A stretch of 64,000 nucleotides of DNA, taken from positions 62,001-126,000 of the forward strand of contig NKIK01000002.1 of the NCBI GenBank assembly GCA_002256115.1. Direction: 5' to 3'. The DNA is from Burkholderiales bacterium PBB3 (GTDB lineage: Bacteria; Pseudomonadota; Gammaproteobacteria; Burkholderiales; Burkholderiaceae_C). The notes under the pieces were generated by a model. That model did no database searches. It was not told the DNA's origin and saw only the letters and a list, made by a program, of their open reading frames with translations. The position numbers and the translations under genes are program-made. Below are positions 1 to 64,000 of this stretch, piece by piece. Numbering within the stretch: the stretch's first letter is position 1; every line of letters begins with the position of its first letter.

Positions 1-567
1 GCGTTCATCGTCTGTGGCGTGCTCAGCCAATGCATCAAAGGCCATCACCCGGTAGGTGAGCCAACCCCAAATGAGTGGTGGCAGGATCAACACCAGCGGC
101 GGCACAAACCACAAGGGAATGGAGATGATGATGGCGACGACGGCCAGTGCCGCAGATGCCAGCGACCACACCAAGCCACTCACAAACGAGCCGGTGCCCA
201 AGGCTTGCAATTGAGGGAAACGACGCTGTGCCACCAGGCGCACCAGCCACGGCGTCATCATCAGCGCAACCATCAGCAGGCAGACGATCACGATCAAAGG
301 CGTGACGGTAAAGATGACGATCAGCGGCGCTAGCACGGTCTTGATGCGCCCTAGCCCCATACCATCCAGCCAGGCCCAGCCGTGGTTCACAAACTCAGAA
401 GATTCCAGCACCACGCGCACTTGGTCCAGCGCGTTGTCCCAAAAGAAATAGCCTAGCGCGAGCGAGGCCACGCAAATCAGTAGCAAAGGCAGGAACGACA
501 GCACGATGACGCCAGGCCGCAGGCAGTACGCTGCGGCGCGCCAGAACGAGTCAATCAGTGGATTCAT
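1..567 (-). CDS. EI24-domain membrane protein (partial, runs off left edge)
   Basis: The reading frame starts at the ATG at 567 and is open to base 1, so the C-terminus is missing. The visible 189 residues begin MNPLIDSFWRAAAYCLRPG and hold at least three long hydrophobic segments (roughly residues 17-40, 75-100 and 125-160), including runs such as LSFLPLLLLICV. The N-terminal pattern and helix layout match the EI24 (CysZ-like) family of inner-membrane proteins, whose role is poorly defined outside the sulfate transporter CysZ. It overlaps the end of the upstream hydroxylase gene by 17 bases, suggesting translational coupling and a common operon. Family is inferred from pattern only. Confidence 0.7.
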   Translation of the reverse strand, partial: MNPLIDSFWRAAAYCLRPGVIVLSFLPLLLICVASLALGYFFWDNALDQVRVVLESSEFVNHGWAWLDGMGLGRIKTVLAPLIVIFTVTPLIVIVCLLMVALMMTPWLVRLVAQRRFPQLQALGTGSFVSGLVWSLASAALAVVAIIISIPLWFVPPLVLILPPLIWGWLTYRVMAFDALAEHATDDER

Positions 568-1549
568 GCGGCAAGGATACCGTGGAACGCCGCTGAAACA
601 GTGCGCCCAAACGCTTTAGCCCCAGCCACTGCTGGGACCAAAAACCCTGGCCATAGTCCACGCCCTGCTCCACTTGGTCGCGCACACCGGTGGGCTCGTA
701 TTTGAGGCTGAAATCTGCCGTTCCAAACAGCATGTCCCACCAAGGCAGCAACACGCCAAAGTTGTGCCCCCCTAGCGTTGCCTTTCCGTTTGATTCATGC
801 CCAATACCAACGCTGTGGTGCAGGCGGTGGAAGCGCGGACTGACCCACAGCCGCTCCCCTACCCGGCCAAACCACAGACGCACGTTGGCGTGCTGCAGGT
901 TTTCGCTCAATTGGGTGAAGGCGACCACCGCGACAAACTGCCCTGGCGGAATGCCGATCAGCTGGGCCACCAGCACCCAAATCAAGTCGCGCAATAAATC
1001 ATCTAGCAGGTGGTTGCGGCTATCGTTCCACATCGTCATCTGGCGCTGCGAATGGTGCAGCGCGTGCAGCCGCCACCACCACTCAAACTGGTGCTGGCCG
1101 CGATGGATGGCGTAATTCACCGCATCAAAAACGATGAGGTAAATGATCAGGCTGACCCAAGCCAGATCGGTTACGCCGGGCCACAGATCGTCCAGGTGCA
1201 GCGTGGACAAGCCCATGCCGCGAAGCGCTACAACCAGCTCGTCAAATACGGGGTCTAGCGTGAAAAACATCACCAGGCGGAAAAGACCCAACCGATGGAT
1301 AACGGTGTACAAAATGTCGACCCGTACTGCGGCTCGGTCGGTGATCTTCTCGACCGGGCACCACCATTGCAGCGGCGCGATCAACAGCAGCATCACGGCC
1401 AGCTGCAGAATGCCCACCAGCAGCCACCCGGTGCCGTCAAAGCCTTCTTCCAGGCGGGCCCCCTCGCCCATCGCAAACATCACGGGCTGCACCGCAGACT
1501 CAAACAGCCACTGCTGGACGGTCGCAAACAGATCGACAAACCAGTCCAT
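551..1549 (-). CDS. Sterol desaturase / fatty acid hydroxylase family protein
   Basis: A protein of about 332 residues with several transmembrane segments and the three histidine clusters of membrane di-iron hydroxylases: HRGQH near residue 150, HALHH near 165 and HRLHH near 242. Enzymes of this superfamily (sterol desaturase, fatty acid and carotenoid hydroxylases) use oxygen and a non-haem di-iron centre; the substrate here cannot be told. The start MDWFVDL at 1549 is preferred over a longer frame from 1582 because AGGCGG lies just upstream and the start then falls 8 bases after the deacetylase stop. It is the third gene of a tight four-gene minus-strand cluster with a beta-propeller protein, a polysaccharide deacetylase and an EI24 protein. 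Confidence 0.82.
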   Translation of the reverse strand: MDWFVDLFATVQQWLFESAVQPVMFAMGEGARLEEGFDGTGWLLVGILQLAVMLLLIAPLQWWCPVEKITDRAAVRVDILYTVIHRLGLFRLVMFFTLDPVFDELVVALRGMGLSTLHLDDLWPGVTDLAWVSLIIYLIVFDAVNYAIHRGQHQFEWWWRLHALHHSQRQMTMWNDSRNHLLDDLLRDLIWVLVAQLIGIPPGQFVAVVAFTQLSENLQHANVRLWFGRVGERLWVSPRFHRLHHSVGIGHESNGKATLGGHNFGVLLPWWDMLFGTADFSLKYEPTGVRDQVEQGVDYGQGFWSQQWLGLKRLGALFQRRSTVSLPHESTD

Positions 1550-1557
1550 CGCGCCGC

Positions 1558-2349
1558 CTAACCGCCGTGGCTGGCAATCCAATCCCGATAGGCCGGGTGG
1601 TTGCGCAGGGTTTCAAAGCAGAAGCCGCGCTCCTTCAGGCCCACGATCAGCGGCTCAAAATTAGCGGGGGCCCAGGGATCGTTGCGGGTCCAGATGCCCA
1701 GGTGCGCCATCAGAATGTCACCCGTGCGGATCTCCTTGAGGGCCTTTTTCAGCAGCATGTCGTTGCTAAACTTTTCACTGGGCAATTCGTCACCCAAAAA
1801 GCCGGCAGCGGCCCAACCCACATGGGCGTAACCGCAGGCCTGGGCCTCTGCCAATAAACGCGGTGAAGTCTTGCCACCGGGTGCACGAAACAAGGGTAGC
1901 GCTTTTTTCCCGGTGAAGTCGGCAATGCGCTGCGCTGCGCGGTCTATTTGCTCGCAGTACTTGGGCGGCTCCCAGGTGAACTCGCGCCCTTCAAATGCCC
2001 CCGCAGAGGGTTGCATGCGAAACCTGGGCTTGACTCCGGGTAAATCCCCGCGCCAATACACATGGTCATAGGTGTGCGACGCGAATTCGTGCCCCTGCGC
2101 CGCAACGGACTTCCACCAAGTGCCCCAGGCATTACCCAAACTACCGTCACCAGTTTTGGTGCGTTCATTGGCAACAAAAAAAGTGACCTTGACTTGCTGG
2201 CGGCGCAGTACATCGACCATCATCGGTGCCACCTCCATGTGGCCCGTGTCCAGCGTCAGATAAACCGGGTTTTTACACGCCGTTTGAGCAGTTGCGCCCG
2301 TGGATAGTGCGGAAGCAGCTACTAAAAATATAGCAGCGACTGGCAGCAT
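1558..2349 (-). CDS. Secreted polysaccharide deacetylase family (NodB-like) protein
   Basis: About 263 residues with an N-terminal signal peptide (MLPVAAIFLVAASALSTGATAQ). NodB-type motifs follow: TLDTGH in place of TFDDG, TFFVAN, HTYDH (zinc-binding histidines), FRAPGG and MAHLGIW. These proteins remove acetyl groups from chitin-, peptidoglycan- or exopolysaccharide-type glycans. The second aspartate of motif 1, normally a metal ligand, is threonine, so activity or metal binding may differ. The ATG at 2349 is chosen because AGGACTCC precedes it and it begins 7 bases after the upstream stop. The signal-peptide codons coincide with a copy of dispersed repeat family 1 (about 2297-2334). It probably acts in the periplasm with the neighbouring beta-propeller protein. 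Confidence 0.8.
   Translation of the reverse strand: MLPVAAIFLVAASALSTGATAQTACKNPVYLTLDTGHMEVAPMMVDVLRRQQVKVTFFVANERTKTGDGSLGNAWGTWWKSVAAQGHEFASHTYDHVYWRGDLPGVKPRFRMQPSAGAFEGREFTWEPPKYCEQIDRAAQRIADFTGKKALPLFRAPGGKTSPRLLAEAQACGYAHVGWAAAGFLGDELPSEKFSNDMLLKKALKEIRTGDILMAHLGIWTRNDPWAPANFEPLIVGLKERGFCFETLRNHPAYRDWIASHGG
2297..2334 (+). repeat. Dispersed repeat family 1, copy A (coding)
   Basis: The core GTGGATAGTGCGGAAGCAGC followed by TACTAAAAATATAGC matches the eight other copies of this family in the window. Here it lies inside the signal-peptide region of the deacetylase gene, read on the opposite strand. Confidence 0.75.
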
Positions 2350-2356
2350 AGGAGTC

Positions 2357-3343
2357 CTACTGGCGCGGCGCATGGTCCAGTGTCCATACGCCATGTGGAG
2401 AATGCCCGACGTTGACAGACCGCACGACCTTACGCGTGCTGGTGTCAATGACCGTGAGCTTACGCGCCCAACGGGAGGCAACGTAAATCAATTTACCGTC
2501 CGGTGAAAGATCCATACAGTCGGGGCCTCCGGGAGCGGGGTAGTTATCAACCACTTGCTGAGTCAACATATCGATTTTACTAATCGTATTGGCGACACGG
2601 TTACTGACATACAGATGGCGCTTGTCCCCTGCCGCTCGAAAGGCATGGGCTCCAGCCCCTGTTGGCAAGGTCTTCACCAATTTGGGCAAGGCCCCGGTCA
2701 CATCGTAGAACTCAACGCCTGTACCACCGGTCAGTGCCACCAGCAAAAATCGGTCATCTGCCGAGCCAAATATATCCGCCGGCAAAGACCCCGTCTTGCT
2801 ACGCCATTTGATTGCCTGGGTGGCGATGTCTATGGCCACCAGCTCATCGCTTTCTTGCATCGTGGCATACACCGTGGTGCTGGATGAATTAATCCACAGA
2901 TGGCTGGGGGTTTTACCGGTCGAGATGCGCTTCGCCAATGTGAGTTCAGCGCCATCCCAGCGGTAAATGTCGATGTGATTGAGGCGATTTGCGGCGGTCA
3001 CAAACCATTTCATGTCCGGAGAAAACCGCAAATGGTAAGGATCCAGGATGCCGCGTACGGTGCGCTGAACAGCACCAGTTCGGGGGTCCACAAACAAAAG
3101 ACTGTCACTCAGGGCGTTCGCAATGATGAGCGACTTTTCGTCGGGCGTGAGGTAAAGGTGGTGCGGCTCTTTGCCAGTCGCAAAGCGGCGTGTCTCTTTC
3201 CAAGTCACCGGGTCGACCAAACTGACGCTGGCCTCTAATGAATTGAGCACGAATATGGGGGCGGTTTGGGCGATTGCCCTTGCAGAGAAGGCCCCTGAAA
3301 GGAGTGCAAGGACCAGAACCAGAAATTGACCGAACTTTTTCAC
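2357..3343 (-). CDS. Periplasmic YVTN-type beta-propeller protein
   Basis: About 328 residues. A KK-hydrophobic signal peptide (GQFLVLVLALLSGAFSARAIAQ) is followed by repeated blades with patterns such as VSLVDPVT, LLFVDPRTG, LSPDGKLIYVAS and VIDTSTRKVVRSV, the hallmark of the 40-residue YVTN/YncE beta-propeller repeat. Such proteins are usually secreted binding scaffolds without known catalysis. No ATG suits the signal peptide; a GTG at 3343 (VKKFGQFL) gives the best N-terminus, although the ribosome site is weak. It is first in the cluster with the polysaccharide deacetylase, which starts 7 bases after its stop. That arrangement suggests a joint role at the envelope; the partner is unknown. 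Confidence 0.78.
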   Translation of the reverse strand: MKKFGQFLVLVLALLSGAFSARAIAQTAPIFVLNSLEASVSLVDPVTWKETRRFATGKEPHHLYLTPDEKSLIIANALSDSLLFVDPRTGAVQRTVRGILDPYHLRFSPDMKWFVTAANRLNHIDIYRWDGAELTLAKRISTGKTPSHLWINSSSTTVYATMQESDELVAIDIATQAIKWRSKTGSLPADIFGSADDRFLLVALTGGTGVEFYDVTGALPKLVKTLPTGAGAHAFRAAGDKRHLYVSNRVANTISKIDMLTQQVVDNYPAPGGPDCMDLSPDGKLIYVASRWARKLTVIDTSTRKVVRSVNVGHSPHGVWTLDHAPRQ

Positions 3344-3411
3344 AAAAAACCCACTTCTAAACAGCCTTCGAGTGTAACTTGCCGTTCCGGAAGCGAAGAA
3401 GTAAGGGCAGT

Positions 3412-4170
3412 CTAAACCTGCGATGGCGGTCGACTGGAAATAGCCGCGAGATCCGCACTGGTGAGCCAGCGCCACTGCCCTGCAGGCAAGCCGTCCAGAC
3501 GCAGCCCCCCGATTTGAGATCGGTGCAAGCCCTCCACCCGGTTTCCCACTGCCGCCACCATGCGTTTGACCTGGTGGTATTTGCCCTCCGTGAGGGTCAA
3601 GCGCAGATGCAGTTCTGAAACCATCTCGCAGGCCGCAGCACGCACGACAACAGGGTCATCGTCCAGAACCACGCCCGTCAGCAACTTGCCCACCTGGCGT
3701 TCATCCAGGGGATGTTTGACCGTCACTTCATACACCTTGGGTACATGGTGTTTGGGAGAACTCATGCGGTGAATGAATTTGCCATCGTCCGTCAGCAAAA
3801 GCAGTCCCGTAGTGTCCTGGTCCAGGCGACCCACCGCCTGCACACCTTGCACTGCCGCCTTTTGCGGACGCAAACGCAGCGGTGATGGCAACAGGGTGTA
3901 GATACTGGGATAGGTCGAAGGCTTCTGCGAACACTCCGTGCCTGACGGTTTGTGCAGCATCAGATAGGCCTTGTCGGCATAGGGCCAGTCTGTGCCCTGT
4001 ACCCGAAACCGAAGGCCCTCGGCATTGAAGTCCTGTGAAGCGTCCGTACACACAACGGGGGCCAGCGTGTCCGCATCGGAATACACCTGCACGTAACCCT
4101 GCTGAACAAGCCCCGCGCAAACACGACGGGTTCCGAAGCCCTGAGAATAGAGAATTTCTTGCAATTGCAT
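3412..4170 (-). CDS. RsuA/RluB-family rRNA pseudouridine synthase
   Basis: About 252 residues, starting MQLQEILYSQGFGTRRVC. Residues 1-60 form an S4 RNA-binding domain, and the catalytic motif GRLDQDTTGLLLLTDDG with the active-site aspartate lies near residue 105, followed by the KVYEVTV and EGKYHQVKRM motifs typical of the family. The enzyme isomerises a uridine in ribosomal RNA; similarity in layout suggests position 516 of 16S rRNA (RsuA), but RluB, RluE or RluF types cannot be excluded. A longer frame from 4242 exists but adds residues without family character. It is divergent from the HD-GYP regulator, with about 86 bases between them. Confidence 0.83.
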   Translation of the reverse strand: MQLQEILYSQGFGTRRVCAGLVQQGYVQVYSDADTLAPVVCTDASQDFNAEGLRFRVQGTDWPYADKAYLMLHKPSGTECSQKPSTYPSIYTLLPSPLRLRPQKAAVQGVQAVGRLDQDTTGLLLLTDDGKFIHRMSSPKHHVPKVYEVTVKHPLDERQVGKLLTGVVLDDDPVVVRAAACEMVSELHLRLTLTEGKYHQVKRMVAAVGNRVEGLHRSQIGGLRLDGLPAGQWRWLTSADLAAISSRPPSQV

Positions 4171-4256
4171 GCACCGTAGTATCGCAGTACCGTGATCGCG
4201 GCTGTAGCCGTTAAACTGCATCGCACAGCGCGATTGACCCATCCAAAGAGCAAACT

Positions 4257-5783
4257 ATGACCGATGATTTGGTGTTTAGTGACGAGCAGAACCTGGACCC
4301 GAGTTCCAAAGCCCAGCACCCCTGGCAAGTCATGGTGGTGGACGATGAACCCGCGGTGCACGAGGTCACTGAACTGGTCATGGCTGGCTTTGAAATGGAT
4401 GGGCGCGGTCTGGCATTCACCCACTGCTACAGCGCGGCAGAGGCGCACGCCGCACTATCCAAGCCCAACGACATCGCACTGATTCTGCTGGATGTGGTCA
4501 TGGAGTCCGAGCACGCGGGCCTGGACTTGGCGCGGCAAATTCGGGAGGACATACACAACCTCAACGTCCGCATCGTGCTGCGCACTGGGCAGCCCGGTCA
4601 GGCGCCAGAAGAGCAGGTCATCAAAGACTATGACATCAACGACTACAAAGAGAAGACCGATCTCACCCGACGCAAACTCATCACCATTTTTTATGCCGGT
4701 CTGCGCGCCTACCGGGATCTGATGCGCATTGAGCACGCACGCCAGGGTCTGCGCCGGTCTATCGAAGCCATCAGTCAAGTCTACGACTCCCAAAACCTGC
4801 GCAGTTTCGCATCCGCGGTTTTGGAGCAGGTCAACTTCCTACTCGATCTCAATGCCGAAGGCCTGTGTGCGGCCCGCCTGAGTGCATACACCGCCAACTC
4901 CGCGAATGGACACATCAAGGTTTTGGCCGCAACACAGGCTTACTCCGGCCTCTTGGTCGATGAAGAAGTTCATAACCTGCCACACGGTGTCAAAGAAGCC
5001 CTACAACTGGCCTTGAAAGACAAGGCAAGCCACCACGATGACAGTTTCTACGCTGGGTATTTCAAGACCAAGGCTGGAAGCGAAAGTGTCATTTACATGT
5101 CATTTCCGGAACCCATCAATCAAAACGCACGGGAGCTACTGGAACTGTTTTCACGCAACGTGGCCATCACCTATGACGGTCTGCTCTTGCGGGATGATTT
5201 GGAAGAAGCGCAGCGCGAGACAATTGCCATATTGGGCGGCGCTATAGAGCGACGCAAGCTGGGCTCCACTTCGCAAATGCACCGCATCGGGCTGATAGCT
5301 GCATTGCTGGCCAAGCATGCGGGGTGCAATGAACGCGAGGCGGAACTGATGCGTTTGGCCGTCACGCTGCACGATGTCGGCAAAAATGCCGTACCAGAAA
5401 GTCTGTTGACCAAAGCTGGCCCACTGCTTCCCGAGGAATGGGCAGTGATGAAAACACATCCGCAGCAAGGCCATGCTTTGTTGATTCAATCGACATCCCC
5501 CATGCATGAAGTCGCCGCAGTCATGGCCCTAGAGCACCATGAGCGCTGGGATGGCACTGGTTACCCCCATGGTCTCAAGGCGGATGCAATAAGCTTGGCA
5601 GGAAGGATTGCCGCCATCGCCGACGTGCTGGACTCGCTTGCCTGCACCTGCAGTTACCGTGATGCTTGGCCGTTTGACAAGGCCTTCAACCATGTCGTTG
5701 GCGAGTCAGGATTGCATTTTGACCCCGCACTCATCTCCATCTTGGTAGCGCAACGCGGTGTGGTCGAAGCCATTTATGCCTAA
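4257..5783 (+). CDS. Response regulator with DUF3369 and HD-GYP domains
   Basis: A 508-residue protein. Residues 22-150 form a receiver domain (VMVVDDEPAVHE, phospho-acceptor in ILLDVVM, lysine in YKEKTD). Residues about 150-310 match the DUF3369 sensory-type linker, and residues 325-500 form an HD-GYP domain with LHDVGK and HHERWDGTGYPHG. HD-GYP proteins hydrolyse cyclic di-GMP, so the product probably links a phosphorelay to second-messenger levels. No histidine kinase lies beside it, so its partner is elsewhere. The ATG at 4257 follows AGAGCAAACT. The gene is monocistronic or precedes only the DUF2726-like gene. Confidence 0.88.
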   Translation: MTDDLVFSDEQNLDPSSKAQHPWQVMVVDDEPAVHEVTELVMAGFEMDGRGLAFTHCYSAAEAHAALSKPNDIALILLDVVMESEHAGLDLARQIREDIHNLNVRIVLRTGQPGQAPEEQVIKDYDINDYKEKTDLTRRKLITIFYAGLRAYRDLMRIEHARQGLRRSIEAISQVYDSQNLRSFASAVLEQVNFLLDLNAEGLCAARLSAYTANSANGHIKVLAATQAYSGLLVDEEVHNLPHGVKEALQLALKDKASHHDDSFYAGYFKTKAGSESVIYMSFPEPINQNARELLELFSRNVAITYDGLLLRDDLEEAQRETIAILGGAIERRKLGSTSQMHRIGLIAALLAKHAGCNEREAELMRLAVTLHDVGKNAVPESLLTKAGPLLPEEWAVMKTHPQQGHALLIQSTSPMHEVAAVMALEHHERWDGTGYPHGLKADAISLAGRIAAIADVLDSLACTCSYRDAWPFDKAFNHVVGESGLHFDPALISILVAQRGVVEAIYA

Positions 5784-5890
5784 TGTCGGCAGGTGCCCAT
5801 TCGTCCTATTCTCAAGCGGGTTGATTCGGAATAAACTTAGCTTGATTTAACAAGCCACGATAGATGGCTCAGCTCACTGGGGTGGACTCC

Positions 5891-6583
5891 ATGCTTGTTT
5901 CTTTCCTTTTAGGCATTGCTGTAGGCGCTTTGTTGCTGATGTGGCGCAATAAGTTTTCACAGCGAAACAGCCGCCGTATCCCAAGGCAATGGCCGATCAA
6001 GGTACGCCCGTTTGTCAACAATCGGGAGAAACGGGTTTGGGCTTGGCTCGCCAAAGTCATGTTTGATCACCAGATTCTGGTGAAGCTGCCTGTCACGCGG
6101 TTTACGTCTCCAACCAATCAAGGCCAGGCCGGCCATTGGTACCAATTGCTCAACGGGGTCTATTGCACCTTCACCATTTGCACGATGGACGGCAAAGTAA
6201 TCGGCTGCGTAGATGTTCCTGGACCTCGGGGTATTTCGCTGAGCAATCAAACGCTCAAACACACACTTTTGATGCAATGCGGACTGCACTATTGGGTGGT
6301 CGACCCTGCGCACCTACCGCATCTCACGGTGATTCGAAAAGCTTTTTTGGGTGAAGAGGCTTTACCTGGCAGTGGAAGCAGTGCAATCGAACACCAATTC
6401 AATCATGTTCGAGAGCATTTACAAGCCGCCGTTTCCCGCCAGAGAGGCAACAAGAGCGCCAAGTTCGCGCAATTGGATGCGGAACTGACCAGCAATCCAG
6501 AAGTACCCGAAAGCAGACTGTCTTCCGGATGGGAGCAGAACTCATTTGTTACACCACTGGACAGCCGGGCTGGTGATCTTTAG
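5891..6583 (+). CDS. DUF2726-like membrane-anchored protein
   Basis: About 230 residues. One N-terminal transmembrane segment (MLVSFLLGIAVGALLLMW) precedes a basic region and a domain with the pattern FVNNREKRVWAWLAKV, a cytoplasmic fold resembling DUF2726, a nuclease-like domain of unknown role. The C-terminal 70 residues are hydrophilic and poorly structured. The start at 5891 is chosen because GGGGTGGA precedes it; a frame from 5864 adds nine residues. The stop codon overlaps the stop of the convergent GNAT toxin gene. Domain assignment is tentative. Confidence 0.6.
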   Translation: MLVSFLLGIAVGALLLMWRNKFSQRNSRRIPRQWPIKVRPFVNNREKRVWAWLAKVMFDHQILVKLPVTRFTSPTNQGQAGHWYQLLNGVYCTFTICTMDGKVIGCVDVPGPRGISLSNQTLKHTLLMQCGLHYWVVDPAHLPHLTVIRKAFLGEEALPGSGSSAIEHQFNHVREHLQAAVSRQRGNKSAKFAQLDAELTSNPEVPESRLSSGWEQNSFVTPLDSRAGDL

Positions 6584-7113
6584 CGCGATTGAAAACCAAA
6601 CAGCGCTGCAACGGTCTTCATGGGCAGAAACATCCTGCCTTTGGACGCGGATAGCTGCATAAAGCCATAGCGCTTATAGAACGCCACAGCCGCGGCATCC
6701 TTGGCATCTACCACCACTGCCATGGCGGCGATGGCTGCCGCAGCTTGCAGACTCCGGTAGAGGGCATCCAGCAATAGAAACTGCCCTAGTCCTTGCCCCT
6801 TGTATGGCAGGTCTATGGCCAAGCGACCCAATAGAGTGACTGGCAAATGCGGGTATCGCGGCAACTTTTTGACCAGATCGGGCGGCAGATCGGCAGCGTC
6901 AATACTTGCGGCCGACAGGCTATAAAAACCCAAAACCGTGGAATCTTGTGGCTTTACCGCCACGAATACTGCGGCAACTTGACTCTGCGCGTCTTGCCGC
7001 GCCTGTTGCTGTAAGTAGCGGTCTAAGGCGACGTGCCCGCAACTAAACGCTTCACGGCCATGGCTCTTTTGTAGTGGCTCGACACGCCAGTCAACGGGCA
7101 GCAAAGGACTCAC
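6580..7113 (-). CDS. GNAT-family acetyltransferase toxin (TacT/AtaT type)
   Basis: A 177-residue GNAT protein with the acetyl-CoA loop LPYKGQGLGQFLL (about residues 103-115) and the FYKRYGF motif with the catalytic-type tyrosine near residue 150. Toxins of this type acetylate the amino group of charged tRNAs and stop translation. The gene starts with GTG, overlapping the stop of the DUF1778 gene (GTGA), the usual arrangement of DUF1778-GNAT modules. Its stop overlaps that of the convergent plus-strand gene. The pair lies next to the degenerate integrative element, and such modules are commonly carried by mobile DNA. Function is inferred from family and context. Confidence 0.85.
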   Translation of the reverse strand: MSPLLPVDWRVEPLQKSHGREAFSCGHVALDRYLQQQARQDAQSQVAAVFVAVKPQDSTVLGFYSLSAASIDAADLPPDLVKKLPRYPHLPVTLLGRLAIDLPYKGQGLGQFLLLDALYRSLQAAAAIAAMAVVVDAKDAAAVAFYKRYGFMQLSASKGRMFLPMKTVAALFGFQSR

Positions 7114-7406
7114 ACCCCGGTCTGTGCGCGATACTGCTGTGCAGCCTGGCTAAGACGCTCGTTGGGAGCGGGTGCGTCAAGCAAAGCAGACACAAACCGG
7201 ATCTGCTCCTCGCGTGTCAGGGCGATGGTTTCGTGGGTTTGGATGATTCGGGTGGCAGCCTCTTGCGCACTCGCAACAACGAACTCACTGAGCGTGCGTG
7301 CGGACAGCGTTGCAGCTTGCTGAAACAACGCCTTTTGTTCCGTGCTGATACGGGCTTCCAGACGCGCACCACGGGTTTTAGCAGACACATCACGACTGGT
7401 TTGCAT
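7110..7406 (-). CDS. DUF1778 (TacA-type) antitoxin
   Basis: 98 residues beginning MQTSRDVSAKTRGARLEARIS. The N-terminus has the ribbon-helix-helix pattern of DUF1778 antitoxins (ARISTEQKALFQQAATLSARTLSEFVV), and the C-terminal half (LTREEQIRFVSALLDAP) is the toxin-neutralising tail. It binds DNA to repress the operon and neutralises the GNAT toxin. The start at 7406 has GGAGG six bases upstream; a frame from 7424 is longer but lacks a site. The stop overlaps the toxin start by four bases, so toxin translation is coupled. Confidence 0.85.
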   Translation of the reverse strand: MQTSRDVSAKTRGARLEARISTEQKALFQQAATLSARTLSEFVVASAQEAATRIIQTHETIALTREEQIRFVSALLDAPAPNERLSQAAQQYRAQTGV

Positions 7407-7463
7407 ACTGACCTCCAAAGTCAAAAATCGGCACCCAAATAGTGTACGCCAATCGTCCGTACA

Positions 7464-7706
7464 TCACATACCGACATTTAGCCAAGCACGCCGACGAAGC
7501 CCCGGAACACTGCTGCCCGCGCGGCGCAGTTCCGCCATGGTGACATTGATGTCGCCGTTGTTGGTCTTGCCCAGTTTGCGCCGCAGGGCCAAGTACACGA
7601 GCACATCAGCTTGCGTGAGTACCCGCCATGCCGGGCTATCCAAAATCGCCCAGTACAGACGAACGTGGCCGCCCCTTGGGTCTTTCGGTGGTGTATTGCG
7701 TTTCAT
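7464..7706 (-). pseudogene. Truncated conserved protein of integrative elements
   Basis: The frame begins MKRNTPPKDPRGGHVRLYW and continues through a winged-helix-like segment (LDSPAWRVLTQADVLVYLALRRKLG) to about residue 62. It then turns into an unrelated short tail and stops at 80 residues. From memory, relatives of this protein in betaproteobacterial integrated elements are much longer and continue with a second helix-turn-helix segment, so this copy appears to have lost its C-terminus, marking a rearrangement near 7500. The ATG overlaps the preceding stop (ATGA), indicating one operon with the HTH gene. Function unknown; possibly replication or regulation of the element. Confidence 0.5.
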
Positions 7707-7855
7707 CGCGCCGTAGCTGCTATGCGGGACAGGTAGCAATACAAACCAGTCGACTCGGTGGTGGTCATGCAAGCCAAATCGGGGCCGAAGCCCAGATAGG
7801 AAAACCGCCACGCGAGCAATTCAAGCTCCTTGATCCAGTCATTGGGCAGTTTCAT
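7703..7855 (-). CDS. Small conserved element protein, unknown function
   Basis: A 50-residue protein beginning MKLPNDWIKELELLAWRFS and ending CYLSRIAATAR. It overlaps the end of the HTH gene by 17 bases and its own stop overlaps the next start (ATGA), so the three genes form a coupled operon, which is the main reason to accept so short a frame. No domain is recognised. Confidence 0.5.
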   Translation of the reverse strand: MKLPNDWIKELELLAWRFSYLGFGPDLACMTTTESTGLYCYLSRIAATAR

Positions 7856-8150
7856 GGCTGGCCCCGCTTTCCAGTGCGTATAGACCCACACGGTGCCGCT
7901 CACCGGCTTCGGTGACGACGGTCTGCCAGTGCGTCACGATCTTGTGGCCCTGCTTGCGCAGTTGCAGTATTCGCGCCGGGCAGTGGTATACGTCCAGGTA
8001 GCGCATGGCCTCGAACGTGGTGATTGAGAAGCGCGATAGCGCCTCCAACAATCGCGCAGCTTGCGAACGGCTAGCGGTGCCTTTAAACTCGACCCTGATT
8101 GCTTCAAGCGCTGCTTTCTTTTCGGGGGAAGTGGCGTTATTTTTTTCCAT
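7839..8150 (-). CDS. Winged-helix (HTH) protein of the integrative element
   Basis: 103 residues. The central part has a winged-helix pattern (LLEALSRFSITTFEAMRYLDVYHCPARILQLRKQGHKIVT), common in small phage- and element-borne regulators, and the tail (HRVGLYAL) fits the wing strand. GGGGAGAA precedes the ATG by five bases. It follows the AlpA-like gene by 12 bases. It probably binds DNA and regulates the element; the target is unknown. Confidence 0.6.
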   Translation of the reverse strand: MEKNNATSPEKKAALEAIRVEFKGTASRSQAARLLEALSRFSITTFEAMRYLDVYHCPARILQLRKQGHKIVTHWQTVVTEAGERHRVGLYALESGASHETAQ

Positions 8151-8162
8151 GACTTTCTCCCC

Positions 8163-8408
8163 TTAGATCGTTGAGAGGTCGATGCGCTTCGCGTGCAGGC
8201 GTTGCACCAGCTCACGAATTTCGGCTTCGGACTTTCCAGCGATACGGGCCGCGTTGATGGCCTTCACTTCATTGGCAGGCCAGCCCTTCGAGCGCTGACC
8301 AATGGCGACCCCCGAAGTGAATAGACCGGCCTTGATGGCTGAATAAATTGATGCATGACTGCGGTGTCCGGTTTCCGCTTTGACTTCCGACATTCTCAAG
8401 ATTGACAT
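8163..8408 (-). CDS. AlpA-like excisionase/regulator
   Basis: 81 residues starting MSILRMSEVKAETGHRSHAS. The pattern R-x-S-x-V-x-x-x-T-G-x-R-S-x-x-S-I-Y and the GWPANEV segment are the MerR-like winged helix of AlpA/Prophage CP4-57 regulators, which activate integrase expression or act as excision factors. It lies in the same operon direction as the integrase gene, upstream of the HTH gene. The start at 8408 is preferred to 8429 because family members begin near this methionine. Confidence 0.7.
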   Translation of the reverse strand: MSILRMSEVKAETGHRSHASIYSAIKAGLFTSGVAIGQRSKGWPANEVKAINAARIAGKSEAEIRELVQRLHAKRIDLSTI

Positions 8409-8502
8409 TGAATACCCCTTGTAAAACATTGGCTCGCATCGCCAATGGGGGCAGTTTCTAATTTCTGTTTGATCGCGTCAGCTTTCGCTGAATTGCGCTG
8501 AC

Positions 8503-9192
8503 TCACGCTGATTTGCGCGGACGATTCCTCTGTAAATTACTGCCTTCGAGATAGACCGTTAATTGCTTTTTACTAAACTCTTTTGGTTCATCGTTGGCGT
8601 CGAGATACTGAATGCCTTTAGTTGTGACCCCAAGAAGAGCATGACTTTTTTGCTTCGCCATGCTAGTCAATTCAGCCCAGACGCTTCCAGAATCGTTCAG
8701 ATCGGAACTGCGTTTTTTTGCGACATTTATCGCATGATGTATGTGGTGCTTACGCTTTCGAAATACAGCTTCATGGCTTGACTGAATTTCACGCGGTTTA
8801 AACGTTGTTTTTGCAATTCCCAGCGCGTAACTTGCAGTCATCAATGTTCGAATTACCTCCTCATCATTTCCCTCTCTAAATCGCCCATTCTCTTGTTTGC
8901 AAGCTGCAATTCCACCAAGGGCGAGGCTAATGACTTGCAGGCATCTAACGGGAACGTTTGGGACAGAACGGCAAACCAATTCAAACGTTGCATTCGCACT
9001 TTCAAATTCATCGTTCTCGGCTTTGGAAATTTCTGAGCCATCTACACTCGAACTGGCAAGCAATGAAAAGAAATGTGCGGCTATGTCCTGCGGTGCAATT
9101 GACTCTGGAACGCTCAATTCATCGTATAGAAAGACGTAAATTTCCTCTTCCTGCTCGTTCAAAAGAGCTTCTAAATCTACCGTACCTTCCAT
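8503..9192 (-). CDS. Hypothetical protein of the integrative element
   Basis: 229 residues, mostly helical and acidic at the N-terminus (LEALLNEQEEEIYVFLYDEL), with a basic C-terminal third (FRKRKHHIHHAINVAKKR, then a short SVWAELTSMAKQ helix and a basic end NRPRKSA). No family is recognised, and there is no signal peptide or membrane segment. Its base composition is visibly more AT-rich than the flanking core genes, which supports foreign origin. It sits between the integrase and alpA genes and probably is cargo. Confidence 0.6.
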   Translation of the reverse strand: MEGTVDLEALLNEQEEEIYVFLYDELSVPESIAPQDIAAHFFSLLASSSVDGSEISKAENDEFESANATFELVCRSVPNVPVRCLQVISLALGGIAACKQENGRFREGNDEEVIRTLMTASYALGIAKTTFKPREIQSSHEAVFRKRKHHIHHAINVAKKRSSDLNDSGSVWAELTSMAKQKSHALLGVTTKGIQYLDANDEPKEFSKKQLTVYLEGSNLQRNRPRKSA

Positions 9193-9253
9193 TACGCCCC
9201 TCCACCACCTGATAAAAAACCAGCGCCGCCAGGTCAGGGAGTCCCGGTTTTCA

Positions 9254-9274
9254 CTATCGGGGATCAGCCGATAG
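9254..9274 (-). other. Small hairpin downstream of the integrase gene
   Basis: CTATCGG and CCGATAG form a perfect 7-bp stem around a 7-base loop 21 bases after the integrase stop. There is no T-run, so it is only a possible terminator or processing site. Confidence 0.35.
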
Positions 9275-9294
9275 CTAGGCGTGGCTTAAAACTG

Positions 9295-10551
9295 CTATGC
9301 CGCTTTGATCGGTATTACATCCGCACCGCGCGCCAATTTATCCAAGTAGTCAGCCCATTGCTGAATTTGGTCAAACCGCTGCTTCAGGTATTGCGTGCGG
9401 TTGTAGCTGCGCCCGTTGGAGTCCTTCACCGCGTGGGCCAAATTTGCCTCAATGGCCAGCGGGTCTAAATTCAATTCGTCAACCAGCATCGTGCGCGCAC
9501 TGGCCCTGAAGCCATGCCATGTTTGTTCTGTGCCAAAGCCCAGTGCGTATAGGCCACTGCGCACGGAGTTGTCCGATATGGGCCTATCGTGGCTGCGCTC
9601 ACCGGGGAACACATAACGTCCATGGCCCGTAAGTGGGTGCAGGCTGCGCAGTAGCGCAACCGCTTGGGTAGGGAGTGGCACCGCGTGCGGTTCGCCGTTT
9701 TCTTTTTCCTCTTTGGTGCGCTTCATCTTCATGCTGGGGATGGTCCACAACGCACCATCAAGGTCCACCTCTGCCCATTCCATTTCCCGTAAGTTGCCGG
9801 GCCGCTGGTAGAGCATGGGGGCCAGTTGCAGGGCGGTTCGCACCGTAGGCCCTCCTTTGTAGGTTTTGATGGCGCGTAGCAGGTCACCAAAGCGGACAGG
9901 TTCCACGATGGCCGCAAAGCTCTTGCCACGGTAGGGTGTAAGTCGGGCCTTGAGTCCTTCGGTGATGTTGCGCTGTTGCACGTCCGCCATTGGTAACCAG
10001 TAGTCCCAAACCTGCCTTGCCAGCATTAATGCCCGGTCAGCCGTTTCCAGTGCGCCGCGCTCTTCAACCTTGTGCAGCGCCGCCAAAAGCTCCATGGCGT
10101 GAATTTCAGCGATGGGCCGCTCACCAATCCAAGGAAATAAGTCGCGTTCAAATTGGCGCAACATGCGCCCTGCGTGGCTTTCGCTCCATTGGGGGGCCTG
10201 CTTTGCGTAGCACTCCAACGCAATGGCTTTGAAGGTGTCACCGCCGGATCGGCTAGTTTTGAGCTTTTCGAGCTTGCGGGCCTGTACGGGGTCCACGCCG
10301 TCGGACTTTTGCGACTTAGCTGCGTCACGGGCTAACCGGGCCTGCTTTGCCCCCACCTTGGGATAGCTGCCCAAAGCCATGCGCCCCTCTTTTCCGTCTT
10401 TGCGGTATTTCCAGAACCAGCGCTTGGAGCCGTCGGGGTTGTTCGGGGTCTTAGGGGCAACCTCTAGGTAAAGGCCACCAGAACAGGCCAGCCGCAACCG
10501 TTTCTTGTCAGCGGGGCAAACTGCGTTCTTGCATTCGGCATCGGTCAGCAT
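9295..10551 (-). CDS. P4-type tyrosine recombinase (integrase)
   Basis: About 418 residues. The N-terminal 100 residues match the DUF4102 arm-binding domain (SGGLYLEVAP, RWFWKYRKDGKEGRMALGSYP), followed by a SAM-like core-binding domain. The catalytic domain shows QRPGNLREMEW with the first arginine, HGFRAS (His-x-x-Arg) and the nucleophile region RSYNRTQY. It would integrate and excise the element at the 3' end of ssrA. The start at 10551 follows AAAGGTG and excludes a repeat-containing extension to 10581. Five copies of GGGGGAACA-like repeats lie directly upstream. Confidence 0.88.
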   Translation of the reverse strand: MLTDAECKNAVCPADKKRLRLACSGGLYLEVAPKTPNNPDGSKRWFWKYRKDGKEGRMALGSYPKVGAKQARLARDAAKSQKSDGVDPVQARKLEKLKTSRSGGDTFKAIALECYAKQAPQWSESHAGRMLRQFERDLFPWIGERPIAEIHAMELLAALHKVEERGALETADRALMLARQVWDYWLPMADVQQRNITEGLKARLTPYRGKSFAAIVEPVRFGDLLRAIKTYKGGPTVRTALQLAPMLYQRPGNLREMEWAEVDLDGALWTIPSMKMKRTKEEKENGEPHAVPLPTQAVALLRSLHPLTGHGRYVFPGERSHDRPISDNSVRSGLYALGFGTEQTWHGFRASARTMLVDELNLDPLAIEANLAHAVKDSNGRSYNRTQYLKQRFDQIQQWADYLDKLARGADVIPIKAA

Positions 10552-10663
10552 GGGGGAACACCTTTGGGGCTGGGGGAACAAAAGTGGCCGCTTTCACTGG
10601 GGAATGGGGGAACAAGCCCCAAAACACCCAATAAATGCCGCCTGTTCCCCGCATTGTTCCCCC
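10552..10663. repeat. Iterated GGGGGAACA motifs upstream of the integrase
   Basis: GGGGGAACA occurs directly at 10552, 10572 and 10606. The complement is present at 10655 (TGTTCCCCC) and, with one change, at 10643 (TGTTCCCCG). Five nonamers within 112 bases between the integrase start and ssrA suggest binding sites for the integrase arm domain or an excision factor. Confidence 0.7.
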
Positions 10664-10730
10664 GCTTAGGTTTGCCTGTCAATAGCGGCCTTTGTAGGCT
10701 ATTGCACTGTAAGCCGTTGATTTAACAAAG

Positions 10731-10766
10731 AAAAAGGCCGCTAGGCGTATGTTCCTAGCGGCCTTT
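10731..10766 (-). terminator. Rho-independent terminator of ssrA
   Basis: Thirteen perfect base pairs (AAAGGCCGCTAGG with CCTAGCGGCCTTT) enclose an 8-base loop, followed on the minus strand by a T-rich run. It lies 12 bases beyond the tmRNA 3' end. Confidence 0.88.
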
Positions 10767-10777
10767 ATCGGTCAGTA

Positions 10778-11166
10778 TGGTGGAGCTGGCGGGAATTGAA
10801 CCCGCGTCCGCAAGCCTTCTTCGAACAGTTCTACATGTGTAGCCGTCTGATTTAAGTCTCGCCTTTTACATCGCGCAGTGGCACGCTATGCAAAACGCCA
10901 GTAACCTATTTTCTCGACCCGCCCTAAGTCACCCAAGGCAGGCCCAGCCGAATGAAATTACCCCACAGCCCGGACAGCCTGACCTTGCGATCTGACTCCC
11001 CTTGCCCAGCCTATCGGCTTGCCGTTGTGAGGCTCACGTGCAATTAAGCAGCGAGTGCGAAACGTTCGTCGTTTGCAGTTAGTTTTTTTCTGCTGTTTTA
11101 CGAGGTGACAGAACCTCGACATGCCCTGCTGCGCGTCCGAACCCACGTCGAAACCAGTGCAGCCCC
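10778..11166 (-). ncRNA. ssrA: Transfer-messenger RNA (tmRNA)
   Basis: Reading the minus strand, the 5' end GGGGCTGCACTGG at 11166 pairs with the 3' CAGCTCC followed by encoded CCA at 10778-10780, forming the alanine-type acceptor stem. The T-arm sequence GGTTCAATTCCCGCC is intact. The tag reading frame at 11044-11076 encodes ANDERFALAA and a stop, the form known from betaproteobacteria. Length is 389 bases. tmRNA rescues stalled ribosomes and tags the nascent peptides for proteolysis. The 3' end is the probable integration target of the adjacent element and has remained functional in sequence. Confidence 0.96.
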
Positions 11167-11175
11167 AGGCTTTCT

Positions 11176-11202
11176 ATTTTAGGTGCTTCCAGCGAATTAC
11201 AA
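11176..11202 (-). promoter_or_regulatory. Candidate ssrA promoter
   Basis: On the minus strand TTGTAA and TAAAAT are separated by 15 bases, and the second hexamer ends about 9 bases before the tmRNA 5' end. The spacing is short, so this is a candidate only. Confidence 0.45.
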
Positions 11203-11242
11203 GGCTATGAGCCAGAATAAATCCAACACCTCGATAATCAAC

Positions 11243-11959
11243 TCAATCCGTGGCCGCTGGGCGCCGGGCAGCTAGCATGTAATTGACATCCGTATTGTCT
11301 GACAACCAATACCGTTGCGTCAGCGGGTTGTGTTCCAGTCCCGCACTGTTGCGCAAGTCCAAACCCGCCTGCCGACAATACAAAGCCAGCTCGCTCGGAC
11401 GAATCATCTTGGCATATTCGTGCGTGCCGCGCGGCAACATATTGAGCAAGTACTCAGCGCCCACAATGGCCAGCAAAAATGACTTGGGGCTGCGATTGAT
11501 GGTCGAAAAGAACACCCAGCCACCCGGTTTGACCAAGCTGGCACACGCCTGCACGACCGAGGCAGGGTCAGGCACATGCTCCAGCATTTCCATGCAAGTC
11601 ACCACATCAAACTGGGCGGGCATTTCCTCAGCCAAGCCCTCTGCGCTTACCTCACGGTAGGCCACGTTGGGGGTGCCCGCCTCCAATGCATGCAATTGCG
11701 CAATCTTGAGCGCCTTGGAAGACAAATCTATGCCTAGAACATGGGCTCCCTGCCGCGCCATGGAGTCCGCCAAAATCCCACCACCGCAACCAATGTCAAG
11801 AGCTTGCAAGCCACTCAAATGGCATTGCTTGTCTATCCAGGCCAACCGCAAAGGGTTGATCTGATGCAATGGTTTGAATTCACTATCAAGGTCCCACCAA
11901 CGGTGGGCCAAATCCGAGAATTTGGCCAACTCAGCGGCATCTGCGTTCAAAGTTGTCAT
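11243..11959 (-). CDS. ubiG: Ubiquinone biosynthesis O-methyltransferase UbiG
   Basis: 238 residues. The N-terminus has the UbiG signature [26 protein letters not shown], followed by the SAM-binding motif [15 protein letters not shown] (about residues 54-68) and [11 protein letters not shown]. The enzyme performs both O-methylations of the ubiquinone head group. The ATG at 11959 is a natural family start. It lies alone between tmRNA and the OmpA-family gene on the same strand; in relatives it is often close to gyrA and ompA, which fits this neighbourhood. Confidence 0.95.
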
Positions 11960-12030
11960 AACTGATTATTGATCCAATTTGGAGAACAAATCCGCGCCCA
12001 TTTCATCCCCCTAAAAACGAGCACCCATAA

Positions 12031-12052
12031 AAAAACCCGCCGAAGCGGGTTT
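12031..12052 (-). terminator. Terminator of the OmpA-family gene
   Basis: AAACCCGC and GCGGGTTT form an 8-bp stem with a stable TTCG loop, followed on the minus strand by four more T residues. It lies about 28 bases after the stop codon. Confidence 0.9.
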
Positions 12053-12079
12053 CTACAAAGCACCGAGGTGCTCTAAAAA

Positions 12080-12733
12080 TTACTTGGTTACGCGAGTGCC
12101 AACCACTTCAATTTCAACGCGACGGTTCTTGGCTTGGCCTTCTTTGGTGCTGTTATCAGCAACAGGTTGAGCTTCGCCCTTGCCTTCAGTGTAGACACGG
12201 TTCTTTTCGATACCCTTTTCCAGCAAATAGGCTTTGACAGCTTCAGAGCGCTTTACAGACAGCTTCTGGTTGTAAACATCAGTACCTTTGGAGTCAGTGT
12301 GACCGACTGCAATGATGACTTCAAGATTGATACCCTTAACTTTGCCAACCAAGTCATCCAACTTTGCTTTGCCTTCTGGCTTGAGAACTGCTTTGTCAAA
12401 ATCGAAGAATGCGTCAGCAGCGAAGGTAACTTTGCTAGCGACCGGTGCAACTGGTGCGACTGGTGGCTTCACTGGCTCAGCGGGCTTAGCGGGCGCAACC
12501 GGTGCAACCACAGGCGGGGTAACGGGCGCGGCGGGCTTGACAGGCTCAACATAGCCATCGCAACCAGGGGCTGCAGTAGCGGGAGTCCAGGAAGCATCAC
12601 GCCAGCAGCGGCCGTCTGCGCTCTTCCAGACTTCACCGGAAGCACTCTTCCAGTTGTGAATTTCTTGTGCGCCAGCCGCGGAGGCAAAAGCTGCAGCAGC
12701 AATAACGATAGCTACTCGGTTCAGTTTTTTCAT
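12080..12733 (-). CDS. OmpA-family outer membrane protein
   Basis: About 217 residues. A signal peptide (MKKLNRVAIVIAAAAFASAAGA) is followed by a short tryptophan-rich segment (SGEVWKSADGRCWRDASW), a proline/valine/alanine-rich linker (about residues 65-95), and an OmpA C-terminal domain with FFDFDKAVL and VGHTDSKGTDVYNQKLSVKRSEAV. The C-terminal domain binds peptidoglycan non-covalently; no beta-barrel is visible, so this is probably a periplasmic or lipid-side tether. The start at 12733 has AAGGA upstream; a frame to 12958 is not supported. It is divergent from gyrA with 234 bases between. Confidence 0.92.
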   Translation of the reverse strand: MKKLNRVAIVIAAAAFASAAGAQEIHNWKSASGEVWKSADGRCWRDASWTPATAAPGCDGYVEPVKPAAPVTPPVVAPVAPAKPAEPVKPPVAPVAPVASKVTFAADAFFDFDKAVLKPEGKAKLDDLVGKVKGINLEVIIAVGHTDSKGTDVYNQKLSVKRSEAVKAYLLEKGIEKNRVYTEGKGEAQPVADNSTKEGQAKNRRVEIEVVGTRVTK

Positions 12734-12967
12734 GATTTTCCTTCTTGCGGAACAAAGTGCAGCAGCGCTGCGGATAATTAGGAGGATGGCGCGTCGACTT
12801 TGCAAGGCCGATGCGTTCCGTTGATTGTGCCATAGCAAACTAAGGGTTAATGCGCAAATCGCCTCCAAACCCCTCCCAATGCGCACATCTGTGGTGCCTG
12901 TTGTTATCAAGCTACAGGGCATGGGCCGTAGAATGGCAGGTTGTCCCAGACACTGCACTGAACACCC

Positions 12968-15607
12968 ATGACCCAGTTTGCCAAAGAAACTCTGCCCATC
13001 AGCCTAGAAGAGGAGATGCGCCGCAGTTACCTTGATTACGCGATGAGCGTGATTGTGGGCCGCGCACTTCCCGATGCGCGGGATGGCTTGAAGCCCGTGC
13101 ACCGCCGGGTCTTGTTTGCGATGCACGAGCTGAACAATGACTGGAACCGCGCCTACAAAAAGTCCGCACGTATCGTGGGGGATGTGATCGGCAAGTACCA
13201 CCCGCACGGTGACCAGTCGGTCTACGACACCATCGTGCGTATGGCGCAGGATTTCTCGATGCGCCACATGCTGGTCGACGGCCAGGGTAACTTCGGATCG
13301 GTGGACGGCGACAACGCAGCTGCGATGCGGTACACCGAAATCCGTCTGTCCAAAATGGCCCACGAATTATTGGCTGATCTGGACAAGGAAACGGTCGACT
13401 TCGGACCCAACTACGACGGCTCCGAAAAAGAACCCCTGGTGCTGCCGACCCGCATCCCCAATTTGCTGGTGAATGGCTCCGGTGGTATTGCGGTGGGTAT
13501 GGCCACCAACATCCCGCCGCACAACCTGAATGAAGTAGTAGATGCCTGCCTGCATTTGCTGCGCAACCCGGAAGCAACTATCGACGAATTGATGGAGATC
13601 ATCCCGGCGCCTGACTTCCCTACCGCCGGCATCATTTACGGCATCAATGGCGTGAAAGACGGCTACCGCACGGGCCGCGGCAAAGTGGTGATGCGCGCCA
13701 AGTGCCACTTCGAAGACATCGACAAGGGCCAACGCCAGGCCATCATCGTGGACGAGCTGCCCTACCAGGTCAACAAGAAGACGCTGCAAGAGCGCATGGC
13801 CGAGCTGGTCCACGAGAAAAAAATCGAAGGTATCAGCCACATTCAGGACGAGTCGGATAAGTCCGGCATGCGCCTGGTGATCGAACTCAAACGCGGTGAA
13901 GTGCCCGAGGTGGTGCTGAACAATCTGTACAAGCAGACGCAGTTGCAAGACACCTTTGGCATGAACATGGTGGCCTTGATCAATGGCCAACCCAAGCTCT
14001 GCAACTTGAAGGATCTGATCGAGGTCTTTTTGAACCACCGCCGCGAAGTGGTGACACGTCGCACGGTGTTTAATCTGCGCAAGGCGCGCGAGCGCGGCCA
14101 CGTGCTCGAAGGCCTGGCCATCGCGCTGGCCAATATCGACGATTTCATCCGCATCATTCGCGAATCACCTACGCCACCGGTGGCCAAGGCCGAGCTGATG
14201 ACGCGCCCTTGGGACAGCCAATTGGTGCGCCAGATGCTGACACGTACCCGTGCGGATGGCGGCATCATCAATGCCGACGACTACCGCCCTGATGGCCTGG
14301 AAAAAGAATACGGCATGGGCAGCGATGGCCTGTACCGCCTGTCCGACACGCAAGCGCAAGAAATTTTGCAAATGCGTCTGCAACGCCTGACCGGTCTGGA
14401 ACAAGACAAGATCGTGGCTGAGTACAAAGAAGTCATGGCCGAGATTGAAGACTTCCTCGACATCCTGGCCAAGCCCGAGCGCGTGTCCACCATCATTGGT
14501 GATGAGCTGGGCCACGTGAAGCACGAATTCGGCCAAACCAAGCTGGGCGCACGCCGCAGTCTGGTGGAGCATTCCTCGTTTGACCTGTCGACCGAAGACT
14601 TGATCACGCCCACCGACATGGTGGTCACACTGAGCCACAGCGGCTACATCAAGAGTCAGCCTTTGGGCGAATACCGCGCGCAAAAACGCGGCGGCCGCGG
14701 CAAACAGGCGACGGCAACCAAAGAAGACGACTGGGTCGACCAGCTATTCATCGCCAACACGCACGACTACATCCTGTGCTTCTCCAACCGGGGCCGTTTG
14801 TACTGGCTCAAGGTCTGGGAAGTACCACAGGGCTCACGCGGCTCACGCGGTCGCCCGATCGTCAACATGTTCCCGCTGCAAGAAGGCGAAAAGATCAATG
14901 TGGTCTTGCCGCTGACCGGTCCTGCGCGCAGCTTCCCAGCCGACCAGTATGTGTTCATGGCGACCAGCATGGGTACCGTAAAGAAAACCGCACTGGACGA
15001 ATTCAACAACCCACGCAAGGTCGGCATCATCGCCGCCGTGCTGGACGAAGGCGACTACCTGATCGGCGCCGCGCTGACCGATGGCAAACACGATGTGATG
15101 CTGTTCAGCGACGGTGGCAAGGCCGTGCGCTTTGATGAAAACGATGTGCGCCCCTTGAGCCGCCAGGCCCGCGGCGTGCGCGGCATGATGCTGGACGAGA
15201 CACAGAGCGTGATCGCCATGCTGGTGGCCCAGGACGAGCAGCAAAGCGTGCTGACCGCCACCGAAAACGGCTACGGCAAGCGCACCAGCATCACCGAATA
15301 CACCCGCCATGGCCGTGGTACCAAGGGCATGATTGCGATCCAGCAATCCGAGCGCAACGGCAAAGTGGTTGCAGCGACGCTGGTACATGCCGACGACGAA
15401 ATCATGCTGATCACTGACAAGGGCGTTTTGGTGCGCACCCGTGTGGCAGAAATCCGCGAACTGGGCCGCGCTACACAAGGCGTGACACTGATCGGTCTGG
15501 ACGAAGGCTCCAAGCTCAGCGGCTTGCAGCGTATCGTCGAAAACGATGCCAATCCGGTAGATTCGGACGCTGGCGGTGACGAAGCCGATGCTCTGCCCGA
15601 AGCCTAA
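12968..15607 (+). CDS. gyrA: DNA gyrase subunit A
   Basis: 879 residues. The winged-helix and tower domains show the active-site tyrosine in [10 protein letters not shown] near residue 122, and the C-terminal beta-pinwheel has the GyrA box QKRGGRGK, which separates it from ParC. GyrA breaks and rejoins DNA during negative supercoiling and works with GyrB, not encoded here. At the position of E. coli Ser83 (HPHGDSAVYD) this protein reads [10 protein letters not shown], so glutamine replaces the quinolone-anchoring serine. The C-terminal acidic tail [14 protein letters not shown] is normal. It heads the run serC-pheA-tyrA-aroA/cmk. Confidence 0.97.
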
Positions 15608-15610
15608 TTG

Positions 15611-15665
15611 CTACTAAATAGATAGCTGCTCCCGCACTAACCACGGGCTGAAAGCCCGATTTGAT
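15611..15665 (-). repeat. Dispersed repeat family 1, copy B
   Basis: The complement reads AAATCGGGCTTTCAGCCCGT, GGTTAGTGCGGGAGCAGCTA and TCTATTTAG. It lies just after the gyrA stop and contains a small hairpin (GGGCT/AGCCC). It may act on the 3' end of the gyrA transcript. Confidence 0.8.
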
Positions 15666-15679
15666 CTAAAAATCACTCC

Positions 15680-16822
15680 ATGCAACGCCCGTACAACTTC
15701 TCAGCTGGTCCAGCGGCTATTCCGCTGGAGGTCCTGAAGCAGGCCGCTGAGGAGATGCTGGATTGGCCGAATGCCCAGGGCCAGCATTGCGGTATGGGTG
15801 TGATGGAGATGAGCCACCGCGGCAAAGAATTCCAGGCTATCCACGCGCAGGCGGAAGCCGATTTGCGGGAGCTGCTCGCAATTCCGGCCGACTACTCTGT
15901 GTTGTTCATGCAGGGCGGTGGCCTGGCTGAAAACGCCATCGTGCCGATGAACCTGAGTGCCCGCACCGCTGCAGCTGGTGCACAGGGCACCGTTGATTTT
16001 GTGGTGACCGGCAGCTGGAGCGACAAATCCCAAAAGGAAGCGCAAAAGTACTGCCAGGTGAATGTGGCCGCCAGCAATCAGAGCGATGGCCACGTCAGTC
16101 TGCCCCCGGCTACTGGCTGGAAGCTGACCCCCGGCGCGAGCTATGTGCACGTGTGTACCAACGAAACCATCAACGGCGTTGAGTTTCAATCTTTGCCGGA
16201 TTTGAAAGCGCTAGGCTCCGATGCACCATTGGCTATCGACTTCTCGTCCCACGTGGCCAGCCGCCCTGTGGACTGGAGCCGCGTCGGTCTGGCTTTTGCC
16301 GGAGCGCAGAAGAACCTGGGCCCTGCGGGCCTGACGCTGGTGATTGTGCGCAAAGACCTGCTGGGGCACGCTTTAAGTATTTGCCCCAGCGCCTTTGATT
16401 ACAAGATAGTGGATGCGAATGGCTCCATGTTCAACACGCCGCCTACGTACGCCATCTATATGGCCGGTCTGATCTTCAAATGGCTCAAGCGCCAAGGCGA
16501 GAATGGGCTAACGGGCGTGGCTGCCATGGAGGCGCGCAACATCGCCAAAGCCCGCCTGCTGTACGACGCGCTGGACCAGTCCAGCCTGTTCTACAACAAG
16601 GTGCAGGCCGATTGCCGTTCGCGCATGAACATACCGTTCTACCTGCGCGATGAATCTCTGAATGACTCCTTCCTGGCAGGCGCCAAAGCGGCCAACCTGT
16701 TGCAACTCAAGGGCCACAAGTCCGTGGGCGGCATGCGCGCTAGCATTTACAACGCCATGCCGATTGAAGGCGTGCAGGCACTCGTAGATTACCTGCACGA
16801 ATTTGAACGCACCCGGGCTTGA
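15680..16822 (+). CDS. serC: Phosphoserine aminotransferase
   Basis: 380 residues. The N-terminus [13 protein letters not shown], the [13 protein letters not shown] segment, and the PLP-lysine motif [12 protein letters not shown] (near residue 218) define SerC of the class V aminotransferases. It converts 3-phosphohydroxypyruvate to phosphoserine and also serves pyridoxal phosphate synthesis. It is 72 bases after gyrA and 51 bases before pheA on the same strand, the usual burkholderialean order, so it is probably co-transcribed with the aromatic genes. Confidence 0.96.
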
Positions 16823-16873
16823 GCCCGTCGTACTGCATTCATCCACCTTGACACAACAGACTTTGACCCTGCC

Positions 16874-17956
16874 ATGGCCCTGACCCTCCCCGAACTCCGC
16901 GTGCAGATTGATGCGCTGGACCTGGAGCTGCTGAATCTGCTGAACCGGCGCGCCGCGCTGGCCAACGAAGTGGGCGAAATCAAACGCCTGGAAGGCTCGG
17001 CTGTGTTCCGACCCGAGCGCGAAGCCCAGGTCATCCACCGCCTGCAAGAGTCCAACGACGGTTTGCTCAAAGACGGCAGCGTGGCCGTTATCTGGCGCGA
17101 AATCATGTCGGCCTGCCGTGCGCTGGAGGCACCGCAACGCGTGGCCTACCTCGGCCCTGCAGGCACCTTCAGCGAAGAAGCCGCGTTGCGCTTCTTTGGC
17201 TCCAGCATTGCGCATGTGCCCTGCGGCAACTTTGACGAAGTTTTCCACGCCGCCACCGCAGGCTCGGCAGAATTCGGCGTGGTGCCGGTGGAAAACAGCA
17301 CCGAAGGCGTGGTTACCCGCTCTCTGGATTTGCTCTTGCAGTCGCCCTTGCACATCGTGGGTGAAATCAGCCTGCTAGTGCGCCACAACCTGCTGCGCAC
17401 CACGGCTTCAACTGAGGGCATCACCGCCGTATTGGCCCACCCGCAAGCGCTGGCCCAGTGCCAACAATGGCTGAACACTCACCTGCCCGATGCCGAGCGC
17501 CGCGCGGTATCTAGCAACGCCGAGGGCGCCCGCCTGGCGGCCGGTAACCCGCAGTGGGCCGCCATTGCCAGCGAACGCGCTGGCTCGGAATTTGGTTTGC
17601 ACATTGCCTCCCATGCGATCCAGGACGAGGCCTTCAACCGCACGCGTTTTGTGGTGGTCTGCCTGCCCAGCAGCATGCCGGCCCCCGGCCCCAGCGGCAA
17701 AGATTGTGTGAGCTTGGTGGTGTCGGTACCCAACCGCCCCGGTGCCGTGCACGACATATTGGTACCCCTCAAAGAACACGGCGTCTCCATGACCCGTTTT
17801 GAGTCCCGGCCGGCCCGTTCCGGTCAATGGGAGTACTATTTTTACATTGACTTGCAAGGCCACCCCTCGCAGCCGCATGTGGCGGCCGCTCTGCAAGACC
17901 TCCAGCGGCTGTGTGCTTTCTACAAAGTACTTGGCACCTACCCGCTGGCTGATTGA
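16874..17956 (+). CDS. pheA: Bifunctional chorismate mutase / prephenate dehydratase
   Basis: 360 residues. Residues 5-85 form an AroQ-type chorismate mutase domain (LRVQIDALDLELLNLLNRRA, IWREIMSACRALE). Residues 90-270 form the prephenate dehydratase domain with AYLGPAGTFSEEAA, VPVENSTEG and the conserved threonine in NRTRF. An ACT regulatory domain follows with ESRP, expected to bind phenylalanine for feedback inhibition. It supplies phenylpyruvate for phenylalanine. The stop is 17 bases before the tyrA start, consistent with one operon. Confidence 0.96.
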   Translation: MALTLPELRVQIDALDLELLNLLNRRAALANEVGEIKRLEGSAVFRPEREAQVIHRLQESNDGLLKDGSVAVIWREIMSACRALEAPQRVAYLGPAGTFSEEAALRFFGSSIAHVPCGNFDEVFHAATAGSAEFGVVPVENSTEGVVTRSLDLLLQSPLHIVGEISLLVRHNLLRTTASTEGITAVLAHPQALAQCQQWLNTHLPDAERRAVSSNAEGARLAAGNPQWAAIASERAGSEFGLHIASHAIQDEAFNRTRFVVVCLPSSMPAPGPSGKDCVSLVVSVPNRPGAVHDILVPLKEHGVSMTRFESRPARSGQWEYYFYIDLQGHPSQPHVAAALQDLQRLCAFYKVLGTYPLAD

Positions 17957-17973
17957 CCCACAGGACACCCTCT

Positions 17974-18849
17974 ATGTTTGAACAACTAGGATTGATTGGA
18001 TGCGGCTTGATGGGAGGGTCGTTTGCATTGGCCCTCAAAAAAGCCGGTCTGGTCAAACGGGTCGTGGGCTACAGCAAATCCCCAAGCACCACCGAGCGCG
18101 CGCGCCTGATGGGCGTGATCGATATTGAGGCCCCCTCGGCCTTGTTAGCCGTGTCCGGTGCCGATATTGTGTTGATCGCCGTGCCCGTGGCCGCTACCGA
18201 GGCTACCTTCAAAGCCATCAAACACCTGGTCACACCCAATGTGCTGATCATGGACGTGGGCTCCACCAAGCGCGATGTGATTGACGCAGCGCGCCGCGCG
18301 CTGCGCGAGCATGTGGGCACCTTCGTGCCTGCCCACCCGATTGCCGGCAAAGAAGTGTCGGGCGTGGAGCATGCCGATGCCGAGTTGTATGTGGGCCGTC
18401 AGGTCATCTTGACGCCCATCGAGCGGACACAAACCGTGCAGTTGCAAAAGGCCGTGGACGTTTGGACCGCGCTGGGTTGCCGGGTGCTGAAAATGTCGCC
18501 CGAACAGCACGACGCGGCGTTTGCGGCCGTCAGTCATTTGCCGCACCTGATTGCATTTGCGTTGATGAACGGCATCTCCGGCCAGCCCCAGGGCAAGGAC
18601 TACCTGACTCTGGCAGGCCCGGGCTTTCGCGACTTCACCCGCATCGCTGCCAGCGACCCCAAGGTCTGGCGCGACATATTTGTCTCCAACCGCGAAGAGC
18701 TGCTGGAACAATCCAAAATCTTCCAGCGCAATCTGCAGGCGCTAGAACTCATCATCTCCAGTGGCAACACCGAGGCGCTGGAGGGCTTGCTGGAGCAAGC
18801 CAGCAATACCCGCGGCAACTGGAGCATGACCTCCAAGCTGAACCGATGA
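17974..18849 (+). CDS. tyrA: Prephenate dehydrogenase
   Basis: 291 residues. The Rossmann motif GLIGCGLMGGSFA is at the N-terminus, with VLIAVPVAAT, MDVGSTKRDV and HPIAGKEVSGVEHA following, all typical of the TyrA family that oxidatively decarboxylates prephenate to hydroxyphenylpyruvate in tyrosine synthesis. The start MFEQLGLIG at 17974 is chosen because AGGACACC precedes it and the dinucleotide fold starts at once; a frame from 17953 overlaps pheA. It lies between pheA and aroA/cmk. Confidence 0.95.
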   Translation: MFEQLGLIGCGLMGGSFALALKKAGLVKRVVGYSKSPSTTERARLMGVIDIEAPSALLAVSGADIVLIAVPVAATEATFKAIKHLVTPNVLIMDVGSTKRDVIDAARRALREHVGTFVPAHPIAGKEVSGVEHADAELYVGRQVILTPIERTQTVQLQKAVDVWTALGCRVLKMSPEQHDAAFAAVSHLPHLIAFALMNGISGQPQGKDYLTLAGPGFRDFTRIAASDPKVWRDIFVSNREELLEQSKIFQRNLQALELIISSGNTEALEGLLEQASNTRGNWSMTSKLNR

Positions 18850-18918
18850 ACTTGCGGGAAAGACCCAGTCACTTGCGCGAGGCGCAGGGGCTTGCTCTGT
18901 CCCCAACACTTTAGAACC

Positions 18919-20991
18919 ATGTTTTCTACGGCCTATCTAGATCTGCCCTGGCTCGAGAGCGCAAGCGGCACTGTCACCCTCCCCGGCTCCAAAAGTATTT
19001 CCAACCGCGTGCTGCTGCTGGCCGCAATGGCCCAAGGCAGCACCACCATCCACGACCTGCTGGACTCGGACGACACCCGCGTGATGCTGGTGGCGCTCCG
19101 CCAACTGGGTTGCGACGTGCAGGAGAACGGCAACACCGTGGTCATCCTGGGCGTTGGCGGCAAGCTGCAAGCACCACCGACCAAGCTCTTCATGGGCAAT
19201 GCCGGTACCGCGATGCGTCCCTTGACGGCCGCACTGGCCGTGCTGGGTGGCGACTTTGAACTCAGCGGCGTGCCCCGCATGCACGAGCGCCCGATTGGCG
19301 ACTTGGTGAATGCGCTGCGCCAGTTGGGCTGCACGATCGATTACCTGGGCAACCCGGGCTTTCCGCCACTGCGCATTGGCACGCCGTCGTTACAGCTGGA
19401 TGCGCCCATTCAGGTGCGCGGTGATGTGTCCAGCCAGTTTTTGACGGCGCTGCTGATGGCCCTACCGCTCGTGGCCCAGAAGGACATCGTCATTGAAGTC
19501 GTGGGCGAGCTGATTTCCCGGCCCTACATCGAAATCACGCTGAACCTACTGGCGCGTTTTGGCGTGCAAGTACAGCGTGACGGCTGGCAGCGCTTCACGA
19601 TTCCCGCCGGCTGCCAATTGCGCTCGCCAGGCGATATCCATGTCGAGGCCGACGCCTCCTCTGCTAGCTATTTCATAGCGCTCGGGGCAATCACTACCCG
19701 GGCCACAGACCTGAATGGCATAGAAATACGCGGAGTGGGTGCTGATTCGATCCAAGGGGACATCCGCTTCATGGAAGCCGCCCAAATGATGGGTGCCGCC
19801 ATCGAGAGCGGCCCCAACTGGCTCAAAGTCCGTCGCGGAACTTGGCCCCTGAAAGCCATAGACCTGGACTGCAACCACATCCCCGATGCCGCCATGACGC
19901 TGGCCGTGATGGCGCTGTACGCCAACGGCACCACCACGCTGCGCAATATCGCCAGCTGGCGCGTCAAAGAAACCGACCGCATTGCCGCCATGGCCACCGA
20001 ACTGCGCAAATTCGGCGCGACGGTTGTAGAGGGCGCGGATTTCATCAGCGTCACGCCACCCGGACAGACACCGAGCGACGCCGGGCCGCCCCAAGTCGCG
20101 AGCGCCCCCCCGGGGGGCAGCGAACCACACGCAGTGGGGAGCGTGGGGGCATGGCGTACCGGCAGCATCCACACCTACGACGACCACCGGGTCGCCATGT
20201 GTTTCTCCTTGGCGGCCTTCAACCCGGCCCAATTGCCCGTGCGCATTGAAGACCCCAAGTGCGTCGCCAAAACCTTCCCCGATTACTTCGAAGCCCTGTT
20301 TTCAGTCGCGCAAACGCCCACCGACAAGCTGCCCGTTGTTTGTGTGGATGGTCCGACCGCATCAGGAAAAGGCACGCTGGCTGTGGTGCTGGCGCAACGC
20401 TTGGGTTACCACTTTTTGGATTCTGGCTCGCTCTACCGCATCACTGCACTGGCGGCCTTGCAAGCTGGTTTAGGCCTGGACGCGGCCAGCGAAGCAGCCA
20501 TTGCCAAGCTGGTGCTCAGCTTGCGCATTGAATTCAAGGGCGGCCGGGTGCTGCTCAACGGTGTCGACGTGAGCGACACCATCCGCACCGAGGAAGCCGG
20601 CATGAACGCCTCCAAGGTCTCCGCCCTGCCCGCCGTGCGCTTGGCGCTGATCGACCTGCAACACAGCTTTCGCCAACTGCCCGGTCTGGTGGCCGACGGG
20701 CGCGATATGGGCACTGTGATATTTCCGGACGCTGCGCTCAAGGTTTTCCTGACGGCCAGCACCGAACAGCGCGCCCAGCGGCGCTATAAACAGTTGATTT
20801 CAAAGGGAATTTCGACTACACTCCCATCTCTTCGCTCTGACTTAGAAGCGCGCGATGCCCGGGACACGTCCCGTGCGGTTGCGCCCCTCAAGCCCGCGCA
20901 AGATGCTCAGCTTCTGGACAACTCGGATCTCACGGTTGAAGAATCGGTCGATCAGGTGTTGAACTGGTGGCAAAGCAAACAGCCTTTTTAA
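18919..20991 (+). CDS. aroA-cmk: Fused EPSP synthase and cytidylate kinase
   Basis: About 690 residues. The first 460 are EPSP synthase with [20 protein letters not shown] and [11 protein letters not shown]. From about residue 472 a cytidylate kinase follows, with P-loop [12 protein letters not shown] and [14 protein letters not shown]. The first half makes 5-enolpyruvylshikimate 3-phosphate; the second phosphorylates CMP. Such fusions are known in Burkholderiales. Residues about 388-411 ([17 protein letters not shown] and beyond) are encoded by a copy of dispersed repeat family 3, placed in a loop before the conserved DDHR segment. The start [11 protein letters not shown] at 18919 is preferred to 18892. 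S1 (rpsA) follows. Confidence 0.94.
20080..20150 (+). repeat. Dispersed repeat family 3, copy A (inside aroA)
   Basis: GCCGGGCCGCCCCAAG, a GC-rich hairpin (GCGCCCCCCCGGGGGGC) and GGGAGCGTGGGGGC align with the copy at 23200-23268. It is read in frame as an extra loop of EPSP synthase. Confidence 0.8.
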
Positions 20992-21003
20992 CCTTCGGTT
21001 AAA
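20987..21003 (+). other. Hairpin overlapping the aroA-cmk stop codon
   Basis: TTTAACC and GGTTAAA form a perfect 7-bp stem with a TTC loop; the stop codon TAA lies in the first arm. No T-run follows, so it may be an attenuator or processing site between aroA-cmk and rpsA rather than a terminator. Confidence 0.45.
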
Positions 21004-21074
21004 GAAGCACACTGGTCCCCGAAGCTCTTCTCGCGCGTCTGCGCATCTGCTTTGGGGTTCAATAACTTAACCCC

Positions 21075-21091
21075 GTGGAATTTCATTCCAC
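21075..21091 (+). promoter_or_regulatory. Hairpin at the rpsA translation start
   Basis: GTGGAAT, TTC and ATTCCAC form a perfect stem-loop that ends 7 bases before the rpsA ATG and occupies the place where a Shine-Dalgarno would be; none is visible. E. coli rpsA is likewise translated without a strong site and is repressed by its own product, so an autoregulatory structure is plausible. Confidence 0.55.
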
Positions 21092-21098
21092 ACGAAAA

Positions 21099-22781
21099 AT
21101 GTCCGAATCTTTCGCAGCCCTATTTGAAGAATCACAAGCTCGCTCTGAAACCCGTATTGGCGAAGTCGTCACTGCGGAAGTCGTGCGCATTGAGCACAAC
21201 TTCGTAGTCGTTAACGCCGGCCTCAAGTCCGAGGCTTATGTTCCGTTGTCAGAATTCAAGAGCGACAAGGGCGACCTCGAAGTTCAAGTTGGCGAGTTCG
21301 TATCCGTGGCCATCGTGGCGATGGAAAACGGCTACGGCGACACCATCGTTAGCCGCGACACCGCCAAGCGTCTGGCTTCCTGGATGTCCCTGGAGAAATC
21401 CCTGGAATCCGGCGAGTTCGTTACCGGCACCACTTCCGGCAAGGTCAAGGGCGGCCTGACCGTTCTGGTCAATGGCATCCGTGCCTTCCTGCCTGGTTCG
21501 TTAGTCGACACACGTCCTACCAAGGATTTGTCTCCGTACGAAAACAAGACCATGGAATTCAAGGTCATCAAGCTCGATCGCAAGCGCAACAACGTCGTGT
21601 TGTCTCGCCGTGCCGTGGTGGAAGCCTCCATGGGCGAAGAGCGCGCCAAGCTGATGCAAAACCTGAAAGAAGGTTCTGTGGTTCAGGGCGTGGTCAAGAA
21701 CATCACCGAATACGGTGCGTTCGTTGATCTGGGCGGTATCGACGGCCTGTTGCACATCACTGACATGGCATGGCGCCGCGTCCGTCACCCATCTGAAGTG
21801 GTGACAGCCGGTCAAGAAATCACTGCCAAGATTCTGAAGTTCGACACCGAAAAGAACCGCGTGTCTCTGGGTCTGAAGCAAATGGGTGACGATCCATGGA
21901 TGGGCGTGAACCGCCGCTACCCACAATCGACCCGCATGTTCGGCAAGATCACCAACATCGCTGACTACGGCGCGTTTGTGGAACTGGAACCCGGAATCGA
22001 AGGTTTGGTGCACGTGTCCGAAATGGACTGGACCAACAAGAACGTTGCGCCTTCGAAGATCGTTGCCCTGGGCGACGAAGTCGAAGTCATGGTTCTGGAA
22101 ATCGACGAAGACAAGCGTCGTATCTCCCTGGGCATGAAGCAGTGCAAGGCCAACCCATGGCAAGAGTTCGCTCAGAACACCAAGCGCGGCGACCGCGTGA
22201 AGGGCCCGATCAAGTCCATCACCGACTTCGGCGTGTTCGTCGGTCTGGCTGCTGGCATTGACGGTCTGGTGCACCTGTCTGACCTGTCTTGGAACGAAGC
22301 CGGCGAAACCGCTGTGCGTGAGTACAAGAAGGGTCAAGAAGTCGAGGCTTTGGTCTTGGCTGTGGACGTGGACCGCGAACGCATCTCCCTGGGTATCAAG
22401 CAGTTGGATTCCGATCCATTCACCACCTTCGTGTCGATCAACGACAAGGGCCAAGTGGTGACCGGTAAGGTCAAGACTGTGGATGCCAAGGGCGCTGAGA
22501 TTGACCTGGGTGAAGACATCATCGGTTACCTGCGTGCTTCCGAAATCAGCCGTGACCGCGTGGAAGACGCGCGTAACGTGTTGAAAGAAGGCGACGAAGT
22601 GACTGCTGTGGTCGTGAACGTGGATCGCAAGACCCGCAACATCCAGTTGTCCATCAAGGCCAAGGACGCTGCTGACCAGGGTGAAGCCATGGCTGCTCTG
22701 AGCCAACAGTCTTCCCGCGAAAACGCTGGCACCACCAGCCTGGGCGCATTGCTGCGCGCTAAATTGGACAACAACAGCTAA
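21099..22781 (+). CDS. rpsA: 30S ribosomal protein S1
   Basis: 560 residues starting [13 protein letters not shown]. Six S1 OB-fold repeats can be followed (for example [68 protein letters not shown]), with the linker phrases RRISLGMKQ and RISLGIKQ. S1 binds mRNA and unwinds leaders on the ribosome. Codon use differs from the neighbours in the strongly biased manner of ribosomal genes. The start at 21099 matches the family N-terminus; an in-frame GTG at 21075 falls inside a hairpin. ihfB follows, as in most proteobacteria. Confidence 0.97.
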
Positions 22782-22803
22782 ACACTGACGTTGATCTAAA
22801 CCG

Positions 22804-22845
22804 ACGACCGTGCCCCCAGTAATCTATTGGGTGCCGGTCGTTTTT
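22804..22845 (+). terminator. Terminator after rpsA
   Basis: ACGACC and GGTCGT frame a GC-rich imperfect hairpin followed by TTTTT, 22 bases after the rpsA stop. ihfB starts shortly beyond, so some read-through is likely. Confidence 0.75.
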
Positions 22846-22867
22846 CATTCTTACCTCACTGCATCCC

Positions 22868-23179
22868 ATGACCCGATCTGATCTCGTGGAAGAACTGGCT
22901 AACCGGTTCGCGCAACTGACCCACCGTGACGCCGAATTCGCTGTCAAAGCGATTCTGGACGCGATGAACGATGCCCTGGTCCGTGGTCACCGCATTGAGA
23001 TCCGTGGTTTTGGAAGCTTCTCGATCAACCGCCGCCCGCCCCGCATGGGCCGCAATCCGCGCAGCGGCGAAAGTGTTGCTATCCCCGAAAAACGGGTGCC
23101 CCATTTCAAACCCGGCAAAGCCCTGCGCGAAGCCGTAGACCAGCGCACCGCTGAGCTCGAATCCCAGCCTAAGCCCTGA
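22868..23179 (+). CDS. ihfB: Integration host factor subunit beta
   Basis: 103 residues of the HU/IHF family: [31 protein letters not shown]-type helices, then the [22 protein letters not shown] arm with the DNA-intercalating proline region, and [12 protein letters not shown] bends DNA at defined sites and supports recombination, replication and transcription. The position after rpsA and the family-specific arm identify the beta subunit rather than HU. Confidence 0.95.
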
Positions 23180-23199
23180 GTGGCAAGGCTTGAGCGCCG

Positions 23200-23268
23200 C
23201 TGGGCCGCCCCAAGGTGCGAAGCCCCCTCGGGAGGCAGCGACCCGTGCAACGGCGGAGCGTGGGGGTC
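23200..23268 (+). repeat. Dispersed repeat family 3, copy B
   Basis: GCTGGGCCGCCCCAAGGTGC, a hairpin (GCCCCCTCGGGAGGC) and GGAGCGTGGGGGTC match the copy inside aroA. Here it fills the gap between ihfB and lapA. Confidence 0.8.
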
Positions 23269-23298
23269 TATTAGAATTCCTCTAAAACGAGGAGACCG

Positions 23299-23598
23299 AT
23301 GAAACAAATCGCATGGTTCTTGAAGTGGCTGCTGAAAGCGGCCATTTTCTTCACCCTGTTTGCGTTTGCCCTGAATAACCAGCACGACGCGACCGTCTAC
23401 TTTTTCTTCGGTACGCGCTGGACTGCCCCCATGGTGATTGTTGTGCTGACGGCCTTTGCCGCTGGCCTGGTGATTGGCGTGTTGGGTATGGTGCCACGCT
23501 GGTGGCGCCACCGCCGCGCGGCCGCCCTGGCCCACAAGAGCCTGTTCGATACCAAACCCCTAGAGAAAGCGCTACAGCCGCCTGCCCATGGACTTTGA
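23299..23598 (+). CDS. lapA: LapA-domain membrane protein
   Basis: 99 residues with two transmembrane segments (about residues 10-27 and 42-64) separated by NNQHDATVYFFFG, the arrangement of lipopolysaccharide assembly protein A (DUF1049). It acts with LapB in controlling LpxC turnover and LPS supply at the inner membrane. A clear ACGAGGAG ribosome site precedes the ATG by six bases. It overlaps lapB by 11 bases. Confidence 0.88.
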   Translation: MKQIAWFLKWLLKAAIFFTLFAFALNNQHDATVYFFFGTRWTAPMVIVVLTAFAAGLVIGVLGMVPRWWRHRRAAALAHKSLFDTKPLEKALQPPAHGL

Positions 23599-24739
23599 TC
23601 TGACCTGGATATTGCTGGGGTTTCCAGTCGCCTTTGCTTTAGGTTGGCTGGCCTCCCGCCTAGATGTACGCCAACTCCGCATTGAAAACCGCCAAGCCCC
23701 CAAGGCCTACTTCAAAGGCCTGAACTTCTTGCTCAATGAGCAACAGGATCAGGCGATTGACGCCTTCATAGAAGCCGTTCAAAACGACCCCGATACCTCG
23801 GAGCTGCACTTTGCCTTGGGCAATCTGTTTCGCCGCCGTGGCGAATACGAACGCGCGGTACGCGTGCACCAGCATTTGCTATCGCGCGGCGATTTGAGCG
23901 CGGACGACGGCCACCGCGCACAACACGCCCTGGCCCTGGATTACCTGAAGGCCGGATTACTAGACCGAGCCGAGGAAGCATTGTTGAAACTGGAAGGCAC
24001 CCGCTTTGAGGCGCAGGCTCGCCTGGCACTGCTAGCCAACTACGAACGCTCACGCGATTGGGAACCCGCCGCCCTGGTGGCGCAGAAGCTGGAAAACGCC
24101 GGGCAAGGCAGCTTCAAGGGTCGATTGGCCCACTATCTGTGCGAGCAGGCCAATGCCTTGACGCTGGCGCCTGACCGTGCACAAGCGCTGCTCAAACAAG
24201 CCATTGCCACCGCACCCGAAGCCGCTCGCCCCCGCATCGAACTGGCAGCGCTGCAACACCAACAAGGCAACACTGTCCTAGCGATTGCCACCTTGAAGGA
24301 AGCCGTGGATGCTGCGCCCGCCGCCGTGGCACTGATCGCGCCGCGCTTAGCGGCATTTGCGATGGTGGGCAAGCCCGATCCCAGCGTCTTGGAGCTGCTG
24401 CAATCCGTGTACAAGCAGACGCCTTCACTCGATGTGCTGGATGCCATCGTGGCCCTGGAAGCTTCCAGCGGCGACACCACTACCAGCGCGCGCGACTGGT
24501 ATGCACGCCATCTAGCCGAAGAGCCATCCTTGGTAGCTGCTGCCAAATGGATCGCCGGTGAAAAGTTGGAGCACGAACAGTTTCATCCCCAAGTGCAACG
24601 CGCACTGGACCATGCCGTGAAGCCCCTGACCCGCTACCGCTGTGCCGCCTGCGGCTTTGAAGCCAAACAGCACTTCTGGCAGTGCCCCGGCTGCCAAGCC
24701 TGGGACAGCTACCCCGCACGCAGAGTTGAAGAACTATGA
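23588..24739 (+). CDS. lapB: Lipopolysaccharide assembly protein LapB
   Basis: 383 residues. An N-terminal membrane anchor (LTWILLGFPVAFALGWLAS) is followed by TPR repeats (for example YFKGLNFLLNEQQDQAIDAF, LHFALGNLFRRRGEYERAV) and a C-terminal rubredoxin-like zinc ribbon, YRCAACGFEAKQHFWQCPGC. LapB is an essential inner-membrane adaptor for FtsH-dependent degradation of LpxC. All four cysteines of the ribbon are present. Translation is coupled with lapA upstream and with rfaE1 downstream by a 4-base overlap. Confidence 0.93.
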   Translation: MDFDLTWILLGFPVAFALGWLASRLDVRQLRIENRQAPKAYFKGLNFLLNEQQDQAIDAFIEAVQNDPDTSELHFALGNLFRRRGEYERAVRVHQHLLSRGDLSADDGHRAQHALALDYLKAGLLDRAEEALLKLEGTRFEAQARLALLANYERSRDWEPAALVAQKLENAGQGSFKGRLAHYLCEQANALTLAPDRAQALLKQAIATAPEAARPRIELAALQHQQGNTVLAIATLKEAVDAAPAAVALIAPRLAAFAMVGKPDPSVLELLQSVYKQTPSLDVLDAIVALEASSGDTTTSARDWYARHLAEEPSLVAAAKWIAGEKLEHEQFHPQVQRALDHAVKPLTRYRCAACGFEAKQHFWQCPGCQAWDSYPARRVEEL

Positions 24740-25671
24740 CAATGACTATTTCAAAAGAACAATTCGCCCAAGCCCGCGTATTGGTCGTGGGCGATGTGAT
24801 GCTAGACCGCTACTGGTATGGCGCGGTGGACCGCATTTCCCCTGAAGCGCCCGTACCTGTTGTTCGCGTTTCGCGTGAAGAAGAGCGTTGCGGTGGTGCG
24901 GCCAACGTGGCCTTTAACGCGGCCACTCTGGGGGCGCAAGCCTCACTGCTTACGGTGGTGGGGGACGATGAAGCCAGTCACAAGCTCGAAGCGCTGATGG
25001 CCAAGACCGGCATTAGCACCCATTTTGGCCGCGACACTGATCTCAAGACCACAGTCAAGCTGCGTGTGATTGGTCGCCAGCAACAGCTGATCCGCCTGGA
25101 TTTTGAAAACACCCCCAACCACGAAATTCTGGCAGGCCAAACCGCCATATTTGAAAGTTTGCTGCCACTGCACGGCGCTATTTTGTTTTCCGATTACGGC
25201 AAGGGCGGCCTAGCACACGTCAGCGACATGATTGCCAAAGCCCGCGCTGCGGGCAAGCCGATCCTGATTGACCCCAAGGGCAGCGACTACTCCCGCTACC
25301 AGAATGCCACCATCATCACGCCTAACCGCGCCGAGTTGCAGCAAGTGGTGGGCAGCTGGAATAGCGAAGCCGAGCTGCGCACCAAGGTGCAAAGTTTGCG
25401 CACGCAGTTGCAACTAGATGCTGTGCTACTGACCCGCAGTGAAGAAGGCATGACCCTGTTCGATGCCGATGGGGAACTGACGGTCAGCGCCCAGGCGCGT
25501 GAAGTGTTTGATGTAACCGGCGCTGGCGACACGGTGATTGCCACGATGGCTGCGCTGGTAGCTGCAGGCTTGAGTCTGCGCGACGCGCTGCCCCATGCCA
25601 ACCGCGCGGGTGGCATTGTGGTGGGTAAATTTGGTACGGCCACTGTGTCGTTTGAGGAGCTGTTCGCATGA
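24736..25671 (+). CDS. rfaE1: D-glycero-beta-D-manno-heptose-7-phosphate kinase
   Basis: 311 residues of the PfkB/ribokinase family: [32 protein letters not shown], and the anion-hole motif [11 protein letters not shown] with its catalytic aspartate near residue 262. It phosphorylates heptose 7-phosphate at C1 for LPS core synthesis. The cytidylyl/adenylyltransferase half present in enterobacterial HldE is absent, so this is the stand-alone kinase; the partner rfaE2 is not in the window. Its stop overlaps the hldD start. Confidence 0.93.
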
Positions 25672-26687
25672 CCCGAGTCGTTGTCACCGGTGCCGCTGGT
25701 TTTATCGGCAGCAACATCATCAAGGGGCTCAACGCCCGCGGCATCACCGACGTGATCGCGGTGGATGACCTGAAGCAAGGCGACAAATTCCTCAATTTGT
25801 CCAAAGTGCAAATTGCGGACTACGTGGACGCCGATACCTTCTACGACGAGTTCGCCACAGGCCATTACGGCCAGGTAGAAGCCGTGTTCCATGAGGGCGC
25901 TTGCAGCGACACCATGGAGATGGATGGCAAGTACATGATGGCCAACAATTACACCTTGTCCTGCCAGCTGTTTCAGGCCTGCCAGAAGCGCGGTGCGCGC
26001 CTGTTGTACGCATCTTCGGCCGCTACCTATGGCGGCTCCGACACCTTCCGCGAAGACCCTGCCTTTGAGGCACCTCTCAATGTCTACGGCTATTCCAAGC
26101 TGCTGTTTGACCAGCGCATGCGCCGCGATTGTGGTGAGAACTTTCACCGCACCAAGGCGGGAAAAACCCACCAGGTCGTGGGTTTCCGTTATTTCAATGT
26201 GTATGGCCCCCACGAGCAACACAAGGGCCGCATGGCCAGCGTTGCCTACCACCAGTACCACCAGTTTTTAAAAGAAGGCAAGGTCAAACTCTTTGGCGAA
26301 TACGGTGGCTACGCACCCGGTGCGCAAATGCGCGACTTTGTATTCATTGACGATGTCGTGGCCGTGAATCTGTGGTTCTTCGACCACCCTGCGCAGTCCG
26401 GCATTTTCAATCTGGGTTCGGGCCATGCCCAGCCCTTCAACGATGTGGCCAGCTCGGTTGTGAACACCATGCGCGCGCTGCGCGGTGAGGCGGCACTGGA
26501 CCTGCCCGCTATCGCGGCACAGGGCTTGGTGGAGTACATCCCCTTCCCCGATGCGCTACGTGGCAAGTACCAGTGCTACACCCAGGCCGACCTGAGCGCC
26601 CTGCGCGCCACGGGTTGTGACCACACGTTTGCCAATGTGCAAACTGGCGTAGCGCAGTATGTGAAGTGGCTGGCCCAGCAGGCTTGA
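25668..26687 (+). CDS. hldD: ADP-glyceromanno-heptose 6-epimerase
   Basis: 339 residues of the extended short-chain dehydrogenase family. The NADP-binding motif [12 protein letters not shown] is at the N-terminus, YASSAATYG lies near residue 115, and the Tyr-x-x-x-Lys pair is in YGYSKLLFD. HldD converts ADP-D-glycero- to ADP-L-glycero-D-manno-heptose, the last step before transfer to lipid A-Kdo. The ATG overlaps the rfaE1 stop by four bases, so the two heptose genes form one unit with lapAB. Confidence 0.95.
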
Positions 26688-26708
26688 ACCTTTGACCAAT
26701 TGAACGCC

Positions 26709-27089
26709 ATGCTGCCTGTCTTTGCCATCTGCCTCGGTGCCAGTGTGGGCGCCCTGGCGCGCTGGGGCTTGGGTTTGTGGCTCAGCCCCGGCGGCCTGAT
26801 CCCTTGGGGCACACTGGCGGCCAATCTGGTGGGCGGCTACTTGATCGGTATCGCAGTCGCAGTGTTCCAGTCCATGCCGCAACTTGACCCCGTGTGGCGG
26901 CTCGCACTCGTCACCGGCTTCCTCGGTGGGCTTACCACCTTCTCCAGTTTCAGCGCTGAGGTAGTCAGCCTGATGATGCAACAACGCTATTGGCTATCAC
27001 TGGGTGTGGCCGCCGTCCATGTGACGGGCTCGCTGTTGCTCACGGCAGCTGGCATCTGGAGCGCGCAGCAGTTTCTGGTCGGGCATTGA
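26709..27089 (+). CDS. crcB: Fluoride ion channel CrcB/FluC
   Basis: 126 residues with four transmembrane helices. The family motifs GASVGALARW, WGTLAANLVGGYLIG and GFLGGLTTFSSFSAE are all present, including the phenylalanine box. FluC dimers export fluoride. It follows hldD by about 20 bases and shows no fluoride riboswitch of its own. The ATG at 26709 is preferred over a TTG at 26700. Confidence 0.93.
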   Translation: MLPVFAICLGASVGALARWGLGLWLSPGGLIPWGTLAANLVGGYLIGIAVAVFQSMPQLDPVWRLALVTGFLGGLTTFSSFSAEVVSLMMQQRYWLSLGVAAVHVTGSLLLTAAGIWSAQQFLVGH

Positions 27090-27101
27090 CACGCCAGGAG
27101 A

Positions 27102-27182
27102 CTGGGTAGGCAAGCGTTTTGCGTAGGTAAAAGGAGGAGCCCGCAGGGCGGGGGACACGAAGCAAAACGCTTGGCTGCCCAG
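27102..27182 (-). repeat. Palindrome-ended dispersed repeat family 2, copy A
   Basis: The 21-bp end CTGGGTAGGCAAGCGTTTTG-C at 27102 is the near-perfect complement of the end at 27162-27182, with two mismatches. The centre has a second hairpin (AGCCCGC/GCGGG). It fills the gap between crcB and the S9 peptidase gene. Confidence 0.8.
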
Positions 27183-27284
27183 TGTCCGTACGCACTGAGC
27201 CTAGTGCGACTCCAACTACCTTGACCACGGTGATAGTGACCTGAATAATGCGCGGTTAACGATCATTTTTCAGTGGAGTCAAGC

Positions 27285-29258
27285 ATGCTACGTATCTCTG
27301 CCATTGCCGCGCTGGCAATGGGCCTGTCTGTTGCCTTCGCGCAAGACATTGTTGCCCCCAATACCAACCTGAAAGCCGATGGCATACCTGCCATCTCCAA
27401 GGCTATTGCCGACAAGGTCGCGCTATACACCGATTTTCGTGGCAATGGCTTTGTGCAATGGCACCCCAAAGAGCCGACCATGCTGGTACGCCACCGTGAG
27501 GCGGGGGCCAATATTCCGCAAATTTATGTGTTGCGCAAACCCGGTGGTGCGCTGGAAAAAATCACTGATTTCTCGGAAATCGTGTCCCAGGTGGCTTATG
27601 AGCCCCGCCAGGGCAAGTACTTGGTAATCTCCAAAGACACCGGCGGCAATGAGGCCACGCAGGTCTACCGCATGAGCCTGGATGGCAAAGAAACCACCCT
27701 GCTATCCAAGTCCGACGAACGCAGTGGCTTCAGTTGGAACCACAAGGGTGACCGCATCCTGATCAGCGCTGTGCCACTGGATAAAACGGCCACTGGCGGC
27801 AAGCGCGACAACGTCATCACCCAGCTCACGCTGGTGGACCCTGTGCATCCCGAATCCAAACAGACCCTGGCTGATCTGCCGGGCGGTGGGTGGGGCAACT
27901 TCAAATTCGCGCACAACGACGCCACGATTGCCGCCATCCAGTACCGCACTCCAAACGACAGCGATGTTTTCTTGATCAACGCCAAAACCGGTCAACGCAA
28001 AAAAGTACTGCCCGCCAAAGGCGCACCTGCGGCGGGTTTCAGCGGCTTTGAATGGAGCAAAGACAATCGCCGCCTGTTCTTGACCACCAACCAGGGCGGT
28101 GAGTTCTCAGAGCTGGCCTACTACGACACCAAGACCGGCAAGTTGACAGTACTGTCGCGCCACATCCCCTGGGACATTGAGAATTTCAGCCTGTCTGAAG
28201 ACGGCAAACGCTTGCTGGCCATCGTCAATGCCAACGGCCAAGACGAAGCCCATTTGTTTGATGTTGCTACCGGCAAAGAGCTGCCACGCCCGGCACTGCC
28301 CGCAGGTGCCATTGGCGGCGGGGAGTGGAACGCTAGCGCCAAATCCCAGTTTGCCTACTCGCTCAACAGCCCGCAAAGCCCCGGTGATGTGTACAGCCTG
28401 GATGTGGCCACCGGCAAGACCCAGCGCTGGACCACCGCGTGGGCACCGGCGGGTATCGACCTGAATAGCTTTGCCAGCCCCGAGCTGGTGCAAATCAAGA
28501 GCTTTGATGGTCTGCCGATCAGCGCCTGGTTGTTCCTGCCCGATGCCAAGAAATTCCCAGGCAAACGTCCAGTGCTGGTCAGCTTTCACGGTGGCCCCGA
28601 AGGCCAGTCGACCGTCCGCTTTATGGGACGCACCAACTACTACCTCAATGAGATGGGCATTGCCGTGCTATTGCCCAACGTACGCGGCTCCAGCGGCTAC
28701 GGCAAGCGTTTCCTGGATTTGGATAACGGCTTCAACCGCAAAGACTCCGTCAAAGACGGAGGTGCCTTCCTGAGCTGGGTGGGCAGCCACCCCAGCCTGG
28801 ATGCCGAGCGCATTGCCGTGACTGGCGGCAGCTATGGTGGCTATATGAGCCTGGCCACTGCGGTGGACTACAGCCCGCTGATTCGCGGCTCTATCGACAT
28901 CGTCGGCATCAGCAACTTTGTCACCTTTTTGAACAACACCGAGAGCTACCGTCGCGACTTGCGCCGTGTGGAATATGGCGATGAGCGCGAGCCCAAAATG
29001 CGCGAGTTCCACGAAAAGATTGCGCCCCTAAACAATGCTGCCGCCATCCAAAAACCCCTGTTCGTGGTGCAGGGCAAAAACGACCCGCGCGTGCCCTACA
29101 CCGAGGCGGAGCAAATGGTGGCCGCGGTGCGCAAAAACGGCGTGGCCGTGTGGTACCTGCTGGCTGACAACGAAGGCCATGGCTTTAGGCGCAAGGCCAA
29201 TGCCGACTACGAGTTTTACGCCACCGTCAAATTTTTAGAAACCACGCTACTGCCATGA
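27285..29258 (+). CDS. S9-family prolyl oligopeptidase-like serine peptidase
   Basis: About 657 residues with a signal peptide (MLRISAIAALAMGLSVAFAQ). Residues 30-380 form a beta-propeller, and residues 390-655 an alpha/beta-hydrolase domain with the nucleophile in TGGSYGGYMS (about 517), aspartate in GKNDPRVPY (about 599) and histidine in EGHGFRR (about 630). These enzymes cleave short peptides, often after proline or as acylaminoacyl peptidases; the specificity is not predictable. The start at 27285 has GTGGAG upstream. Its stop overlaps the molybdopterin oxidoreductase start by four bases, although the two functions have no obvious link. Confidence 0.9.
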   Translation: MLRISAIAALAMGLSVAFAQDIVAPNTNLKADGIPAISKAIADKVALYTDFRGNGFVQWHPKEPTMLVRHREAGANIPQIYVLRKPGGALEKITDFSEIVSQVAYEPRQGKYLVISKDTGGNEATQVYRMSLDGKETTLLSKSDERSGFSWNHKGDRILISAVPLDKTATGGKRDNVITQLTLVDPVHPESKQTLADLPGGGWGNFKFAHNDATIAAIQYRTPNDSDVFLINAKTGQRKKVLPAKGAPAAGFSGFEWSKDNRRLFLTTNQGGEFSELAYYDTKTGKLTVLSRHIPWDIENFSLSEDGKRLLAIVNANGQDEAHLFDVATGKELPRPALPAGAIGGGEWNASAKSQFAYSLNSPQSPGDVYSLDVATGKTQRWTTAWAPAGIDLNSFASPELVQIKSFDGLPISAWLFLPDAKKFPGKRPVLVSFHGGPEGQSTVRFMGRTNYYLNEMGIAVLLPNVRGSSGYGKRFLDLDNGFNRKDSVKDGGAFLSWVGSHPSLDAERIAVTGGSYGGYMSLATAVDYSPLIRGSIDIVGISNFVTFLNNTESYRRDLRRVEYGDEREPKMREFHEKIAPLNNAAAIQKPLFVVQGKNDPRVPYTEAEQMVAAVRKNGVAVWYLLADNEGHGFRRKANADYEFYATVKFLETTLLP

Positions 29259-31474
29259 CAGCTACCACCCACCACCGTATTTGCCCCTTGTGCGAGGCCT
29301 GTTGCGGCCTGGAGATCAAGACACAAGACGATAAAGTTATCAGCATCCGCGGCCATGAGGCAGACGTGCTGAGCAAAGGTTACATCTGCCCCAAGGCTAT
29401 TGCCCTGAAGGATTTGCACGAAGACCCCGACCGCCTGCGCACACCGCTAATCAAACGCAACGGCGTGCATGTGGCAGCCACCTGGGAGGAAGCCTTTGCC
29501 GAGATTGAAGCGCGCCTACCTGCGGTCATCGCCCAAGGTGGGCGCAATGCCACGGGCATCGCCGTGGGCAACCCGTCTGCCCACAAGATCGGCCTGCTCA
29601 CCTACTTTGGCAAGCTGGCCCGCGCGCTGGGTACCAAAAATGTGTTCTCCGCATCGACGCTGGACCAAATGCCCAAGCAGCTCGCCAGCGGGCTGATGTT
29701 TGGCCACTGGTTGTCTATCGGCCTGCCCGACATCAGCCGCACCGACCACCTGCTGGTGATTGGTGCCAACCCGCTGGCCAGCAACGGCAGCATGTGGACG
29801 GTGCCCGACTTCAAAGGCAAGGCCAAAGCGCTGCAAGCGCGTGGCGGCAAGCTGGTGGTGATTGACCCCCGCCGCACCGAGACGGCCGCCGTGGCCGACG
29901 CCCACCATTTCATTCGCCCTGGTTCGGACGTATTTTTGCTGGCCGCCATGGTGCACACCTTGTTCGCAGAGAACTTGGTACGCCTGGGGGCGGTGGCTGA
30001 TTGGGTGCAAGGGTTGGACGAGGTGCGCCAAGCGGTAGCCACCTTTACACCCGAAGCCGTGGCGGTGCGCTGTGGCATGGATGTGCTCACCATCAAGACC
30101 TTGGCCCGCGACCTGGCCACCGCCGAACGCGCTGCGGTATATGCCCGCATTGGCACCTGCACGCAAACCTATGGCAGCCTGGCCAGTTGGCTGGTGGACG
30201 TGCTCAACACCCTCACTGGGCACCTGGATCAAGTGGGCGGCGTGCTGTTTGCCAAGCCTGCGGCATTTGCATCAAACACCGCAGGCAAATCAGGCACAGG
30301 AAAAGGTGTGTCTACCGGCCGCCACCATGCCCGTGTCAGCGGCGCACCCGAGGTCTATGGCGAGCTGCCCATCACCTGTATGGCCGAAGAGATAGAAACC
30401 CCAGGTGAAGGCCAGATTCGCGCACTGATCACCGTGGCCACCAACCCCGTGCTCTCCAGCCCCGACGGCCCGCGCCTGGCCGCTGCGCTGGACACCTTGG
30501 ATTTCATGCTCAGCTTTGACATCTACCTGAACGAGACCACGCGCCATGCCGATGTGATCCTGCCTGGCCTGTCGCCGCTAGAAGATATGCACTACGACGT
30601 GGCCTTTCCGCAGCTATCGTGGCGCAACCATGCGCGCTACAGCCCACCTGTTTTCGCGCCTGCGGCCGGTCAGCCGCAAGAATGGCAGTCGCTATTGAAG
30701 GTTGCCGCCATCGTGCAAGGCAAGGGTGCGAATGAGGATGCGGATTTATTGGACGATGCCCAGTTCGCCCAAGATGCGGAGCGCTTGTTTGGCGCGCATG
30801 CGTCAGCGGTGGTAGCGGCAACCCAAGGTTTGCGCGGCCCCGAACGCGGCCTGGAAGTAGCGCTGCGCACCGGCCCCTACGGTGATGGCTTCGGCACTAA
30901 GCCCAGTGGCTTGACGCTGGCACAAGTGAAGGCGGCCAACCCCGAAGGCGGCATTGATCTGGGCGAGCTACAACCGCGTATGCCTGAGATGCTGCGCACC
31001 CCCAGCGGCAAGATCGAGTTGGCACCGCCACTGTTCATCAACGACCTGCCGCGCGCGGCCCTGGACCTGGCCCGCCCCACGCCCGATCTGGTCATCATCG
31101 GCCGACGCGATGTGCGCACCAACAACAGCTGGATGCACAACCTGCCCGTGCTGGCCAAAGGCCCGTTCCGCTGCACCGCACTGGTCCACCCCACAGACGC
31201 GGCGCGATTAGGGCTGCAAGACGGTGGCCAGGCCCGGCTGCGCAATGGCACACGCCAGGTGCAAGCCCAAGTGCACATCAGCGCCGAGATGATGCCCGGC
31301 GTGGTCAGCCTGCCCCATGGCTGGGGCCACGACTTGCCCGGAGCCCAACTGGGCGTGGCCGCCCTGCGCCCCGGCACCAACCTCAACGCCCTGCTAGATG
31401 ACCAACTGCGCGATCCGCTATCGGGCAATGCAGTACTGAGTGGGGTGGCGATTGAGATGGAAGCGGTGACCTGA
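29255..31474 (+). CDS. Molybdopterin-dependent oxidoreductase (DMSO reductase family)
   Basis: 739 residues. An N-terminal [4Fe-4S] domain has Cys10, Cys13, Cys17 and Cys45 (CPLCEACC, GYICPKA). The molybdopterin domain spans about residues 60-480 (VIGANPLASNGSMWTVPDFK, VIDPRRTETAAVADAHHFIRPG split here as the nucleotide-binding segments), and a dinucleotide-binding beta-barrel lies at about 600-735 (NNSWMHNLPVL, SLPHGWGHD). No signal peptide is present, so it is cytoplasmic. Substrate unknown; formate dehydrogenase-, nitrate reductase- or thiosulfate-type roles are all possible. No electron-transfer subunit or cofactor gene lies nearby. Confidence 0.85.
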   Translation: MTATTHHRICPLCEACCGLEIKTQDDKVISIRGHEADVLSKGYICPKAIALKDLHEDPDRLRTPLIKRNGVHVAATWEEAFAEIEARLPAVIAQGGRNATGIAVGNPSAHKIGLLTYFGKLARALGTKNVFSASTLDQMPKQLASGLMFGHWLSIGLPDISRTDHLLVIGANPLASNGSMWTVPDFKGKAKALQARGGKLVVIDPRRTETAAVADAHHFIRPGSDVFLLAAMVHTLFAENLVRLGAVADWVQGLDEVRQAVATFTPEAVAVRCGMDVLTIKTLARDLATAERAAVYARIGTCTQTYGSLASWLVDVLNTLTGHLDQVGGVLFAKPAAFASNTAGKSGTGKGVSTGRHHARVSGAPEVYGELPITCMAEEIETPGEGQIRALITVATNPVLSSPDGPRLAAALDTLDFMLSFDIYLNETTRHADVILPGLSPLEDMHYDVAFPQLSWRNHARYSPPVFAPAAGQPQEWQSLLKVAAIVQGKGANEDADLLDDAQFAQDAERLFGAHASAVVAATQGLRGPERGLEVALRTGPYGDGFGTKPSGLTLAQVKAANPEGGIDLGELQPRMPEMLRTPSGKIELAPPLFINDLPRAALDLARPTPDLVIIGRRDVRTNNSWMHNLPVLAKGPFRCTALVHPTDAARLGLQDGGQARLRNGTRQVQAQVHISAEMMPGVVSLPHGWGHDLPGAQLGVAALRPGTNLNALLDDQLRDPLSGNAVLSGVAIEMEAVT

Positions 31475-31486
31475 AGCGAGCAGCCC

Positions 31487-31960
31487 ATGACCAAGTACTG
31501 GTTGATGAAGTCGGAGCCCAGTGAGGTGTCGGTAGACGACGCGCTGGCCGCGCCCGATGCCACGGTGCCCTGGACCGGTGTGCGCAACTACCAGGCCCGC
31601 AACTTCATGCGCGACGCCATGCGCGTGGGCGATGGCGTGCTGTTCTACCACTCCAGCTGTGCCCAACCCGGCATTGTCGGCATTGCGCAAGTGGCCTCCG
31701 GCGCGCACACCGACCCGACCCAGTTTGACCCCACGTCGCCCTACTTCGACGCGGCCTCCAAACCCGATGCGCCGCGCTGGCTGCTGGTGGATGTGCAAGT
31801 GCTGCACAAGACGCGTAACCTGACTTTGCCCCTGCTGCGGGCCGATGCCGATTTGCAGGACCTGCTGGTGCTTAAAAAGGGCAACCGGCTATCGATTACC
31901 CCCGTAGAGCCCGCCCACTGGCACACTATCTTGCAGCGGCTAGGGGTAGAAGATTTATAA
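31487..31960 (+). CDS. EVE-domain protein
   Basis: 157 residues covering a whole EVE domain: YWLMKSEPSEVSVDDA, the aromatic-cage region WTGVRNYQARNFMRD, VLFYHSSCAQPGIVGIAQV and LLVLKKGNRLSITPV. EVE domains are related to YTH and PUA folds and bind modified bases in nucleic acids. It begins 12 bases after the molybdopterin oxidoreductase gene. A copy of repeat family 1 starts at the base after its stop codon. Confidence 0.92.
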   Translation: MTKYWLMKSEPSEVSVDDALAAPDATVPWTGVRNYQARNFMRDAMRVGDGVLFYHSSCAQPGIVGIAQVASGAHTDPTQFDPTSPYFDAASKPDAPRWLLVDVQVLHKTRNLTLPLLRADADLQDLLVLKKGNRLSITPVEPAHWHTILQRLGVEDL

Positions 31961-32020
31961 GCCAAATCAGCCATTCAGGCCGTGGATAGTGCGGTAGCAG
32001 CTCCTAAATAAATAGCAAGT
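31961..32020 (+). repeat. Dispersed repeat family 1, copy C
   Basis: GCCAAATCAGCCATTCAGGC followed by CGTGGATAGTGCGGTAGCAG and CTCCTAAATAAATAGC. It is the clearest full-length copy, immediately 3' of the EVE gene and facing the globin gene stop. Confidence 0.85.
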
Positions 32021-32043
32021 AGCTGCTAAGCATTGACTCAAAA

Positions 32044-32526
32044 TCAGCCGACCACCACCGCTTCTTGGCTGCGGCGCAGGTCACGCTCTTGGTCGCGGGC
32101 TTGGCGCTGTTGGCGTTGCAATTCCAGCGCGCCAAACTGCATCACATCGGCGATCAGGCCGTAAGCGTCGGTCCAAGCGGCTCGCACTTCGGGGGTGAAT
32201 TTGTCGCCCAGGCCTTGGCTCAGGGTCCACAGCAGCGTGCTGCCCACCGTCACGTAATGTTCTTCCTGCACGCCGTAGTTATGGTGGCGGGCACCCAGGT
32301 TGCGCAGCACCGGAGCCAACGCATCCAGATCGCTCAGACCCTTGACCGCCGCCGACAGCACCGACATCAGCATGCGGCCCTGGTTGGCCATATCGCCCTT
32401 GAACATAGGCTTGAGCATCGGGTCGGTTTCAAACAGGCGGCCGTAGAACAATTCAGCAGCCACCTCGGCGATGGGACGCACATCTTCAAAAGACGATTGG
32501 ACGAGGGCGATTTGGTTTGCGTTCAT
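32044..32526 (-). CDS. Bacterial single-domain globin (VHb-like)
   Basis: 160 residues. Residues 1-135 form a globin fold with the CD-loop phenylalanine region (FYGRLFETDPMLKPMF), a distal glutamine-type helix E (GDMANQGRMLMSVL), and the proximal histidine in HHNYGVQEEHYVTVG near residue 85. It resembles the haem domain of flavohaemoglobin and Vitreoscilla haemoglobin, without a reductase domain; roles include NO or oxygen handling. A charged C-terminal tail (LQRQQRQARDQERDLRRSQ) extends beyond the usual length. The gene stands alone with a 400-base upstream gap. Confidence 0.88.
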   Translation of the reverse strand: MNANQIALVQSSFEDVRPIAEVAAELFYGRLFETDPMLKPMFKGDMANQGRMLMSVLSAAVKGLSDLDALAPVLRNLGARHHNYGVQEEHYVTVGSTLLWTLSQGLGDKFTPEVRAAWTDAYGLIADVMQFGALELQRQQRQARDQERDLRRSQEAVVVG

Positions 32527-32925
32527 GGTTTTCTTCCACTGTCGGGTTATTGATACCCACTGCTATACCCACGTTCCGTGCCAAGAAAAATAGTCAATGG
32601 AATCAATGACTTAGATATTTTCAAGCGAATAAGACTGTCTGGTTTTACAGACAAGCCTGGTGGTGAAAAAGAAAAAACCAATGAAATCAAATACTTAGCC
32701 TGTCGGTCAAAGCAGACACCAGCTGGGGAGTCTGAGAGGGCTTGGTGGCTGCGAGGTTGGGTTCAGTCTGGGAGTCCGGTCGTCAAAACGCTTTGCTTCG
32801 TGTCCCCCGCCCGCTTTGCGGGCTCCTCCTTTACCTACGCAAAACGCTTTGCCGCCCTGCCACCCAGACTCACGGCCGCCCAAACTCACAGACTCACTCC
32901 CAAACTCTCAGCCACCTAAGTGCCT
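32527..32925. other. Gene-free region with repeat family 2
   Basis: No convincing gene. The first 170 bases are AT-rich and should hold the globin promoter. The rest is a long imperfect inverted arrangement: GGTGGCTGCGAGGTTGGG near 32741 resembles the complement of CCCAAACTCTCAGCCACC near 32900, flanking a copy of repeat family 2. Confidence 0.6.
32783..32851 (+). repeat. Palindrome-ended dispersed repeat family 2, copy B
   Basis: CAAAACGCTTTGCTTCGTGT, CCCGCCCGCTTTGCGGGC and ACGCAAAACGCTTTG match copies at 27102 (inverted) and 60828. The ends are complementary (GCAAAACGC/GCGTTTTGC). Confidence 0.8.
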
Positions 32926-34272
32926 TCAGACCTTGAACTGCGTAGCGTCCAGCTGATGCCGGGCCAGCAACGTGTAGAAGTCCGTGCGATTGCGCTGGGC
33001 CAGCTTGGCCGCCGCTGTCACATTGCCGCTGGTGATTTTGAGCAGGCTGGTCAGATAGTCGCGCTCAAACGCACGGCGTGCGTCTTCCAATGACAAGAGT
33101 TCCGGCCCCGCAGTGCTGATCGCGCCCTGCACCAGCTTGGCCGATATCACCGGCCCGCTGCTCATCACCACGCACTTCTCCACCACGTTTTGCAGTTGCC
33201 GCACATTACCGGGCCAGGCGGCTGCACTCAGTTGCTCCAGCCCCGCAGCATCAAAGGTGCTGGCGGGTTTGGCATAGCGCTGCGACACGCTTTGCATAAA
33301 GTGATTGGCCAACAGCGGAATATCCTCACGCCGCTCAGACAGCGCGGGCAGCGTCAGGCTGACCACGTTCAAACGGTAAAACAAATCTTCGCGGAAGCGG
33401 CCTGCAGCCACCTCGTCTTCGAGCTTGCGGTTGCAAGCCGAGATCACGCGCACATCCACTTTGTGGGATTTGCTGGCCCCCACCGGGCGCACCTCGCGCT
33501 CTTGCAAAACGCGCAAGAGCTTGACCTGCATCGCCAGCGGCAAGTCGGCCACTTCATCCAGAAAAATCGTGCCCTGGTGGGCGGTGGTGAACAGGCCCGC
33601 GCTGTCGCGCACGGCCCCCGTAAAGGCACCCTTGATGTGGCCAAACAACTCGGACTCGACCAGGTTCTCGGGGATGGCACCACAGTTCACCGCCACAAAG
33701 GCGTCTTGCGCGCGTGCGCTGCAGGCGTGCACGGCGCGCGCCAGCAACTCCTTGCCCGTTCCGCTCTCGCCATAAATCAACAGCGATGCATCGCTTTGCG
33801 CCATGCGTCGGGCTTCGGCCAGCAGCTTCTCCATGCGCGGGCTGCGCGTGATTATGCTTTCGCGCCAAACCTCGCCGGGCTCGGAGCCCGGCATATCCGC
33901 CCCCAGCGCACTGCCAATGGCCAAGGCGCGCTCCACCTCATGCAGCAGCGCCGCGCCTTCAAAGGGCTTGGTGATGTAACCAAACACCCCCCGCTGCAGC
34001 GCCTGCACGGCATTGGCAATGGTGCCATTGGCGGTGAGGATGACGACTGGCAGCAGCGGGTAGCGGCGGTGAATGTGCTCGAACAACTGCAGGCCATCCA
34101 TACCCGGCATCTGCAGATCCGTAATGACCATGTGGGGCACATCCAGGTCGAGCTTGGCCAGTGCCGCCGCGCCGCAGTCGGCCTGCGTAACCGCATGGCC
34201 TTCGTAATGCAGCCGCATGGCGATAGACCTCAACAAGTCCGGATCGTCGTCCACCACCAAAATGCGTGCCAT
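32926..34272 (-). CDS. Sigma-54-dependent response regulator (NtrC family)
   Basis: 448 residues. Residues 1-120 are a receiver domain (ILVVDDDPDLL, phospho-acceptor in MVITDLQMPG). Residues 140-370 are an AAA+ domain with Walker A YGESGTGKELLA, the sigma-54 contact motif GAFTGA and Walker B TIFLDEVADL. A Fis-type HTH closes the protein (SGNVTAAAKLAQRNRTDFYTLLARH). The layout resembles GlrR/QseF. No histidine kinase gene is adjacent, unlike the usual pairing. It activates transcription from sigma-54 promoters after phosphorylation; targets unknown. Confidence 0.92.
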   Translation of the reverse strand: MARILVVDDDPDLLRSIAMRLHYEGHAVTQADCGAAALAKLDLDVPHMVITDLQMPGMDGLQLFEHIHRRYPLLPVVILTANGTIANAVQALQRGVFGYITKPFEGAALLHEVERALAIGSALGADMPGSEPGEVWRESIITRSPRMEKLLAEARRMAQSDASLLIYGESGTGKELLARAVHACSARAQDAFVAVNCGAIPENLVESELFGHIKGAFTGAVRDSAGLFTTAHQGTIFLDEVADLPLAMQVKLLRVLQEREVRPVGASKSHKVDVRVISACNRKLEDEVAAGRFREDLFYRLNVVSLTLPALSERREDIPLLANHFMQSVSQRYAKPASTFDAAGLEQLSAAAWPGNVRQLQNVVEKCVVMSSGPVISAKLVQGAISTAGPELLSLEDARRAFERDYLTSLLKITSGNVTAAAKLAQRNRTDFYTLLARHQLDATQFKV

Positions 34273-34422
34273 GTGTCCTTAGCCAATAGGGGCCGACCAC
34301 GCGAACTGCGTGCGGCGGGGAAAATGGTACCAAACATCTGGCAGCCCCACTTGAGACAGAATGGCGTCAGCACGGGCTGTTAAAAGCAAGTGCTCAAAAA
34401 AACCAAAATACGAGACAAAGCC

Positions 34423-34752
34423 ATGACCCATCTTCGGTTCTTATCCCCGGGTGTGGCATTGATGCGCGGCTTGCGACTGTCGTCCAAGTTGCTGTCGCTA
34501 TCGGTCGTGATGCTGGTCCCGGCGCTGCTGGGGCTGCTGCCCCTGGCGGCGGATTTGAGTGGCGGCACCGCCAGCGTTTTGCTGTGGTGCACCGGCTTGT
34601 TTCTGGTGGCGGCGGTCTACCTGCTGCTGGGTTTTTACCAAGGTTTATCGCAAGACGTGAACCAGGTGCGCCTGGCTATGGACAAGATGGTGCAAGGCGA
34701 CTTGCACCTGGCCGTGGGCTGTGGGGTCTACAAGAACCTGGTGGTGTCTTAA
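34423..34752 (+). pseudogene. N-terminal fragment of a chemoreceptor-like protein
   Basis: 109 residues. Two transmembrane segments (LLSLSVVMLVPALLGLLPLA and VLLWCTGLFLVAAVYLLLGF) are followed by a HAMP-like beginning (DVNQVRLAMDKMVQGDLHLAV) and then an abrupt unrelated tail, GCGVYKNLVVS. Methyl-accepting chemotaxis proteins of Comamonadaceae have this N-terminal layout but continue for some 300 residues more. The gene is therefore probably a truncated receptor. A C-terminal receptor fragment lies at 52676-53225; whether both come from one gene cannot be told. Confidence 0.5.
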
Positions 34753-34851
34753 GAACGACTCCAGCACCTGCCACATGTGCGTGGTGGCGCACAGAAGTTT
34801 GCTAGCGCCAAGTGCACATTCGTGTTTTCCCAACCCACCCAAGGAAACACC

Positions 34852-35685
34852 ATGTTGCGCAGCCTGCAAGAACTCCAAAACTACACCATCGGTGCGACGG
34901 ATGGCGACATCGGCCACGTCGCAGATTTGTACTTTGATGACCGGGCCTGGGTCGTGCGCTACCTGGTGGTGCAAACCGGCTCCTGGCTCACCGATCGCAA
35001 GGTTTTGATATCGCCTTTCTCCGTGGGCGAACCCGATTGGCCGGGCAAGCGGCTTCCCGTGCGCATTAGCTGCGAACAAGTCAAAAACAGCCCCGACATC
35101 GACACCGATCAACCCGTGTCGCGCCAGCATGAAACCCAATACTCTGACTACTACGGCTACCCCTATTACTGGGCAGGCGACGGTCTCTGGGGTGACGGAA
35201 ATTACTTTCCCGCCATGGCATCCCCCCGGCTGGCAGGCTCTGCCCGTAGCCGGGCGGTAGACGCAGAGGTGGCAGCCGTCTATGCACGGGCCGAGGCCAG
35301 CCGCTTGGAAGCAGCAGACCCCCATCTGCGCAGTTGCAGGTCCGTAGTGGGGCACCAGATACACGCCAGCGATGCAGAGCTGGGCCGTGTGCAGGGCATG
35401 CTGGTGGATGAGCAGACTTGGGCGATCCGCTACCTGGTAGTGGACACCGGCACTTGGTGGGCCGGGCACCAGGTCTTGATTGCGCCGCAGTGGATTACCG
35501 ACATCAGCTGGGAAGACTCCAGCGTCAGCGTCAACCTGACGCAACAAGCCATCCAAGACAGCCCGCGCTTTGACTCATCTGAAGCGCTGAATCGCCAACA
35601 TGAGGCCGACCTGTACCGCTACTACGGCCGCCCCACCTACTGGGAGCGTGAACACAACCGCGAGCTGATAGACGACCGGAGCTAG
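34852..35685 (+). CDS. Tandem PRC-barrel domain protein
   Basis: 277 residues with two PRC-barrel domains: residues 1-85 (LQNYTIGATDGDIGHVADLYFDDRAWVVRYLVV split in two strands) and 160-245 (VVGHQIHASDAELGRVQGMLVDEQTW), each followed by QPVSRQHE- or ALNRQHEADLYRYYG-type tails. PRC barrels occur in photosynthetic reaction-centre H subunits, RimM and stress proteins; this stand-alone type is of unknown function. The start at 34852 has AAGGAAAC upstream. A glycine/tyrosine-rich linker (YYGYPYYWAGDGLWG) separates the two domains. Confidence 0.85.
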   Translation: MLRSLQELQNYTIGATDGDIGHVADLYFDDRAWVVRYLVVQTGSWLTDRKVLISPFSVGEPDWPGKRLPVRISCEQVKNSPDIDTDQPVSRQHETQYSDYYGYPYYWAGDGLWGDGNYFPAMASPRLAGSARSRAVDAEVAAVYARAEASRLEAADPHLRSCRSVVGHQIHASDAELGRVQGMLVDEQTWAIRYLVVDTGTWWAGHQVLIAPQWITDISWEDSSVSVNLTQQAIQDSPRFDSSEALNRQHEADLYRYYGRPTYWEREHNRELIDDRS

Positions 35686-35707
35686 GAGAGCTAGCGTGCA
35701 AAGCCAC

Positions 35708-38700
35708 CTACGGGCGGCAACCCGCCTGGCGCGACCACCCGGCCGCCAGCCCCAAGTCCACCACCGGCGCGGGGGCCGCCAAGAAGTACAGGTGCGCATC
35801 CCCGGCTGAATAGGCCACAAACATGTTTTGCGCCGTGTAGTTGCGGTAGCGGTAGGGGCTCAGGGTTTGGGTGGCGGGCCGCCTTGGCAGCAGGTTGGCC
35901 GGGAACTGGTCTTCCGCCCAATCAAACAGACAGTTGAACTCCACCTCATTCAGGCTATTGGGTGCGACCAAAGACGCCAGCGTGCAACTGGGAGCTACCG
36001 ATGACGCCCCCGTGGTCCCTGGAATAGTGGCCACGGTGCGAATACGGCCCGCTTCCAGCATTTCCTGGGCGGTAGTGCCATAGCCCACGCAAAACGCCGC
36101 ACCCTTCAAGGCGGTGGTGTCTACCTTGCTCAGGATCGTCTGGCTAGAGAGTTGCCCACCCAAAATACCGCTGACGTAGGGGATCAGCAAATTATTGGTG
36201 ACCGCCTGCCAACCCGTGCCGGTGAGCTGCACGATCACCGTGCTGGGCTCTGTGGTTCTGGCTTGCAAGCCCGACGCAGGGGCGCGAATGCCAAAGCTGC
36301 CCACGGGCACACTGGCGGTCACAAATACGGCACCGGCTTTGCCCAAGTCATTTGGGTTGAAGGTGGTGGTGGTAGACACCGTGGCCGTGCTGGTACCGAT
36401 ACCCCCTGCCGCCACCACAAAGAAAGGCGGCACTTCACTGGACACGGGGCGGTTGGGCACCTCGGGCCGCAGGTCTAGCAGGCCGTTGGCGGTGTCATTG
36501 ATCACCAAGGACGGGCTCAACCGGTTCACCAGCGTGCCGTCGCCCAAGCTACCCGTGTTGTTCTGGCCCCAGGCCCACACGGTGCCGTCGGCCTTGCTAG
36601 CCACCGAGGCGTAGCCCCCCGCAGCTATGGCGGTATAGCCCATGCCCACCTGCTGGGGTGCAGAAATAGCCCCCGTAGCCTGCCCATTGCCCAGATAGCC
36701 CCAATAGTTGGTGCCCCAGGCCCACAGGCTGCCATCCGCCTTCAGGGCCAGCGAATGCTGGTAGCCCGCAGAGATCGCAGTAAAACCGGAGCCCACCCGC
36801 AAAGGCTTGCGCGAACACGCTAAGGTACTCACGCTTGCTTGCGACGTATAGTTACCGCCCTCTTGGCAAGCGTCCGCGCTGGCGACGCCCAGCTGGCCCG
36901 CCGAGTTATCACCCCAGGCCCACAAAGTGCCGTCGGCCTTCAGGGCCAGCACATGGTAGGGCCCGGCGGCGATGGCGGTAAACCCGGTGCCTACCTGCTG
37001 CGGTGTGCTCGCGCAGGGCACTGCGTTGGGCGCACTGGCACAGGTCTCCGATGTGGTGATTCCCAATGCCCCCGTGGTGTTGCTGCCAAAGGCCCAAACA
37101 CTGCCGTCCGTCTTCAAGGCCACCGTGAAATACAAGCCTGCCGCCACGGCCTGGTAACCGGAGCCCACCTCCTTGGCTGAATAGGTAAATGGGGTAGACG
37201 CACCCAGCCCCAGTTGGCCAAAACTGTTTTGCCCCCACGCCGCCAATACCCCATTGCGGTTGATTGACACGGCATGCTGCCCGCCCCCGGACACGGCGGT
37301 GTAGCCCAAATCACTGCGCACTTGCACGGGTGTGGCGGAGCTCACCCGCGTGCCATCGCCATACTGCCCCAGGGTGTTTTTGCCCCAGGCCCACAGGCTG
37401 CCGTCTGCCTTGGTGGCCCAGGTGGTCGTACCGTCCGGAGAATTGGCCACCGTGGCATAGCCGCCGCCCACCAGCACCGGGCTGGTGCGGGTGACCAGCT
37501 CCCCCTGACCCAATTGACCGTTGCGGTTGTCGCCCGCTACCCACAGGCTGCCATCGGTTTTGACGTAGCTGGCATTGAGCGCACCCGCCGCCACTTGCAA
37601 CACACCCGTCTGCACCTGCTTCAGCGCGCTAGAGGCCAGCGTACTGCCATCGCCAAACGAGCCGAATTCGTTAGAACCCCAGGCCCACAAGGTCTGGTCG
37701 GTCTTCACGGCAAAACCGCTGCTGCCCCCAAGAGCCAGGCTGCTAAAGCCCTCGCCACGCTTCACCGGGCGTGTGGCCAGCCGGCCGGTAGCGGGGTCGG
37801 TGCTGCCCTCCCCCCAAGACCACAGGCTGCCATCGGTCTTGAGGGCCGCAGCAGCGCGGCTACCCGCAGCCACGCTGGCATAGCCGCTGCCCACCAGCGT
37901 GGGCACGGCGCGGTTGGCGGTGCTGCCATCGCCCAACTGGCCGCCGCTGTTGTTACCCCACGCCCATAGGGTGGTGTCGGTTTTGATACCGAATGAAAAG
38001 TCCGCTCCGGCGGCAATAGCCTTGAAGCCCGTGCCCACCACCTTGCGCGACAAAGCGCAGGTGTAGCTGGAAATGCCAGGGTTGCACACATCGCTGCTGG
38101 CCACGCCCAGCTCGCCCGAGATGTTGGGGCCCCAGGCCTCCAGCGTGCCATCCCGTTTGAGGACCAGCACGTGGTAACCACCAGTCGCCACTTCGGCATA
38201 GCCTGTGTCCACCTGGGTCGGGGTTCTCGCTGTCTTGAGCGGGCTGCCATCGCCAAAAATGCCTTGGCCCCACATCCACAGGCTGCCGTCGGTTTTAAGC
38301 GCATAGGTGGCACCGTAGCCCGCTACCACCCGCGCATAGCCATCACCCACTTTGCCAGGGGCCGACAGCTTGCTGTTCGAACCGTCGCCTAGCTGAGAAT
38401 AGGTGTTGTCACCCCAAGCCCAGAGGCTGCCATCCGCCTTCACGGCGACCAGATAGGACTCACCTACCGACACCGACTGGTAGCCAAGACCCACCTGCAG
38501 CGCCGTGGCAGAACGCAGAGTCCGCCCCTGGCCGAGCTGACTATTGGTGTCGGCACCCCAGCCCACCAATTGGCCCGTACTGCTCAGTGCCAAGGCCGTC
38601 ATGCCCTCGCCGGTGGGGTAAGCGGAAATGGTAACGGCGGGTACTGCGGCCCAAACGGGGTTGACACTCCCCACGCCCCACAGCAAAGCCCACGCCGCCA

Positions 38701-38737
38701 CGCTGAGATACCGATGCAAATAAGTTACAGGACGCAC
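35708..38737 (-). CDS. Large secreted RCC1-repeat protein
   Basis: About 1009 residues. A signal peptide is followed by some 15 RCC1-type blades with the phrase LKTDGSLWAWGxNxxGQLGDG repeated through residues 45-750, giving two or more seven-bladed propellers. Residues 770-900 are a beta-rich linker, and the last 80 residues (FNCLFDWAEDQFPANLLP to the final WSRQAGC) are a terminal module that, from memory, recurs on exported betaproteobacterial proteins. It is probably exported and displayed at the cell surface. A GTG at 38737 with AAGGGGGTG upstream is the best start; a TTG at 38752 is the alternative. Function unknown. Confidence 0.82.
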   Translation of the reverse strand: MRPVTYLHRYLSVAAWALLWGVGSVNPVWAAVPAVTISAYPTGEGMTALALSSTGQLVGWGADTNSQLGQGRTLRSATALQVGLGYQSVSVGESYLVAVKADGSLWAWGDNTYSQLGDGSNSKLSAPGKVGDGYARVVAGYGATYALKTDGSLWMWGQGIFGDGSPLKTARTPTQVDTGYAEVATGGYHVLVLKRDGTLEAWGPNISGELGVASSDVCNPGISSYTCALSRKVVGTGFKAIAAGADFSFGIKTDTTLWAWGNNSGGQLGDGSTANRAVPTLVGSGYASVAAGSRAAAALKTDGSLWSWGEGSTDPATGRLATRPVKRGEGFSSLALGGSSGFAVKTDQTLWAWGSNEFGSFGDGSTLASSALKQVQTGVLQVAAGALNASYVKTDGSLWVAGDNRNGQLGQGELVTRTSPVLVGGGYATVANSPDGTTTWATKADGSLWAWGKNTLGQYGDGTRVSSATPVQVRSDLGYTAVSGGGQHAVSINRNGVLAAWGQNSFGQLGLGASTPFTYSAKEVGSGYQAVAAGLYFTVALKTDGSVWAFGSNTTGALGITTSETCASAPNAVPCASTPQQVGTGFTAIAAGPYHVLALKADGTLWAWGDNSAGQLGVASADACQEGGNYTSQASVSTLACSRKPLRVGSGFTAISAGYQHSLALKADGSLWAWGTNYWGYLGNGQATGAISAPQQVGMGYTAIAAGGYASVASKADGTVWAWGQNNTGSLGDGTLVNRLSPSLVINDTANGLLDLRPEVPNRPVSSEVPPFFVVAAGGIGTSTATVSTTTTFNPNDLGKAGAVFVTASVPVGSFGIRAPASGLQARTTEPSTVIVQLTGTGWQAVTNNLLIPYVSGILGGQLSSQTILSKVDTTALKGAAFCVGYGTTAQEMLEAGRIRTVATIPGTTGASSVAPSCTLASLVAPNSLNEVEFNCLFDWAEDQFPANLLPRRPATQTLSPYRYRNYTAQNMFVAYSAGDAHLYFLAAPAPVVDLGLAAGWSRQAGCRP

Positions 38738-38830
38738 ACCACCCCCTTGCAAATAAGCTGCCGCCGATTGTGCACTGCGCCAGCCGTCTACAGGTCAGCG
38801 CGTGGAGGTAAGCCGTTAGACGATGGATGC

Positions 38831-38890
38831 ACAAATCGGCGTTTCAGCTCGTGGATAGTGCGGGAGCAGCTCCTTTTTTTATAGCGAACT
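38831..38890 (+). repeat. Dispersed repeat family 1, copy D
   Basis: ACAAATCGGCGTTTCAGCTC then GTGGATAGTGCGGGAGCAGC and TCCTTTTTTTATAGC. It lies at the 5' edge of the group II intron remnant, so it may mark the break point. Confidence 0.8.
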
Positions 38891-38924
38891 GCTGTGTCTG
38901 CGGTGGTATTTGGTTTGGCAGCGA

Positions 38925-39175
38925 GCAGGGGTTGACGGGAAAAAGTGAGGCGCTTTGCAGTAGCAACAGCTATTGGCAGATGTCCAGAACCCCGGTGATC
39001 CATCAAGCAATTTCCAACGCGTGGCTAAAGGAGCAAGGTTTGCTCAGTGTGAAAGACTTGTGGTGCAAGGCCCAGGGTTACACGGGAAAGAAGAGAGGGA
39101 AAACTTCGTCGCGCGTGCCGACTTGTTGAACCGCCCACTGCGGACCCGCACGGTGGGTGGTGTGGGGGGCGACGG
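38925..39175 (+). mobile_element. 3' remnant of a group II intron
   Basis: The open frame ending at 39129 carries YWQMSRTPVIHQAISNAW and then LKEQGLLSVKDLW, matching the C-terminal end of bacterial group II intron reverse transcriptase/maturases. Overlapping its stop, GAACCGCCCACTGCGGACCC and GCACGGTGGGTGGTGTG fold into a long stem-loop resembling the conserved 3' domain (domain V region) of such introns. All upstream parts of the intron and protein are missing, and the left end meets repeat family 1. The remnant is on the plus strand, opposite to the cassette genes next to it. Identification rests on motif memory, not on a search. Confidence 0.6.
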
Positions 39176-39180
39176 AACGA

Positions 39181-39384
39181 CTACTTGGCTCCACCCGCTT
39201 GAATGATGACGTTTTTGACGAGCGTCTTGAATCTTTCCCCGTTTGCTTGCACTACTGTGATCGTGATGTGGCCAGTCTTGCTGGTGTTGATATCTCGAAC
39301 GACACCAGACTTGCCCGCATGCGTTCCGCCGACTACCGAGCAGAGATCGCCGTCTCTTGGATTGGTCTGAGATTCAGTTGCCAT
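39181..39384 (-). CDS. Small KOW-motif protein (cassette-borne)
   Basis: 67 residues. The segment DGDLCSVVGGTHAGKSGVVRD has the KOW motif known from ribosomal protein L24 and NusG, followed by a short beta-strand pair (HITITVVQANGERFKTLVKNVII). It probably binds RNA; no specific role is known. GGAG lies 8 bases before the ATG at 39384, and another ATG is two codons earlier. A core-site sequence GTTAGGC (minus strand) lies at 39437-39443, so the gene looks like the third cassette of the cluster. Confidence 0.65.
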   Translation of the reverse strand: MATESQTNPRDGDLCSVVGGTHAGKSGVVRDINTSKTGHITITVVQANGERFKTLVKNVIIQAGGAK

Positions 39385-39436
39385 GCTCATTGCTCCGTTT
39401 GCTCATAGTGGTTTGACGACGGGGGTGTTCTGCGAT

Positions 39437-39443
39437 GCCTAAC
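39437..39443 (-). other. Integron-type core site
   Basis: GTTAGGC on the minus strand, fitting GTTRRRY, lies about 50 bases before the KOW gene. It is the third such site in the cluster. Confidence 0.55.
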
Positions 39444-39600
39444 GAGGCTGTAAAAAAACCAACGCGCATGTCGCAATAATGGATTTTGGAGGGTGCTTCA
39501 CCCGTTCCCAAGGTTGGGATCGTGGCGCATACGCCGTTTTGATGCGTTGACTTTTGGATGGGTGCATTTGGAAGCTCTGCAAAAGTTTTTTTACAGCCTC
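39444..39600. repeat. 157-bp segment with 16-bp perfect inverted ends
   Basis: GAGGCTGTAAAAAAAC at 39444-39459 is the exact complement of GTTTTTTTACAGCCTC at 39585-39600. The segment adjoins a core site on one side and the attC-like site at 39597 on the other. It may be an unusually long attC or a MITE-like insertion. No gene is seen inside. Confidence 0.6.
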
Positions 39601-39683
39601 AACGCCAAGCTAAAAGGCGGGCAACATGAGCCGCAAAGCGGCAATCTCTCTGTTGCGCGTCCTGGTTCAGCGCCGGGTTAGGG
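39597..39683 (-). other. attC-like recombination site 2
   Basis: On the minus strand the 87-bp region begins CCCTAAC and ends GTTGAGG, in the place of attC R-double-prime and R-prime sites. Inner arms (CGGCGCT, AGCTTGG) are imperfectly complementary, and a GCCGC-TTT-GCGGC hairpin lies near the centre. It starts 13 bases after the stop of the 39696-40145 gene, as expected for a cassette. Confidence 0.6.
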
Positions 39684-39695
39684 AGCGTACTGGAA

Positions 39696-40145
39696 TTAGG
39701 ATTCGTCATCCTGTAGCACCATGAAAACAACGGGTGGAATTTCTTTGTTGCACCCGAAATCACAAACAAAGGTAGCGTCCATTTTCTGGATCGGAGCAAT
39801 GTGTGATCTGTAGTAGTCCATCGCTCCCTTAACGTCTTTAGTTGGCTTGTAACTGCGGCGATAAATTACGGTTGGTGGCCCTGATATACCCAGAGAGCAG
39901 CTTAATTGACTAAGACTCTTGCTCGGCCAACAGTATTTGAATGGCCTCTTATCGGTATTGGTAATCTCAAATAGAGGTTTGTGTTCGCTACGTTTTTCAT
40001 CGGGAGAACGTGATGTGACAAACGTTTCATTGGTTGCCATTGACATCACATAGAACGTCCACGAATAGTAGAAAAAATCATCCTTGTCAGCTGCGTGCAG
40101 AAGCGTAGACGTGACAATGAGAGATAGCAAAACGAATGAGTGCAT
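39696..40145 (-). CDS. Secreted protein of unknown function (cassette-borne)
   Basis: 149 residues with a signal peptide (MHSFVLLSLIVTSTLLHA). The mature part has four cysteines (in YCWPS, LSCSL, FVCDFGCN) that could form two disulfides, and ends MVLQDDES. No family is recognised. Base composition is more AT-rich than the neighbouring core genes. The ATG lies 5 bases after the core site at 40151, and the stop is followed at once by an attC-like site, so gene and attC form a typical cassette. Confidence 0.65.
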   Translation of the reverse strand: MHSFVLLSLIVTSTLLHAADKDDFFYYSWTFYVMSMATNETFVTSRSPDEKRSEHKPLFEITNTDKRPFKYCWPSKSLSQLSCSLGISGPPTVIYRRSYKPTKDVKGAMDYYRSHIAPIQKMDATFVCDFGCNKEIPPVVFMVLQDDES

Positions 40146-40150
40146 AAGCT

Positions 40151-40237
40151 CCCTAACGTAGAGGTGACCGGCGCTGCGCGGCTTTATCGCGCAGCGTCCA
40201 GCGACCGAAGGGAGCGAGGTCGACCGCCATGTTAGGC
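40151..40237 (-). other. attC-like recombination site 1
   Basis: On the minus strand this 87-bp region starts GCCTAAC and ends GTTAGGG. Inner arms GGTCGACC and GGTCACC are complementary apart from one base, and GCTGCGCG/CGCGCAGC form the central hairpin. The two genes beside it are in the same orientation. This is the canonical plan of an integron attC site. Confidence 0.75.
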
Positions 40238-40247
40238 GTTCTCCGCT

Positions 40248-40760
40248 TTAGCATGGAGGCGACACAGTGCTGATAGTTCCGGCCATGACGCCCTCCACGA
40301 GCCCACTATCGCTGACCGTGTAGATAACACCAGAGCTGGGATCGCGTGGTGAGCGGTAGGTGTAGATCAGAAAGGCACTACCACATTGGTATGCCTTAAC
40401 TTCAATTTGTGATCCGTATGCGCGCCAAACGTCGTTGGCTGAACTCCCTATATGAAGGTTTCGATCTGTCTTGAAGCGAGGCGAGTCGTAGCCGACATAG
40501 ACACCATCAATGATGCCTGTAGCGGAAACCGTGAACGAAAGGCCAACGTACCGGCGGCTAGGGACGACAACGTATCTAGCGTCTTGGTGCGTTCCCTGTA
40601 CCTTAACAAGCGGGACTCCAAGTTGTTTGCTTGCTTCGCCTAGAGCCATGCCGACGCGAGCCGGGCCGAAGCCCTCTGGGGACAACCGGAACTCCTGTGC
40701 GTAGGACACACCGGGACTCAGAAGGAGTAGCAACATTGCGATTGGGGCAGACCAGGACAT
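40248..40760 (-). CDS. Secreted protein of unknown function (first cassette)
   Basis: 170 residues with a signal peptide (MSWSAPIAMLLLLLSPGVSYAQ). The mature part looks like a small beta-rich domain (VGMALGEASKQLGVPLVKV, LHIGSSANDVWRAYGSQIEV), a layout sometimes seen in periplasmic BamE/SmpA-like or lysozyme-inhibitor-like folds, but no family is certain. There are two cysteines (YQCGSA and the terminal SPPC). The ATG is preceded by GTTAGGCGTCGT with no Shine-Dalgarno, so translation may depend on the leader frame that ends seven bases upstream. Confidence 0.68.
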   Translation of the reverse strand: MSWSAPIAMLLLLLSPGVSYAQEFRLSPEGFGPARVGMALGEASKQLGVPLVKVQGTHQDARYVVVPSRRYVGLSFTVSATGIIDGVYVGYDSPRFKTDRNLHIGSSANDVWRAYGSQIEVKAYQCGSAFLIYTYRSPRDPSSGVIYTVSDSGLVEGVMAGTISTVSPPC

Positions 40761-40765
40761 ACGAC

Positions 40766-40772
40766 GCCTAAC
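40766..40772 (-). other. First core site of the cassette cluster (attI- or attC-type)
   Basis: GTTAGGC on the minus strand, five bases before the first cassette ATG, within TCTCGTTAGGCGTCG. It marks the insertion boundary of the array. No integrase gene lies upstream, where parC follows after the leader. Confidence 0.6.
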
Positions 40773-40830
40773 GAGATGTAGATTGGAAAAACGGTCGATA
40801 CATCTTGGCGATGCGGGATAATCTCGACAT
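40768..40830 (-). CDS. Leader ORF of the cassette cluster (20 codons)
   Basis: The frame encodes MSRLSRIAKMYRPFFQSTSR and its TAG lies within the core site GTTAGGC. AGGAGG sits five bases before the ATG, the best ribosome site in this region. The next start codon is seven bases past its stop. In class 1 integrons a short ORF in attI with a strong ribosome site is known to raise translation of the first cassette; this frame has the same position and form. The peptide is basic with no known fold. Confidence 0.55.
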   Translation of the reverse strand: MSRLSRIAKMYRPFFQSTSR

Positions 40831-40880
40831 AAAAACCTCCTGTGAATGGCTTACAGCTTAGGTTTTCTCGAATTTTTGGC

Positions 40881-40909
40881 CTTTTATACAGGTATAAAAA
40901 TTCCGACAA
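40881..40909 (-). promoter_or_regulatory. Candidate cassette-array promoter with palindromic operator
   Basis: On the minus strand TTGTCG is followed after 17 bases by TAAAAG (or after 15 by TATAAA). An 18-bp palindrome, TTTTATAC-AG-GTATAAAA at 40882-40899, overlaps the spacer and -10 region and could bind a dimeric repressor. It is not a canonical LexA box. Confidence 0.5.
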
Positions 40910-41055
40910 ACCCCGCGCTTTGATTGTGCCCAATTCTGGGCGACAAGCTTGCTTTCAACCAAATTGCACCACGGTCTTTCACGACCAGCTCCGCCCGCAA
41001 TGCTGACCTTCAGCAAAACAGAAGAGTAGAGTGCAACAAGTATCAGATTCTAAGA

Positions 41056-41118
41056 GCAAAATCAGCCGTTCAGCTCATGGATAGTGCGTTAACAGCTCCT
41101 AAAAGAATAGCAAGCAGC
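41056..41118 (+). repeat. Dispersed repeat family 1, copy E
   Basis: CAAAATCAGCCGTTCAGCTC, ATGGATAGTGCGTTAACAGC and TCCTAAAAGAATAGC. Diverged core; it lies 12 bases beyond the parC stop. Confidence 0.75.
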
Positions 41119-41130
41119 ATTCCACCGCGT

Positions 41131-43512
41131 TTACTCCACCCGCGTGATCTTGTTCGGCTTGAAGCCCAGGTCCGCCGCCTTGCCCTTGCGTCCGCGTGCG
41201 GCGCGGGCGTTGTTCAGGCTACGAATCTCGAGTGTCTCGTCTCGTTCTTTGCCACCGCGGCCAATGCCGTCGATGCGGATGCTGCGCGTGTAGGCCGCTG
41301 CGCCCGCCAGTGTGTCCTTGGCTTCCAGGTCAATCAACATCAAGCCCCGCCCCCCATTGGCCATGGTTTTGAGTTCGCTGATCTCAAACGTCAGGATGCG
41401 GCCGCCGGTAGAGGCGCACGCTACATGGGTGGCCGCAGCCACTGGCAAGGCGGGTGTGCCCGCCACGGTCACCTTGCCCTGAGCGCCCGCCACTACGGAG
41501 GGGGCGCATACGGTCTCGCCCTCATTGCAGGTCAGGAAGGCCTTGCCTGCTTTCTGGCGCGATGTCATGTTCTCCACACTGGCCACAAAGCCGTAGCCAC
41601 CCGAACCACTGAGCAAAAGCGTGGCGCTGGCTGGGCCGGCAAAGTAATACAGCAGCTGGGTTCCAGTTTCCAGTTCGATCAGCGTAGTGACGGGCTGCCC
41701 GTCGCCCCGACCGCCTGGCAACAAAGACACGGCCACCGAGTAAATGCGCCCGTTGGAGCCAAACGCGAGCAGCGTGTCGATACTGCGGCACTCGAAGGTG
41801 CCATACAAGCCGTCACCGGCCTTGAACGCAAAACTCGACGCCTCGTGGCCGTGGCCGGTACGCGCGCGCACCCAGCCTTTTTCGCTGACGACCACGGTCA
41901 CCGGCTCGTCCACCACCTTGACTTCCAGCACGGCTTTTTTCTCGGCCTGGATCAGCGTGCGGCGCGGGTCGGCAAAGGTCTTGGCGTCCGCCTCAATCTC
42001 CTTGATCATCAAGCGGCGCAAGGTGGCGGGGCTAGCCAGGATTTCTTCCAGCTTGCCCTGCTCGCCGCGCAACTCAGCCAGCTCTTGCTCAATCTTGATA
42101 GCTTCCAGCCGCGCCAGTTGGCGCAGGCGGATTTCTAGAATATCTTCGGCCTGCCGGTCGCTCAAATTGAAGCGCGCAATCAGCGCCGCCTTGGGCTCAT
42201 CCGACTGGCGGATGATGGCAATGACTTCATCAATATTCAGCAGAACCGTCTGGCGCCCTTCCAGAATATGGATGCGGTCCAGCACCTTGGACAGGCGGTG
42301 CTGCGATCGCCGCTCGATCGTGATTTGACGGAATTCAATCCACTCCTGCAGCATCTGGCGCAAAGACTTTTGCGTGGGGCGTCCGTCCAGGCCGATCATG
42401 GTCAGGTTGATGGGCGACGAGGTTTCCAGGCTGGTGTGGGCCAACAGCGCCGTGATCAACTCCTGCTGCTGGATGCGGCTGGTCTTGGGCTCAAACACCA
42501 GGCGCACGGCGGCGTCCTTGTTCGACTCGTCGCGCACCACGTCCAGCACATTGAGCACACTGGCCTTGAGCTGCATCTGGTCTTGGCTGAGCGATTTTTT
42601 GCCCGCCTTGACCTTGGGGTTGGTCAGCTCTTCAATCTCTTCGAGCACGCGCTGGCTGCTCACTCCGGGTGGCAATTCGGTTACCACCAGTTGCCACTGG
42701 CCGCGCGCCAGATCTTCAATCTTCCAGCGGGCACGCACTTTCAGTGAGCCACGGCCGGTGCGGTAGGCATCGGCAATGTCGCTGGCGCTGCTAATGATCT
42801 GGCCGCCACCGGGGTAATCGGGGCCGGGGATGATCGCAGCCAGCGCATCGTCCGTCAGCGCCGGGGTTTTGATCAGCGCGACGCAGGCGTCGGCCACCTC
42901 GCGCAGGTTGTGGCTGGGGATCTCGGTGGCCAGGCCCACGGCAATGCCACTGGCACCATTGAGCAAGCTGAACGGCAAGCGCGCGGGCAGTTGGCGTGGC
43001 TCTTCTGTCGATCCATCGTAGTTGGGCTGGAAGTCCACCGTGCCCATGTCGATTTCATCGAGCAGCAGACTAGTGATCTTGGCCAAGCGCGCTTCGGTGT
43101 AGCGCATGGCGGCGGCACCATCGCCGTCGCGCGATCCAAAATTACCTTGGCCATCAATCAGCGGATAGCGCTGCGAAAAATCCTGCGCCATGCGCACCAG
43201 CGCGTCATACGCGGCTTGGTCGCCGTGGGGGTGGAAACGGCCCAGCACATCCCCCACTACACGCGCACTCTTGACAGGCCGTGCGCCGGTATTGCCATTG
43301 GGCCCGCCAAAGCCCAAGCCCATGCGCGACATGGAATACAAAATGCGCCGCTGCACGGGCTTTTGGCCGTCGCAGGCGTCAGGCAGCGCGCGGCCTTTCA
43401 CGACGCTAAGGGCGTACTCCAGGTAGGCGCGCTGGGCGTAGGTAGCTAAGTTGAGCTGGTCGTCCCCATCGTCTGCGGGTGGGTTCAGGTCAAGTGTGGG
43501 TTGGTCGGTCAT
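41131..43512 (-). CDS. parC: DNA topoisomerase IV subunit A
   Basis: 793 residues. The breakage-reunion domain has the active-site tyrosine in [11 protein letters not shown] near residue 134 and [16 protein letters not shown], and the C-terminal pinwheel is shorter than that of GyrA and lacks the GyrA box. ParC with ParE unlinks daughter chromosomes. As in GyrA of this genome, glutamine stands where E. coli has the quinolone-contacting serine (Ser80). parE lies 270 bases upstream on the same strand, with a long inverted repeat between. Confidence 0.96.
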
Positions 43513-43601
43513 GGTTACTTACTTCGAATTCAAATTCTTGGAACTGCACGGGGTGGAGTTCGGGTTGTCTGCTGGTATTGAAGCCCCGCAACACACCGGC
43601 T

Positions 43602-43679
43602 GACGGTGGAGGCCGTGTGGGCGGACGCCGATTTCTGGTACTCCAGCATGAGGTGGCCGCCCACACGGTCTTCACCGTC
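43602..43679. repeat. Long imperfect inverted repeat between parE and parC
   Basis: GACGGTGGAGGCCGTGTGGG at 43602 and CCCACACGGTCTTCACCGTC ending at 43679 pair over about 23 bases with few mismatches around a 30-base loop. It lies in the parE-parC gap and could form a strong hairpin in the joint transcript. Confidence 0.7.
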
Positions 43680-43717
43680 CGCGCGCCCACTATGCCGCCC
43701 AAGCTGCAATTTCATAC

Positions 43718-43785
43718 CAAATCGCCCTTTGAGCCCATGGATAGTGCGGGAGCAGCTACTAAATTCATAGCTGATTTCATAGCTA
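43718..43785 (+). repeat. Dispersed repeat family 1, copy F
   Basis: CCAAATCGCCCTTTGAGCCC, ATGGATAGTGCGGGAGCAGC and TACTAAATTCATAGC. It abuts the parE stop codon. Confidence 0.8.
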
Positions 43786-45780
43786 AATATCAATCTCCAC
43801 AGAATCGCCATGCAGCTCCATCAGCTCACGCCGGGCAGCAGCCTCGCCCTTGCCCATCAGCTTGGTGATCAAAGCCTCGGTCGCACCAAAGTCAATCGCG
43901 CCCAATACCACCGGCAGCAGGCGGCGGGTGTCGGGGTTCAGTGTGGTGTCCCACAACTGCTCGGCATTCATTTCACCCAGGCCTTTGAAGCGGCTGATAT
44001 TCCAGGCACCTTCACGCACGCCTTCTTTGCGCAGTTTGTCCAGAATCGCGGTCAGCTCGCCTTCGTCCAATGCGTAGGCCTTGCTGGTAGGCTTTTTGCC
44101 CCGCGCGGGGGCATCTACCCGGAACAAGGGCGGGCGGGCAATATAGACATGCCCGGTTTCTATCAGCTTGGGGAAATGGCGGAAAAACAGGGTGAGTAAC
44201 AGCACCTGGATGTGCGAGCCGTCCACGTCCGCATCGCTCAGGATGCAGACCTTGCCATAGCGCAGGCTGCTCAGGTCGGGCGTGTCATTCGGCCCATGCG
44301 GATCGACCCCGATGGCGACCGAAATATCGTGAATTTCGGTGTTACCAAACAAGCGGTCGCGGTCCACTTCCCAGGTGTTGAGTACCTTGCCACGCAGCGG
44401 CAAGATCGCCTGGTTTTCTTTGTCGCGGCCCATCTTGGCGCTGCCACCGGCCGAGTCGCCCTCGACTAAGAACACTTCGTTGTAGGCAATGTCTTTGCTC
44501 TCACAATCGGTCAGCTTGCCGGGCAACACTGCCACACCGCTGCTCTTGCGTTTCTCGACTTTCTGGCCCGCCTTTTGGCGGGTCTGGGCCGCCTTGATGG
44601 CCAGTTCAGCCAACTTTTTGCCGTACTCAACGTGCTGGTTCAGCCACAGCTCCAAGGCTGGGCGCACAAAGCTGGACACCAGGCGCACCGCGTCACGCGA
44701 GTTCAGGCGCTCCTTGATCTGGCCCTGGAATTGCGGGTCCAGCACCTTGGTCGACAGAACGTAGCTGGCGCGGGCAAACACATCCTCCGGCATCAGCTTC
44801 ACGCCCTTGGGCAGCAGGCTGTGCAACTCGATAAAGCTTTTGACGGCGGTAAACAGGCCATCACGCAAGCCACTCTCATGCGTGCCGCCCGCGCTGGTGG
44901 GTATCAAATTGACATAACTCTCGCGCACCGGCTGGCCGTCTTCGGTAAACGCCACGCACCAGGCTGCGCCCTCACCTTCAGCGAAGTTGTCGCTCTGCGC
45001 GTCGGCAAAGCCTTCGCCATCAAACAAAGGAATCACGGGCTCGCCATTGAGCGTCTGCATCAGGTAGTCCTTCAGACCACCTTTGTAGAGCCAGGTCTGA
45101 CTCTCTTTGGTTTTCTCGGTCACCAGCGTCACGCTCACGCCGGGCATCAACACGGCCTTGGAGCGCAGCAGATGCGTCAACTCGTTCATCGGCAACGCGG
45201 CGGACTCGAAGTATTTGCCGTCGGGCCAGGCGCGCACCGTGGTGCCGGATTTGCGGTCGCCCTCGCCGGTTTTGCGCACTTCCAGCGCTTCGGTGACATC
45301 GCCACCCGAAAACACGATGCGCGCCACGGAGCCCTCCCGGTAGCTGGTCGCCTCCAGACGCTTGGACAAAGCGTTGGTCACACTCACGCCCACGCCATGC
45401 AGGCCGCCTGAGAAGCTGTAGGCCCCGCCTTTGCCCTTGTCAAACTTGCCGCCAGCGTGCAGGCGGGTGTAGACCAGCTCAATGACCGGCGCTTTTTCCT
45501 CGGGGTGCATGCCAAACGGGATGCCGCGGCCATCGTCCTCCACGCTCACCGAGCCATCGGTATGCAGCGTGACCTTGATTTTTTTGCCGTAGCCGCCCAG
45601 GGCTTCATCGGCCGCGTTATCCAGCACCTCTTGGATGATGTGCAGGGGGTTGTCGGTGCGGGTGTACATGCCCGGGCGTTGTTTGACGGGCTCCAGCCCC
45701 TTAAGGACGCGGATGGAGCCTTCAGAATATTCAGGCGTCACGGGGTTAGAAGAGGATTCGGATTTAGGTTTGGCAGACAT
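43783..45780 (-). CDS. parE: DNA topoisomerase IV subunit B
   Basis: 665 residues starting MSAKPKSESSSNPVTPEY. The GHKL ATPase domain shows EVLDNAADEALGG and GRGIPFGMHP, and the TOPRIM domain EGDSAGGSAKMGRD and ILSDADVDGSHIQ. ParE supplies ATP-driven strand passage with ParC. The length (about 660 residues) and the absence of the 165-residue GyrB insert point to ParE. The start at 45780 is preferred to 45873, which would overlap the divergent transporter region. Confidence 0.96.
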   Translation of the reverse strand: MSAKPKSESSSNPVTPEYSEGSIRVLKGLEPVKQRPGMYTRTDNPLHIIQEVLDNAADEALGGYGKKIKVTLHTDGSVSVEDDGRGIPFGMHPEEKAPVIELVYTRLHAGGKFDKGKGGAYSFSGGLHGVGVSVTNALSKRLEATSYREGSVARIVFSGGDVTEALEVRKTGEGDRKSGTTVRAWPDGKYFESAALPMNELTHLLRSKAVLMPGVSVTLVTEKTKESQTWLYKGGLKDYLMQTLNGEPVIPLFDGEGFADAQSDNFAEGEGAAWCVAFTEDGQPVRESYVNLIPTSAGGTHESGLRDGLFTAVKSFIELHSLLPKGVKLMPEDVFARASYVLSTKVLDPQFQGQIKERLNSRDAVRLVSSFVRPALELWLNQHVEYGKKLAELAIKAAQTRQKAGQKVEKRKSSGVAVLPGKLTDCESKDIAYNEVFLVEGDSAGGSAKMGRDKENQAILPLRGKVLNTWEVDRDRLFGNTEIHDISVAIGVDPHGPNDTPDLSSLRYGKVCILSDADVDGSHIQVLLLTLFFRHFPKLIETGHVYIARPPLFRVDAPARGKKPTSKAYALDEGELTAILDKLRKEGVREGAWNISRFKGLGEMNAEQLWDTTLNPDTRRLLPVVLGAIDFGATEALITKLMGKGEAAARRELMELHGDSVEIDI

Positions 45781-45891
45781 AGCGCGGCATTGTAGTCGCC
45801 CAAGCGCCAAATGCCTGTATGAATACCCAGCTCCAAGGCCAAATTGGCAGGTGATCAGGAAGCCGACAGTCAACTTGGCTACAGTTCAGCC

Positions 45892-47133
45892 ATGCGCGAT
45901 CCAGCTTCATCCCCCGCCCCTACCCTTTCCATTGCCCAAGTGTTGACCTGCGGTGCCATCATCGTGACCTTGTCCATGGGCATCCGACATGGCTTTGGCC
46001 TGTGGCTGCAGCCCATTACTCAGGCCCAGGGCTGGACGCGTGAGACCTTTGCCTTTGCCCTGGCGATACAAAACCTGGTGTGGGGCCTGTCTGGCGTGTT
46101 TGCTGGCATGTTGGCAGACCGGTTTGGGGCCTTCAAGGTGATTGCCGTGGGTTCCATGCTGTATGCGCTGGGCCTGACCGGCATGGCCTATGCCGATACC
46201 CCTTTGCTCTTTGGCTTGAGCACCGGCATGCTGATCGGTATGGCCCAGGCAGGTACCACCTATGCCGTCATCTACGGCGTGATCGGCCGCCAGGTGCCCG
46301 CAGAAAGACGCTCTTGGGCCATGGGCGTGGCGGCAGCGGCGGGCTCGTTCGGACAGTTTTTGATGGTGCCCACTGAAGGCTTTTTGATCGACCGTTTTGG
46401 CTGGCAAGAGGCCTTGGTGATGTTGGGTGCGGCCGCACTGCTGATGGCCCCCCTGGCGTGGGGGCTGCGCGAGCCGTCATTTGCCGCAGGTGCCAAGGCC
46501 GCCCCGCGTGACCAATCTATCGTGCAGGCCCTGCGTGAGGCTTTTAAATACCGCAGTTTTCAGTGCCTGATGGCGGGTTATTTTGTGTGCGGTTTTCAGG
46601 TGGTTTTCATTGGCGTGCATATGCCCAGTTATTTGCGTGACCATGGCCTTTCCCCCCAAGTGGCCAGTTATTCATTGGCATTGATCGGCTTGTTCAATGT
46701 GTTTGGCACCTACGCAGCAGGCGTGTTGGGGCAAAGCATTCCCAAAAAATACATTCTGGCCTTCATCTATCTGGCACGGGCAGTGGCCATCAGCATCTTT
46801 TTGTTGGTGCCGCTGTCACCGGCCAGCGTCTATATCTTCTCTGCGGTGATGGGCGTGCTGTGGTTGTCTACCGTGCCACCCACCAATGCGACGGTGGCGC
46901 AGATTTTTGGCGTGGCGCATCTGTCCATGCTCAGTGGTTTTGTATTTTTTAGTCACCAGATTGGCTCCTTCATGGGCGTGTGGCTGGGCGGCTATTTGTA
47001 TGACCGCACGGGCAGCTACGACATCGTTTGGTATATCGCCATTGCTTTGGGCGTGCTGGCGGCGTTGATCAACCTGCCGGTTCGGGAGGCACCGATTGTG
47101 CGCAGCCACCCTAACGGACTGGTCACCCCGTGA
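45892..47133 (+). CDS. Major facilitator superfamily transporter
   Basis: 413 residues with 12 predicted transmembrane helices. The loop-2/3 signature GMLADRFGAFK is present near residue 80, and the pattern SMGIRHGFGLWLQPIT near helix 1 resembles the oxalate/formate-type and NarK-like MFS exporters of burkholderialean bacteria. Substrate unknown. The start at 45892 gives the usual short cytoplasmic leader; an upstream frame to 45844 exists. Its stop overlaps the start of a 41-residue membrane protein (GTGA), so the two are translationally coupled. Confidence 0.85.
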   Translation: MRDPASSPAPTLSIAQVLTCGAIIVTLSMGIRHGFGLWLQPITQAQGWTRETFAFALAIQNLVWGLSGVFAGMLADRFGAFKVIAVGSMLYALGLTGMAYADTPLLFGLSTGMLIGMAQAGTTYAVIYGVIGRQVPAERRSWAMGVAAAAGSFGQFLMVPTEGFLIDRFGWQEALVMLGAAALLMAPLAWGLREPSFAAGAKAAPRDQSIVQALREAFKYRSFQCLMAGYFVCGFQVVFIGVHMPSYLRDHGLSPQVASYSLALIGLFNVFGTYAAGVLGQSIPKKYILAFIYLARAVAISIFLLVPLSPASVYIFSAVMGVLWLSTVPPTNATVAQIFGVAHLSMLSGFVFFSHQIGSFMGVWLGGYLYDRTGSYDIVWYIAIALGVLAALINLPVREAPIVRSHPNGLVTP

Positions 47134-47255
47134 AACATCTGCGCACACCGCTCATTTGGGCCGCCGTTGGCTTGGTGTTGCTGGGCGTGTTCTTGCTCTA
47201 CCAGCGGCCTGACTTTTTGGTGCAAATGTCCAACCAGATTTGGGCCTGCTTTTGA
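47130..47255 (+). CDS. 41-residue single-pass membrane protein
   Basis: The frame starts with GTG overlapping the transporter stop and encodes MKHLRTPLIWAAVGLVLL, GVFLLYQRPDFLVQMSNQ and a final IWACF. It has a basic N-terminus, one transmembrane helix and a conserved-looking aromatic tail. The methyltransferase start lies within or at its end. The overlaps on both sides argue that it is translated. Function unknown. Confidence 0.6.
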   Translation: MKHLRTPLIWAAVGLVLLGVFLLYQRPDFLVQMSNQIWACF

Positions 47256-47800
47256 ACCCGTCGGAATGGATCGTGCGTTGGACGCATTTGCTGGCACCAG
47301 GCTCGACCGTGCTCGACGTGGCCTGTGGCTCGGGTCGGCATCTGCGGTGGTTTGCGCAGGCGGGGCACAAGGTGCTTGGTGTAGACCGTGATGTGTCGGG
47401 TGCACAGCACCTGGCTGCCCAAGTAACTTTGGTGCAAGCCGATATCGAGAACAGCCACTGGCCGCTGATGACCGAGGGTTTACCCCAGAAATTTGATGCG
47501 GTCGTGGTCACCAATTACCTGTGGCGACCCCTGTTGCCCATCTTGCTGGCCAGTGTGGCACCCGGTGGCACGCTTCTTTACGAAACCTTTGCAATCGGCA
47601 ATGCGGCCTACGGGCGGCCGAGCAGAGCCGATTTTTTGCTGCAAGCTGGTGAACTCTGGGAGGCCTGCCAGGGTTTGGATATCGTGGCCTATGAGAATGG
47701 CATGCGCGACAATCCGCCACGCTGCGTGCAGCGGATAGCGGCCAAGAGACCTCCGCTCTACACTTCTGAAGTGACACCGCAAATTGTCCACGCGCTCTAG
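47240..47800 (+). CDS. Class I SAM-dependent methyltransferase
   Basis: About 186 residues. Motif [16 protein letters not shown] (about residues 24-38) and the acidic residue ending GVDRDVSG mark the SAM pocket, with ADIENSHWP and the NYLWRPLLP post-motif. It resembles TehB-like small-molecule methyltransferases. No ATG is available: TTG at 47240 or, overlapping the small membrane gene by four bases, TTG at 47252 are the likely starts. dapA follows after 5 bases. The substrate is unknown. Confidence 0.78.
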
Positions 47801-47805
47801 GTAAA

Positions 47806-48726
47806 ATGGCAGACCACGCAATGAATCACGCAATGAACACAACTCCAGGCCCGATTCGGGGCAGCATCGTCGCTCTCATTACCCCCATGCTGCCCGATGG
47901 CGCCGTGGACTACCCCGCTTTACGCAAGCTCATCGACTGGCATATCGCCGAAGGCACGGACTGCATCGGTGTGGTGGGCACCACCGGTGAATCCCCCACT
48001 GTGAGTGTGCAAGAGCATTGCGAAATCATTCGCGTGTCCGTCGAGCAAGCCGCAGGGCGCGTGCCCATCATGGCGGGCTGTGGTGCCAATTCCACTGCCG
48101 AGGCCATCACGCTGGCCAAGTTCGCCAAGTCGGTGGGGGCCGATTGCCAACTGCAAGTGGTGCCCTACTACAACAAGCCCACGCAAGAAGGCCAATACCT
48201 GCACTTCAAAGCCATCGCCGAAGCGGTAGATTTGCCCGTGGTCTTGTACAACGTGCCAGGCCGTTCGGTGGCCGATATGGCGCATGACACCGTGCTGCGC
48301 CTGGCCCAGGTGCCCGGCATTGTCGGCATCAAGGAAGCCACTGGCAATATCGAACGCGCCCAATGGCTGATTCGCGAAGCACCGGCTGGCTTCTCTATTT
48401 ATTCAGGTGACGATCCCACGGCTGTGGCACTGATGCTGTGCGGTGGGCATGGCAATGTCAGCGTCACCGCCAACATCGCGCCGCGCTTGATGCATGAGCT
48501 GTGCATGGCCGCCATCGCCCAAGACGTCTCCGCAGCCATGGCCATTCAGATGAAGCTTTTGCCCCTGCACAAAGCGCTGTTCGTAGAGTCCAACCCCATC
48601 CCCGTAAAATGGGCAGCGGCCCGTATGGGGCTGTGCCAACCCGCGTTGCGGCTCCCACTCACGCAACTGACTGAGGGCAACCGACTGCCCCTGGAAAGCG
48701 TTATGCACTCAACCGGCCTTATTTGA
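47806..48726 (+). CDS. dapA: 4-hydroxy-tetrahydrodipicolinate synthase
   Basis: 306 residues forming a TIM barrel. The family motifs GTTGESPTV, the catalytic tyrosine in [10 protein letters not shown] (near residue 124), YNVPGR and the Schiff-base lysine in GIKEATGN (near 172) are all present. DapA condenses pyruvate with aspartate semialdehyde at the entry to lysine and diaminopimelate synthesis. Two later ATGs at 47821 and 47833 could also serve as start. bamC follows 28 bases later, an arrangement common to proteobacteria. Confidence 0.96.
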
Positions 48727-48754
48727 GCGCCACTCTATTTACTCAAGGATTTCT

Positions 48755-49840
48755 GTGAATCAAATTTCTAAATTGGCAGTGTTGGGTGTGGCAATTTCTC
48801 TGGCGGCCTGTTCGGTCATAGAGACTGAAAAGGTCAACTACCGCAGCACCCGCAAAGCACCATCCTTGGATGTGCCGCCTGATCTGACGCAGCTGACCCG
48901 CGATTCCCGCTACGCCATTGTGGGCGGGGCGGTTTCCGCATCCAGCCTGAACTCGGGCAAGCCCTCGGCATCCGACACCGTTATTGCCGCCAACGCGATT
49001 GCAGATATCCGCGTCGAACGCGCCGGGAATACGCGCTGGCTCGTGGTCAACCGCCCGCCAGAAAAACTGTGGGACTCTCTCAGAGACTTCTGGCAAGACA
49101 ATGGCTTCACGCTGAGCGTGGATGAGAGCAACTTGGGCATCATGGAGACCGACTGGAATGAGAACCGGGCCAAGATTCCACAGGACTTTATCCGCAACGC
49201 GATTGGCAAGGTCTTTGACAGCGTCTACTCCACACCAGAGCGCGATAAATTCCGCACCCGCCTAGAACGCGGTGCCAATGGCACGACGGAAATCTACATC
49301 GTGCACCGCGGCATGCTGGAGATTTTTGCCACAGAAAAGAAAGAAAGCACGGTGTGGCAACCTCGCCCTGCCGACCCGGAGTTGGAAGCCGAATTCCTGC
49401 AACGCCTGATGGTCCGACTGGGTAGTGGCAAAGACCAGGCCAAGGCCCAAGTCGCGTCCGCAAGCGCCAAAGCACCGCTGGTGGTTGCCACCACCGAGGG
49501 TGGGCAAAGTGTGGTTCGACTGGAAGAAGGATTTGATCGCGCCTGGAGGCGTGTCGGCTTGGCGCTGGATCGCTCCGGGTTTACGGTAGAAGACCGGGAC
49601 CGCAAACAAGGCATTTACTTTGTGCGCTATGTGCCGGTGGGCACGGATGTGCAACAGCCAGGATTCTTCTCCAAATTGTTTGGCAATTCCGACAAGGCCT
49701 CCGAGGCGCTTAAATACCAAATCGCCGTACGCACGACAGGCACCACGACACTGGTGTCGGTGTTGGATGGAAAAGGCAATGCCACCAACTCTGAGACCGC
49801 ACAGCGAATCGTCAAGGTCGTTGCAGACGACCTGAAGTAA
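48755..49840 (+). CDS. bamC: Outer membrane assembly lipoprotein BamC
   Basis: 361 residues starting from GTG. A lipoprotein signal (LAVLGVAISLAAC) is followed by an unstructured stretch and two helix-grip domains (RWLVVNRPPEKLWDSLRDFW at about 90 and RLEEGFDRAWRRVGLALDRSG at about 250), the normal layout of BamC. It is an accessory part of the BAM complex that inserts beta-barrels in the outer membrane. The dapA-bamC order supports the call. Confidence 0.93.
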   Translation: MNQISKLAVLGVAISLAACSVIETEKVNYRSTRKAPSLDVPPDLTQLTRDSRYAIVGGAVSASSLNSGKPSASDTVIAANAIADIRVERAGNTRWLVVNRPPEKLWDSLRDFWQDNGFTLSVDESNLGIMETDWNENRAKIPQDFIRNAIGKVFDSVYSTPERDKFRTRLERGANGTTEIYIVHRGMLEIFATEKKESTVWQPRPADPELEAEFLQRLMVRLGSGKDQAKAQVASASAKAPLVVATTEGGQSVVRLEEGFDRAWRRVGLALDRSGFTVEDRDRKQGIYFVRYVPVGTDVQQPGFFSKLFGNSDKASEALKYQIAVRTTGTTTLVSVLDGKGNATNSETAQRIVKVVADDLK

Positions 49841-49913
49841 AGCAACAAAGCGGGGGGCTCAACGCCTTCCGTACTGACCTGCTCTCATCTATCAGGGCAA
49901 GTGCAGACGAAGG

Positions 49914-49955
49914 CAGACGAAAAAAAACCACCTTGCGGTGGTTTTTTTCGTCTGC
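49914..49955. terminator. Bidirectional terminator between bamC and the lipoprotein gene
   Basis: CAGACG plus an A-run and CCACC pair with GGTGG, a T-run and CGTCTG, about 19 base pairs with one bulged A around a TTGC loop. T-runs are present on both strands, so it serves both convergent genes. Confidence 0.9.
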
Positions 49956-49962
49956 TGAAGAA

Positions 49963-50172
49963 TTACTTCTTAGCTTCGGAAGCAGCAGGTGCAGCGGCGG
50001 GCGCAGCAGCAGGAGCGGATGCGTCAACAGCAGGAGCTGGAGCAGCGGCTGGTGCTGGAGTCTGCACAACAACAGGTGCAACTACGACGGGAGCAGGTGC
50101 TTCTTCTTTTTTACCGCAAGCAGCGAGGGCAGCAGCAGCGATAACAGCTGCCAAAACGAGAGATTTGTTCAT
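49963..50172 (-). CDS. Small proline/alanine-rich lipoprotein
   Basis: 69 residues. A lipoprotein signal peptide with lipobox LAAC (cysteine 19) is followed by GKKEEAPAP and a low-complexity alanine/proline/valine tail ending ASEAKK. The tail has no fold and could span part of the periplasm. Function unknown; small lipoproteins of this kind are common in Comamonadaceae. It ends in the strong bidirectional terminator. Confidence 0.75.
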   Translation of the reverse strand: MNKSLVLAAVIAAAALAACGKKEEAPAPVVVAPVVVQTPAPAAAPAPAVDASAPAAAPAAAPAASEAKK

Positions 50173-50353
50173 GTTGATTACAAGAGTGAGTTAACGAAGC
50201 AGTTTCCAGAGAGTATTCAAGTAGCAGACCACGGTGAGCCCACCCCCTGAACATAAGCAAAAAGCGTTCGACCTCTTTTTACTTAGCCTACGATTATACC
50301 GAAAAAAGTTCCATTTTCGCGGGAAAACCCTTAAGCAGCGCCCAAAATCGTGC

Positions 50354-50857
50354 TTAGAGCCCCAAAATGGTGGCAGAAAACCCCGGTGCGCTGTTGCGAA
50401 GGCACTCGTCTAGCGCTTCTTTCAGGCGCTGCCGGCGCTGCGGCTCAGCTCCGGCCATACCTGTGCTGCGGGCCAGATCCAGCCGGCGCATGGCCCATGC
50501 GGGACTCCAGATGGCGCTGGGGAATTCACTTGCATCCACTTGCTTGCAAACCCGGCATTCAATGATGTGGTCCCACTGGTTGCGCCAAGTCACAAAACGC
50601 GGGTGCAGGCGCGGCATGGCGTCAAACCGGTGTGCAATCAGTGTCAACTTGCGCCCCTGCCCAGCCCAAGCTTGCAGTGATTCGACTACCACCCGCTCAC
50701 GCAGAGGCCAATCTTCAAAATTGGCATCGCTGATGATCAGCTCGCGCCAGCCACGGGCCGCTGCAAGGGCCAGCGCATCGCGCACCAATTGTGAAAATTC
50801 AACAGGGCCAGAGAAAGCGCCCTCGGGCAAACCCGTTTCAGCATCAGTCGTCAGCAT
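50354..50857 (-). CDS. Conserved hypothetical protein downstream of roxA
   Basis: 167 residues starting MLTTDAETGLPEGAFSG. The pattern REIIISDANFEDWPLRER-like (here RELIISDANFEDWPLRE), LQAWAGQGRKLTLIAHRFD and RFVTWRNQWDHIIECR marks a small conserved domain family in betaproteobacteria (DUF7931-like) of unknown role. The ATG overlaps the end of roxA by 14 bases, so the two are coupled. No signal peptide, so it is cytoplasmic. Confidence 0.65.
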   Translation of the reverse strand: MLTTDAETGLPEGAFSGPVEFSQLVRDALALAAARGWRELIISDANFEDWPLRERVVVESLQAWAGQGRKLTLIAHRFDAMPRLHPRFVTWRNQWDHIIECRVCKQVDASEFPSAIWSPAWAMRRLDLARSTGMAGAEPQRRQRLKEALDECLRNSAPGFSATILGL

Positions 50858-52031
50858 GCAGCCACCCCGCTTCCTGCCAGTCTTGCAACAGGGCAACCGC
50901 GCCCTCGCTCAGTTTGGCAACCTCTTTTTCGGACAAATAACGCTGGTCCGCCAGCGCGCGAATCAATTGCGCATCACGCCCTGAGGCCACATAGCTTTCG
51001 CCATTGATAAAGACGTGTTTGGCGTCGTACATCAATCGCGTACGGCGGTCCAGACGAATGGCACCGCCCCAGCCCGCGTCGCTGTCGCCGTCAAAACTGA
51101 CCTGGGCCTTGGGCTCGCTCAAATACTCGCCCAGCGCGCGGCGCAGGGCCAGCGGGTCTTGCAGGGCATCGGTCAGGGCCGCTTGGGCAAACTCCACTAA
51201 AGCGTCGGGGATAGCGCCGCTGTTTTCAACGGCGGCTTGCTTAGGGTCGCGGTACATCGCGTCGCCCACGGCATCGGCCGCGTCTTCGGCCAGACGCTGC
51301 AACAGCTCCGAGGCTAGCTCGCCTCGGTTGGGAGAGCGAAAACCAATCGAATAGGTCATGCACTCTCCAACTGCGACGCCATCGTGCGCGTAGCGCGGGG
51401 GCAGGTAGAGCATGTCACCAGGATTGAGTACGAACTCCTCCTCCGGCTCAAAGTTCGCCAGAATTTTGAGCGGCATATTGGGCACCAGACTCAGATCCTT
51501 TTGTCGGCCGATGCGCCAGCGGCGCTGACCCTGGGTTTGCAGCAGAAACACGTCGTAGCTGTCAAAGTGCGGCCCTACGCCGCCGCCATCGGTGGCATAG
51601 CTCACCATCAGGTCATCGAGGCGAGCATCGGGGATAAAGCGGAACTGGTTCATCAGCGCGTGCAAGCGCTCGTCGTGCAGGTCCATGCCCTGCAGAAGCA
51701 CTGTCCAACCTAGTTGCTTGAACGGCGGCAGCGCTGCGCGGGCAAAGGGGCCGTGGCGGAATTTCCAGGTGGATTTCACGGCACTTTTTCTATAGGCTGC
51801 ACTTTCGTCCCTGGCTTTGTCGGATGTCTTTGCGGTCGATGAAGCTTGCACCACCAAGCGTGACTCCACCTCCGGCTGGGCCGCCAGCGCGATCAGATCC
51901 GTCCGATCAAGGGGCGACACAAAACCAGGCAAGGCCTGGCGAATCACCAAAGGCTTTTTGTGCCAGTGGCGTTGCATAAAGATGGCGGGCGACAGGCCGC
52001 CCAATAGAGCGAGGGGTTCATTGACATTCAT
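50844..52031 (-). CDS. roxA: Ribosomal protein uL16 3-hydroxylase (RoxA/YcfD family)
   Basis: 395 residues starting MNVNEPLALLGGLSPAIFM. A JmjC/cupin domain has the iron ligands in HFDSYDVFLLQ (His-x-Asp, near residue 160) and the later histidine in PPRYAHDGVA, with TYSIGFRSP following. The C-terminal half holds the dimerisation and winged-helix domains. The enzyme uses 2-oxoglutarate and oxygen to hydroxylate an arginine of ribosomal protein uL16. It is divergent from the FKBP-type gene with about 56 bases between the starts. Confidence 0.88.
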   Translation of the reverse strand: MNVNEPLALLGGLSPAIFMQRHWHKKPLVIRQALPGFVSPLDRTDLIALAAQPEVESRLVVQASSTAKTSDKARDESAAYRKSAVKSTWKFRHGPFARAALPPFKQLGWTVLLQGMDLHDERLHALMNQFRFIPDARLDDLMVSYATDGGGVGPHFDSYDVFLLQTQGQRRWRIGRQKDLSLVPNMPLKILANFEPEEEFVLNPGDMLYLPPRYAHDGVAVGECMTYSIGFRSPNRGELASELLQRLAEDAADAVGDAMYRDPKQAAVENSGAIPDALVEFAQAALTDALQDPLALRRALGEYLSEPKAQVSFDGDSDAGWGGAIRLDRRTRLMYDAKHVFINGESYVASGRDAQLIRALADQRYLSEKEVAKLSEGAVALLQDWQEAGWLHADD

Positions 52032-52087
52032 GCCCGCATTTTCCACCTTTGCCAGCCCGATGGAACCCGCAATGCGACAATTGCGGC

Positions 52088-52621
52088 ATGGACATTACTG
52101 AACAATGCGTCGTTGCCCTGACCTGGACGCTGAAAGACACCTTGGGCGAAGAATTGGACGTGCTCGACGAGCCGGTGGAGTTTTTGGTAGGCGGACGCGA
52201 CCTGCTACCCGTGATCGAACGGGCGCTGCAAGGCTACACAACAGGCGCTGACGTGGATATCCAGATTGAGCCCGAGCAGGCTTTTGGTGACTTCAACGAC
52301 CAGCTCCTGTTCCTGGAGCCGCGCGGACTTTTTCCGGCCGAGCTGGAAGTGGGCCTGACCATGGAAGGCAGCGCTCTGCCCGAAGGCTGCAACCCCGCTG
52401 CGCCAAGGGACACGCTGTACACCGTAACCGACATTTACCCCGAGCACGTGGTGCTGGACGGCAACCACCCGCTGGCGGGAATCGCCATTCGCCTGCATTT
52501 GCAGGTAGAAGGCGTGCGTGAGGCCACCGAAGAAGAAATCGGCCGTGGCAGTTGCGGCACCGGCTTCTTTCAATTGCGCGTGGACGCGGTGGAGATTCCT
52601 GCCGAGCGTACTTTGCACTGA
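52088..52621 (+). CDS. SlyD-like FKBP-type peptidyl-prolyl isomerase
   Basis: 177 residues starting MDITEQCVVALTWTLKDT. The FKBP half-domains are at residues 1-65 and 130-165, with an IF (insert-in-flap) domain between (IEPEQAFGDFNDQLLF, then LTMEGSALPEG), as in SlyD. It isomerises prolyl bonds and has chaperone activity. The metal-binding histidine-rich tail of enterobacterial SlyD is missing. Copy G of repeat family 1 begins six bases after its stop. Confidence 0.86.
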   Translation: MDITEQCVVALTWTLKDTLGEELDVLDEPVEFLVGGRDLLPVIERALQGYTTGADVDIQIEPEQAFGDFNDQLLFLEPRGLFPAELEVGLTMEGSALPEGCNPAAPRDTLYTVTDIYPEHVVLDGNHPLAGIAIRLHLQVEGVREATEEEIGRGSCGTGFFQLRVDAVEIPAERTLH

Positions 52622-52626
52622 TTTTT

Positions 52627-52678
52627 AAGCCAAATCGGCCATTCAGGCCGTGGATAGTGCGGGAGCAGCTATTAAATC
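52627..52678 (+). repeat. Dispersed repeat family 1, copy G
   Basis: AAGCCAAATCGGCCATTCAG, GCCGTGGATAGTGCGGGAGC and AGCTATTAAATCC. It joins directly to the truncated chemoreceptor gene, so it marks a rearrangement junction. Confidence 0.85.
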
Positions 52679-53225
52679 CTTGATCGGCGCGAGTGTGGAG
52701 CGCGTCGAGCATGGCACCAGCTTGGTGGATCAAGCTGGCGTAACCATGGCTGAAGTGGTGTCCAGCATCAAACGTGTGACCGACATCATGGGCGAGATCA
52801 GTGCAGCAAGTAACGAGCAGGCGCTGGGTGTAGCCCAGGTGGGTGAGGCCGTGAGCCAAATGGACCAAACCACGCAGCAAAATGCAGCACTGGTCGAACA
52901 AATGGCGGCGGCGGCCAGCAGCCTCAAGGGCCAGGCCCAAGAGTTGGTGCAAACCGTTGCGGTATTCCAGCTCGCAGACGGCTTGCGCCCGCCCGCCCCG
53001 AAAGCCCAGGTCCGGTCGCCTCACAACACATCGGCCCCTTTCCCGGGCGCTGATCGGCGCAGTATCACGACCTCTTTTCAAGCCAAGAAAACAAGCACCG
53101 CACCTGCAGTAAAAAAACCGCCGACGCTGAAAGCATCCACTCTGTTGGCGTCAGGCAGCACAAATCCCAAAACACAATCCAAACCCGCCCCCGCCGGGGG
53201 TGATGACGATTGGGAAACCTTTTAA
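52676..53225 (+). pseudogene. C-terminal fragment of a methyl-accepting chemotaxis protein
   Basis: The frame holds the distal signalling coiled coil (VEHGTSLVDQAGVTMAEVVS, IKRVTDIMGEISAASNEQ, DQTTQQNAALVEQMAAA) and a proline-rich tail ending GDDDWETF. The last five residues have the W-x-x-F form of the CheR/CheB tethering pentapeptide. The sensor, HAMP domain and the hairpin tip are missing; upstream the frame enters repeat family 1. It is therefore a truncated gene, although a frame with its own ATG at 52650 could still be translated. Confidence 0.75.
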
Positions 53226-53245
53226 TCGATTGCGACCTACCACCC

Positions 53246-54481
53246 ATGCAGCCAGCCAACACCCTAGAACCCGGCCGGATCGCCCGACAAGCCATTCTCA
53301 ATGAAGACCGTGCGGTCTTCGGCTACGAGCTTTTTGACCGCTCTGTGGCTGGCGACCAGCACACGGCAGCCAGTGATGCGCAGCTGCTTTTCAATATGCT
53401 GTCTTCCGCCGATACCGAGAGTTTGGCTGGCAAAAAAATCCTGTTCCTCAATTGCACACATGACAGCTTGGCCGGGGGCTATCTGGACCTCATCGCGCCA
53501 GAACGGGTGGTGCTGGAGATTCCGCCCTTGCCTATTTCGCAGGTTCAACACATTGAAACTCGACTCGCAGGTCTGCAGGACGTTCAACGGCGCGGCTTTC
53601 GTATGGCCTTTGACTATTCGGTGCTGACACGATCCTACGAGAGCTGGCTGCCGCTGGCATCGTTCATCAAGTTTGACCTGTCGATACTGAAGCCCGAGGT
53701 GGTCGCATCATTCGTGCGCCTTGCCAAAGAGAAGTCGCGTGCGCAATTGATTGCAGAGAAAGTTGAAACATCAGCCCAGCACCAACTGTTGGCGGGTCTG
53801 GGCGTCAAACTCTTCCAGGGCTACTGGTTTGCAAAGCCGGTGATTGTTCCCGGTCAGGCGGTTCGCCCCGCACAGGCCAATATTCTTCAGCTGATTAATT
53901 TGGTGCGCAAGCAAGCCAGTACCGACGACATTGAAGAAGTCCTCAAGCGGGACCCCACGCTATCTTTCAACCTGCTCCGATTCATCAATTCAGCAGGATT
54001 TGGGGCTCGGTCGGAAGTCACGTCATTCAAGCACGCGGTGATGCTGCTAGGCCTCAATCGGCTCTTTAAATGGGCCGCGCTTTTGTTGACGACGTCCAGA
54101 GCTGGGGACACCGCGCCTGCGGTTGGGACCACAGCCGTCGTGCGTGGCAGATTGATGGAACTGCTGGCAACCGAGCTACTGCCTGCCGAAGACCGCGACA
54201 ATGCTTTTGTAGTGGGTGTGTTCTCACTGCTGGACACGATGCTGGGTATCTCTATGGCAGAGGCTATGGCCACCCTCACCTTGCCAGAAGAAATAACGCA
54301 GGCCTTGCTGCGACACACCGGAACCTTGGCACCCTTGCTTGATCTGACTATTGCTTGCGAGACGGGCGATGACGTCGCATTTGCCACCGCCATAGCCGCT
54401 TTGGGCTTGACCAACAACCAAGTCAACTGGGCGCATTTGCAGGCGCTTGCCTGGGCCGAAACCATGGGCCAAGACTCATAG
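53246..54481 (+). CDS. EAL-HDOD domain signalling protein
   Basis: 411 residues starting MQPANTLEPGRIARQAILNE. Residues 10-200 resemble an EAL domain (IARQAILNEDRAVFGYELFDRS) but lack the metal-binding EAL signature, so cyclic di-GMP hydrolysis is unlikely. Residues 205-390 are an HDOD domain (INLVRKQASTDDIEEVLKRD, LSFNLLRFINSAGFG). Such YuxH-type proteins are thought to bind signalling partners. The gene starts 20 bases after the chemoreceptor remnant and ends 4 bases before the convergent xerD. Confidence 0.86.
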   Translation: MQPANTLEPGRIARQAILNEDRAVFGYELFDRSVAGDQHTAASDAQLLFNMLSSADTESLAGKKILFLNCTHDSLAGGYLDLIAPERVVLEIPPLPISQVQHIETRLAGLQDVQRRGFRMAFDYSVLTRSYESWLPLASFIKFDLSILKPEVVASFVRLAKEKSRAQLIAEKVETSAQHQLLAGLGVKLFQGYWFAKPVIVPGQAVRPAQANILQLINLVRKQASTDDIEEVLKRDPTLSFNLLRFINSAGFGARSEVTSFKHAVMLLGLNRLFKWAALLLTTSRAGDTAPAVGTTAVVRGRLMELLATELLPAEDRDNAFVVGVFSLLDTMLGISMAEAMATLTLPEEITQALLRHTGTLAPLLDLTIACETGDDVAFATAIAALGLTNNQVNWAHLQALAWAETMGQDS

Positions 54482-54485
54482 CAAT

Positions 54486-55424
54486 TCAGCCACGTGGGTG
54501 GTGTTGCGCGTGGATGGCGGCAAGCCGCTCACGCGCCACGTGGGTGTAGATCGTTGTCGTCGAAATATCGGCATGCCCGAGCAACATCTGCACAGCACGC
54601 AAGTCTGCACCGTGGTTGAGTAAATGCGTAGCAAAGGCGTGGCGTAGAGTGTGCGGAGACAAGGGGGAACGAATGCCTGCCAGCACTGCATATTTTTTGA
54701 CCACCACCCAGAACATGACGCGCGACATGGCGGTGCCAGCACTGGACCCGCGCGCGGTGACAAACAAGTCTTGCGTTTGCTTGCCTGCCAATAGCTCCGA
54801 ACGCGGCCCCGCCAAGTATTGGCGCAGCCAAAGGCTGGCCACCTGCCCAAAGGGCACCAAGCGCTCTTTGGCACCCTTGCCCAAGACCCGCAATACGTTG
54901 TCATGGGTTTGGATATTCAGGGTTGTGAGCGTGACCAACTCACTCACGCGCAGACCACTGGCGTACATCAGCTCCAGCATGGCCCGATCACGAACACCCA
55001 ATGCAGTCTGGGTGTCGGGTGCGGCCAACAGGGCTTCTACCTGCGCTTCTGTCAGCGTTTTGGGCACGCGCAACGCCTGCTTAGCCGACTGCAGTTTTAA
55101 GGTGGGGTCTGATTGGATGAGCTGCTCGCGCAAGGCCCATCGAAAGTAGCGCTTAAACACCGTTAAGCGCCGATTGGCACTGGTCGCCTTGGTGCTGGTA
55201 TGCCGATCTGCAAAATAGGCTTGCAGATCGACCTCAGTCACACCGGCAAGGCCGCTGCCACCGCGCCCTTGCAACCATTGCGCAAGAGAAGTCAGGTCGC
55301 GGCGGTAGGCCAGCAAGGTGTTTTTTGCCAGCCCCTGTTCCAGCCACAGTGCGTCAATGAAGGCGTCAATACTATTGATGTCCCGTGGATCAAGCGCATC
55401 TGCAGGACTGGGCTCAGGGGTCAT
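54486..55424 (-). CDS. xerD: Tyrosine recombinase XerD
   Basis: 312 residues. The N-terminal core-binding domain ([19 protein letters not shown]) precedes the catalytic domain with arginine in [25 protein letters not shown] and [13 protein letters not shown] with the nucleophile tyrosine. XerD with XerC resolves chromosome dimers at dif. The start overlaps the stop of the Bug-type gene (ATGA). The N-terminal extension before the core domain is about 15 residues longer than in E. coli. It is distinct from the integrase at 9295. Confidence 0.92.
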
Positions 55425-56383
55425 TCCAGCGTCAGTTTGGCGGTATCCACCACTTTTTTGTACACCCCATATTCCGCTTTGATTTGCTCTGCAAATTGCT
55501 CTGGCGTATTGCCCACGATCAAAGAGCCCGTGTCTTCAATGCGCTTGCGGACTGCGGGGTCTTCCAGGACTTTGCGAACTGCGGCATTGACCTTGTCAAC
55601 CACCTCTTTGGGCAAACCTTTGGGTCCGTAAATGCCGTAAAAAGCCATGCGATTGGCGGGCTCCAGCCCTACTTCCTTGAAGGTCGGCACATTGGGCAGT
55701 TGTGCCAAGCGCTGCGGTGCGGCCACCACAATGGGGACCAGCTTGTTGGCCTGAATGAAAGGCATGGCCGAGGGCATATTGTCAAAAATCATGGGCACCT
55801 GACCGGCCACGGTGTCATTCAGCGCCGGGCCCGCACCGCGGTACGGTATGTGGGTAATGTAGGCACCCGTCAGGCTCTTGAACAACTCCGTTTGTAGATG
55901 CCCTATACCCCCGGTCCCCGATGTGGCATACGAGTACTTGCCGGGGTTGCGCTTCACCTCAGCTAAAAAAGTCTTGAAATCTTTGGCCGGAAAACTAGGG
56001 TGCACCGCAATCACATTGGGTGTTGCCGCCACATTGATGATCGGCGTGAAATCAGTCAGTGGGTTGTAGGGGTTCTTGGGGTTGATGGCTGGATTGGCCG
56101 CCACTGTAGACACCGTGGCTACGCCGAGCGAGTAGCCATCCGGTGTCGCCTTGGCAGTCTCGTTGGCCCCAATCACACCACCCCCGCCTGCTTTGTTTTC
56201 CACGATCACACTTTGGCCCAATATTTTGCCCAAGGGGTCCGCAATGGTTCGGGCAATGATGTCGGTCGTGCCACCCGGCGCAAACGGCACTTGCAATTTG
56301 ATAATACGGTTGGGGTAGCCCTGGGCCAGTGCGCCCGTTGCGACCAAAGCCAAGCTGCATGAAAGTAGAGTACGGCGAAACAT
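55421..56383 (-). CDS. Bug-type tricarboxylate transporter substrate-binding protein
   Basis: 320 residues with a signal peptide ([20 protein letters not shown]). The Bug signatures [36 protein letters not shown] and [14 protein letters not shown] are present. Such proteins deliver organic acids or other small anions to TctAB-type transporters and are greatly expanded in Burkholderiales. No TctAB genes lie nearby, so it is an orphan binding protein. The stop overlaps the xerD start by four bases. Confidence 0.93.
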
Positions 56384-56555
56384 AGACTGAAGTCTCCTTA
56401 TGGATTTTTGTCAAACCAAGATTGTGAAATCAACACACCATCCTACCCGCCGGAACTGGTTTTGCAAATGCGCGCAATCACCGGTGTAATTTTCCATGTC
56501 CCTCGAAAGCGCGGGTGCGACAGTGGTCCGCTGGGGCGGCTGGTATCCTGCGAGT

Positions 56556-57461
56556 GTGAACTATGCACAGCTTCTTTTTCCTGACTTTTCCCTCATTCTG
56601 ATAGGGTATTTAATCTGCCGATTTACCCCGCTGAACCGCACGGTTTGGGAGCCGGTGGAGGCACTGGTCTATTTCTTCCTGTTTCCCGTACTGCTGTTTC
56701 AGTCGATTGTGCGCAGCCCTCTGGATTTGGCCTCCGCATCACGCCTCATGGGCGCGGGCTGGGCCTTGGGCGCGGTGGGTATCGGGCTGGCTTACGCCCT
56801 GCCCCACCTGCCGATCGTCAAACGCTGGATCGATGCACGCGACCACGCCAGCAGCGCGCAAGTCGCTTTCCGCTTCAACTCCTTTATTGGTTTGGCGCTG
56901 GCCGACCGACTGGCGGGGCCCCAGGGGGTGCAGCTCATTGCAGTTTTGATTGGTGTCTGCGTGCCGCTCTTCAATGTGGGGGCCGTGTGGCCCATGGCGC
57001 GCCACGCGCAACGCGGCTTTTTGCGCGAGCTGGTTCGCAACCCCCTGATCATCGGCACGGCCAGCGGGCTGGTGGCCAATTTGCTCGGCTTTAGCATTCC
57101 GCTGTGGCTGGAGCCGACGGTGACGCGCATCGGCGCAGCCTCGGTGGCACTGGGATTACTGGCCGCAGGCGCAGGCATGCAGTTGGGGGCATTGGGCCGG
57201 GCAAAGACCTTGGCGGTGGCCGTGCTGACGATTCGCCACGCGGTACTGCCTGTGGTGGCTTTAGGTGTAGCGACGTTATTTGGGTTGGACCCTTCGCAGC
57301 GCATTATTTTGTTGGCGTTTTCAGCCCTCCCCACCGCGTCCAGCTGCTATGTGCTGGCAGCGCGCATGGGCTATGACGGCGCTTACGTTGCAGGTCTGGT
57401 CACGCTCAGCACGCTGCTGGGCATGCTGAGCCTGCCGTTCGCGCTGGGCGTATTGCAATAG
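56556..57461 (+). CDS. AEC-family (auxin efflux carrier-like) transporter
   Basis: 301 residues with about ten transmembrane helices in the inverted-repeat layout of AEC permeases (FPDFSLILIGYLICRFTPLN at the N-terminus; FLFPVLLFQSIV; NPLIIGTASGLVANLLGF). Bacterial members carry malate or malonate or other anions. A GTG at 56556 gives the typical family N-terminus VNYAQLLFPDF; longer frames add residues without family character. Confidence 0.82.
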   Translation: MNYAQLLFPDFSLILIGYLICRFTPLNRTVWEPVEALVYFFLFPVLLFQSIVRSPLDLASASRLMGAGWALGAVGIGLAYALPHLPIVKRWIDARDHASSAQVAFRFNSFIGLALADRLAGPQGVQLIAVLIGVCVPLFNVGAVWPMARHAQRGFLRELVRNPLIIGTASGLVANLLGFSIPLWLEPTVTRIGAASVALGLLAAGAGMQLGALGRAKTLAVAVLTIRHAVLPVVALGVATLFGLDPSQRIILLAFSALPTASSCYVLAARMGYDGAYVAGLVTLSTLLGMLSLPFALGVLQ

Positions 57462-57472
57462 AGCGTGGCAGC

Positions 57473-59233
57473 TTAAGCGGGCACGGCCAGGGGCTCAGCA
57501 TCTGGCTCCAGCGCGGCAGGCTGCGCCAGCATTTGCTGCCAAGACTGCGTGCCCAGCATCAGCAGTAGCAGACCCGCCACTACGGGCACGGCCATGAAGA
57601 CCCCTTGGGCAACATCTGTCCAGCCACTGCTTCCTACCCAGCCAGAAATCTTGTCGACAAAGTAACGGGCGTACATCAGGATCAAAAGAGGTGCGATCCA
57701 GGCACCAATGCGCGCTGCCGAGCCGCCCGCAACCCCCAACACGGCTTTGCCAGCCAGCAAGAACAAGGCAGAACCGATAAAAATCACCGTGAACAAGGTC
57801 CCCATGATGGGTTTGGCGGCGCCAAACATCGGACTGAAATAGCTATACGGCAACCAGGCCAGGCACAAGACGCCCAAGCCAGTGGCCAGGCCGCGCGCGC
57901 GCTTGGGGCCGCGCACATCGGTGTAGCCAGCGCCCTCCATGCGCTTGAGCCACGGTAACACCAGCAAACAGGCCAATCCAAAAATACCGTCCACCATCAG
58001 CGTGGTGGGATAGCCCCAGGCTTCAATCGCGATACCTTGCCAAGTGGCCGAGTAGGAAATCGCCAGGTTCATCAGCGCCATATAGGCGGTGAACTGGGTG
58101 GCGGCCACAGCCGGGTTGGTCACGTCCATCATGATGGCCGAGCGCGTGCCGTACATCAAACCCATGAATGCCGCGTACACCAGACCGGACACCCACAGCG
58201 CCGTCACCAGGGCAGCAGGTACCGCAGGGCGATTCTCTGCCGTGGTGCTGACCGGCATGACCCAACCGTAGCGGGACAGCTCGGTCATTAAATAAAACAC
58301 CGGCAGGCTCATCAGCGCCAGGTACACAAACAAAGTACGTCGACGCCCAAACCGGTCCGACAAGAAGCCACCCAACACGCAAAACACGGCGGAAAATAGC
58401 GAGCTCCAAAGATTCAATTGACCCACTTGGTCGTCGTCAAAACCCAACTCGACCGCCAGGTTCGATTGCAAGGCCAAGCCCAGACTCATGGCACCTGCGG
58501 GCAGCAAGGCAAACAGCAGTCCGCCAAAGGCACCGGGGCTACCCAGAAACGACTTGAAGGAATCGACGGCGAAGACTTTCATCTCGCGGCCGGCCTGCGC
58601 CAGCTTGGAGCCCGCCACGACCGCACGCAGTGGTCCCGGTGCTTCTTTCATCGGCAGCACCACAAAAGCGGTCACGGCCAAAATAGCACCCGCCACAATG
58701 AAGAAAGTTGCCTGAAAGCCGGTGATGCCACTGATCAAAAGTACACCACCTCCGCCCACCATCATGCCGATGGCGGCACCGGCAAACATCATGCCGTTGG
58801 CCAGACCCCGCTCGTCTTCTTGCAAAGTGCTGCAAGCCAGCGCATCAATCGCCACGTCTTGCATAGCGCCAAACGTGTTGTGAAACAAAAGGATGATGGT
58901 GAACAAGCCCAACTGCTGCGGCAAGTCCAGCATCACCGTGGACAGCAGCGTCATGGCCATCAAGACCTGCGTGATCAAAATCCAGCCCCGGCGGCGGCCC
59001 AGGCGCTCGGAGGCAAACACATCCACCAGCGGGCCAAAGGCCCATTTGAAAGCCCAGGGCAAATAGAAGGAACCGACAAAGGCACCGATCTCAGCAGGCC
59101 CTACGTCGAGGCGGCGCAGGCGGGTGGCCACGGCGGTGGCGGCAAAACCGAGGGGAATGCCCTCAGTGATGTACAAAAGAAAAAACGCAGTCAACCGGCC
59201 ATTTTTGGTGGCCAGCAAATTGGGGAGTCGCAT
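57473..59233 (-). CDS. AmpG-like MFS transporter
   Basis: 586 residues with 12 or more transmembrane helices. The N-terminus LYITEGIPLGFAATAVATRLR and the segment DVAIDALACSTL resemble AmpG and acetyl-CoA transporter-type members of MFS. AmpG imports anhydro-muropeptides for cell-wall recycling; that role is possible here but not proven. A long loop with KLAQAGREMKVFAVD divides the two halves. It precedes the unrelated queG on the same strand by 93 bases. Confidence 0.75.
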   Translation of the reverse strand: MRLPNLLATKNGRLTAFFLLYITEGIPLGFAATAVATRLRRLDVGPAEIGAFVGSFYLPWAFKWAFGPLVDVFASERLGRRRGWILITQVLMAMTLLSTVMLDLPQQLGLFTIILLFHNTFGAMQDVAIDALACSTLQEDERGLANGMMFAGAAIGMMVGGGGVLLISGITGFQATFFIVAGAILAVTAFVVLPMKEAPGPLRAVVAGSKLAQAGREMKVFAVDSFKSFLGSPGAFGGLLFALLPAGAMSLGLALQSNLAVELGFDDDQVGQLNLWSSLFSAVFCVLGGFLSDRFGRRRTLFVYLALMSLPVFYLMTELSRYGWVMPVSTTAENRPAVPAALVTALWVSGLVYAAFMGLMYGTRSAIMMDVTNPAVAATQFTAYMALMNLAISYSATWQGIAIEAWGYPTTLMVDGIFGLACLLVLPWLKRMEGAGYTDVRGPKRARGLATGLGVLCLAWLPYSYFSPMFGAAKPIMGTLFTVIFIGSALFLLAGKAVLGVAGGSAARIGAWIAPLLILMYARYFVDKISGWVGSSGWTDVAQGVFMAVPVVAGLLLLMLGTQSWQQMLAQPAALEPDAEPLAVPA

Positions 59234-59326
59234 ACAAAGTGTCCTTATGGGAGGTGGGCCATCATCGCATAGCGATTGTCTTTTCCACCTCCGTGTTTGC
59301 CTGGGGTTTGCTGCTGGACGCTGTGT

Positions 59327-60412
59327 TCAAGCTATGGCTTGTGCCAGCGCCCAAACCACGTGCTCACGCACCAGTGGGCTGGCATCGTCAGCACGGGTTT
59401 GCAAGGCGGCCTGCACGGGCGCGCCCATGCGCAAAGCATTGCCCAACGCTACGGCCACATTGCGCAGCCAGCGCTCGTGGCCAATCCGGCGTATCGGGCT
59501 GCCTTCGGTGAACTGCAAAAAATGCGCTTCGGTCCAGGCAAACAGGTCCGTGAGCTGCTGGCCGGACAAGCCCGCACGCGGATCGAAGTCGGGCAAAGCA
59601 CTGCGTTTGGCAAATTTGTTCCAGGGGCACACCAGTTGGCAATCGTCGCAGCCATAAATGCGGTTGCCTATCAGCGGGCGCAACTCTAGCGGAATGGCCC
59701 CCGCGTGCTCGATGGTCAGATAGGAGATGCAGCGCCGTGCGTCCAGCTTGTGTGGGGCAATGATGGCCTGCGTGGGGCACACTGTGATGCATGCGCTGCA
59801 ACTGCCGCAGTGCTCAGTCACTGCCATGGTGGGTGGCAGGGCCAGGTCCAGATAGACCTCGCCCAAAAAGAACATGGAGCCCGCTTCGCGGTTCAGCAGC
59901 AGCGTATGTTTGCCGCGCCAGCCCTGGCCGCTACGCGCGGCCAGTTCGGCCTCCAGCACCGGGGCCGAATCGGTGAACACTCGGTAACCCAGCGGCCCCA
60001 CCGCTTGGCCCAGGCGCTCGGCCAACTTTTGCAGGCGACTGCGCAGCACCTTGTGGTAGTCCCGCCCCCTCGCGTACACCGACACAATGCCCTCGCCGGG
60101 CTTGTTCAAGCGACCCAACTCGCGCTCCGTCCAGTCATCCGGCGCGTTGCGCGGCAGGTAATCCATGCGCACCGTGACCACACTCACGGTGCCCGGCACC
60201 AGCTCGGCCGGGCGCGCGCGCTTCATGCCGTGGCTGGCCATATACGCCATATCACCATGGAAACCCTGGGCCAACCAGGCCTGTAAACCAGGCTCTGCCG
60301 ACGATAAATCCACACCCGCCACGCCAATTTGGGAGAATCCCAGTTCCCGGGCCCACGCCTGTATTTGCGAAACCAGTTGGTTGCTATCGAATTGAGTGCT
60401 GTTGATCGTCAC
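59327..60412 (-). CDS. queG: Epoxyqueuosine reductase
   Basis: About 361 residues. The N-terminal cobalamin-binding part has GFHGDMAYMASHGMKRARP and VRMDYLP. Two ferredoxin-type clusters follow: CGSCSACITVCPTQAI near residue 195, and YGCDDCQLVCPWN near 245. A HEAT-like C-terminal domain ends the protein. QueG converts epoxyqueuosine to queuosine in tRNA. The only suitable start is GTG at 60412, which lies inside the 5' end of the divergent tsaE; the ribosome site GGGGAG abuts it without spacing, so the start is uncertain. Confidence 0.93.
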   Translation of the reverse strand: MTINSTQFDSNQLVSQIQAWARELGFSQIGVAGVDLSSAEPGLQAWLAQGFHGDMAYMASHGMKRARPAELVPGTVSVVTVRMDYLPRNAPDDWTERELGRLNKPGEGIVSVYARGRDYHKVLRSRLQKLAERLGQAVGPLGYRVFTDSAPVLEAELAARSGQGWRGKHTLLLNREAGSMFFLGEVYLDLALPPTMAVTEHCGSCSACITVCPTQAIIAPHKLDARRCISYLTIEHAGAIPLELRPLIGNRIYGCDDCQLVCPWNKFAKRSALPDFDPRAGLSGQQLTDLFAWTEAHFLQFTEGSPIRRIGHERWLRNVAVALGNALRMGAPVQAALQTRADDASPLVREHVVWALAQAIA

Positions 60413-60991
60413 CTCCCCATTGTAAAAACCCTGGCCTGGCCGGATGAAGACGCGACCCGCGCGTTTGCCCAAGGCTTGGCAGCCCACCCGGCACTGGCCC
60501 ATGCCAGTATCTGTTTGCATGGCGATTTGGGCGCTGGCAAAACCACGCTGGTGCGCCACCTGTTGCAAGCGTTGGGCGTCACCGGCCGCATTAAAAGTCC
60601 GACCTATGCGGTAGTAGAGCCCTATGAATTACCAGAGTTGAATATCTGGCACTTTGACTTCTATCGCTTTGCCGACCCGCGCGAGTGGGAAGACGCGGGC
60701 GTTCGCGACATCTTTGCCAGCCCTGGGCTCAAGCTGTCTGAATGGCCGGAGAAGGCCGGAGCAGCCCTGCCCCTGCCCGACCTGGACATTGTGATTGCTG
60801 TGCCAACACCCGAAGCTTGGGAAGCTGAGCGTTTTGCTTCGTGTCCCCCGCCCGCTTTGCGGGCTCCTCCTTTACCTGCGCAAAACGCCCAGCCTGCAAA
60901 GCTTCTTCCCGACAACGCTCGTCTGGTCACGCTGACCGCCCGTACCGCCACGGGCCTGGCTCTGCTGGACACTACCGGAGCTCCCGCATGA
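60392..60991 (+). CDS. tsaE: tRNA threonylcarbamoyladenosine ATPase TsaE with repeat-derived tail
   Basis: About 199 residues. The P-loop GDLGAGKTTLVRHLL (about residues 48-62), SPTYAVVEPY and HFDFYRFADPREWEDAG are typical of TsaE, which supports the essential t6A modification of tRNA. Its usual length is about 155 residues; the extra part from residue 145 includes ERFASCPPPALRAPPLPAQN, encoded by a copy of repeat family 2. The start is a TTG at 60392 or another weak codon, within the 5' region of queG. The stop overlaps the amiC ATG. Confidence 0.88.
   Translation: MSAVDRHLPIVKTLAWPDEDATRAFAQGLAAHPALAHASICLHGDLGAGKTTLVRHLLQALGVTGRIKSPTYAVVEPYELPELNIWHFDFYRFADPREWEDAGVRDIFASPGLKLSEWPEKAGAALPLPDLDIVIAVPTPEAWEAERFASCPPPALRAPPLPAQNAQPAKLLPDNARLVTLTARTATGLALLDTTGAPA
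60828..60890 (+). repeat. Palindrome-ended repeat family 2, copy C (inside tsaE)
   Basis: GCGTTTTGCTTCGTGTCCCC, GCCCGCTTTGCGGGCTCC and GCGCAAAACGCCC match the copy at 32783. It is translated as part of the TsaE tail. Confidence 0.8.
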
Positions 60992-62388
60992 AGCGCCGCA
61001 CACTGCTGCAATCTGGCAGTATCGTTTTAAGCTTGGGCTTGCCCCATTTGGCGCACGGCGCGACCATCCTGACCGTGCGGGTCTGGCCTGCGCCTGACTA
61101 TTCCCGCGTCACCATTGAATCTGACGGCGCACTCAAGGCCACGCCCCTGTTTGTGCCCAGCCCGCCGCGCCTGGCGGTGGATATAGAGGGCATCACCCTC
61201 AACCCCGCCTTGAAAGAACTGGTAGGCAAGATCCGCGCAGACGACCCCAACATCGCGGGCGTGCGCGTGGGCCAGTTCGCCCCCAATGTGGTCCGGCTGG
61301 TGATGGACCTGAAGCGGCCCATGCGGCCTCAAGTGTTTGCGCTGGTGCCGGTGGCCAACTACCAACACCGGCTGGTACTAGACCTGTACCCAGAGCAAGA
61401 AGCCGACCCTCTAGACGCGCTGATTGCCCAGCATCTGCAGGCCGACGCCAAACCTGTGCCCGCCCCACAAGCCGCGGCGTCCGCCCCGACTCCGGTATCC
61501 GCCGATCCTTTGGCTGACTTGCTGGCCCAGCAAGGCAAACCGGCAGAGAAAAAACCTGCTGACGCACCAGTACTTGCTATCGAAAAAGGAGCTGCTCCCG
61601 CACTATCCACGGCCTCAATGGTCAAAAACACCAATAATCTTGGCAAAACATCGGCTAACACAGACCGCCTGATCATCATTGCACTGGACCCCGGCCATGG
61701 GGGCGAGGACCCCGGTGCGATTGGCCCTGGCGGCACGCGCGAAAAAGACGTGGTGCTGCGCCTGGCGCATTTGCTGCGTGACCGTATCAATGCCAGCAGT
61801 GTGAACGGCAATGCCATGCGCGCCTACCTGACGCGCGACGCCGACTTCTTTGTGCCGCTGCAGGTACGGGTGCAAAAAGCCCGCCGCGTGCAAGCCGACC
61901 TGTTTGTCAGCCTGCATGCGGATGCTTTCTTCACTCCCGACCCGCAAGGTGCCAGTGTGTTCGCGTTGAGCCACGGCGGTGCCACCAGCAGCGCGGCGCG
62001 CTGGATGGCGGCCAAAGAGAACAAGGCGGATTTGGTGGGCGGTATCAATGTCAAAAGTGGCGATGCCACCGTACAGCGCGCGCTGCTGGACATGAGCACC
62101 ACCGCCCAGATCAGCGACAGCCTGAAACTGGGCAGCAGCCTGCTGGGTGAGATTGGCCGCGTGGGCAAGCTGCACAAGCCGCGCGTGGAACAAGCGTCTT
62201 TTGCGGTGCTCAAAGCGCCCGACATTCCGAGTGTGCTGGTGGAGGCTGCCTTTATCAGCAACCCCAAGGAAGAAGCCAAGCTGCGCAGCGATGAGTATTT
62301 GACGCAACTGGCCGATGCGCTGATGCGGGGGATTCAGACCCACTTTGCCAAGAACCCGCCGCAGGCGCGGAACCGGGTGAGCGGTTGA
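60988..62388 (+). CDS. amiC: N-acetylmuramoyl-L-alanine amidase (AmiC-type)
   Basis: 466 residues. A twin-arginine type signal (MKRRTLLQSGSIVLSLGLP) precedes an AMIN domain (residues 25-140) and an Amidase_3 domain (about 228-455) with zinc ligands in LDPGHGGED, TREKD and VSLHADAF and the catalytic glutamate in VEAAFIS. It cleaves septal peptidoglycan during daughter-cell separation and is exported by Tat. The linker (about residues 195-211, EKGAAPALSTAS) is encoded by an inverted copy of repeat family 1. Its ATG overlaps the tsaE stop. Confidence 0.94.
   Translation: MKRRTLLQSGSIVLSLGLPHLAHGATILTVRVWPAPDYSRVTIESDGALKATPLFVPSPPRLAVDIEGITLNPALKELVGKIRADDPNIAGVRVGQFAPNVVRLVMDLKRPMRPQVFALVPVANYQHRLVLDLYPEQEADPLDALIAQHLQADAKPVPAPQAAASAPTPVSADPLADLLAQQGKPAEKKPADAPVLAIEKGAAPALSTASMVKNTNNLGKTSANTDRLIIIALDPGHGGEDPGAIGPGGTREKDVVLRLAHLLRDRINASSVNGNAMRAYLTRDADFFVPLQVRVQKARRVQADLFVSLHADAFFTPDPQGASVFALSHGGATSSAARWMAAKENKADLVGGINVKSGDATVQRALLDMSTTAQISDSLKLGSSLLGEIGRVGKLHKPRVEQASFAVLKAPDIPSVLVEAAFISNPKEEAKLRSDEYLTQLADALMRGIQTHFAKNPPQARNRVSG
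61573..61622 (-). repeat. Dispersed repeat family 1, copy H (inside amiC)
   Basis: The complement reads CCATTGAGGCCGTGGATAGT then GCGGGAGCAGCTCCTTTTTC and GATAGC. It forms the linker between the AMIN and amidase domains. Confidence 0.8.
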
Positions 62389-62437
62389 GTTTGGCTACCG
62401 GGCTAGGCTAGCCCGAGAGAGGCCTGAACACAATTGC

Positions 62438-62514
62438 TCGTGTCACCCGGCCTTCGGCCTCCTTCTTTACCTCGCGATTACGCCCAGCCCCCGCTCGGGC
62501 TAGCCGTTGGACGC
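62438..62514. repeat. Repeat family 4, copy A (two modules)
   Basis: Module 1 is CTCGTGTCACCCGGCCTTCG with GCCTCCTTCTTTACCTCGC. Module 2 is GCCCAGCCCCCGCTCGGGCT followed by AGCCGTTGGACGCC. The second copy at 63495 has module 1 inverted and module 2 direct. Module 2 supplies the last codons and the stop of the antitoxin gene. Confidence 0.75.
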
Positions 62515-62838
62515 CGCAGTAACACGAGTCCGTTTGGTATCGCGTTTCAAGCGGATTTCCACCGTTCTGCCGACAGCGCTCGCCGCTTTAATCAAGGTAT
62601 CGAGTTGAATGGACAGATTGCTCGGATCAAGCACGCGGTCCAGTTGGGAGCGGCTGGTGGCCATGCGCTGGGCCATGCTCACTTTGTTGAGCTTGCCGCT
62701 CTGCATTGCTTCGTCCAACTGCTCAGCCAACGCCCGTTTGAGCGCGCGGGCTTGCACCTCCTCAAAGATGCCATCCTCTTTGAGGAAATCATCGAAGCTG
62801 CTACCCGCGTGGGGATTTACTCTAACTACTTTGGCCAT
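62500..62838 (-). CDS. XRE-type antitoxin (HigA-like)
   Basis: 112 residues starting MAKVVRVNPHAGSSFDDFL. Residues 30-85 form a helix-turn-helix with KLNKVSMAQRMATSRSQLDRVLDP, the pattern of antitoxins paired with HigB/Gp49-type toxins. It would bind the operator and the toxin. The last residues (TAASNG) and the stop codon are encoded by repeat family 4, so the C-terminal end may have been altered. The ATG lies inside the end of the upstream toxin frame, a normal arrangement for toxin-first pairs. Confidence 0.78.
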   Translation of the reverse strand: MAKVVRVNPHAGSSFDDFLKEDGIFEEVQARALKRALAEQLDEAMQSGKLNKVSMAQRMATSRSQLDRVLDPSNLSIQLDTLIKAASAVGRTVEIRLKRDTKRTRVTAASNG

Positions 62839-63178
62839 CTTTCCACTCCTTCAGGCGTTTGATCGCCATTTCGATATCGCTAGGGTTCGTCTGCTGAGTT
62901 TTCTTGACAAAGGCGTGAAGCAAAATCATTTCTGACTGCTCTACAGCGAACAAAACCCGCGCAATACGATTACCTATCTTGCTCCGAACTTCTCAAATTG
63001 AGCCTCGCAGGTGATCTACCCGAGGCTTACCGATAGGCCACTTGTACTGAACATAGGCTATGTCTTCACCTACCGCTTGCCGGTCTGCCTTATCCAAGGC
63101 CCTCAGCCACTCACGTACTGGCTCGTCACCGCTGGCAGATCGGTAAAACGTTGCTGGCATTTTACGAACTGACGACAT
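62822..63178 (-). pseudogene. RelE/HigB (Gp49-like) toxin broken by a nonsense codon
   Basis: The frame reads MPATFYRSASGDEPVREWL, then KPRVDHLRGSI and a TGA at 62993-62995. Directly after it, in the same frame, EVRSKIGNRIARVLFAV, MILLHAFVKKTQQTNPSD and AIKRLKEWKDG continue to a stop at 62822. Family members have tryptophan at the interrupted place (xxWEVR), so one TGG-to-TGA change explains the break. The catalytic-type RIARVLF segment lies downstream, so the truncated product should be inactive. The antitoxin gene remains open. Confidence 0.85.
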
Positions 63179-63558
63179 GCTCTAAGTGTACCTTATAGAG
63201 TACTTTATTGATCTGACTCTTAGTCCTCACGTACCAAACTTCCAAAGAGACTAGCCTCCGCAAAAACCATACAAAATACTTGTAGACGCTATACAAATAG
63301 GAGCTGCTCCCGCACTATCTACGGCTTGAATGGCCTAAACGGCACTCAAGTCGCCCCCTGTCGCCCTCCATAAGCCGCAAAGCAAGGCGCTGGGCCTGAC
63401 GCATCTTCAGAGTTGCGTTCGGTATCGAAATTGGATTGACCCTGAAACTGACATGTCCGTTGTCTGCTAGCCAAGGAGCGGTCTGAGTGCAACGGCGAGG
63501 TAAAGAAGGAGGCCGAAGGCCGGGTGACACGAGTGATTGCGCCCAGCCCCCTCTCGGG
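63179..63558. other. Gene-free region with repeats
   Basis: No gene is supported. It carries the toxin promoter side, an inverted copy of repeat family 1 at 63287-63335, about 150 bases without recognised features, and copy B of repeat family 4 up to the DedA stop. Confidence 0.6.
63287..63335 (-). repeat. Dispersed repeat family 1, copy I
   Basis: The complement reads GCCATTCAAGCCGTAGATAG, TGCGGGAGCAGCTCCTATTT and GTATAGC. It lies in the gap between the toxin pseudogene and the DedA gene. Confidence 0.8.
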
Positions 63559-63573
63559 CTAGCCGCTCGACGC
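63495..63573. repeat. Repeat family 4, copy B (module 1 inverted)
   Basis: GCGAGGTAAAGAAGGAGGCC with GAAGGCCGGGTGACACGAG is the exact complement of module 1 at 62438. GCCCAGCCCCCTCTCGGGCT and AGCCGCTCGACGCC match module 2 in direct orientation and supply the end of the DedA gene. Confidence 0.75.
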
Positions 63574-64000
63574 CACCTCAGCGTTGCGACTCGACTTCCA
63601 GGCTCCATAAATCACAAACAGGCCTGGCAACAAGATCATCGTCCAAATGATTTTGTCCAGATTCTGCTTAACCCACGGCAAGCTGCCCAAAAAGTAGCCC
63701 GCCGTGCAAATGCCGAGCACCCACAGCAGCGCGCCCGCAATGTTGTAGGCCATGAACTTGACGCGGTTCATCTCTGCCACGCCCGCCACAAAGGGCGCAA
63801 AGGTGCGCAAGAAGGGCATAAAGCGCGCCGCGATGATGGTGATGCCGCCGTAGGTTTCATAAAAGCTGTGGGCCTTGTCAAACGCCTTCTTGTTGAACCA
63901 GCGTGATTGTTCCCACTGGAACACCTTTGGCCCCAAGTAGCGGCCAATGGAATAGTTGCACTGATCGCCTAAAAATGCCGCCGTGATGAGTACAGCGCAC
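63559..64000 (-). CDS. DedA-family membrane protein (partial, runs off right edge)
   Basis: The visible 146 residues include FLGDQCNYSIGRYLGPKVF, FYETYGGITIIAARFMPFLR with the conserved arginine, TFAPFVAGVAEMNRVKFM and a terminal pair of transmembrane helices (LLWVLGICTAGYFLG, IIWTMILLPGLFVIYGAW). DedA proteins are inner-membrane transporters needed for envelope integrity, some of them lipid scramblases for undecaprenyl phosphate. The N-terminus lies beyond base 64000. The last residues AEVASSG and the stop come from repeat family 4. Confidence 0.92.
   Translation of the reverse strand, partial: CAVLITAAFLGDQCNYSIGRYLGPKVFQWEQSRWFNKKAFDKAHSFYETYGGITIIAARFMPFLRTFAPFVAGVAEMNRVKFMAYNIAGALLWVLGICTAGYFLGSLPWVKQNLDKIIWTMILLPGLFVIYGAWKSSRNAEVASSG

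Follow-up and report, generated by a model that had tools for sequence, protein, structure and literature searches.

Between parC and an RCC1-repeat gene, the window (the whole stretch of 64,000 nucleotides analysed here) contains a compact group of genes and recombination sites that all lie on the minus strand (Table 1). Read on that strand from parC, the order is an attI remnant, a 170-aa gene, an attC site, a 149-aa gene, a second attC site, a 157-bp element, a core GTTAGGC and a 69-aa gene with a KOW motif. An earlier interpretation of the letters, here called the sequence-only reading, had described this locus as an integrase-less cluster of integron cassettes with three unfamiliar cargo genes, two 87-bp attC-like regions and two isolated GTTAGGC cores. 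The three genes are present as claimed, one with a KOW motif and two with signal-peptide-like starts, and the two 87-bp regions turned out to be the only matches in the window of an attC model that was trained without any window sequence.

Table 1. Features of the integron-like locus, in window coordinates.
Feature	Position	Strand	Remarks
attI remnant	40766..40915	-	terminates in the GTTAGGC core of the first cassette (40766-40772); altered start of a missing intI at the opposite edge
Putative leader ORF in attI, 20 codons	40768..40830	-	stop TAG inside cassette core; Shine-Dalgarno-like AGGAGG at 40836-40841
Cassette 1 gene, 170 aa	40248..40760	-	signal-peptide-like start, no family
attC of cassette 1, uninterrupted	40151..40237	-	extrahelical base in L''; 29.1 bits, E 1.3e-4
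Cassette 2 gene, 149 aa	39696..40145	-	signal-peptide-like start, no family
attC of cassette 2	39597..39683	-	R' box now GTTGAGG; model match 39596-39683, 35.7 bits, E 3.7e-6
157-bp non-autonomous MITE-like element	39444..39600	-	16-bp terminal repeats GAGGCTGTAAAAAAAC at 39444-39459 and 39585-39600
GTT target duplication, KOW side	39441..39443	-	
GTT target duplication, attC side	39601..39603	-	
GTTAGGC, taken as displaced original R' box of cassette 2 attC	39437..39443	-	6/7 pairs with R'' CCCTAAC
KOW-motif gene, 69 aa	39181..39390	-	no attC behind

The genes begin 5, 5 and 46 bases after a core site and two of the three end 10 and 12 bases before an attC, much as the sequence-only reading had it; the KOW gene lacks a following attC and is not a complete cassette. 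Its protein matches the KOW family of Pfam at 22.1 bits (E 1.3e-4; cut-off 22.3). The 149-aa protein has no match in Pfam or NCBIfam, and the 170-aa protein has none in NCBIfam and one far under the cut-off in Pfam. Both carry N-terminal stretches that resemble signal peptides by eye, and their products look exported. PADLOC matched none of the three proteins.

Among 149 related genomes, the 149-aa protein was found in its own genome alone, the 170-aa protein in its own and, at 30% identity, in one other, and the KOW protein in three (its own, plus two at 66% and 68%). These counts bear out the claim of unfamiliar cassette cargo for the first two products; the third, as said, falls outside it. 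No attC was found at the loci of the two KOW relatives (2.8-3.2 kb) or of the 30% relative, viral contigs held no relative of the 170-aa protein, and the plasmid collection no match to the KOW protein. The pattern that the sequence-only reading had set against itself, a constant arrangement of these genes across all relatives, was not found.

attC sites and the probable remains of an integron

Rfam at gathering scores gave tmRNA and int-alpA only and no attC match, so we built a covariance model of our own; pattern scans for attC had been either too strict or too loose (about 10 chance matches per 64 kb). The model (R1) rests on 17 attC sites taken from the integron arrays of relatives and of this assembly (three sites on contig C114), with the window excluded. 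Its structure, in which the R''/R' and L''/L' helices leave a single base of L'' unpaired, was drawn up manually on the alignment of these same sequences, which favours that structure when we find that 80.1% of cells pair and that covariation is 0.346 against 0.153 in shuffles, with 0 of 500 reaching it. Slid versions of the structure scored at most 0.158.

Searched at E up to 10, the 64-kb window gave exactly two matches to this model, both on the minus strand and both at the 87-bp regions, so that the covariance check proposed in the sequence-only reading returned significant matches (Table 1). In the whole assembly at E up to 1, with 150 of 4601 first-look candidates scored, at least 33 sites were found on 11 contigs (three being training sites), and here the two window sites had E values of 2.8e-4 and 0.0095. 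The model pairs the R''/R' boxes (RYYYAAC / GTTRRRY) in both sites, and both have the L''/L' helix with its extrahelical base, with two non-standard pairs in cassette 1 and three in cassette 2.

The single-strand fold that had also been predicted was obtained unforced for cassette 1 and only under constraint for cassette 2. Folded with exact ends, the attC of cassette 1 pairs both its R and its L boxes at minimum energy, whichever strand is taken. The attC of cassette 2, in its post-insertion state, pairs its R boxes only when forced to (bottom strand -16.3 vs -18.1 kcal/mol for the minimum-energy fold; top strand -14.3 vs -17.0). When a few flanking bases are included, R pairing is absent from the minimum-energy structures of both; in these folds the two strands of the cassette 1 site are clearly beyond shuffled sequences (z of -2.76 and -3.80), and those of the cassette 2 site are not (z of -1.35 and -0.87). 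Both window sites are attC by the covariance model, and their recombination by IntI on the folded bottom strand is a prediction.

The attI remnant resembles the attI beside a full-length intI in genome G003 (locus L079; 71.6% over 88 bp, E 9.9e-7) and the one beside an intI cut by a contig end in genome G031 (locus L093; 71.8% over 103 bp, E 2.8e-7). It continues into the beginning of intI, where the start codon has been altered, and the same altered edge is present on contig C188 of genome G072 (93.5% over 31 bp). Beyond this start, no intI was found between the remnant and the end of parC (best tblastn E 0.35). The locus differs from a complete integron, in which intI stands beside attI, in that attI was kept and intI is gone. 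Elsewhere in the window, a recombinase (54486-55424) resembles XerD by eye; its best score is 81.4 bits, under the integron integrase cut-off of 265.

The search of the genome for intI, also suggested by the sequence-only reading, gave none at the locus and one intact gene in the assembly, on contig C114 (448.8 bits vs the same cut-off, with no stops), which is followed by attI and an array. Contig C81 carries one intI piece scoring 129.6 bits and another that resembles the N-terminus of IntI by eye; between them lies a 581-aa frame, by eye similar to IS66 transposases. At E 1e-80, intI was detected in 44 of the 149 relatives and in 18 of 90 genomes within the genus, own genome included.

A motif search found 14 attI-like sites, half of which (7, window included) have a 20-codon leader frame with a Shine-Dalgarno-like start and a stop inside the cassette core. 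We regard this leader ORF as putative, with translation only predicted. The attI1 of class 1 integrons has ORF-11, a short leader ORF before the first cassette, to which the window frame is similar in position and shortness; it differs in having 20 codons and in its putative status.

Since attI and the edge of intI are retained and intI itself is absent, the locus looks like the remains of a chromosomal integron from which intI was deleted while attI and two attC cassettes were kept, that is, a CALIN with an attI. CALINs are clusters of attC sites lacking an integron-integrase (PMC8618304, PMC7923331), and the locus has the two or more nearby attC sites counted for one, with 467 bp between them. 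The integrase-less cluster of the sequence-only reading therefore stands as regards the missing intI and the attC sites, and needs amending to a decayed integron. Nor is either GTTAGGC core, both of them located on the minus strand where expected, free-standing: one is the end of attI, the other a displaced R' box. The cassettes could instead have been inserted off-target by the IntI encoded on C114. An intact intI is indeed available in the assembly, and such a route to CALINs has been proposed (PMC8618304); off-target insertion would not, however, bring the attI and altered intI start with which the array begins, and we consider this origin very improbable.

A 157-bp element in the second attC and its autonomous relatives

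The 157-bp element has perfect 16-bp terminal inverted repeats and GTT on both flanks, and it sits exactly in the R' box of the cassette 2 attC, after the GTT. When it is removed in thought, R'' CCCTAAC would face GTTAGGC (6 of 7 pairs, counted by hand). The element appears to split a single site into two halves, the attC at 39597-39683 and the core at 39437. Such a split accounts for isolated core sites such as the one at 39437, and the insertion after GTT explains why the R' box of this attC now reads GTTGAGG, the last four bases of the element counting as part of it.

GTT borders on both sides would also suit an ordinary short integron cassette without a gene and with an attC of its own. 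The attC model has no match at the 3' end of the 157-bp stretch, however, and the perfect terminal repeats are common to elements of 1.2-1.8 kb that contain transposase frames. We rejected this possibility on the absence of an attC from that end, and find it scarcely credible. The element has the attributes of a MITE, with terminal repeats and a flanking duplication shared with an autonomous element and no transposase inside. We also considered a peptide gene within it: of seven full-length copies read, the frame is open in five (window, contig C41, two in G072, G020) and broken in two (C114 and G014), with no clear codon pattern by eye, and we do not claim a gene.

A DNA search with the element in the 149 relatives, in which at most five candidates per genome were scored, found it at no fewer than 8 places, spread over 5 genomes; this assembly accounts for three of the places. 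Wherever the left flank is visible, at seven places, an attC-like stretch ends in CGTT directly before the element; the remaining copy begins at a contig edge. Besides the window copy, small copies are present on C114 and C41 of this assembly and in genomes G003, G014, G020 and G072. These non-autonomous copies span 147-159 bp and are oriented one way. A diverged 147-bp copy on G072:C306 has GTT at both ends and no attC model match. The plasmid collection contained no DNA match to the element.

At five places the paired terminal repeats enclose 1.2 to 1.8 kb with transposase frames, of 537 aa (G072:C188) and 515 aa (contig C93 of this assembly), and shortened in G072:C462, G079 and G063. The two full transposases score 293.8 and 297.8 against the NCBIfam IS1182 cut-off of 270, and 67.8 and 62.5 under the IS5 model, whose cut-off is 140. 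Their domain matches are DDE_Tnp_1_6, DUF772 and IS1182, and they do not qualify as DEDD transposases of the IS110/IS1111 type. The autonomous copy in our assembly lies on C93, a contig of 4.3 kb with a flank that copies that of C114 at 94.5%, and may therefore derive from a co-binned strain.

Among GTDB genome contigs, 14 loci were found to encode relatives of the transposase, five of them coinciding with contigs already in our set; they are in MAGs titled Rhodoferax, Curvibacter, Ramlibacter, Polaromonas, Comamonadaceae, Burkholderiales, uncultured beta proteobacterium and Desulfobulbaceae; no terminal repeat was found at the Polaromonas locus. Relatives of lower identity occur in Pseudoalteromonas piscicida (41%), Pseudoalteromonas sp. 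NC201 (43%) and Catenovulum (49%), and in two further genomes of the same class (49% and 38%); homologues 38-49% identical are present in other orders and in a Desulfobulbaceae MAG. In the phylum search at E 1e-50, 3 of 349 genomes had a relative, own genome included, and three records of the plasmid collection encode one.

Five homologues had both ends found (L130, L160, L162, L168 and L169), and all five have GTT at both ends, on the attC strand; for NC201 (L161) the right end alone was found, at GTT. Their repeats begin GAGRCTGTAG, GARTCTGTAG or, at one Catenovulum end, GAGACTTTAG. Weak attC model matches adjoin L160 (19.2 bits, E 0.013) and L168 (15.7 bits, E 0.026); none adjoins L130, L162 or L169, where attC-like hairpins are seen by eye only. 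Across the 18 loci for which the attC-side end and the direction are known, the transposase is directed away from attC in 17. The Catenovulum element has the opposite orientation, its transposase pointing toward attC.

Placement of the element ends and the proposed insertion

We searched the terminal 16-mer alone, with no flank in the pattern, in the 149 relatives and in 399 genomes of the family (543 distinct genomes). It occurs at 19 places in 8 of the relatives and at 17 places in 10 of the family genomes, four of the latter being those of the window assembly again, which gives 32 distinct places in 17 of the 543 genomes; the reversed pattern occurred nowhere in either set. GTT borders the repeat at 31 of the 32 places, reading GTT at 16 and its complement AAC at 15, which is the pattern expected when both ends of an element have GTT beside them. 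The sole exception is the right end on C114, which has GTC. An attC model match adjoins 15 of the 16 GTT-side, that is cassette-side, ends (22.1 to 74.2 bits, E of 0.025 or less, in searches of 36 to 259 kb), the sixteenth being that of G154:C14.

A broader set of 27 left ends was drawn up manually, with mismatched ends included and G072:C306 left out; CGTT is present in all 27 and an attC model match adjoins 23. The four lacking a match are the second copy on G072:C482, the second end in G020, L130 and L137 (the same as G154:C14). Among all right ends read, those on C114 (GTC) and at L132 in Ramlibacter (ATT) are not GTT. In every case that the model scored as adjoining, the joint lies on the R' side. 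This transposon family thus appears to land precisely on attC sites, and the placement suggests a transposase that chooses them.

We consider it quite probable that the locus is an integron remnant whose second attC was entered by a mini-transposon, mobilised by an IS1182-family transposase that chooses attC and duplicates GTT. The transposase, acting in trans, would move the 157-bp element and would itself, rather than IntI, make the joint. By analogy with its family relative IS1272, which reads inverted repeats, it may recognise the folded attC hairpin and join the element at the foot of that hairpin, at the GTT of the R' box, which would be duplicated. The first bases of the element would then give GTTGAGG or GTTGAAT, preserving the GTTRRR part of the R box, so that the upstream attC may stay usable; it could still recombine, and IntI could carry the element along with the next cassette. 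The placement evidence is drawn from sequence, and from it we infer transposition.

A second way to make the joint would be through IntI, if a circularised element with a GTT junction were joined at the attC crossover and the GTT copies were recombination products. The IntI crossover in attC is G^TT; the joint falls in that box, on the R' side wherever the model scored it, and the GTT flanks are nearly invariant. The ends of the element, however, carry neither attC nor attI, and the full IS1182-type transposase found between such repeats suffices for the movement. Moreover, three of the eight carriers, G020 (99% complete), G072 (91%) and G079 (82%), hold elements and gave no intI match at E 1e-80. 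This mildly favours the transposase, loss of intI after insertion being possible. We therefore hold joining by IntI to be unlikely.

Several observations count against a transposase that chooses attC, namely the two non-GTT right ends and the left ends that no model match adjoins (4 of 27, plus G072:C306, L162 and L169). To these may be added the possible co-binned origin of C93, the fold of the split attC that appears only when forced, and the reversed Catenovulum element.

With insertion by the transposase as the preferred reading, one may tentatively ask whether this IS1182-type branch, which reaches several orders of Pseudomonadota as well as a Desulfobulbaceae MAG, is specialised for integrons. 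It would share the polarity of IntI and its GTT crossover, and its ends (GTTGAGG, GTTGAAT) would rebuild the R box; we think this possible, if rather doubtful. Were it so, an array would still work after each insertion, the element or its mini-derivative would join the next cassette, and the element would be movable both by IntI and by its own transposase.

Relation to known attC-associated elements

The attC site is the unit of exchange in integrons, and the mobile elements known to target it are few. A transposase family of the DDE type positioned at a single base step within a structured recombination site would offer a simple system for studying how a transposase reads a hairpin. These elements use cassette arrays even where no integrase is detected.

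Elements that target attC are already known, namely the IS1111-attC group and group IIC introns; in the parts of the open-licence literature covered by our search, no report of IS1182-type elements at attC was found. Papers combining IS1182, attC and integrons, in the passages available, mention IS1182 solely when listing elements or families, and never place it in attC. IS5-family transposases have been reported as the commonest in phyllosphere cassette arrays (PMC11089894), and IS1182 and IS5 are sometimes filed together (table in PMC9908598), so IS1182-type elements may have been counted in those arrays with their target undescribed.

Like a CALIN, the window has attC-bounded cassettes and no nearby intI; unlike one, it keeps an attI and an intI edge, and one attC is split by the element. 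Group IIC-attC introns are likewise mobile elements that prefer attC, also in CALINs (PMC7923331), but they are retroelements, lie in the orientation opposite to the cassettes and have the insertion sequence TTGT/T. The IS1111-attC elements (Tetu and Holmes 2008; Post and Hall 2009) are insertion sequences that aim at the attC of cassettes (PMC12444791, PMC11187229, PMC11089894, PMC11616780), as the present elements appear to do. IS1111 elements use a DEDD transposase with a guide RNA, seekRNA (PMC11187229), whereas here we find an IS1182-family DDE transposase, terminal repeats, a GTT duplication and small non-autonomous copies.

The nearest parallel in transposase family is IS1272, an IS1182-family element whose targets are inverted repeats, which it replaces without duplication (PMC5678879); further members of the family that target palindromes were described by Siguier et al. 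(cited in PMC5678879). The elements described here share with IS1272 both the transposase family and an inverted-repeat target, and differ from it in that the attC hairpin is kept and GTT stands on both sides, whereas IS1272 leaves no target duplication.

Integron loci elsewhere in the assembly

Two contigs of the window's own assembly share a flanking stretch that is 94.5% identical over 567 bp. Behind this flank, the 4.3-kb contig carrying the autonomous IS1182-type element (L037, G000:C93:1-4254) continues into an attI without intI, vs intI followed by attI in the contig with the intact integron (L008, C114). The pair represents either one locus in two alleles or a co-binned strain.

In a further locus (L140, G000:C81:43000-60000) intI looks split by an IS66-like frame, and ten attC matches (E ≤0.1) follow it. 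Judged by eye, it is also followed by an IS91-like transposase with a tyrosine recombinase frame.

Adjoining element ends in a Desulfobulbaceae contig

In L130, a Desulfobulbaceae metagenome-assembled contig with a relative of the element family, a second left end lies immediately behind the first element's GTT (4720-4760), an arrangement that hints at a tandem insertion into a GTT that had been regenerated.

Other features of the window

The window's tyrosine recombinase was ruled out as intI, scoring at most 81.4 bits for the integron integrase family. An int-alpA RNA lies about 1.5 kb from the tmRNA gene, and may be a sign of a genomic island at the latter. When up to 3 mismatches are allowed, the window contains eight copies of a 22-base repeat, GGATAGTGCGGGAGCAGCTCCT, against an expected 0; across the assembly, 377 copies match with no more than 2 mismatches.

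Features of the window and their positions
Feature	Position	Strand	Remark
int-alpA RNA	9205-9285		RF02996
tmRNA gene	10778-11166		RF00023
attI leader ORF	40768-40830		20 codons
Tyrosine recombinase	54486-55424	-	312 aa; XerD-like by eye
Repeat GGATAGTGCGGGAGCAGCTCCT	2302, 31984, 38853, 41079, 43739, 52652, 61587, 63299

A leader ORF in attI

The attI of the window contains a short leader ORF that is also found in the attI of relatives. Its stop codon falls inside the core of the incoming cassette, an idea resembling ORF-11 of class 1 integrons.
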